From: an uncultured Flavobacteriales bacterium | Lineage (GTDB): Bacteria; Bacteroidota; Bacteroidia; Flavobacteriales; Crocinitomicaceae | NCBI GenBank assembly: GCA_946479985.1 | Contig: CAMLIF010000040.1 | Location: forward strand, 1 to 28,432 | DNA: 28,432 nucleotides | Direction: 5' to 3' | In this document: positions 1-28,432 of the stretch, in pieces | How the letters are laid out: every line of letters begins with the position of its first letter | Numbering within the stretch: the first letter of the stretch is position 1 | Notes under the pieces: generated by a model | The model's database searches: none | Told to the model about the DNA's origin: nothing | What the model saw: the letters and a program-made list of their open reading frames with translations, nothing else | Made by a program: the position numbers and the translations under genes

Positions 1-783
1 GATATCGGTTTCATGAGCCAGTTAATGGATACAGCCATTTTGAACTACAATGCCGATCCGTCGCGTGTGTATATTACCGGATTTTCAATGGGATCAATCA
101 TGAGTTATCATCTGGCATGTACAATGAATGACCGGGTTGCTGCTATTGGCTGTATGTCGGGAACAATGGCTACTTCTGATATCAATTCTTGCGCTCCGGC
201 CTATGTTACTCCGGTAATTCATTTTCACGGTACGGCCGATGGTACTGTTCCTTACGATGGAAGTGCACTACCTTCTTTGAGTTTGGTTCCTCAAACCATT
301 GCTTTTTGGAAAACGAAACATACTTGTGACATGACTGCCGATTCAACGCAATTGACAAATCTGGCTGCTGACGGATATACCGTAGACCGATTTGTGTATG
401 ATAATTGTGAACCGAATGCCTCTTTGGAGCATTGGAGAATCAATGGTGCCGATCATGAATATTTCTACATTCCGAATAATGATTTTGATGAAATCACCGA
501 AACCTGGTTATTCATGCGCAAATGGCAGCATAGTAACCCTGCTTCAGCCGGAATTGAGAAAAATGAGTTTGTGAACTTCTCTCTGGCTCCTAATCCAAGC
601 AACGGTAACGTTACAATTGAATGTGATCGTGCTGCGGATTTCACTGTTTACGGAATGACAGGTTCAAAATTGATTTCAGGAAAATTAATGAAAGGATCAA
701 ATCTTATTCAACTTTCGGGATTGAGCTCAGGAATGTATTTGATCAATGTAAACGGAACAACACAACATTTAGTGATTAACTGA
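1..783 (+). CDS. Secreted PHB-depolymerase/LpqC-like esterase with T9SS sorting domain (5' partial)
   Basis: This is the C-terminal part of a serine esterase of the alpha/beta-hydrolase fold, of the PHB depolymerase/feruloyl esterase (LpqC) type. The frame is open to the first base of the window, so the ATG at 13 is probably internal and the signal peptide lies upstream. Visible catalytic elements are the nucleophile motif GFSMGS (Ser about residue 29 of the visible part), the segment HFHGTADGTVPY that should carry the acid, and a His in GADHEYFY. After about residue 185 comes a T9SS type A sorting domain: NFSLAPNPSNGNV, then GMTGSKL, ending in a GMYLINV-type strand. This predicts export and cell-surface attachment or release by the type IX system. 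The natural substrate (polyester, feruloyl ester or other) cannot be told from the sequence. Transcription probably ends at the hairpin at 808-835. Confidence 0.85.
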   Translation, partial: DIGFMSQLMDTAILNYNADPSRVYITGFSMGSIMSYHLACTMNDRVAAIGCMSGTMATSDINSCAPAYVTPVIHFHGTADGTVPYDGSALPSLSLVPQTIAFWKTKHTCDMTADSTQLTNLAADGYTVDRFVYDNCEPNASLEHWRINGADHEYFYIPNNDFDEITETWLFMRKWQHSNPASAGIEKNEFVNFSLAPNPSNGNVTIECDRAADFTVYGMTGSKLISGKLMKGSNLIQLSGLSSGMYLINVNGTTQHLVIN

Positions 784-791
784 TTTGAAAA

Positions 792-1016
792 TTAATCGTT
801 TGGAAAGAGCCGTGCCACTTCTGGTGCGGCTTTTTCGTATGTGAACTCACACCTCAGCATATCCTGGATTCGCAGTTTCTCGGGATATTGTTCGGCAATA
901 ACCTGTTGAAAGAACCATTCGTTGTTGCGTTGATAGGCTTCAATGAATTCATTGGCACTGACTATTTTATAATGCCTGTTAAATCCTGTAATGCTTCTGT
1001 ATTGCGGGTAATCCAT
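792..1016 (-). CDS. Small hypothetical protein
   Basis: I do not recognise this 74-residue soluble protein. It is rich in Tyr, Phe, Glu and Arg and has no signal peptide or membrane segment. The frame extends upstream to an ATG at 1052, but that codon lies in the loop and 3' arm of the ompA terminator (1040-1068) and would translate the stem as MIRAFY. The internal ATG at 1016 (MDYPQYRS) is therefore the better start. The gene ends 8 bases from the convergent esterase, and its last codons are built from the esterase terminator hairpin. The protein-like amino-acid composition over the middle favours a real gene, but no family could be assigned. Confidence 0.5.
   Translation of the reverse strand: MDYPQYRSITGFNRHYKIVSANEFIEAYQRNNEWFFQQVIAEQYPEKLRIQDMLRCEFTYEKAAPEVARLFPND
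808..835 (+). terminator. Rho-independent terminator of the esterase gene
   Basis: AGCCG at 808-812 pairs with CGGCT at 827-831. Inside it CCAC pairs with GGTG across a TTCT loop, with a two-base bulge on the 5' side. The hairpin is followed by five T on the plus strand. It lies 24 bases after the esterase stop, inside the 3' end of the convergent small gene. Confidence 0.75.
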
Positions 1017-1039
1017 ATTGTGTATGTTATATAAATAAA

Positions 1040-1068
1040 AAGCCCTGATCATTTACTGACCAGGGCTC
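1040..1068 (-). terminator. Rho-independent terminator after the ompA-like gene
   Basis: Read on the minus strand, AGCCCTG and CAGGGCT form a 7-bp stem followed by TTTTTATTT. The hairpin begins about 20 bases after the stop of the OmpA-family gene. Confidence 0.8.
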
Positions 1069-1086
1069 TTAAATTATTTCTATCGG

Positions 1087-2274
1087 TTATTGAACTACAA
1101 ATACAACGCGGCGATTTTTCGCTTGTTTCAATTCATCGCTATCACCTTCTTTGAACTCAGCTGAGTTTGGCATAGTAGCACCTTTCAATTCTACTTTAAC
1201 GCGTCCCGGATCAATTCCTTTGCTCTTAAAATAGTCCTTCACCATAGATCCTCGCTTAGCATCCATTTCGCTATACATTGTTTTTGATTCTCCATAGCTT
1301 ACTTCTTCCTGATCAGAGTGAGCCTGAGCAATTATTGTCATTGTTGGATTTGCTTTTAACTCAGTAACGATCAAGTCTAAAGACGTTTTCGCAGCAGGAG
1401 TTAATTCATCATTTCCAAATGCAAAATTCACACTTTGAAGTTGAATTTTCTCTTTAGCTGTCATACGATCTGTTAACAATGCAGATTTTTGGTAGATCAT
1501 GGTAGAGAACTGTTTGTTTTCAGCATCTTCGTAGTTGCATTCACAAGTTTGTTTTTCTTCCAGAAGCATTACTGAAACATCATCAACAAAGTAGTAAGCG
1601 CCAATAACCGGAGTGAACTTATTATCTTTCGCTTTTTTGTTTGTTTCCACTTTAGTATTGGCATTTGTAGAGAAATTTCCGATAGTGATGAATTTCTCGC
1701 CACCCTTTTCAGATGTGTATGTTCCACAAATTTTCTCCCATCCAAGGAAGGAATTGAATACTTTATTCTTCGGATGAATAACGCTTACTTTATCGTCAAT
1801 TAGTGAGATCTTTTGATCAGAATTAAACTCACTTTTACTAAATAACATTCCAATTTGATTACACGAGTATTTAGACGCTTCGGCAAGGTTTACATAAAAA
1901 GTAACACAAACACTTTGACCTTCTTTCAAAGGCGTTTTCAACTTTGCGGTAAGGTAAGTTCTTGGCAATTTATCCTGGTGTGAATACGCCATTATACCGA
2001 CATAATTATCATCGTTCGGAGACTCAGATCCGTAAATGTTTGTTGGAGCTCCAATATCAGGGATTTTTGAATCGGACAAGAAAACATCTGCACGAGCGGC
2101 AGTTGGTGATTTCCATCCGGTTACAAGATCAATTTGACCCAATTTTTTAATTTTTCCGGTGTTCGCTTCGAAACCTCCGTTTTCAATTAAATTAGTTTGA
2201 GCCGTAGACAACACAGGTAATGAAAGCAATACAGCTGCTGCAATTGTTTTCAATGTTTTACTTGTTGATTTCAT
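1087..2274 (-). CDS. OmpA-family outer-membrane protein
   Basis: This is a 395-residue envelope protein with an N-terminal signal peptide (about residues 1-25, ending STAQ). A middle region begins NLIENGGFEAN and continues with a beta-rich segment of about 200 residues, which resembles a lectin- or carbohydrate-binding-like fold (inference). After a short Cys-containing linker (CECNYEDAE), the last 110 residues form an OmpA C-terminal domain: VNFAFGNDELTPAAK, a long helix, AQAHSD, and the closing NRRVVFVV with the conserved NRR. This domain binds peptidoglycan, so the protein probably tethers the outer membrane to the cell wall. The start codon overlaps the last 17 bases of hemE, which suggests co-transcription with hemE. 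A strong terminator follows at 1040-1068. Confidence 0.85.
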   Translation of the reverse strand: MKSTSKTLKTIAAAVLLSLPVLSTAQTNLIENGGFEANTGKIKKLGQIDLVTGWKSPTAARADVFLSDSKIPDIGAPTNIYGSESPNDDNYVGIMAYSHQDKLPRTYLTAKLKTPLKEGQSVCVTFYVNLAEASKYSCNQIGMLFSKSEFNSDQKISLIDDKVSVIHPKNKVFNSFLGWEKICGTYTSEKGGEKFITIGNFSTNANTKVETNKKAKDNKFTPVIGAYYFVDDVSVMLLEEKQTCECNYEDAENKQFSTMIYQKSALLTDRMTAKEKIQLQSVNFAFGNDELTPAAKTSLDLIVTELKANPTMTIIAQAHSDQEEVSYGESKTMYSEMDAKRGSMVKDYFKSKGIDPGRVKVELKGATMPNSAEFKEGDSDELKQAKNRRVVFVVQ

Positions 2275-3297
2275 AGGATTTTACAGTTTTAATGAACGTT
2301 TTAACTTTTTCAGGATCTACGTCAGGGTAAACGCCGTGACCCAAATTTGCTATATGTCGTTTATTATTTTCGAACGAATTTAGCATTTTTATTGTTTCCG
2401 ACACAACGGTTTCATGACTACCGTATAAAATGCACGGATCCAAATTTCCTTGTAATGTTTTGTTTGGACCAACTAAAGCTCTCATTTGAGGAATATCCAT
2501 GTTCCAGTCAAGCCCAACTGTATTGCAATCTAACGCTGCAATTGCCGGAATGGAAGTGATTGCTCCTTTCGAGAAAAGTGTAACAGGCACATTGTTTATT
2601 GCACTTGAAATTTGTTTCAGGTACGGTAAGGAAAAAGTTGCATATTGTTCAGTTCCCAAAATTCCTGCCCACGAATCAAATACTTGTACCATAGATGCTC
2701 CTGCTTTTATCTGCGCTTTCAAATACGCAATAGTTACGTCTGTGATACCCGTAGCAACTGGTGTGCCAAATTTGGATTTGTTATTAAAAGTTTACGTGCC
2801 TCAGAGAAGGTTTTTGAACCGTGGCCTTCTACCATGTAACAAAGAATTGTCCATGGAGCGCCGGCAAATCCAATAACAGGCACTCGTCCGTTAAGTTCTT
2901 TTACTGTTAGCTTGATAGCTTCTAAAACGTAGCCTAAACGGTCTTCAACGTCGAATTTTGTTTCTACCCGCTTCGCCTCTTCTTCTGAACGAATAGTGTT
3001 TTCGAACCAGGGACCACGTTGTTCAATCATTTGATATGGAACGTTCATTGCTTCAGGAACAACGAGGATATCTGAAAAGATAATCGCAGCATCAACACCA
3101 AGTAAATCGACCGGTTGAATGGTTACTTCAGCTGCAAGTGCAGGAGTTTCCACTAATTCTTTAAACCCGCTGACACTGCTGCGTACAGCGCGATATTCCG
3201 GTAAAATTCTACCCGCTTGTCGCATGAGCCATACTGGGTAACGTTCTATTTCTTCGCCTCGGGCAGCCCGAAGTATTAAATCATTTTTCAGTTCCAT
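2258..3297 (-). pseudogene. hemE: Uroporphyrinogen decarboxylase, interrupted by an apparent one-base frameshift
   Basis: HemE converts uroporphyrinogen III to coproporphyrinogen III in haem biosynthesis. The N-terminal part (2734-3297) contains [10 protein letters not shown] with the substrate-binding Arg pair (R26, R30), FSDIL with the catalytic Asp (D76) and [12 protein letters not shown] with Tyr154. It ends with five or so wrong residues before a TAA. The C-terminal part lies in another frame ([17 protein letters not shown] onward) and contains FDSWAG, DWN and LGHGVYPD with the conserved His. Adding one G to the GGG run (2748-2750 on the plus strand) joins the two as [14 protein letters not shown] and gives a protein of about 341 residues, the normal HemE length. 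Every active-site residue is present on one side or the other, so either the break is very recent or it is a sequencing error. A TAACTTTG -7 box lies at 3303-3310. The 3' end overlaps the ompA-like gene. Confidence 0.9.
2748..2750 (-). other. Frameshift site in hemE (GGG run)
   Basis: On the coding strand the sequence reads CTA CGG GTA TCA CAG ACG TAA in the upstream frame. With one more G it reads CTA CGG GGT ATC ACA GAC, which restores the family-typical ITD segment before TIAYLKAQ. No slippery heptamer or downstream pseudoknot that would suggest programmed frameshifting is evident. Confidence 0.75.
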
Positions 3298-3351
3298 TAA
3301 AACAAAGTTAGTTTTTCTCTACAAATCGGCCTTATATCTTATGGTGTTTGC

Positions 3352-4026
3352 TTACCATTCAATTGCTTTTTGGCCTTTTTCGGTTAAGATACGGTTGATA
3401 GTGGAAAATGGTTTGCTACCAAAAAAACCTCGGTAAGCAGAAAGGGGAGACGGATGAGGCGCTATGAGTACAATGTGTTTGTTTCTGTCTACACGAGCGG
3501 CTTTTGCCTGAGCAGGAGAGCCCCAAAGCACGAAGATTACCGATTCTTTTTGATCGTTGATTTGCTGGATTACTTCATCAGTAAACTTTTCCCAGCCCTG
3601 GTTTGCATGACTCAGTGGTGCTCCTTTTCGAACTGTTAAAATAGAATTGAGAAGAAGGATTCCTTGTTCAGCCCAATAGTTCAGATCTCCGTTTGCCGGT
3701 GCAGGTTTTCCTAAATCATCTTCATATTCCTTGAAAATGTTTGCCAGACTTTTTGGCAACGGTCGAACATGTGCATCGCAGCTAAAACATAATCCGTGTG
3801 CGTGTCCTGGAGTTGGATAGGGATCCTGACCCAATATTACCACTTTCAGCTTATCAAACGGACAAGCATCAAAAGCACGGAAGATGAATTTTCCTTTCGG
3901 GAATATTTCATTTGGAAAAGACAGATATTCCTGTTTTACAAACTGGCGCAATTGCTCGAAATAAGGAGCTTCGAATGATTTTTGCAATACGGATTTCCAG
4001 CTTTCGTGAATTTTGACTTCCATCAA
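3352..4026 (-). CDS. ung: Uracil-DNA glycosylase (family 1)
   Basis: Ung excises uracil from DNA and starts base-excision repair in the cytoplasm. The 224-residue length is typical. Family 1 motifs are complete: the water-activating motif VVILGQDPYP (GQDPY at 66-70, Asp68), the uracil-binding FS segment (GLCFS), LLNSILTVRKGAPLSH with the conserved Asn, and the DNA-intercalation loop HPSPLSAYRGFFG (His191). The start is one of two adjacent ATG codons (MMEV); the choice changes the protein by one residue. It lies 54 bases upstream of hemE on the same strand, so the two could share a transcript, although hemE has its own -7-like box. Confidence 0.96.
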   Translation of the reverse strand: MMEVKIHESWKSVLQKSFEAPYFEQLRQFVKQEYLSFPNEIFPKGKFIFRAFDACPFDKLKVVILGQDPYPTPGHAHGLCFSCDAHVRPLPKSLANIFKEYEDDLGKPAPANGDLNYWAEQGILLLNSILTVRKGAPLSHANQGWEKFTDEVIQQINDQKESVIFVLWGSPAQAKAARVDRNKHIVLIAPHPSPLSAYRGFFGSKPFSTINRILTEKGQKAIEW

Positions 4027-4100
4027 TTAGTTTGTTAAATGAATTGGCGATTTTCGGATAAAATCATTGAAGATTCCCACATTTTTACAAATTTATAAAA

Positions 4101-4904
4101 TTATGTAGAAAGCCCATTTTTACTTGCTTTTTTCGGGTTTTTGGAAAGCGCCCCCGCACTCCAATTCCCACTCCTGCAAACTACATGAAAACATGTCTGA
4201 AAATATTCGCAAAGTACGTAGCATTTCTTTTCTTCCCGCATTTCAAAAAGTGTGAGTGCCAGTGTTTCTTTCAGATGAGCAACTTCACCATCGCTTAAAG
4301 CCCGGTTATGCAGAAAAGTATTGTACGAAATATCAAAAGTTGTTCCATGTAGGTGAGATGAATGTTTGATTGCATTTTTGTTCCGCTTCATTAAACGTGA
4401 AACAGAACTTTTTGTGCGTAATAAAGATGTCAGGACGAGTCGTGTTCCGTAAAGATCCGTTTGTTTCAATTTCGACTGGAAACGTTTGCCTAATTCGGAT
4501 ACAAAATCTTTTACTTCGTGTTTTGCAAACGGGTACGAATAGTGCATTGTATCCACGTAAAAGTACTTGTTCGATTTAATTGGAACCAATTCTCCTTTGT
4601 TTACCGCCGAAAAAACATCCCACTTCCTGGATGGAATGCGCTTTAATCCATGAATATATGAATCTTGCCAATAGCTTTTTACCTGATCATTCATCTGCCA
4701 GGCATGTGTAATATCAACTTTACAGATTTCAGGAGTGGGGAGAAGTTTGATAGGCTTTACCGGACCATTTGCCAGTTCTGTTAACCACAGCTGAGTTGCT
4801 TTTGGATTGGCGAAGAAAACCACCAAACCAGCGAACCAAAAAGTAACCAACAGAAAGAACAAATACTTCCATTTCAATAATTTACCTCTTGAACGTTTAC
4901 TCAT
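4101..4904 (-). CDS. Membrane-anchored M15-like peptidase-fold protein (DUF5715-type)
   Basis: This is a 267-residue protein with a short Lys/Arg-rich cytoplasmic start, one transmembrane segment (about residues 13-32) and a periplasmic domain. At 182-191 it carries SSHLHGTTFD, which fits the SxHxxGxxxD zinc signature of the M15/D-Ala-D-Ala carboxypeptidase fold (His184, Asp191). A later CEYFQTCFHVV (Glu233, His240) supplies the expected third ligand and catalytic-acid positions. I recall such proteins being grouped as DUF5715, but the exact family name was not checked. If active it would cut peptidoglycan peptides, and this is inference. A TATTTTTG -7 box at 4930-4937 lies about 25 bases upstream of the start and argues for its own transcript. 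Confidence 0.65.
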   Translation of the reverse strand: MSKRSRGKLLKWKYLFFLLVTFWFAGLVVFFANPKATQLWLTELANGPVKPIKLLPTPEICKVDITHAWQMNDQVKSYWQDSYIHGLKRIPSRKWDVFSAVNKGELVPIKSNKYFYVDTMHYSYPFAKHEVKDFVSELGKRFQSKLKQTDLYGTRLVLTSLLRTKSSVSRLMKRNKNAIKHSSHLHGTTFDISYNTFLHNRALSDGEVAHLKETLALTLFEMREEKKCYVLCEYFQTCFHVVCRSGNWSAGALSKNPKKASKNGLST

Positions 4905-4929
4905 TTACAGTTTGAAACTATGATCCGTG

Positions 4930-4937
4930 CAAAAATA
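4930..4937 (-). promoter_or_regulatory. Bacteroidota -7 box (TATTTTTG)
   Basis: A full TAnnTTTG match lies 26 bases before the start of the M15-like gene. No good -33 TTTG is seen at the usual distance. Confidence 0.4.
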
Positions 4938-5002
4938 GAGATTTATTCGTTGCTCGGAACCCTGAAAAGAACGTCTTTTGAAGTTAGAGAATGAGATGAA
5001 CA

Positions 5003-6019
5003 CTAAAGCTTTATAATCTTTTTTGTAAGCGTATTCGTTGAAGAACAGATTTTTACCAAATAAGTTCCGCTTTGAAGAGAAGAAAGGTCTAATGATCCTG
5101 AAAGACCTGACAAATCTTTTGTAAGTAGATTTTTTCCATTCAGATCAAGAATATGAATGGTCAAATTCTCAGTGCTGCTTTCTATGGTTAGAAGATCATT
5201 TACAGGATTTGGTGAAAGCTGTAGATTGGATTCCAGATCATCTTTCAAACCAACAGTCATCATACTGAATGCTTCCAGGAATAAAGCGGAATCGAATGAG
5301 CCGTCACCACTATCGCCAATTGCAATTTTGAGATGATGTATTTGATTGGGAGTCACTTGTGCGCTTATTTCAATCGGTTTCGTTAGACCGTCATACCGGC
5401 AATAGGTATTACTGGAATTGTAAGGTGCCTGCGATCCGTTTCCATTACTAATATAGAAGGTTGAATTTAGGTTTGGATTAATTGTGTTTACCGAAATGTT
5501 TTGGTTCTGTGTCCGGGCAATATTGGTTTTAATATTATTCGGATCGGTGAGATATATTCCAATTCCATCATTGAAATTTGCTGAAAAGGTTCCAAAACCA
5601 TATTCTTCGGAAGCAAACAGAAGCTTCAACTTTAACCAATCACTTGATGGTACAAAATCAAATTCCAAAACTGCTGCGTCATTAATTGTACTTGCTGTGA
5701 AAGTAAGCTGCAGGTCCGAATCACCTGGTCGCCCAAAATCGTAGTCTGCACGTAAAGTGTCATTTGGCCCCCATGGACCATATCCGTTAACGAGCCCCGA
5801 AGACATGATTATTCCGGTTTGAAACGGAATGTTTTCAACGTTTCCGTAAAAATAGCCGATTTGTCGTGTGTGCCCCTGAAACTGGACATTGGAAACCGAA
5901 ATTGACTGTCCTTGTAAGATATTATAAACCAAATCTGATGGATCGGCATCAAAAGAATCCATTTGGGAGAAGCTCTGACCGGCAATCAGGCAAATAATTA
6001 TTAGGATAGTTGTTTTCAT
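5003..6019 (-). CDS. Choice-of-anchor-L-type secreted protein with T9SS sorting domain
   Basis: This is a 338-residue exported protein. A signal peptide (MKTTILIIICLIAGQSFSQ) is followed by a beta-rich domain with features of the choice-of-anchor L family: DLVYNILQGQSISVSNVQF near the start, GIIMSSG, DAAVLEFDF, FASEEYG, FNDGIGIYL, and a final IAIGDSGDGSFDSALFLEAFS. The last 75 residues are a T9SS type A sorting domain (LQLSPNPVNDLLTI, then GTYLVKI and KKIIKL). It should be delivered to the cell surface; its function is unknown and may be structural or adhesive. The frame has an upstream ATG at 6040, but a TACATTTG -7 box sits at 6038-6045, so the ATG at 6019, which begins the signal peptide, is the likely start. 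Confidence 0.82.
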   Translation of the reverse strand: MKTTILIIICLIAGQSFSQMDSFDADPSDLVYNILQGQSISVSNVQFQGHTRQIGYFYGNVENIPFQTGIIMSSGLVNGYGPWGPNDTLRADYDFGRPGDSDLQLTFTASTINDAAVLEFDFVPSSDWLKLKLLFASEEYGFGTFSANFNDGIGIYLTDPNNIKTNIARTQNQNISVNTINPNLNSTFYISNGNGSQAPYNSSNTYCRYDGLTKPIEISAQVTPNQIHHLKIAIGDSGDGSFDSALFLEAFSMMTVGLKDDLESNLQLSPNPVNDLLTIESSTENLTIHILDLNGKNLLTKDLSGLSGSLDLSSLQSGTYLVKICSSTNTLTKKIIKL

Positions 6020-6037
6020 GAAAATGAAGTTATAGGA

Positions 6038-6045
6038 CAAATGTA
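6038..6045 (-). promoter_or_regulatory. Bacteroidota -7 box (TACATTTG)
   Basis: This is a full TAnnTTTG match 18 bases before the chosen start of the choice-of-anchor-L gene. It overlaps the alternative upstream ATG and so helps to decide the start. The -33 element is poor. Confidence 0.5.
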
Positions 6046-6078
6046 GAGGAAAACAGAGAATGCTTTGCGATGTAAAGG

Positions 6079-6104
6079 AAAAGGATGTCTTTCGACACCC
6101 TTTT
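6079..6104 (-). terminator. Hairpin terminator after the lipoprotein gene at 6124
   Basis: On the minus strand an 11-bp stem (AAAAGGGTGTC with GACATCCTTTT, one G-T pair) closes a GAAA tetraloop about 20 bases after the stop at 6124. The stem ends in TTTT, then CC. It is a likely terminator of the operon that starts with the E1 gene. Confidence 0.65.
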
Positions 6105-6123
6105 CGCTTCTCAAACAGCAGTT

Positions 6124-6519
6124 TTATGGCTGAATAACGTAATTTACTTCTTTCGTGGTCAGATCACCTTCATGATTGTATGCAGATTCTACTTTTAAAC
6201 GAACCGGAGTAATTGCTGAAACGTTGTAATTGATCGTATCGCTTAATGTAAAGCCGGTAGCGTGTTCATCAACTTCATATTCTGTAATCACCGAATTGTC
6301 GCTTGTTTTATACAAAACAACATGATAACCGTGCAAGGTCATATTTCCGGTTATTGATCCTGTCAAAACAGAGTAGTTTCCTGAAACTGTATCGCTTTCC
6401 GCAGGAGTTGTAATCGTAATTCCACCAACGAAGGCTTCTTCCTGTTCTTCCTCCTTATTTTTTTTGCAGGAAATAAGCGCTAATCCCAAAATTGCTGCTG
6501 ATATAATAATTGTTTTCAT
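6124..6519 (-). CDS. Small lipoprotein, function unknown
   Basis: This is a 131-residue lipoprotein. The signal peptide ends in the lipobox LISC (Cys18). It is followed by KKNKEEEQEE, a charged linker common in Bacteroidota surface or periplasmic lipoproteins. The remainder (about 100 residues) looks like a single Ig-like beta sandwich: GGITITTPAESDTVSG at the start, a central TGSITGNMTLHGYHVVLY, and a closing strand EVNYVIQP. The gene starts inside the stop region of the barrel gene upstream (ATGA overlap, 4 bases), so the two are translationally coupled and probably work together. The pairing of this lipoprotein with the CDACGC barrel suggests an envelope task connected with metal ions, which is inference only. 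Confidence 0.75.
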   Translation of the reverse strand: MKTIIISAAILGLALISCKKNKEEEQEEAFVGGITITTPAESDTVSGNYSVLTGSITGNMTLHGYHVVLYKTSDNSVITEYEVDEHATGFTLSDTINYNVSAITPVRLKVESAYNHEGDLTTKEVNYVIQP

Positions 6520-7457
6520 ATTTTTCTTTTTGCTCCCGATGATGATTCCCGGGATTGTTTTTTATTAATAATGTGATAGGCTCCAAAACTTATTGCGCCT
6601 CGTAAAGTGCTGTTTCCTTCTCCCAGAAGCTGATAAACAGGTAAATTAAATCCAACCTGAAAATTCCAGCTTTCGGAAGCAAATGAAGCTACCGAGGCAC
6701 TTTGTACAAGGATTGCCTGTGTATTTGTATGGTCGTAATCTTCTCCATTGAACTTTGCCTGTGCGTTTGAAGCAAAGGAAATACCTGTTCCAAAGGTAAA
6801 ACGATTGAAGATGTACATTCCAATTGTTTGATTATACCAGGTGTTTCCCGGATTATAATTGTATTTGTTCGTTGTTCTCAATGTATAGGAACTCTCATTG
6901 CTGATTCCGATCTTTCGGAAGCGAATCATCAGGGATGAAACCAATGAATAATCAAAAGTTCCGGAGCCCGGATTAAGCATTAATTGTTCGCGTTCCGGGC
7001 TTTCGAAATAACCGGTTGGTAATTTAGAAGTAAAACCAACAGACCAACGTGCCAGTTCATTCATGGAATAAGCGGAATCAATGATGTAATAGTTCATTCC
7101 AACCTGAACGTCGCCGATTCCGTTTTGCGCAGATCGAGCTGAAGGTTCTTTCACTTGAGAATTATATATATACGGAATAACCGCGCGTGCCTGAAAATGT
7201 TTGGATAGACGAATGGTTCCGGTCAAATCTGTCCTGTTATAGTATTCCATACTTCTTGTATCCGGATTTCCATATAATCCGGGAATTTGAGTGTGAAATA
7301 CTTTAAAGGAATGAACGATGGAAAACGATGATCTGTTTCCCTGTGATTGGATTCCGAGTCCCATATTGCCAATACTTCCGCTACATCCGCATGCATCACA
7401 CGCTTTTCCGGTGAAGTTAAGGCACAGAGCCATAACCACTAAAAAAAGTGTTTTCAT
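6516..7457 (-). CDS. Outer-membrane beta-barrel with N-terminal CDACGC motif
   Basis: This is a 313-residue exported protein. A signal peptide is followed directly by a Cys cluster, CDACGC (Cys20, Cys23, Cys25). The rest is a row of amphipathic strands ending in aromatic residues, such as SFSIVHSFKVF, HFQARAVIPYIYN, VQVGMNYYII, RWSVGFTSKLPTGYF and NFQVGFNLPVYQLL. This is typical of transporter-like outer-membrane barrels of Bacteroidota. Proteins with this Cys start are common near metal-handling genes, so copper or another soft metal is a reasonable guess but is not shown here. It overlaps the lipoprotein gene by 4 bases and follows the small Cys protein gene by 30 bases, which indicates a co-transcribed set. 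Confidence 0.72.
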   Translation of the reverse strand: MKTLFLVVMALCLNFTGKACDACGCSGSIGNMGLGIQSQGNRSSFSIVHSFKVFHTQIPGLYGNPDTRSMEYYNRTDLTGTIRLSKHFQARAVIPYIYNSQVKEPSARSAQNGIGDVQVGMNYYIIDSAYSMNELARWSVGFTSKLPTGYFESPEREQLMLNPGSGTFDYSLVSSLMIRFRKIGISNESSYTLRTTNKYNYNPGNTWYNQTIGMYIFNRFTFGTGISFASNAQAKFNGEDYDHTNTQAILVQSASVASFASESWNFQVGFNLPVYQLLGEGNSTLRGAISFGAYHIINKKQSRESSSGAKRKI

Positions 7458-7487
7458 TTGAATTTATATAAACGTAAATAACTGCGT

Positions 7488-7886
7488 TTATACTAAATCT
7501 GGAGGAGGAGTGGGAATGGATTTGGTGACGTTGCTGAAAAATGTCGGGTAATGATCAAATGGTTTTGCTTCAGTAGTTTCTAACAGCAACAGTTGAATTT
7601 GAATTGATTTTTCCCCAACAGCATAATATTCTGATGCTTTTAGCTGAAACGGTGCCGGCTGACGTTGTTTTTTCTGGTAATCGTTTTCAACTTTAGCCAA
7701 TTGCTTTGCTAAATAACATTTACCGTTACATTTTAATTTCGGTTTGTTCTGATTGATACAATGCTCTTTGGCTAATTGTTTCTGGTTCCACCAAAAGTAG
7801 AGGTTATAAGAAAATCCACCGAACAGTTTGAAGCTCATTAAAGCAATGAGGCAACAAACTGTAAAACGATGAATTATTTTGTTCAT
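7488..7886 (-). CDS. Small exported or membrane-anchored Cys-motif protein
   Basis: This is a 132-residue protein with one N-terminal hydrophobic segment (about residues 8-30, a signal peptide or anchor) and a short cysteine-bearing region: HCINQNKPKLKCNGKCYLAKQL (Cys43, Cys53, Cys57). It is followed by a charged segment and a Pro-rich C-terminus (TPPPDLV). Small Bacteroidota proteins with this CxGxCxL arrangement often sit beside outer-membrane barrels, as here. A metal-binding or redox role is possible but unproven. The ATG follows the TAA of the E1 gene with no intervening base, and the barrel gene starts 30 bases after its stop. It is therefore the second gene of the probable operon. Confidence 0.7.
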   Translation of the reverse strand: MNKIIHRFTVCCLIALMSFKLFGGFSYNLYFWWNQKQLAKEHCINQNKPKLKCNGKCYLAKQLAKVENDYQKKQRQPAPFQLKASEYYAVGEKSIQIQLLLLETTEAKPFDHYPTFFSNVTKSIPTPPPDLV

Positions 7887-10331
7887 TTAATAAATACTTG
7901 GATATTGAGCCGGATCTGCTTCATGCATAATTGCGTAAGCCGTTTCAACGATATCTTCAATGCTTGGTTTTGAAAAGTAATCACCATCAGAACCGTAAGC
8001 AGGCCGGTGATCTTTTGCACTTAACGTGATTGGAGCAGAATCTAAATGGTTATAACCGCTTTGTTCTACCAAAATCTTATCGAGGATAAAACCGGTTGCT
8101 CCTGAACTTACATCTTCATCAACAATCAACAAGCGATTCGTTTTTTTCAATGATTCAGCGATCAGGTGATGGATATCGAATGGTATCAATGTCTGAACGT
8201 CGATCAATTCAACTGAAATACCCAATTCTCTCAATTGGTTTACTGCAACTTCACACAAATTGAATGTTGAACCATAAGAAACCAATGTTAAGTCTGTTCC
8301 TTCCTGAAGAATTTCCGGAATTCCAAGCGGGGTATTAAATTCACCAATATTGTTTGGCATTGGTTCTTTCGTACGGTATCCGTTCAATGGTTCAATTACT
8401 AAAGCAGGTTCGTCTGAAGCCATTAGGGTATTATAGAATCCAGCTGCTTTTGTCATGTTACGAGGAACACAAACATGAATACCGCGAATGGAATTCACGA
8501 TCATCCCCATTGGCGAACCACTGTGCCAGATTCCTTCCAAACGGTGGCCACGTGTTGAGATAATCAACGGTGCTTTTTGTCCGCCTTTTGTGCGGTATTG
8601 AACTGTTGCCAAATCGTCAGACATAATCTGGATTGCGTACAACAAATAATCTAAATACTGAATTTCTGCAATCGGGCGTAAACCACGCATGGCCATCCCG
8701 ATTCCTTGTCCAAGAATACTGCACTCGCGAATTCCAACGTCTGAAACACGTAATTGTCCGAATTGTTCCTGCAATCCTTCCAACGATTGATTCACACCAC
8801 CGATCTTTCCTGCATCTTCTCCAAAGATCAACGCTTCCGGATGTTTTTCGAAAATTGCACGGAAGTTTTCGCGGAGAATAATACGACCATCTTCCTGGGC
8901 AGCATTTTCAGGATAAGCTGGCGGAACCGAGGTTACTTTTAACGCACTTTTATCTGATTCAGAGTATAAGTAAGAGCTGTAACGGTCATAGTTTGCAGCT
9001 GTTTCCTGTTTTAACCACGCAATAGCCGCCGCTTTAGCCGGACCGTTTTCTCCGCGACAATAACGTAATGATTTACGAACTGCCATAAAAATATCTTTGC
9101 GGATAGGTTCCATAGCGTTTTTCAAACCATCAATTTCTTTTTGAATGAACGCACTGTTTGAACTTTCTCCGGCCAATGCCTGAAGAATTTCAAGCGAAGA
9201 ATTCAGATCCTGCTTCAAAACAGCTGTGAATTCTGACCACGCAGTACGTTTTTGCTCGTTCACCATTTTTTTTGCTTCTGCAGAAATGGTATTCAATTCT
9301 TCTTCGGTTGCCAATGTATTTCCTTCAGCGTTGAAAGCTAAAATCCATTCTTTGAATTTATTGATACAATCGAATTCGGTTTCCCATTTCAATCGTTCTT
9401 CATCTTTGTAACGTTCGTGAGAACCAGAAGTAGAGTGGCCTTGAGGCTGATTTACTTCTTTTACGTGAACCAAAACCGGAACATGTTCTTTGCGCGACAA
9501 TGCTACCGCTTTTTCATACGTTTCACACAAATGCGCGTAATCCCAGCCTTTTGTAACGAAGATCTCGTATCCTGAACCGCCTTTTGTGCGCTGCATTCCG
9601 CTTAGAGCTTCCGAAATACTTCCTTTTGTAGTTTGGTATTCACGCGGAACGGAAATCCCGAATCCATCATCCCAAACCGACATAACCATTGGCACCTGTA
9701 AAACACCGGCAGCATTGATTACTTCCCAGAACGGACCTTCTGAAGTAGAAGCATCACCAATTGTTCCGAAAGCAACCTCGTTACCGCCGTTTGTAAATTT
9801 CTTGAATTCTTCAATGTCCTTCAGAGTGGGGTGGTTTCTGTAGATTTTTGAAGCTTGAGCTAAACCTAATAAACGCGGCATTTGTCCGGCAGTTGGGGAA
9901 ATGTCTGCCGACGAATTTTTCTGTTCCATTAAGTTCTTCCAGTTTCCGTTTTCGTCAAGGTTACGCGTGGAGAAATGTCCACCCATTTGTCGACCGGCAC
10001 TTTGAGGTTCAACTACTTCGTCAGTGTGGGCATACAAACCGGCAAAATATTGTTTTACGTTCAATTGGTCAATGGCCATCATCAGGGTTTGATCGCGGTA
10101 ATATCCTGAACGGAAATCACCATTTCTGAATTGTTTTGCCAAAGCAATCTGAGCCAATTCTTTTCCGTCGCCGAAAATCCCGAATTTAGCTTTACCAGTC
10201 AAGACTTCTTTTCTACCAAGCAGGGAAGTTTCTCTTGAGATACAAGCCAAGCGAAAATCTTCAATTACCTGTTCTTTAAAAGCTTTAAAGTCCACTGTTT
10301 GTGCTGTTTCTTTTACTGCGCTTTCTGACAT
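7887..10331 (-). CDS. Fused alpha/beta E1 component of a 2-oxoacid (branched-chain type) dehydrogenase
   Basis: This 814-residue thiamine-diphosphate enzyme decarboxylates 2-oxoacids and passes the acyl group to lipoyl-E2. The N-terminal alpha-type half has a cofactor segment GDASTSEGPFWEVINAAGVL and WDDGFGISVP, and the loop GHSTSGSHERYKDEERL with the conserved His. The C-terminal beta-type half begins near FGEDAGKIGGVNQSLEGL and contains SDVGIRECSILGQGIGMAMRGLRPIAEIQYLDYL, SPMGM and a transketolase C-terminal domain (VDEDVSSGATGF). Such fusions are common in Bacteroidota. The substrate is probably branched-chain oxoacids, but pyruvate cannot be excluded. The frame runs further upstream, but a TATATTTG -7 box at 10355-10362 falls inside that extension. 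The ATG at 10331 (MSESAVK) is therefore preferred. The stop abuts the next gene (TAAATG). Confidence 0.9.
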   Translation of the reverse strand: MSESAVKETAQTVDFKAFKEQVIEDFRLACISRETSLLGRKEVLTGKAKFGIFGDGKELAQIALAKQFRNGDFRSGYYRDQTLMMAIDQLNVKQYFAGLYAHTDEVVEPQSAGRQMGGHFSTRNLDENGNWKNLMEQKNSSADISPTAGQMPRLLGLAQASKIYRNHPTLKDIEEFKKFTNGGNEVAFGTIGDASTSEGPFWEVINAAGVLQVPMVMSVWDDGFGISVPREYQTTKGSISEALSGMQRTKGGSGYEIFVTKGWDYAHLCETYEKAVALSRKEHVPVLVHVKEVNQPQGHSTSGSHERYKDEERLKWETEFDCINKFKEWILAFNAEGNTLATEEELNTISAEAKKMVNEQKRTAWSEFTAVLKQDLNSSLEILQALAGESSNSAFIQKEIDGLKNAMEPIRKDIFMAVRKSLRYCRGENGPAKAAAIAWLKQETAANYDRYSSYLYSESDKSALKVTSVPPAYPENAAQEDGRIILRENFRAIFEKHPEALIFGEDAGKIGGVNQSLEGLQEQFGQLRVSDVGIRECSILGQGIGMAMRGLRPIAEIQYLDYLLYAIQIMSDDLATVQYRTKGGQKAPLIISTRGHRLEGIWHSGSPMGMIVNSIRGIHVCVPRNMTKAAGFYNTLMASDEPALVIEPLNGYRTKEPMPNNIGEFNTPLGIPEILQEGTDLTLVSYGSTFNLCEVAVNQLRELGISVELIDVQTLIPFDIHHLIAESLKKTNRLLIVDEDVSSGATGFILDKILVEQSGYNHLDSAPITLSAKDHRPAYGSDGDYFSKPSIEDIVETAYAIMHEADPAQYPSIY

Positions 10332-10354
10332 TTTTCGATTATTCATTAGTTGCA

Positions 10355-10382
10355 CAAATATAATGAATCTTCGGTAATTCAA
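10355..10382 (-). promoter_or_regulatory. Promoter of the E1 gene (TTG-N17-TATATTTG)
   Basis: A full TAnnTTTG -7 box lies at 10355-10362, with TTG at 10380-10382. The spacing is two bases shorter than the usual 19. The transcript would start about 15-20 bases before the ATG at 10331. Confidence 0.55.
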
Positions 10383-10420
10383 CGGGGGAGATGCTTTTGG
10401 AATTCGGTGGTTTTTTCAAT

Positions 10421-10457
10421 AAAAAAACGGTACTCACATTTCTGCGAATACCGTTTT
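10421..10457 (-). terminator. Rho-independent terminator after the PspC gene
   Basis: On the minus strand AAAACGGTA pairs with TACCGTTTT (9 bp) around a 16-base loop, followed by a T tract of seven. It lies about 40 bases after the stop of the PspC-domain gene. Confidence 0.8.
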
Positions 10458-10498
10458 CTGCTTTAACTTACTTATGTTACGGCTTGGTTGGGTTTTTT

Positions 10499-12043
10499 TT
10501 AATCTCTCGGCTCGGGTAATTCGGGTAGTTCCGGAAGATCGTATTCATATGATTGGAAAGGTTCGTCGCTGTACATAACACCGCCGTATTCTTTTCCGTC
10601 AATTTTGGTTTCCAATCCGTTAATGAATAGTTTTTTTCCTTTTGGAACTTCTACTATGATCTCAATTTCCTGATCGCGTAATCCATCGCCTAAAGGATAG
10701 GAATAGTATGGGTCTATCAGCAATTTGTTTCCGTCCAGTTTTAGTTCATGTTTGATATTCATGCTTCGTTTCAGGGCTGCTGTTCTATCGATTCCATGAG
10801 CACTCAAAAGTTGGTAAACATGGAATACAGTATCGGTAGTTTCTTTGTATTTGATATGAACTCCGTGATCTGTTAAACGCCCGTTCTGAATGGTAAAGAA
10901 GCTGAAACCGCCATTATTCACGACTTTTCGGTTATTGACGATAAGCGGCAATTCTTTGATGATCAACTCATCCGAATCAATTGTTATGTGTTGATTTTCA
11001 ATATCAGCGTAAGCTTCATAATCGCGTATTGTATGAATGCTTGAAATAATGATCAGGATGACTCCACAAACAAAAACAACCGGTAATCCGATCAGGCTGA
11101 TTGTGAAGAATTTTGATTTTTTGTTCAGGAAAATTCGAACTCCAAGAATCAATCCGATGAGCGGTGCTGTAAATCCGGTAAGTAGAATACTAAACCACAT
11201 GAGATTTACGGAATTGTTGTCTTCCGGGCATACCAATCGCAGGTATTCGTGGAACGAAGCATAGTTTTGATCGCCTGTTACCGGGAAAACCTGTAAAACT
11301 CCGGAAACCATTAAGGTGAATCCGATTAGCCAAATACAGGAGAACGCGATAAAACCAACTCCGATTATCTTGGCAAAAATCCCAACCAGGTGACGTGCAC
11401 GTTCTGAGATATGCGCGTTATTGCGCAATTTCTCTGTTGACTGCATAAACTCTGATTTTTTTGTTTTTGCAGTTCTGGAAATTTCCTCTTTGATCGAATC
11501 AACAGTTACTGGTTTTCCGCGCAATTGCAAACGATCAGAAGGTGTTTTTGCATTCGGGATTACGATCCAAAGAATTATGTAAAGCGGGAATCCGAATCCC
11601 ATGAACAACGAAATCGCAAATAAGATTCGAATGATTACAGGATCAATATTCAGGTATGCTGCCAATCCTGAACAAACTCCTCCAAGTGAAGCATTGTCCA
11701 TATCTCTGAAGAGTCTGCGTTTTACATCTTCTTCTTTTGACGAAGAGCTTGTGGCTGAACTTTGAAATGAACTTGATTCTTCAGAAATCATTTCCGGTTC
11801 TCCAAGCGAAGTAATTACATTTTCAACTTCCGGCATTGTTACTACAATGAGTTTGTTCTCCGTCAATTTCAGCTGAAGAATTTCTGCGCAGCGCATTTCA
11901 ATATCTTCTAAAATCTCACGAATTCCTTCTTCCGGTGAAAGCGATTGCTCTAATCTTTTCAGGTATTCGGTTAATCGCTGGTATGCGTCTTCTTCTATGG
12001 TAAACAACTGTCGACCTAAATGTATAGAAAGTGTCTTTTTCAT
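10499..12043 (-). CDS. PspC-domain membrane protein
   Basis: This is a 514-residue inner-membrane protein. Residues 1-95 form a cytoplasmic domain (MKKTLSIHLGRQLFTIEEDAYQRL, then EDIEMRCAEIL) that usually precedes PspC in Bacteroidota. A Ser-rich linker leads to the PspC domain (about 110-165): KRRLFRDMDNASLGGVCSGLAAYLNIDPVIIRILF with its hydrophobic hairpin. Three further membrane helices follow at about 217-245, 268-298 and 315-338. The last 160 residues are a beta-rich domain outside the membrane, ending in an acidic Pro-Glu repeat (LPELPELPEPRD). PspC proteins belong to envelope-stress systems, but the partners here are unknown. The gene follows the PadR gene by 10 bases and should be repressed by it through the promoter at 12396-12426. 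Confidence 0.85.
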   Translation of the reverse strand: MKKTLSIHLGRQLFTIEEDAYQRLTEYLKRLEQSLSPEEGIREILEDIEMRCAEILQLKLTENKLIVVTMPEVENVITSLGEPEMISEESSSFQSSATSSSSKEEDVKRRLFRDMDNASLGGVCSGLAAYLNIDPVIIRILFAISLFMGFGFPLYIILWIVIPNAKTPSDRLQLRGKPVTVDSIKEEISRTAKTKKSEFMQSTEKLRNNAHISERARHLVGIFAKIIGVGFIAFSCIWLIGFTLMVSGVLQVFPVTGDQNYASFHEYLRLVCPEDNNSVNLMWFSILLTGFTAPLIGLILGVRIFLNKKSKFFTISLIGLPVVFVCGVILIIISSIHTIRDYEAYADIENQHITIDSDELIIKELPLIVNNRKVVNNGGFSFFTIQNGRLTDHGVHIKYKETTDTVFHVYQLLSAHGIDRTAALKRSMNIKHELKLDGNKLLIDPYYSYPLGDGLRDQEIEIIVEVPKGKKLFINGLETKIDGKEYGGVMYSDEPFQSYEYDLPELPELPEPRD

Positions 12044-12053
12044 GATAATGGTA

Positions 12054-12377
12054 TTACGTTCTTAATGTTTCTACTGCGTTTTGCAGTTCATTCCACGTCT
12101 GTTGTAAGGCGTTGAGAGTAACTTGTCCATTAGCAGTAATGGAATAGTATTTTCTGGGTGGACCTGACGTAGATTCTTCCCAGCGATAGGAGAGTAGTTC
12201 CATATTTTTAAGTCTCGTCAACAAAGGATAAAGCGTTCCTTCAACTACAATCAGTTTGGCGTTTTTTAATTGTTCCAAAACTTCCGACGGATATGCTTCC
12301 TTTTTGTTTAGAATACTAAGAATACAGAACTCCAGGATACCTTTCCGCATTTGCGCTTGTGTGTTCTCGTGATTCAT
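12054..12377 (-). CDS. PadR-family transcriptional repressor
   Basis: This is a 107-residue winged-helix regulator of the short PadR type (PF03551). The helix-turn-helix runs MRKGILEFCILSILNKKEAYPSEVLEQL. The wing region is LIVVEGTLYPLLTRLKNMELLSYRWEES, followed by GPPRKYYSITANGQ, the family hallmark. The C-terminal helix (VTLNALQQTWNELQNAVETL) is the dimerisation helix. PadR dimers usually repress their own operon and release DNA on a signal. Here the gene leads the PspC gene, and its promoter carries three AGTACT boxes, which fits autoregulation of a membrane-stress operon. Such PadR-PspC pairs are common in Bacteroidota. The effector is unknown. Confidence 0.92.
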   Translation of the reverse strand: MNHENTQAQMRKGILEFCILSILNKKEAYPSEVLEQLKNAKLIVVEGTLYPLLTRLKNMELLSYRWEESTSGPPRKYYSITANGQVTLNALQQTWNELQNAVETLRT

Positions 12378-12379
12378 AA

Positions 12380-12436
12380 AGTACTATTTATAGCACAAAT
12401 ATATGTTATGTTTAGTACTATGCAAAACAAAGTACT
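12380..12436. promoter_or_regulatory. Probable PadR operator: three AGTACT palindromes
   Basis: AGTACT occurs at 12380-12385, 12414-12419 and 12431-12436. The centres are 34 and 17 bases apart, so they fit one 17-base period. The boxes lie near the transcription start, between -33 and -7, and just upstream of -33, which is where a repressor would block polymerase. Binding by the PadR protein is inference. Confidence 0.6.
12396..12426 (-). promoter_or_regulatory. padR-pspC promoter, consensus TTTG-N19-TATATTTG
   Basis: The -7 box TATATTTG is at 12396-12403 and the -33 box TTTG at 12423-12426, exactly 19 bases apart on the minus strand. This matches the Bacteroidota primary sigma consensus fully. 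The expected start of transcription lies just before the ATG at 12377. Confidence 0.8.
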
Positions 12437-12728
12437 GTTTATTTTTGAAAAATATTCTAAATGGAAGTTGGTATATACATTAATTAGCTGATTTTCAGGT
12501 GTTTTTGTTTTCGTTTTTCTTGGGAATTGTTTTTGAAAAATATGGGAGGAATACAAATCCACCATCGTTATATGGTAAAAATCCACTCCAGGAAGTGAGT
12601 TTTATTGTCCGGAAAATAGAAGCAACTGACGGAGTTTAAGTACCATTAACCTAATTTGTCTTTTGCGCCCACACTTTTCACTGTAACTTATATTCCGGAA
12701 ATACGCTTATAGCGATAAACAGAACTTT
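12437..12728. other. Intergenic region between padR and the DUF4407 gene
   Basis: Together with the padR promoter region this is a 351-base divergent spacer (12378-12728). I see no credible gene in it. A minus-strand frame reaching into it contains the promoter and operators and is not protein-like. No consensus promoter for the DUF4407 gene stands out; the closest T-rich motifs are around 12655-12665. Confidence 0.5.
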
Positions 12729-13763
12729 ATGGAAGAAAAAACGAATGATCTGAAGCCGAAGAAGCAGAATGAGTCAGATCAAATGACCGAAATCCTGTGG
12801 TGGTTTTCAACAGCGATTAAAGAGCTTATTCAGGATTGTACAGTTGATAGAAATCGCTATAAAATTGTGGGTTCTGCTATGCTTTTTACCTGGTTGTATG
12901 CTACTCTTGCCTGGGGTTATTTCTGGAGCACGAACTCTGATTCTCCGTTTGTTTATGTTTTGCTTGGGGTTTTTATGGGGGCGTTTGTGTTAGCTATAGA
13001 TCGCGTTTTGATTTCTTCTATTAACAAAGCAAAAAACAATATTGTAGCAATTATTTTGCGGATTGTCATGGCATTGTGCATCGGTGCTTTTCTGGCACAG
13101 CCCATTATTCTGTTCATTTTCAGTTCAGATGTTGACAGGGAAATACCAATTCTTTTAGATAAAAAACTGGCTGAAAAAAGAATCGAGGTTGAGCAGGTCT
13201 ATCAATCCAGGAAAGATGAACTGCTCCTGAATAAGAAGAAACTTGAAACTGAATTAAAAGAGAAAAACGATCTGGCTATCCAAAAGCAAAACGATTATCT
13301 GAAAGAGATTGACGGGACTGGAGGTTCAGGGAAATACGGAATCGGTGGAATTGCCGAAGCTAAAAAGAACAGTTTTCAGATTATTCAATCGGATTTGGAG
13401 AAAACGCAAACTTCAACTACCAAAGAGTTAGAGAAGATAACTACTGAGTTAGATGAAATCAATGCAAAGATTACCAAAAGTGTTTCTGATTTCGAAAAGA
13501 CATTGGATGGGAAAGGTTTTCTTATTAAAAAAGAAGCTCTTGAATCGTTGTTCAGCAAAGACAAAACCCACGGTCTACAGAACCAGTATTATTTGCTAAC
13601 AGTAATATTGACGTTATTCGAATTGATCCCCATAATCAGCAAATTATTTCTATCGTATGGCGCCTATGATACAAAGGTAGCGCTTCGTGAAGAGTTGGAA
13701 ATGAAAGTTGCGGAAATGAAATCTGAAAGAGACCTGGAAGATGCAACCAGGGAACTCAAATAG
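12729..13763 (+). CDS. DUF4407 membrane/coiled-coil protein
   Basis: This is a 344-residue protein of the DUF4407 type, whose function is unknown. After a charged N-terminus and the segment ILWWFSTAIKELIQDC, two membrane helices lie close together (about 46-66 and 73-92: FTWLYATLAWGYFW, VYVLLGVFMGAFVLAIDRVLI). A third follows at about 103-130. A long Lys/Glu coiled coil (about 140-255) is interrupted by a Gly-rich turn (GTGGSGKYGIGGIAEAKK). A fourth hydrophobic helix (about 283-308) returns to the membrane before a charged tail. The IDR between the second and third helices is a conserved family feature. It is a single-gene transcript ending in a strong terminator at 13795-13825. DUF4407 proteins are scattered in Bacteroidota, and nothing here suggests a partner. 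Confidence 0.8.
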   Translation: MEEKTNDLKPKKQNESDQMTEILWWFSTAIKELIQDCTVDRNRYKIVGSAMLFTWLYATLAWGYFWSTNSDSPFVYVLLGVFMGAFVLAIDRVLISSINKAKNNIVAIILRIVMALCIGAFLAQPIILFIFSSDVDREIPILLDKKLAEKRIEVEQVYQSRKDELLLNKKKLETELKEKNDLAIQKQNDYLKEIDGTGGSGKYGIGGIAEAKKNSFQIIQSDLEKTQTSTTKELEKITTELDEINAKITKSVSDFEKTLDGKGFLIKKEALESLFSKDKTHGLQNQYYLLTVILTLFELIPIISKLFLSYGAYDTKVALREELEMKVAEMKSERDLEDATRELK

Positions 13764-13794
13764 CTATTAAGGATCAGGATTTGTAAATAAGGCC

Positions 13795-13825
13795 CGGGCA
13801 GAATGATTCATTCTGCCCGTTTTTT
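13795..13825 (+). terminator. Rho-independent terminator of the DUF4407 gene
   Basis: CGGGCAGAAT pairs with ATTCTGCCCG (10 bp, loop GATTC), followed by six T. It begins 31 bases after the stop. Confidence 0.9.
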
Positions 13826-13905
13826 GTTTTGTAAACCTTGAATTATTGGGTCAGAAAAGCACTGAATTGTCAACGATCAAAAAAAAAATAAAAAAAATAG
13901 TTTTC

Positions 13906-13936
13906 TGTGTTTACCTTTTATTCGATCCGACATTTG
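13906..13936 (+). promoter_or_regulatory. Candidate orphan promoter TGTG-N19-GACATTTG
   Basis: The -33-like TGTG is at 13906-13909 and the -7-like GACATTTG at 13929-13936, exactly 19 bases apart. Each box has one mismatch to TTTG/TAnnTTTG. No reading frame follows, only a terminator at 14025-14059. Confidence 0.45.
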
Positions 13937-13940
13937 ATAG

Positions 13941-14059
13941 TAACCATTTAAAAAAGGATAGCAGAAAATCGTGTTCTACCTGTTGGAACCGGAAAGATAT
14001 AATACCTGCGAATACCTAAATCATATCCTGTCGGCATAACCCCCGGCAGGATTTTTTTT
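13941..14059 (+). ncRNA. Candidate small RNA of about 115 nt (6S-like architecture possible)
   Basis: Between a near-consensus promoter and a strong intrinsic terminator there is no open frame. The DUF4407 gene already ends at its own terminator 115 bases earlier. The RNA can fold into an extended rod: AGGATA (13955-13960) with TATCCT (14024-14029), GCAG (13961-13964) with CTGC (14006-14009), a large A-rich asymmetric bubble, and an apical hairpin GTTCTA/TGGAAC (13973-13989). A long hairpin with an internal bubble is the architecture of 6S RNA, which binds RNA polymerase, and a flavobacterial 6S family is known. The resemblance here is only architectural. The lower stem competes with the terminator stem, so a regulatory leader or another sRNA class is equally possible. 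Confidence 0.45.
14025..14059 (+). terminator. Rho-independent terminator of the orphan transcription unit
   Basis: ATCCTGTCGG (14025-14034) pairs with CCGGCAGGAT (14043-14052) with one G-T pair and an 8-base loop, followed by eight T. The T tract is on the plus strand only, so it does not serve the convergent lipoprotein gene. Confidence 0.85.
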
Positions 14060-14068
14060 GCTCTCATG

Positions 14069-14602
14069 TTATTTGATCTTTACATTTAGAATGGTATCTA
14101 ACAGAACTGTTTCATCATCGAATTTAGATCTGAAATAGAAAGCATAGTTTCCGGGGGAAATAGTTGTTTTTAACTTTAGATAAGATGATTCAACATGGCT
14201 GAAATGATCCACAGATTCTGTGATATAATCGAGAGATTCCGCTAATTGTACTTCGTCGAGTTTCTCAGAGTAATAAACATTGAAGAGTGAGTTCAGTGAG
14301 CTTCCTGGGGATCTTCCGCTTACTGTTTTGTCTGAGGTGATTTTAAATTCCAAAACCGGATTTAGCACCCGAACTGAGGTTTCAACCGGATCATAAGGTG
14401 CATTGTTTGATTCCGCATCCCAATGAATGCGAAAACCAAAATGAGAGCCGTTTATAGAATCTTCAATAGTGAGGGGTGATCCATCGATTGATTGCAGTTT
14501 AGCAGCTGTAAATTCAACGCCTTTCACCTGGTAAACCAAATCTTCGTTTTCCTGACAGGAAGAAAGTAGAAGCAGTGTTGAGATAAAGGCGAAGGATTTC
14601 AT
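14069..14602 (-). CDS. Lipoprotein, function unknown
   Basis: This is a 177-residue lipoprotein. The signal peptide MKSFAFISTLLLLSSC has the lipobox LSSC (Cys16) and is followed by an acidic QENED, as in exported Bacteroidota lipoproteins. The body is beta-rich, with YQVKGVEFTAAKL at the start, FRIHWDAESN in the middle, and closing strands NYAFYFRSKF and ILNVKIK. I cannot assign a family; a distant likeness to Bacteroidota DUF50xx lipoproteins is only an impression. It lies just downstream of rpsA on the same strand but behind the rpsA terminator, and no good promoter is visible, so expression may depend on read-through. It converges with the candidate small RNA. Confidence 0.7.
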   Translation of the reverse strand: MKSFAFISTLLLLSSCQENEDLVYQVKGVEFTAAKLQSIDGSPLTIEDSINGSHFGFRIHWDAESNNAPYDPVETSVRVLNPVLEFKITSDKTVSGRSPGSSLNSLFNVYYSEKLDEVQLAESLDYITESVDHFSHVESSYLKLKTTISPGNYAFYFRSKFDDETVLLDTILNVKIK

Positions 14603-14631
14603 GGTTAAATTTAAGGAAAAGTCTTTAAACG

Positions 14632-14664
14632 AAAAATCCCGCTGCCAAATGACAACGGGATTTT
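14632..14664 (-). terminator. Rho-independent terminator of rpsA
   Basis: On the minus strand AAATCCCGTTG pairs with CAGCGGGATTT (one G-T pair) around a short loop, followed by a T tract. It starts about 25 bases after the rpsA stop. Confidence 0.8.
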
Positions 14665-14686
14665 CTATTCTTAAGAAAAACTGAGA

Positions 14687-16489
14687 TTATTCTCCGCCTT
14701 CCATTTTCTCTTTCAATGCAGCTAAAGCGTCCAAATCTCCTAATGTAGATTTTTCGTTTCCTGAATTGTTTGCTTTTACAGCTTGAGAAGTAGCAGAACC
14801 ACCACCAGCGCTAGGAGCACCTTTTTTACCGGCTGCAGCTTTTACTGGTTTTTCGTCTGTTCCTTCTTCGAACATACGTGTATGAGAAACAACAATTTTC
14901 TTAGATTCTTTGTTGAACTCAATTACTTTGAAATCTAAAGTTTCTTCAACTTTCGCGTTTGTTCCATCTTCTTTACGTAAGTGTTTAGAAGGACAAATTC
15001 CTTCAACACCGTAAGGCAATGCAACTACACCAGCTTTGTCTTTAGTTTCAATGATTGTACCCTGGTGAACTGAACCTTCTCCGAAGATAGTTTCAAACAC
15101 ATCCCATGGATTTTCTTCCAATTGTTTGTGTCCTAAAGAAATACGACGGTTTTCACGATCAATTTCCAAAACTACAACTTCCATTTCGTCACCTACCTTA
15201 CAGAATTCAGACGGGTGCTTGATTTTCTTTTGCCAAGAAAGATCTGAAATGTGGATCAATCCGTCAACACCTTCTTCTAATTCAACGAATACACCGAAGT
15301 TAGTGAAGTTACGAACTTTTGCATTGTGCTTAGTACCAGCAGCGTATTTCGCTTCGATAGCAGCCCATGGATCCGGCATCAATTGTTTAATACCAAGAGA
15401 CATTTTACGCTCTTCACGATCTAAAGTAAGGATAACAGCCTCAACTGAATCTCCAACTTTCATGAAGTCTTGCGCAGAACGTAAGTGTTGTGACCAGCTC
15501 ATTTCTGAAACGTGGATCAAACCTTCTACACCTGGAGCAATCTCGATGAATGCACCGTAGTCAGCCAATACAACAACTTTTCCTGAGATTTTGTCACCAA
15601 CAGCTAAGTTAGTATCCAAAGCATCCCATGGATGTGGTTGCAATTGTTTCAATCCAAGAGCGATACGTTTTTTATCGTCGTCGAAATCTAAGATTACAAC
15701 GTTCAATTTCTGATCCAATTCAACGATTTCTTCCGGGTGGTTAACACGTCCCCAAGACAAATCTGTAATGTGGATCAAACCATCTACACCACCTAAATCG
15801 ATGAACACACCATAAGAAGTAATGTTTTTCACAGTACCTTCTAATACTTGTCCTTTCTCTAAGCCCGAGATAATTTGTTTCTTTTGTTCTTCTAATTCTG
15901 CTTCGATCAACGCTTTGTGAGAAACAACTACGTTTCTGAACTCCTGGTTAATTTTAACAACTTTGAACTCCATGTTTTTACCAACGTAAACATCGTAGTC
16001 ACGAATAGGCTTAACATCAATTTGAGAACCAGGCAAGAAAGCCTCAATTCCAAATACGTCAACGATCAAACCACCTTTTGTACGACATTTAACGAATCCG
16101 GTGATAACTTCACCAGTACGTAATACATCGTTCACACGGATCCATGCTTTATGCATACGAGCTGTGCGGTGAGATACGATCAACTGACCTGTCTTGTCTT
16201 CCTGACATTCAACAAATACGTCAACTTTGTCTCCAACTTTTAACTCCGTGTTGTAACGGAATTCAGAAGCAGCAACAACACCTTCAGATTTGTATCCGAT
16301 GTTGATAATCACTTCTTTTTTGGTAACTGAAATTACAGTTCCCTCAACTACTTCTTTCTCGTTGATAGAAGTAAGGGTTTTACCGTAAGTGTCTGACATT
16401 TCAGAACGCTGTACTAAAGTATAACCATCTAACGCTAATGCGTCCCAATCAAAATCCGCAGAACCCTGCGTGTTTACTGTTTTTGCCAT
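14687..16489 (-). CDS. rpsA: 30S ribosomal protein S1
   Basis: S1 brings mRNA to the 30S subunit. This 600-residue protein has six S1 RNA-binding repeats, at about 45-112, 127-195, 213-283, 298-368, 385-455 and 472-545. The classic GVFIDLGGVDGLIHITDLSW pattern is strongest in repeats 3, 4 and 5, while repeat 1 (KEVVEGTVISVTKKEVIINIGYKSEG) and repeat 6 are divergent, as in other S1 proteins. The C-terminal tail is Lys/Gly/Ser-rich and ends in an acidic segment (LDALAALKEKMEGGE). A preceding cmk gene, the usual partner in proteobacteria, is absent. The promoter at 16591-16621 matches the consensus fully, and a leader of roughly 95 nt with alternative hairpins precedes the ATG, which suggests autogenous control. 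Confidence 0.97.
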   Translation of the reverse strand: MAKTVNTQGSADFDWDALALDGYTLVQRSEMSDTYGKTLTSINEKEVVEGTVISVTKKEVIINIGYKSEGVVAASEFRYNTELKVGDKVDVFVECQEDKTGQLIVSHRTARMHKAWIRVNDVLRTGEVITGFVKCRTKGGLIVDVFGIEAFLPGSQIDVKPIRDYDVYVGKNMEFKVVKINQEFRNVVVSHKALIEAELEEQKKQIISGLEKGQVLEGTVKNITSYGVFIDLGGVDGLIHITDLSWGRVNHPEEIVELDQKLNVVILDFDDDKKRIALGLKQLQPHPWDALDTNLAVGDKISGKVVVLADYGAFIEIAPGVEGLIHVSEMSWSQHLRSAQDFMKVGDSVEAVILTLDREERKMSLGIKQLMPDPWAAIEAKYAAGTKHNAKVRNFTNFGVFVELEEGVDGLIHISDLSWQKKIKHPSEFCKVGDEMEVVVLEIDRENRRISLGHKQLEENPWDVFETIFGEGSVHQGTIIETKDKAGVVALPYGVEGICPSKHLRKEDGTNAKVEETLDFKVIEFNKESKKIVVSHTRMFEEGTDEKPVKAAAGKKGAPSAGGGSATSQAVKANNSGNEKSTLGDLDALAALKEKMEGGE

Positions 16490-16511
16490 GTAAAGGGCGT
16501 TTTTACTTGTA

Positions 16512-16567
16512 TTTCAGGTTGTTCCGCTATGCCTGAAAGCTGTTAAATGTAACTACTGAATCGGAAC
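16512..16567 (-). promoter_or_regulatory. Structured 5' leader of rpsA
   Basis: The untranslated leader contains two overlapping stem possibilities. TTTCAGG (16532-16538 read on minus) pairs with CCTGAAA (16512-16518), 7 bp. GTTCCG pairs with CGGAAC (16562-16567 and 16521-16526), 6 bp plus two wobbles. They interleave and cannot form together as simple nested stems. This could be an S1 autoregulatory site; that is inference. Confidence 0.4.
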
Positions 16568-16590
16568 GGTAGTTTTCTAAATTAAGGGTG

Positions 16591-16621
16591 CAAAGGTAGG
16601 ACTATTTTTAATAGTTTCAAA
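16591..16621 (-). promoter_or_regulatory. rpsA promoter, consensus TTTG-N19-TACCTTTG
   Basis: The -7 box TACCTTTG is at 16591-16598 and the -33 box TTTG at 16618-16621, with 19 bases between. This is a full match to the Bacteroidota consensus and fits a highly expressed ribosomal gene. Confidence 0.85.
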
Positions 16622-16714
16622 TAGTTAGGAACGAAAAATCGTGTATTTTGGTATTTTCTGTTTATAGACTTTTGAAAACATCCTTTTTCCATTCAATTGC
16701 GTAGTTTAGAACAA

Positions 16715-17614
16715 ATGAAATACGGAATCATTCTCCTGATTATTCTAACCAAAGATTTTGGTTTTAGCCAGTCTGTTCTTATGCAGCCTGATTTTAAGCA
16801 CAAGATTGATTTTAGGTATGAGAATGATCTGTTTACCAGAACTGATCGTTACTATTCACAAGGCATTTTACTGAATTACGCACAAAAAAGCAAAATTGAA
16901 GGTGAATTCAGAAATATACCCGTTGATGCATATTTCACCTGTAAGCTGATTCATCAGGTTTTTACTCCGTCAACCATAAAATCTGATTCGGCTTTATATA
17001 ATGACAGGCCTTATGCAGCAACATTTTCCCTTTATACTGAAAGAACATTGCTAGATAAAAAAGGCAGATTTTCTGTTAGTTCAGGAATCGAAATGGGCGG
17101 AGTAGGGGCCTTTGCCTTTGGAAAACAAATGCAAACGGGAATTCATAAAGCAACGAATAATTTCCTCCCGCTTGGCTGGCAGTATCAACTCTCGAATGGT
17201 CTTATACTCGATGTTCTTTTGAAATCTGAATTTCAGGTTCTCTTTGTGAACTGGTTTCAACTGAATGCAGGATTGGATCTTGAAGTCGGATCATTTCGGA
17301 ATAACCTGAAACCGGAAATAGTTATTGGCCTGGGAAATATGAAAGCGAAACGAAACTTTTTTTATTCAAAATCATCGTTAGCACTAATAGGTTATGACGG
17401 GACGCTTCAGGGGTCTTTGATTGGCGATAAAAGCCAGGTGAAAGTTTCAGTAAAAGATATTGAACGGACGGTTTTTCTTCTGGAATTCGGTGTGAAATTT
17501 GGATTCGAAAAACTGCGGTTCGGATTGAATTATACTGTTCAAAGCAAAACATTTAGTAATCAACTAAGTGCTTTTCATTCCTGGGGAGTGATTTGTGTCA
17601 GTTACAATTATTAA
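16715..17614 (+). CDS. LpxR-family lipid A deacylase-like outer-membrane protein
   Basis: LpxR enzymes are outer-membrane barrels that remove the 3'-acyloxyacyl chain of lipid A. This 299-residue protein has a signal peptide (ending GFSQS) and family motifs. YENDLF (Asn37, Asp38, active-site positions) is followed by DRYYSQGILL, YNDRPYAATFSLYTE (95-109), and GGVGAFAFGKQMQTGIHKA with the catalytic His144. Later strands alternate hydrophobic residues and the protein ends in an aromatic Tyr-Asn-Tyr, as barrels do. A second in-frame ATG lies 18 bases upstream (16697), but the ATG at 16715 gives a clean signal peptide. It ends 4 bases from the convergent hydrolase gene. The exact substrate in Bacteroidota, whose lipid A is different, is not established. 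Confidence 0.85.
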   Translation: MKYGIILLIILTKDFGFSQSVLMQPDFKHKIDFRYENDLFTRTDRYYSQGILLNYAQKSKIEGEFRNIPVDAYFTCKLIHQVFTPSTIKSDSALYNDRPYAATFSLYTERTLLDKKGRFSVSSGIEMGGVGAFAFGKQMQTGIHKATNNFLPLGWQYQLSNGLILDVLLKSEFQVLFVNWFQLNAGLDLEVGSFRNNLKPEIVIGLGNMKAKRNFFYSKSSLALIGYDGTLQGSLIGDKSQVKVSVKDIERTVFLLEFGVKFGFEKLRFGLNYTVQSKTFSNQLSAFHSWGVICVSYNY

Positions 17615-17618
17615 GAAA

Positions 17619-18626
17619 CTATTTCAATGTCCAATCTACAAAAGCATTCATGACTTCAATCCATTTTCCATTTTCATAGTCTGGCCTCCCGTCTACGATT
17701 GGAAAATAGTTGTGTTCCAAATTTGGATACCGTACCACTTCATAGTTTGTTTTTCCTGCTTCAATGAAATAGAGCGGAAGTAATTCGTTCATAAAAGCAC
17801 ATTTGTCTTCCGTTCCATAAGCAATGTAAAGCGGCGATTTAATCTTTGCCAGTGTTTCGAAGGTGGTTCCGGTAAAAGATCTCCAGGCAGTAAGTCCCGG
17901 TCCCATTTCGTTTGGATCATGAATTACCCGTTGAAATTCATATTGTTGTTTCTGCAGCGTATCGAGTTTGTCCCAGGATATATTTCCTTTCAAAGCTTCC
18001 TTGTAATTCAGCCATACTTGTTCATGTACTCTTCCAAGCGGATTAAAACCAAACAGACCGGTATGAGTAATTTTAGGGTTTGTTTCTGCCAAACGATCTG
18101 CAATTCTGGAGCCCTGTGAGTGTCCTGCAACAACAATTTTACTATTATCAATCCATGACTGTTTAGATAAATATTTCAGAACGGCATTTGCCCGATTCAC
18201 ATAGTTGTCGAGATAATCGGCATTCAGGAAGTCTTCCGAAATGCTGTTCTCGTCAGTAGAATCGGTAATGCAGATGTAACTTGAATTGATGTAACGTGCA
18301 TTCGCTATTACCGGCGTTTTCGGCATAGAAATAACAACTACATGATAGTACTTTTTCATATAGTCCAAATCAAAGTTGGATAGCGTAATGGGAACATTTC
18401 CATAGCCCGGAATATCTACGAAAAGAGGAATAGGTAAAGAACCTTGTGCAAAAAGAAAAATTGGCTTTTTCTGAGTTAAATTGGTGTCGGCTAAAACAAA
18501 ATCAATAGTATCTTTTTTTGATTTAAGACTGAAATGACTGTAGTTTGTTCCGGCAATTGGTTTCTGGGCAAAAGTGTGCGGAGCAGAAAACAGAATAATG
18601 ATTGATAAAAACAGGTAGTGCTTCAT
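17619..18626 (-). CDS. Secreted alpha/beta hydrolase
   Basis: This is a 335-residue exported hydrolase. A signal peptide (MKHYLFLSIIILFSAPHTFAQ) is followed by an alpha/beta fold. It has an oxyanion segment FLFAQGS (57-63), the nucleophile elbow AGHSQGS with Ser170, an acid in YGTEDKCA, and a His in NLEHNYF near the C-terminus. Such proteins are annotated as esterases, dienelactone hydrolases or S9-type peptidases. The substrate cannot be told here, and no T9SS domain is present, so it may stay in the periplasm. The frame continues upstream to 18671 with a phenylalanine run (FFFFF) that does not look like a protein start, so I chose the ATG at 18626, which starts the signal peptide. Confidence 0.85.
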   Translation of the reverse strand: MKHYLFLSIIILFSAPHTFAQKPIAGTNYSHFSLKSKKDTIDFVLADTNLTQKKPIFLFAQGSLPIPLFVDIPGYGNVPITLSNFDLDYMKKYYHVVVISMPKTPVIANARYINSSYICITDSTDENSISEDFLNADYLDNYVNRANAVLKYLSKQSWIDNSKIVVAGHSQGSRIADRLAETNPKITHTGLFGFNPLGRVHEQVWLNYKEALKGNISWDKLDTLQKQQYEFQRVIHDPNEMGPGLTAWRSFTGTTFETLAKIKSPLYIAYGTEDKCAFMNELLPLYFIEAGKTNYEVVRYPNLEHNYFPIVDGRPDYENGKWIEVMNAFVDWTLK

Positions 18627-18697
18627 TAGGTGCAAATAAGTAATTACAAAAAAAAAGAAAAAACTGTTCATTCGATATGAAACGTTGTTAAGAAATC

Positions 18698-19060
18698 TTA
18701 TCGGAAGACTTTAAATGATCCGACATCTTCTCCTATCAGATTGTTTACCAAATCAATACAGGTGATTTTGTATGAAGAATTTGTGTATTTGAATTTCAGA
18801 GTATCTCCTTCGTGAATTGCAGAACTGAAGAAAGTGGTGCTGTCTGCTTTCAAGGTTAACAACGTTTGACCGCCGGTAATATCGTTTATCAAAGCTTCCA
18901 CTTTCTTTCCGTTACCAGGAATCTGAATTCCTGTGCGCTGCGGAATCTGGAATGAGAAACCTTCATCAGGAATCTTTAAATAAGATTGATCTTTTTTTAC
19001 TGCTTCACCACAAGAAACCAATTGGGTTACCAAAACTGGAATGAACAGGTATTTCTTCAT
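18698..19060 (-). CDS. Small lipoprotein, function unknown
   Basis: This is a 120-residue protein with the lipobox LVSC (Cys17), followed by GEAVKKDQ and a small beta-rich domain (GFSFQIPQRTGIQIPGNGKK, TLLTLKADST, SSYKITCIDLVN). I do not recognise the family. It lies between the protease gene, from which it is separated by a terminator (19078-19109), and the hydrolase gene, all on the minus strand. The gap to the hydrolase start is about 70 bases, so the two might share a transcript. Only the location (anchored lipoprotein) is well supported. Confidence 0.7.
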   Translation of the reverse strand: MKKYLFIPVLVTQLVSCGEAVKKDQSYLKIPDEGFSFQIPQRTGIQIPGNGKKVEALINDITGGQTLLTLKADSTTFFSSAIHEGDTLKFKYTNSSYKITCIDLVNNLIGEDVGSFKVFR

Positions 19061-19077
19061 GACTGATATGTTTTATA

Positions 19078-19109
19078 AAAAGTCGTTCGCTGATGTGCAA
19101 ACGACTTTT
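19078..19109 (-). terminator. Rho-independent terminator of the M4 protease gene
   Basis: On the minus strand AAAAGTCGTT pairs with AACGACTTTT (10 bp) around a 12-base loop, and the T tract continues. It begins 12 bases after the protease stop. Confidence 0.85.
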
Positions 19110-19121
19110 GTGTTAACCTAA

Positions 19122-22100
19122 TTAATTCTTAACAACTCTTCGAATAATGCTTTTTCCATCATAAGAAATACGTAATAAATAAACTCCTTTGCCCACAGAC
19201 GAATTTGCATTCCAAATAATTTCCTGTTCAGAATTCTGAGCTTTGCCTGAATAAACATCGGCTACTTTCTGCCCAAGTGAATTAATTGCAATAACGGATA
19301 GATTATTTCCTGCCTCAAGTCCTTCTAATTGAATGCTTACTGAATTGCTGAATGGATTTGGTGAAATTCCGATTGAACCGGCAGAAAATTCGGTAATTCC
19401 GGCATCTGAAACGGTTACATTCATTAGAGTTGTATCCGTACAGTTTCCGTTGTCTGTAATGAGTGTTACTTCGTAAGTTCCGTATGCCGCGTATGTGTGT
19501 GATGGATTTTCGTCCGAACTTGCTCCACCATCACCAAAAAACCACGAAAAAGCAACTCCGTTTGTTGATGTATTTGTGAAATTAGCTGTAGTACCTGCGG
19601 AAGTGTATGAGAAATCTGCGAGAACCGGGTCAATAGTCACGGTTACCGGCACGCGTTCGCTGATACAATGCGAACTTACTGACCAGTCATAGAAATAGTA
19701 GTAAAATTCATCTCCTGCTGAAGAACCTGTAATATCAACCAATCCGGCCAAAGAATAGGGGAAAGAAGTTCCCGCATTATTCCGGTATAAATTCATTTGT
19801 GTTCCTCCGATACGGTATGAACCGGGCTGCAAAAGAACATTTAAAGCAACTACCTGATTTCCGGAGCCAATATTAACCGTAACAGATTCAACCTGGTTTC
19901 CGTTGTTGTCCCAGATTTGAATTGTTCTGTTTCCTGAACCTCCGGAGAATACTCTTACAGTCTCAATTGTGATTGCCTGATTGGCTGTAAACTCAATGTA
20001 TTGAGTAGAAGTGTTGTTGTGATTCCCACCTGTTCCGAAAGAGTTATTTGCCGGACCAACGTTTCCTCCTCCGTTCGCAATCCTGTCTTCTACGTAAAAA
20101 GTTGTTGTAGAGGAGAGAGGAGTAGTGAATTCAGGACCTATAAAGAAAGCGGAACCTCCCGTTGCTGTGTAATACCAATATGCGTCTCCGGAAACCGACG
20201 CGTTTAAATCTACAACTGTTGTTCCACAACCGCTTTGATCTGCTGTTGTTGGAACATCCGGCAAAGCTACTGTGATGTAATTGTTCACATTGGTTGAATC
20301 TGTACCACAGGCTCCACCGTCAATTGCCAAAGAAACACTGTAGGTTCCGTTTGCAGAATAGGTGTGTTCCGGTGTTTGGTCAGTAGAGGTTTGTCCGTCT
20401 CCGAAATACCAAATATATGTTGTACCATTATTGCTTAAGTTCTGAAAGTTAATGGTGGCGGGCGCAGTACAGATATTGGTTGCACCTGCAGCGAAATCTG
20501 CGTTAATAGTTACATCAAAAAGTGCCCCAACTCCAACTGCATGCCATGCATTTGTTGTTTTAATAACCTCCGGACTACAACCTCCGAAAAGATCTATTGC
20601 TGATTGAATACTGTAGAAACGCGAATCGGCAAATGTGGAATTAGCTCCTAGGTAAACTGTGAGATTACGGTAAGTAATATCCGCTGCATCGGCCATTGGC
20701 ATAGCTGTTAAATTGTATGCATCACCATTGTCGTTTGTGCCGGTTCCACCACTGCACATGAGGTAGTACCAAAAATTCTGCACCCCTGAATTCGTATGAA
20801 CTCCGCCGTTATCTGCACCGCCCTGATCGACCCAGTTGGTTCCTTCAAATGTGTCAGGATCTCCAAATGCACTTGGGTTGCTCATTAAACGAATCCCATT
20901 TCCGCTTGAAGTACATTGCTCACCAATTCTCCACAAAGCATTTCCGGTTGTGCCATTTCCAAAATTGTCGATGGTAACACCAAAAATATCTGAGAACGAT
21001 TCATTTAATGCACCCGATTCGTATTCGTAAACCAGGTTAGCTGTGTTTTCTGTTAATCCGTGAGTGATTTCATGACCTGCAATATCAATAGTTGTAAGCG
21101 GTGAATCAAATGTTCCGCCGTCGCCATCGCCGTATGTCATTTCCTGTCCGTCCCAAAATGCGTTTGCGTAATCCTGGTCGTAATGAACATAATTTACAAG
21201 CTTGAAGCCATTGTTGTCGAGCGAATTCCGATTGTGTACATTGAAGTAGTAATCGTAAGTTTGCTCGGCTCCGTAATGAGCATCTTGTGCATATTGATCA
21301 AAGGCAGGAGTTGTTATTCCCCAGTTATTATCTGAATCAGTAAAATCAACGGCATCACCGTATTCGGTTCCTTCGTTCATATCGTATGTTTCAATTCCGT
21401 TACCACGGCCAGATTCACGCAGGCGGAATGTTCCGGAAAATGAATCTGTAATAATCGGTTTTGTTCCGCTGTAAGCTGTTTGAGCTGTTCCCGGAGTATC
21501 TGTATCATGAATCCGGTCTGTTTTCCAGACAATTTCACCGGTATTTGCATCAACGTAAACCCATGAGCGCGATAACGGCGCCGTAGCATAAATGTCCATT
21601 TTGTAACACAAGCGAAAATCCGGTGAATCGTAATTACCGTTCATAGGAACAATTACCAAAGTTGGTTGCGGAGCATAAGTAGCCAGAGAATCGTTCATTC
21701 TCAATTTCAAATGTGTTTCTTCCGAGACACTTTCCCAGCGGTATGTTGCTGCACCAATAAAGCTTTTTGCGTTTGCAACAGCGGTTTCCATTGAAATATT
21801 CGGAGTAATATTTAGTTGGATTCCGGTATAAATTTGTCCGTTAAGAGAAATGACCTTATTGTTTTGAATATGTGTGCGGTATTCAGAGTATTCAACGGGA
21901 ACACCACTGTAGAAATGCTGATAGATTACATGTTGAAATCCCAGCTCGTCGTTTTCTGTTCTTTTTGGTTCTAAAGACTCATTTTCGTTGAGACCAAGAT
22001 TGGTTTTCATCCAGGAAACAGATTCACCGGCACTTAACTGTGAAGAACTACTCAACCGGATAAAATCAGGAGCGGTTCTGTTATCAACCATTCGAATCAT

Positions 22101-22244
22101 AGCTGCGCCATGAATTTTGTCGTTGGCTGCTTTACCTTCAATAATCTTTTGAGCGAATGAGGGGGTGGAAATAGTTATTAGGGCAAGGGAAAACAGAAGC
22201 AGATCGGGTAGTCGCTTCGTTTTAATAAGGAGGTGTTTTTTCAT
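19122..22244 (-). CDS. Secreted M4 (thermolysin-like) metalloprotease with PKD, Ig-like and T9SS domains
   Basis: This is a 1040-residue zinc endopeptidase exported for extracellular protein breakdown. In order it has a signal peptide (about 1-32) and a propeptide with an FTP-like part (about 65-235). The M4 catalytic domain (about 255-575) has HEITH (His391, catalytic Glu392, His395), the third ligand Glu415 and Asp419 in NESFSDIFG, and His483 in GGVHTNSGV. Then come PKD domain 1 (about 580-660; WYFGDG, HTYSANGTYSV) and an Ig-like (CHU_C-type) region starting CGTTVVDLNASVSG, into which a beta-sandwich of about 120 residues is inserted. PKD domain 2 (about 870-945; WFFGDG, HTYAAYGTYEV) precedes a T9SS type A sorting domain (ISPNPFSNSVSIQL, GVYLLRISYDGK). 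The spacing of the zinc ligands equals that of thermolysin. It is probably monocistronic. Confidence 0.95.
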   Translation of the reverse strand: MKKHLLIKTKRLPDLLLFSLALITISTPSFAQKIIEGKAANDKIHGAAMIRMVDNRTAPDFIRLSSSSQLSAGESVSWMKTNLGLNENESLEPKRTENDELGFQHVIYQHFYSGVPVEYSEYRTHIQNNKVISLNGQIYTGIQLNITPNISMETAVANAKSFIGAATYRWESVSEETHLKLRMNDSLATYAPQPTLVIVPMNGNYDSPDFRLCYKMDIYATAPLSRSWVYVDANTGEIVWKTDRIHDTDTPGTAQTAYSGTKPIITDSFSGTFRLRESGRGNGIETYDMNEGTEYGDAVDFTDSDNNWGITTPAFDQYAQDAHYGAEQTYDYYFNVHNRNSLDNNGFKLVNYVHYDQDYANAFWDGQEMTYGDGDGGTFDSPLTTIDIAGHEITHGLTENTANLVYEYESGALNESFSDIFGVTIDNFGNGTTGNALWRIGEQCTSSGNGIRLMSNPSAFGDPDTFEGTNWVDQGGADNGGVHTNSGVQNFWYYLMCSGGTGTNDNGDAYNLTAMPMADAADITYRNLTVYLGANSTFADSRFYSIQSAIDLFGGCSPEVIKTTNAWHAVGVGALFDVTINADFAAGATNICTAPATINFQNLSNNGTTYIWYFGDGQTSTDQTPEHTYSANGTYSVSLAIDGGACGTDSTNVNNYITVALPDVPTTADQSGCGTTVVDLNASVSGDAYWYYTATGGSAFFIGPEFTTPLSSTTTFYVEDRIANGGGNVGPANNSFGTGGNHNNTSTQYIEFTANQAITIETVRVFSGGSGNRTIQIWDNNGNQVESVTVNIGSGNQVVALNVLLQPGSYRIGGTQMNLYRNNAGTSFPYSLAGLVDITGSSAGDEFYYYFYDWSVSSHCISERVPVTVTIDPVLADFSYTSAGTTANFTNTSTNGVAFSWFFGDGGASSDENPSHTYAAYGTYEVTLITDNGNCTDTTLMNVTVSDAGITEFSAGSIGISPNPFSNSVSIQLEGLEAGNNLSVIAINSLGQKVADVYSGKAQNSEQEIIWNANSSVGKGVYLLRISYDGKSIIRRVVKN

Positions 22245-22260
22245 GAGTTACTAGTTTATA

Positions 22261-22291
22261 GACTCGTAAGTTACGGATAATCCGTAAAGTC
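22261..22291. repeat. Inverted repeat upstream of the M4 protease gene
   Basis: TTACGGAT and ATCCGTAA flank a single A at 22271-22287 as a perfect 17-base inverted repeat. GACT/AGTC can pair outside it. It lies 27-43 bases before the protease start and 12 bases after the stop of the lipoprotein gene at 22299. There is no T tract in either direction, so a regulator-binding site is more likely than a terminator. Confidence 0.5.
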
Positions 22292-22298
22292 CAATAAA

Positions 22299-22688
22299 CT
22301 ATTCCTCTTCTTTTTTAACTAATTTATTCAGCTGTTTGTACCAATTATTCAAATCTTCATTTGGTGCTTGAATGGAACTCCAAACGTAACGATAGTTGAC
22401 ACCATTGTCGTTGAACTCAATAAAATAGTACATGTTTCCGGGCTCGTTTATCGTATCTGATTTCAATTTGTGTGTATAGGCAAAAAGTTGGGATGTTTGT
22501 TTTTGGTCCAATTGCTGAACTTCGGTACCATCTTTCAGAACAACGCCGGATTTCTCCAATGTATTTGTTAGAATTCCACCTGTGAACCCACCTCCGGAAC
22601 CAAAATGAATCTTTTCAATGCCTTCAAATTTGCGCATTGGACTACAGGAAAATAAAATTGTAATAATAATAAGAGCTCCAATTTTCAT
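22299..22688 (-). CDS. Small lipoprotein with FGSGGGFTGG motif
   Basis: This is a 129-residue protein with a lipobox-like LFSC (Cys15) and the segment KIHFGSGGGFTGGILTNTL. That segment marks a widespread small Bacteroidota family of unknown function, seen in both soluble and lipoprotein versions. The rest contains LKDGTEVQQL, MYYFIEFNDNGVNYRYVWSS and a Lys/Glu-rich end. The ATG overlaps the stop of the TfoX-like gene (ATGA, 4 bases), so they form a two-gene unit. The role of the pair is not evident. Confidence 0.72.
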   Translation of the reverse strand: MKIGALIIITILFSCSPMRKFEGIEKIHFGSGGGFTGGILTNTLEKSGVVLKDGTEVQQLDQKQTSQLFAYTHKLKSDTINEPGNMYYFIEFNDNGVNYRYVWSSIQAPNEDLNNWYKQLNKLVKKEEE

Positions 22689-22999
22689 GAAGTCAAACTT
22701 AGCAAATAATTATATGCTGATTCGGTGAATTCGGGCCATTTTTCGGAATAATGTGCAGGAACCTGAACCCATTCTTTCATCGGGTGATTTTTCTTTCCCG
22801 GATCGAACAAACAACTTCCGTCAAGGCTTAAGGCCTCCTGGTGCGAATCTCCGCTCAATTTAAAAACCATACAGTCCTCAAAAAAGCATACGTAGGGTTT
22901 TCCATTAATCTTATAGCAGGGTTTTCCAAATAAATTACTCTTAGTACTATTTGCAAATTTACTCGCTATCTCGTGATATTTTCTCTCCTCCTCTTCCAT
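22685..22999 (-). CDS. TfoX/Sxy N-terminal-domain-like protein
   Basis: This is a 104-residue cytoplasmic protein similar to the TfoX N-terminal domain. It has SNLFGKPCYKINGKPYVCFFEDCMVFKL followed by LFDPG, MKEWVQVP and a closing helix WPEFTESAYNYLL. In gammaproteobacteria TfoX/Sxy controls competence, but short single-domain forms like this are common elsewhere and no such function should be assumed. A TATATTTG -7-like box lies at 23019-23026, about 20 bases before the ATG, without a good -33. The gene is divergent from the iron-uptake-type operon and overlaps the lipoprotein gene downstream. Confidence 0.72.
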   Translation of the reverse strand: MEEEERKYHEIASKFANSTKSNLFGKPCYKINGKPYVCFFEDCMVFKLSGDSHQEALSLDGSCLFDPGKKNHPMKEWVQVPAHYSEKWPEFTESAYNYLLSLTS

Positions 23000-23085
23000 C
23001 TCTTCAAAAGTTAAAGTACAAATATATTGTTAAGATAAGTTACGTATACCTTGTTTTGGGTATTGTTTAGAATACTTCTAAATAA

Positions 23086-23093
23086 TATTTTTG
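23086..23093 (+). promoter_or_regulatory. -7 box (TATTTTTG) of the PepSY operon
   Basis: This is a full TAnnTTTG match, with ATTG 20 bases upstream as a one-mismatch -33. It overlaps the TTG at 23091, which therefore cannot be the first codon if the promoter is used. No Fur-like palindrome was seen. Confidence 0.5.
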
Positions 23094-23108
23094 TGCAAAA
23101 TTAATGGT

Positions 23109-23408
23109 GTGTATCTGCTTGGTTTGATCTTATTGTTTTGCGGGAACTACTTGTTGTATTTGAGGTCTTCAAAAACAGCTCATACATTTTACGTTTGGGA
23201 AATCAGTTTAAAGACTAATCGGCAACTGCTGCAAATCTGCGCTCCGGTCCTGTTGTCGTGCGCCGGAATAATTTTTATCGCAAAAACCGGGATTTTAGCT
23301 GGAATTTTCTTCGGATTGTTTGCTTATTTTATAATAGCCTGCTGTACATTGATTCTTCGTCCGTTATTGACCGCTGAACGATCAAAAAAGTCCTATGCCG
23401 GCAAATAA
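23109..23408 (+). CDS. Small membrane protein, DUF3325-like
   Basis: This small integral membrane protein (99 residues from the GTG at 23109) has three hydrophobic stretches: VYLLGLILLFCGNYLLYL, LLQICAPVLLSCAGIIFIA and GILAGIFFGLFAYFIIACCTLIL. It ends in RPLLTAERSKK. Size, topology and its place before a DUF3649-like and a PepSY_TM gene resemble DUF3325 proteins of siderophore-uptake operons; this is a pattern-based call. The start is uncertain. There is no in-frame ATG. A TTG at 23091 lies within the -7 box, and an ATG at 23104 is out of frame and stops after seven codons. Dropping one GT of the GTGTGT run would bring that ATG into frame, so an indel is possible. It overlaps the next gene by 14 bases. 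Confidence 0.6.
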   Translation: MYLLGLILLFCGNYLLYLRSSKTAHTFYVWEISLKTNRQLLQICAPVLLSCAGIIFIAKTGILAGIFFGLFAYFIIACCTLILRPLLTAERSKKSYAGK

Positions 23409-23703
23409 GAAGTATTTATCATCCGGCTGGCAGCAATTTACAAAGTTTACAGCCGCTTTTATCGGTGGATTGTTAATTACTTCGTTTGTTTTTGCTGCGC
23501 TTTGTTTCTGGCTCCCGGATTACCAGGTAGCCGTTGTGACTTCAGTTTACGGATTTTTCCCTGTCTGGATCACTTTCATGCTTATTCCTTATTTGTTTGA
23601 GAATGGTTTGAAATGCTGGCTTCTTTATCTGATAATACTGGCTGTATTATACGGGCTTATTTTCCTTGGACAATCCATCAATCCGATTGCATTTAAATCA
23701 TGA
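23395..23703 (+). CDS. Small membrane protein, DUF3649-like
   Basis: This 102-residue protein has three predicted membrane helices (about 20-42, 49-67 and 74-93) after a short basic start, MPANKKYLSSGWQQFTKF. AAFIGGLLITSFVFAALCFWLP followed by a second helix and W-rich segments resembles DUF3649 proteins that accompany PepSY_TM reductase-like proteins in iron-uptake loci. The assignment rests on arrangement and topology rather than a strict motif. It overlaps the previous gene by 14 bases and shares ATGA with the PepSY gene, so the three genes are translated together. Confidence 0.65.
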   Translation: MPANKKYLSSGWQQFTKFTAAFIGGLLITSFVFAALCFWLPDYQVAVVTSVYGFFPVWITFMLIPYLFENGLKCWLLYLIILAVLYGLIFLGQSINPIAFKS

Positions 23704-25298
23704 GTAATAATCGCAAGTATAATATCTTTTTCCACCTGCATACCGTTAGTGGAATTTCAATTACCATCGGGCTTTTTGTAATTTTCTTCGCCGGTTCGTT
23801 TACGCTTTTCAGAGAGGAAATAGAAGAATGGGAGTCCGCCACTACGGAAGGGAAGGCGAAGGTTGAACTCGAAAACGCACGGAAAGCTGATTACAGTTTG
23901 ATCTTACAAAAAATGGAGAAGAAAGTTCCGCATATCTATGGTCGGAAGATTTACGGCAGAACTTCAGCTCTCAGCGGAAAACACTCATTCTATATTTCAG
24001 AAACTGCCGATACTTCAGCTGGAAAAGCCGGACAGGAAAGTTTTCGTTTTGGATACAGCGATTCAAAAAAACAATTGATCTCGCAATCGGAAAGCTTCAG
24101 CCTGGGCGAATTATTGTACCTGCTTCATTTCTATTATCAGTTAGATCGTATTGGCTATTATATTTCCGGATTTGTGGCTTTGTTTTTCTTCTTTGCAATT
24201 ATAACCGGAGTTATTGTTCACTGGAAAAAAGTGTTCTCAAATTTCTTTGTTTTCAGACCGAAACAAAAAATGAAAACAATCTGGACCGATGCGCATACGG
24301 CTCTTGGATTCATTGGTTTACCTTTTCAATTCATTTATGCGCTTACCGGTTCTATGTTCGGATTGGGGATTTTGGTTGCGCTAACGAACGGATTGTGGGT
24401 GTACCAGGGTGATGGAGAAAAAATGTACCGTGATCTGGATATTCGTAAAACAGAAACAAGTCTCGGAAAGAAATCAGATAAAACAGTTCATCTGAACGAG
24501 TTGATGGCGAAAACGGAAAAGAAATGGGATAATTTCAAGTCGACCGGTTTTTATATCCTGCACTACGGAAGCGATTCAATGACCGTTCAAATTAATGGTG
24601 AACAGCATATCAGTAAGCAGTTTCTTGGTGAAGCACAAGTAACTTACGATATAAACGGAAAGGAAATCGACGTTCAGAATCCGGGCGAAGTTTCCTATTA
24701 CAACGGCGTTTGGGGTTCGGTCAGAAGACTGCATTATGCCCAATTCGGTAACATCGGATCAGTTGGATCTTACATGCTGAAACTGGTTTATTTCCTGATG
24801 GCATTATTAACCTGTTTTGTAATCATAACCGGAGTTTTAATCTGGCTTGAAGCCAGAAACAAGAAAAACATTCCGGAGAAAAAGAAACGTTACAACAAAC
24901 GTGTCGGGATAATGTACATGGCCATTTGTTTATCACTAATTCCTGTAACTGCCGGATCGTTCATTCTTTCCAAACTCATTCCTGCTTCTATGGAAGCAAG
25001 TAGGGAAGCGATTCTTAATTACGGTTTCTTTTTAGGCTGGTTAGGAGCTGCCGTTCTGTTCATTTTCCTCAGAAGTAATTACATAACGAATAAATATTCT
25101 CTTCTGATTGGCGGAATTTTGGGACTGGCCATTCCAGTTGTCAACGGAATTGTTTCAGGAACCTGGTTCTGGACAAATTATGCATGCGGCGAGTACGGTG
25201 TTTTTTCTATTGATTTGATCTGGCTGTTGATTGGGCTATTGAGTTTGTTCGTTGTTTTTAAGTTGAAGAGGAAAGTAGAGCTTGTTGAAGTTAAATAG
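23700..25298 (+). CDS. PepSY-associated TM-helix protein (PiuB/FoxB-like, iron-uptake type)
   Basis: This is a 532-residue inner-membrane protein of the PepSY_TM family. Members are found with siderophore receptors, and some (FoxB-like) reduce or release iron from siderophores. The N-terminus has FFHLHTVSGISITIGLFVIFFAGSFTLF and REEIEEWE, the family signature. A periplasmic PepSY-like region follows (about 45-150), then helices at about 155-180 (ending in HWKK), 203-235 (TDAHTALGFIGLPFQFIYALTG) and 350-385, with four more in the last 130 residues. Conserved His residues (His12, His14, HW at the end of helix 2, the His in DAHTALG) could bind haem. The stop of the upstream gene overlaps its start. 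No TonB-dependent receptor gene lies nearby in the window. Iron or haem uptake is inferred from the family. Confidence 0.82.
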   Translation: MSNNRKYNIFFHLHTVSGISITIGLFVIFFAGSFTLFREEIEEWESATTEGKAKVELENARKADYSLILQKMEKKVPHIYGRKIYGRTSALSGKHSFYISETADTSAGKAGQESFRFGYSDSKKQLISQSESFSLGELLYLLHFYYQLDRIGYYISGFVALFFFFAIITGVIVHWKKVFSNFFVFRPKQKMKTIWTDAHTALGFIGLPFQFIYALTGSMFGLGILVALTNGLWVYQGDGEKMYRDLDIRKTETSLGKKSDKTVHLNELMAKTEKKWDNFKSTGFYILHYGSDSMTVQINGEQHISKQFLGEAQVTYDINGKEIDVQNPGEVSYYNGVWGSVRRLHYAQFGNIGSVGSYMLKLVYFLMALLTCFVIITGVLIWLEARNKKNIPEKKKRYNKRVGIMYMAICLSLIPVTAGSFILSKLIPASMEASREAILNYGFFLGWLGAAVLFIFLRSNYITNKYSLLIGGILGLAIPVVNGIVSGTWFWTNYACGEYGVFSIDLIWLLIGLLSLFVVFKLKRKVELVEVK

Positions 25299-25340
25299 TT
25301 TAAATTCTTATCAACTTTGCAATAGGAAACTTTTGTAGAT

Positions 25341-25766
25341 TTGGATGACAAAAGAAAATTTGTGAACAACATTCAAAACATACTCAATAAAACACTTCCG
25401 CTAATTGAGAAATTACTCAAAGATTACGGTGAGTTTCACCCGCTGGCTTCGTTTTCAAGGTTAGATGGAACAGTAGAGCAATTACTCGATTTTGATGGAA
25501 ATAATGTTGAATTTCCAAATCCGGATGCAGTAATAAACAATTTGAAAAGTGCTTTTCGCTATAGAAAAGATGAGTTGTCAGCAATCGCAATTTTTAAAGA
25601 TGTCTGGATCAAAGAACAGGAACTGGATGCCGTTGTGATTTTTGTGGAAGATAAAGACGAAACTTCGGCTTATTCGCTTGTTTATCCTTACAAGTTGGAA
25701 GATGGTGAACTGGAATTCTTTAAACCCTGGAAACAGGTGGAGGAAAAGGAGATTTTTTCTCAATAA
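25341..25766 (+). CDS. Hypothetical cytoplasmic protein
   Basis: This is a soluble protein of about 141 residues with the motif EFHPLASFSRLDGTVEQL and a later LDAVVIFVEDKDETSAYSLVYPYKLEDGELEFFKPW. This pattern appears in small alpha+beta proteins of unknown function that are often found alone or near toxin or immunity genes. The start is unclear: in frame there is TTG (25341) or GTG (25362) but no ATG. An ATG at 25345 is out of frame, and one extra A in the AAAA run after it would give MTKRKFVNNIQNIL, a natural start, so a missing base is likely. The stop directly abuts the stop of the convergent GNAT gene, with no spacer. Confidence 0.65.
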   Translation: MDDKRKFVNNIQNILNKTLPLIEKLLKDYGEFHPLASFSRLDGTVEQLLDFDGNNVEFPNPDAVINNLKSAFRYRKDELSAIAIFKDVWIKEQELDAVVIFVEDKDETSAYSLVYPYKLEDGELEFFKPWKQVEEKEIFSQ

Positions 25767-26276
25767 TCAATCAAACAATTGATCAATTGTTTTCATGGTG
25801 AGGAACATTTTTTCACTATCAGGCAACTTTATAAATCCGTAAGATTCATAAAATGCTTCGGCTTTTTCATCGATCGGATCCACTATTACTGCGAATGAGC
25901 CAATCTCTTTAGCTGCCAAGTGGCTTCTGTAAAGTGCATCGATCAGCAGTTTTTCTCCCAAGCCAGTTCCTTTTGAGGATTTGTTTCGTGCTAATCTGCC
26001 TAAAAGCGTAGCAGGAATGCTTTTGTACGATTTGGGGAATTTCTTTTGTAGATTTTCAGGAATTAACTCTCGCGAAATACTTGCATTCGATAAAGTGTAG
26101 TAACCTGTAATATTGTCACCAGAATCAACGGTTTCTACTAGAACAAAACAAGCCGACAGCTTTTTTTTGATATCCTGATTTACCTGAGTTTGTAAATAAT
26201 CATCCAGAGACTTCTGGCCGCACTCAAATTCAGAGCGGTTATGATTTGATTGCAGACTAACTGTTTTTAATTCCAT
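25767..26276 (-). CDS. GNAT-family toxin of a TacAT-type module
   Basis: This 169-residue acetyltransferase is of the TacT/AtaT group, whose members acetylate the amino group of charged tRNA and stop translation. Family features are FECGQKSLDDYLQTQ (17-31), GYYTLSNASI (58-67), IPATLLGRLARNKS (87-100), the acetyl-CoA loop KGTGLG (102-107), FAVIVDP and FYESYGF (142-148, with Tyr143 at the usual catalytic position). The usual RLAVD is RLARN here, a small deviation. It starts 3 bases after the DUF1778 antitoxin gene on the same strand, the standard order. The final codons contain a 20-base perfect palindrome. Toxicity is inferred from the family and the partner. Confidence 0.9.
   Translation of the reverse strand: MELKTVSLQSNHNRSEFECGQKSLDDYLQTQVNQDIKKKLSACFVLVETVDSGDNITGYYTLSNASISRELIPENLQKKFPKSYKSIPATLLGRLARNKSSKGTGLGEKLLIDALYRSHLAAKEIGSFAVIVDPIDEKAEAFYESYGFIKLPDSEKMFLTMKTIDQLFD
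25773..25792. repeat. 20-base perfect palindrome at the toxin 3' end
   Basis: AAACAATTGA and its exact reverse complement meet head to head. The element lies in the last codons of the toxin gene (TIDQLF), 6 bases after the stop of the convergent gene, and is followed by T-rich sequence on both strands. It may act as a weak bidirectional terminator. Confidence 0.6.
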
Positions 26277-26279
26277 AGG

Positions 26280-26564
26280 CTATTTGCCTTTTTTGAATTT
26301 GTCAGCTGCCTGGATTAGTTTCTCGTTTGGTTGCTGAGGATTTAAAACAGCATTAAAGAAAATTTCGCCATCACGTTTTGAAGCGATAATCAATTCATGC
26401 TGATTAATAATTTCATTTGCGCGTTTCTGGGCAGAACGCAAAATGAATTCAGTTAAACTTCTGAAACCACCCAGTTCTGCTGCTCTTTCAAATAATTCTT
26501 TTTCTTCTAAAGATAAACGAGCATCAAATCTTGTTTTGCCGGTAGCTGTTTTGCTGACTGCCAT
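26280..26564 (-). CDS. DUF1778 (TacA-type) antitoxin
   Basis: This is a 94-residue antitoxin. The N-terminal half is a ribbon-helix-helix DNA-binding domain: TRFDARLSLEEKELFERAAELGG followed by LTEFILRSAQKRANEII, the DUF1778 signature. The C-terminal part (ASKRDGEIFFNAVLNPQQPNEKLIQAADKFKKGK) has the short helix and the NPxxPNxxL segment that wraps the toxin. Antitoxins of this family bind the GNAT toxin and repress their own promoter. The inverted repeat at 26588-26606 over the -7 box is the expected operator. The start MAVSKTATGK is the only reasonable one. Confidence 0.92.
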   Translation of the reverse strand: MAVSKTATGKTRFDARLSLEEKELFERAAELGGFRSLTEFILRSAQKRANEIINQHELIIASKRDGEIFFNAVLNPQQPNEKLIQAADKFKKGK

Positions 26565-26582
26565 TTTTTAATTTTTATAAAA

Positions 26583-26606
26583 CAAAAGTACGGTTATTTT
26601 CCGTAC
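26583..26606 (-). promoter_or_regulatory. TA-module promoter and operator (GTACGG-N7-CCGTAC over TACTTTTG)
   Basis: A perfect 6-bp inverted repeat (26588-26593 and 26601-26606) overlaps the -7 box TACTTTTG (26583-26590, minus strand), about 20 bases before the antitoxin ATG. No good -33 TTTG is seen. The position suits repression by the antitoxin; binding is inference. Confidence 0.65.
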
Positions 26607-26618
26607 AATTTGAGTTTT

Positions 26619-26972
26619 TTATTTCCCCTCAATCAACGCCACCCGAAATTTCACAATCTCAGCGATTAAATCTAAAGGCATGGGCTCCGTCAACGGAAAT
26701 TGTACTGAACCTTTTCCCTGTTTGTATTTGGAAAGTTCTTTTTTGAATGCTTCGTGTCCGGTTGGTGTAGCATAGAAACCAATATGATTTTTATAACCGC
26801 CAAAATAAACTGCCGGCTTTCCTTTGTGTTTGTACGCCGGCATTCCGTAACTAATACTTTCCGCTAGATTTGGGGCCGTATCTAAAATGCGTTTTCTGAC
26901 ACTTTTCAATTCAGTCTGAATTTCAGCCGGGAAATCAGCGATGTACTCATCAACAGTTGCAAAAGTTTTCAT
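26619..26972 (-). CDS. DUF1801 / YdhG-like iron-chaperone-type protein
   Basis: This is a 117-residue cytoplasmic protein of the DUF1801 family, which has a frataxin-like fold and is often annotated as an iron chaperone. Hallmarks are the opening FATVDEYIADFPAEIQTELKSVRKRI, then ESISYGMPAYKHKGKPAVYFGGYKNHIGFYATP, and KGSVQFPLTEPMPLDLIAEIVKFRV. The preceding VOC gene ends in TGA overlapped by a GTG at 26978, with the ATG at 26972 three bases after the stop. I chose the ATG; the GTG would add two residues. The pair is probably co-transcribed. The true function of DUF1801 proteins is not well settled. Confidence 0.85.
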   Translation of the reverse strand: MKTFATVDEYIADFPAEIQTELKSVRKRILDTAPNLAESISYGMPAYKHKGKPAVYFGGYKNHIGFYATPTGHEAFKKELSKYKQGKGSVQFPLTEPMPLDLIAEIVKFRVALIEGK

Positions 26973-26974
26973 AA

Positions 26975-27400
26975 TCACACATTCATTAAAGTTGCAATAT
27001 CAAATTTCTTCATCTGCATAAACGCAGCAATCACTTTCTGTCCTTTTTCGGGGTTGCCCATTAATTCGCCCAGGTTGTGTGGAATAACCTGCCAGCTCAC
27101 ACCGAATTTATCTTTGCACCAGCCGCACATGCTTTCCTCGCCACCGTTCGAGGTAAAATGATCCCAGTAAAAATCTATTTCTTTTTGGTCTTCACAATGG
27201 ATTACAAACGAAATTCCCTCAGTCATTTTGTACATTGGCCCGCCGTTTAAACCCATAAATAGTTTCCCGTTGATTTCCCAGTGAACAGTCATTTGGTTAT
27301 CAGAAACAATTTTAGAGTTTGGAAAAACAGAACAGTAAAATGCAGCTGCTTCCTGTGCTTTTCCGTCGAACCAAAGGCAGGGATAAACGTCTTGTGTCAT
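26975..27400 (-). CDS. VOC-family (PhnB-like glyoxalase-fold) protein
   Basis: This is a 141-residue protein of the vicinal-oxygen-chelate fold, in the PhnB or '3-demethylubiquinone methyltransferase' subgroup, which is not in fact a methyltransferase. Features are YPCLWFDGKAQEAAAFYCSVFPNSKI, the repeat INGKLFMGLNGGP, ISFVIHCEDQKEIDFYWDHF, GWCKDKFGVSWQVIP and the C-terminal QKVIAAFMQMKKFDIATL, all typical. The substrate of this subgroup is unknown. It lies directly upstream of the DUF1801 gene and 11 bases after the SdiA-regulated-domain lipoprotein gene, so all three could be one transcript. Confidence 0.88.
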   Translation of the reverse strand: MTQDVYPCLWFDGKAQEAAAFYCSVFPNSKIVSDNQMTVHWEINGKLFMGLNGGPMYKMTEGISFVIHCEDQKEIDFYWDHFTSNGGEESMCGWCKDKFGVSWQVIPHNLGELMGNPEKGQKVIAAFMQMKKFDIATLMNV

Positions 27401-27411
27401 AGTATTTGGGT

Positions 27412-28317
27412 TTATTTTTTGATAGAATTGTAGTTGAATTTGAGCAGAGTTGGTTTTTTCTCCTGCGCTTCGTTTGAAACATAGAGTAAACCATCTTCCA
27501 TAAATGCAAGCCCTTCTGCTTTATTGAATATATTTTGGTCCAGGGGTTCTAAGTGTTTCAAAACGTTTTTATCGTCGTACACAAAAAGCAAATGATCGGC
27601 TGCCGAAAGAATATATAGTTCCTTCGTTTTCGGATGAATTGCTAAAGCGGAGATCATGAATTTGAGATTAGGTTCTATTTTTTGCCCGCCTTTTTTGGAT
27701 CTGGTCGGAACATCAATTTTATTATCCTGAACGTATTTCTTTATCTCTGAAACGTTGAACTCGAATACCGGTTTTTCGCTGATCGTTTTTGTTTCCAGGT
27801 CAAAACTATAAATAGCCCGGAGATCTTTCATTTCAGGGCCTTTACCTAATTTCCCCTTGCAGCCAACCAGTAGCCGGTTGTTTCCGGGATCGTAACAAAA
27901 ACCTTCATTATTTGGCGCCGGAATTTGTGTTTGATGTGTTGTTGTGGTGAAATTGGTTGCACCATAATTTGAAATCTCAAAAATGACTCCGTCACTGCGA
28001 AGAATGTACATGTCGTTACCCACTTTCGCGAGTCCTTCGTAATCTCCGTCAAGGTGAAACTGAATAGAATTCAAAATGTCATTTTTCTGGAGATCATAAA
28101 AAAATAAAACCCCGTTTTCATCCTGAATACAGGCCAGTGTAACAGAATCTATATACGTTAATCCGGAGATTTCACGAAGTGTGTCAGGTAAAACAATGGT
28201 TTCAGCGGGATGGCTCAAGTCGTATGAAATTTGTTCTTGTTGGTTCTCAGAAACTGCAATACAGCTAATGGTAAAACCAACGCAAATAAGAAGAAAAGAA
28301 AATTGTAAGTACTTCAT
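27412..28317 (-). CDS. SdiA-regulated-domain lipoprotein
   Basis: This 301-residue lipoprotein has a lipobox in FTISC (Cys19) and a beta-propeller-like domain. The body is like the SdiA-regulated family (PF06977): LPDTLREISGLTYID, EGLAKVGNDMYILRSDGVIFEIS, NNEGFCYDPGNNRLLVGCKG, ISALAIHPKTKELYILSAADHLLFVYD and KAEGLAFMEDGLLYVSNE, which are repeated propeller strands. It is an extracytoplasmic protein of unknown role, and the family name does not imply quorum sensing here. The frame runs 90 bases further upstream to 28407, but the ATG at 28317 begins the signal peptide and is preferred. A weak -7-like TATCTTTA lies at 28338-28345. Confidence 0.85.
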   Translation of the reverse strand: MKYLQFSFLLICVGFTISCIAVSENQQEQISYDLSHPAETIVLPDTLREISGLTYIDSVTLACIQDENGVLFFYDLQKNDILNSIQFHLDGDYEGLAKVGNDMYILRSDGVIFEISNYGATNFTTTTHQTQIPAPNNEGFCYDPGNNRLLVGCKGKLGKGPEMKDLRAIYSFDLETKTISEKPVFEFNVSEIKKYVQDNKIDVPTRSKKGGQKIEPNLKFMISALAIHPKTKELYILSAADHLLFVYDDKNVLKHLEPLDQNIFNKAEGLAFMEDGLLYVSNEAQEKKPTLLKFNYNSIKK

Positions 28318-28432
28318 TTCAGTGATAAATTCGGAATTAAAGATACGAATTAGATGAAAGTTAAAAAGAGAAAAAACGAAACACATAGATTCTGTGTTAA
28401 CCTCCAAGAGAAATCTAAATTTTCTTTACTTT

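Follow-up and report, generated by a model that had tools for sequence, protein, structure and literature searches.

The window analysed here is a stretch of 28,432 nucleotides from an uncultured Flavobacteriales bacterium, and its central part carries, in order, a PspC-domain gene, a PadR gene, a DUF4407 gene, the candidate unit, a gene for a protein of 177 amino acids, and rpsA. The candidate unit consists of a promoter-like string followed by an intrinsic terminator and was originally predicted to be a small RNA, possibly 6S-like, lying in a DUF4407-to-rpsA interval. The gene that follows it is in fact the 177-amino-acid gene on the minus strand, with rpsA after it. The features of the locus are as follows.

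10499-12043, minus strand: PspC-domain gene
12054-12377, minus strand: PadR gene
12729-13763, plus strand: DUF4407 gene (PF14362, E 6.8e-69), upstream of the candidate unit
13795-13825, plus strand: DUF4407 terminator, hairpin 13795-13819 and then six T
13846-14019, plus strand: 57-codon frame with TTG start, overlapping the unit
13879-13898, plus strand: A-rich tract read from the sequence, just 5' of the candidate promoter
13906-13936, plus strand: candidate promoter TGTG-N19-GACATTTG, one mismatch per box against TTTG / TANNTTTG
13943-14059, plus strand: predicted transcript of about 117 nt, its start estimated from the -7 box
13948-14067, minus strand: 39-codon frame with ATG start, overlapping the unit
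13971-14039, plus strand: 22-codon frame with GTG start, inside the unit, its stop within the terminator loop
14025-14059, plus strand: orphan intrinsic terminator, stem 14025-14052 and T run 14052-14059 (eight T)
14069-14602, minus strand: convergent 177-amino-acid gene, no Pfam match
14687-16489, minus strand: rpsA

The 177-amino-acid gene, which on our own reading appears to have a lipoprotein-like start, begins only ten bases 3' of the orphan terminator (14069 versus 14059). The six loci closest to the window by DUF4407 protein (77-84% identity) are found in records titled Fluviicola (three), Flavobacteriales (two), and 'Glaciecola amylolytica' (one), Fluviicola being a member of the Crocinitomicaceae (Flavobacteriales, Bacteroidota). 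The last of these records, CP034120.1, is titled as a gammaproteobacterium and appears to be mislabelled, since its genes are Fluviicola-like (DUF4407 84% identical, rpsA approximately 91-93%). As a separate observation, the heptamer GGATTAC occurs nine times in the window against 2.58 expected, a count reached in none of 100 shuffles, and this excess perhaps derives from codon use.

Transcription signals and reading frames

Both terminators named in the original prediction are present. The hairpin behind DUF4407, 32 nt past its stop codon, is strong (11 pairs, 7 G-C), which provides the upstream gene with a terminator of its own. The second is likewise strong (10 pairs, 6 G-C, loop of 8) and lies about 260 nt beyond the nearest same-strand stop codon, that of DUF4407. 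The window and the six DUF4407 loci, together 106,420 bases, were scanned outside called genes for hairpins with 8 or more pairs and 5 or more G-C, and 22 were found, comprising 16 sense terminators, three mirror images of sense ones, and three orphans. Each of the 16 sense terminators follows a same-strand stop codon by no more than 43 nt, whereas the 150 nt upstream of the window orphan, one of the three among these 22 intergenic terminators, contain no gene on its strand. A terminator that no upstream gene explains is one of the marks of a small-RNA gene, and this terminator bears it. Its position is unusual, yet orphans turn up about once per 35 kb. The other two (L003:4603-4636 and L004:2168-2188) have no same-strand gene called upstream within their loci and are possible 3' ends of small RNAs.

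The promoter had been described as near-consensus. The string TGTG-N19-GACATTTG is indeed present, but the description is too generous: each box has a mismatch, and the -7 box has G where T-12 is expected, the other five nearly invariant bases being in place. T-12 is reported as one of six nearly invariant positions of the -7 element in Flavobacterium johnsoniae (PMC6847099), and the site at 13906-13936 consequently lacks the full set expected of a sigma-ABfr promoter. Exact copies of TTTG-N19-TAnnTTTG are located upstream of padR and of rpsA in the same window. At least one equally good plus-strand site arose in 11.9% of 1000 shuffles of 13830-14068; the window as a whole holds 74 such sites, where shuffling gives 79.7 on average, and its intergenic DNA holds 6 against 3.74. 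The candidate promoter is therefore weak and not unusual. The A-rich tract in front of it is possibly UP-element-like, an idea that gains no support from counting, as a strict criterion (20 A in 22 nt) identifies no A-tract in the window.

It had also been stated that no protein frame lies between promoter and terminator. This is inexact, as frames of 22, 57, and 39 codons overlap the unit; none has a significant Pfam match (best E 0.11), and a homologue search with the 57-codon frame was empty. The 39-codon frame begins right after the stop of the 177-amino-acid gene and runs antisense across the entire unit.

Folding and conservation of the unit

The predicted transcript (13943-14059) has a minimum free energy of -26.9 kcal/mol (z -2.23), equalled by 4 of 200 shuffles. 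The terminator carries this signal, because the part before it (13943-14024) reaches a z of only -0.60, with 56 of 200 shuffles equal, and 13943-14016 gives +0.05, with 105 of 200 equal. The interrupted rod of 6S type proposed for this RNA is thus weak in the minimum-energy fold and not significant by energy once the terminator is removed, and its 'central bubble' is lopsided, with 4 nt facing 13 nt. When the unit was assessed for pairing with all 32 gene starts in the window, no target stood out (best z -2.1).

Comparison with relatives, which the original prediction proposed as a check, yielded no convincing homologue. In 149 related genomes, with at most five candidates scored per genome, 120 gave some match to the unit DNA at E<=1; those listed are pieces of 15-47 nt, and the best (E 4.8e-4, in one genome) is a piece of 35-36 nt within the promoter part. 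None of 399 genomes of the order matched at E<=0.001 with at most two candidates scored per genome, an empty result that, for a search lacking a known positive, says nothing by itself. A structure model of the unit alone, R1, gave matches at E<=1 in 7 of 40 genomes, the strongest with E 0.0198; run over the loci, its next best match after the window itself (E 0.024) lies beside rpsA and is, on our reading, a case of ordinary terminators. Conservation of sequence or structure between species, another mark of a small-RNA gene, was accordingly absent from the 149-relative, 399-genome, and R1 searches. As a control, every one of the 15 near genomes yielded SRP RNA at E<=1, with 14 scoring above the Rfam cut-off; a 99-nt copy used as a blastn query against the 15 loci, one of which was its source, showed 92.7-100% identity over 74-99 nt. 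Many small RNAs evolve faster than SRP RNA, and the control is accordingly more informative about housekeeping RNAs than about regulatory RNAs of recent origin.

The surroundings of the unit also differ between genomes. In the six named relatives, the sequence 3' of DUF4407 is not that of the window. The rpsA-side locus was obtained for 14 of 15 genomes; near rpsA, padR lies within the flank in 8 of the 14, the 177-amino-acid gene in one, and DUF4407 in none, and the content of the rpsA-padR slot therefore changes. In this interval (window 12054-16489), relatives carry nothing, a single gene, or two other genes, and DUF4407 occurs there in the window alone. From these comparisons, the unit appears to be particular to the lineage of the window.

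Search for 6S RNA in the window and a 6S-like RNA of Fluviicola-related genomes

No Rfam family reached its gathering score anywhere in the window. At E<=10, the segment 13700-14250 gave 15 sub-threshold matches, none of which was 6S and none of which covered the unit, so the covariance check proposed for 6S and 6S-Flavo provided no 6S family match. Taken alone, this failure proves little, because the same models fail in near genomes too: 6S-Flavo exceeded its cut-off in none of the relatives searched (0/6, 0/149, and 0/150), and 6S (RF00013) in none of 15 near genomes. For this reason, the two top-scoring 6S-Flavo matches below cut-off, L040 (41.4 bits) and L055 (46.4 bits), were used to build a further model, R2; L055 additionally matches Bacteroidales-1 at 31.8 bits. 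R2 was found in 7 of 40 relatives. A model of these related 6S-like RNAs, R3, was built from nine sequences and run with 76 candidates scored per genome; at E<=0.1, it has one match in each of 29 of the 40 genomes and none in the other 11, F. chungangensis (G006) included.

In the seven nearest genomes with a match (G001-G005, G008, and G010), the R3 matches are individually weak (31-40 bits, E 9.5e-4 to 0.045), but they align in MAFFT with a mean column identity of 89%, measure 155-157 nt, and have their gene neighbourhood in common. The copy at L105:1501-1656 lies between pyrroline-5-carboxylate-reductase-like and lipocalin-like genes; further copies lie in L106, L108, L110, L111, L112, L113, L102, and L104, among others (L081-L113). 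Across 34 sequences, 82.7% of the cells in the rod are paired, and the covariation score is 0.504, whereas shuffles give 0.190 and slid structures no more than 0.178; the score leans towards the model, since the alignment was fitted to it. RNAalifold on the seven independently aligned sequences gave 44 pairs, of which 10 are changed on both sides. In the genomes nearest the window, the RNA is enclosed by an outer stem similar to AACCCATGCAG / CTGCATGGGTTT that runs into T, and the closing stem may therefore double as a terminator. RF00013 gave a separate weak match in G001 (20.7 bits), which we read as chance. Among the genomes searched, Fluviicola-related genomes thus carry a conserved 6S-like RNA that the Rfam models for 6S-Flavo and 6S detect only with sub-threshold scores. 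A literature search found nothing on 6S RNA in Fluviicola and, for small RNA in that genus, nothing on the present unit.

In the window, R3 has no match at E<=10; when 13830-14100 was searched without filters, scores peaked at 10.0 bits on the minus strand and 5.4 bits on the plus strand. The candidate unit is consequently not the group's 6S-like RNA, as R3 matches another locus and none in the window. One could still imagine a divergent 6S RNA here, regulating RNA polymerase, since the length of about 115 nt approaches the 108 positions of the 6S-Flavo model and the minimum-energy fold contains a weak rod. With no 6S model match, a rod that is not significant, no conservation in the genomes searched, and the 6S-like RNA of the group situated elsewhere, we regard this idea as having next to no chance of being correct. 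On the same grounds, 6S RNA (RF00013, RF01685) was rejected as an identity for the unit, and the suggestion of 6S likeness is not supported. The practical yield of the check is that it removes the 6S claim and turns up the conserved RNA described above.

Readings of the unit and known counterparts

The likeliest reading, on about an even footing with all of the alternatives combined, is a short transcription unit specific to the lineage that would yield a predicted noncoding RNA of approximately 115 nt. Transcription would begin near 13941-13943 at a weak promoter of sigma-ABfr type and end at the intrinsic terminator (14025-14059), whose hairpin would serve as a stable 3' end. If the RNA is functional, antisense pairing with mRNAs through its unstructured 5' part would be its likeliest mode of action; transcription, the start site, and pairing with any partner are all inferred. 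The orphan terminator and a suitably spaced promoter-like site argue for this reading, as do the many independent short transcripts reported for Flavobacterium psychrophilum (PMC9723704) and the variable gene content of the rpsA-padR slot; the missing T-12, the frequency of equal sites in shuffles, and the want of structure beyond the terminator, of a homologue, and of a target argue against it. The small-RNA proposal hence keeps its footing in a real orphan terminator, while its promoter was overrated and the genomes searched show no conservation of it.

Next in probability, although we think it rather unlikely, comes a backup terminator at which read-through from DUF4407 would be halted at 14059, sparing the convergent gene from antisense transcription, with the promoter string there by chance. 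The weakness of the promoter and the closeness of the 177-amino-acid gene suit such an arrangement, and partial termination is a recognized class in Flavobacterium psychrophilum, where it is reported for 67 of 1511 new transcribed regions (PMC9723704). It is opposed by the strength of the first terminator and by the scan, in which none of the 16 sense terminators has such a partner beside it. Less probable again is a chance or relict element, the surviving terminator of a lost or transposed gene that is functionless now; gene turnover in the rpsA-padR slot and the lack of a homologue in the 149 relatives and 399 genomes would fit, but no protein trace accompanies it, the 57-codon and shorter frames having given neither a homologue nor a significant Pfam match, and neither the stem nor the T run shows decay. 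A small protein, encoded by the 22-codon frame or by the 39-codon frame behind the 177-amino-acid gene, is very improbable. Both frames are open, and positions -3 and -6 of the GTG frame are both A, which is reported to favour initiation in F. johnsoniae (PMC6847099), but neither matches Pfam, the stop of the 22-codon frame sits in the terminator loop, and closed frames of at least 22 codons occur in 17% of 2000 shuffles of the unit, a figure that bears on the 22-codon frame, which is probably there by chance.

As it stands, the short transcription unit favoured above is of little significance, being one more predicted small transcript and ordinary on present evidence. A more ambitious version, which we hold to be a long shot, is a recently born, species-specific regulatory RNA that would have arrived with the insertion of DUF4407 between rpsA and padR and would pair with chromosomal mRNAs. 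If true, this would be a rare small RNA of Bacteroidota whose birth could be placed on the species tree.

Apart from length, the unit differs from 6S-Flavo (RF01685) and 6S (RF00013) in having no covariance match, no significant rod, and no conservation in the genomes searched. It resembles the partial-termination 3' regions of F. psychrophilum in presenting a second terminator behind a gene that already has one, but differs from those described there in the putative promoter between the two (PMC9723704). Its counterpart for the preferred reading is found in the 'indep' class of the same study, which comprises 85 independent regions, including 40 that lie antisense to genes; these belong to the same order and, like the unit, are short and intergenic, with a terminator and no evident gene, but they were seen in RNA-seq, whereas the unit of the window is predicted and was found in no relative (PMC9723704).
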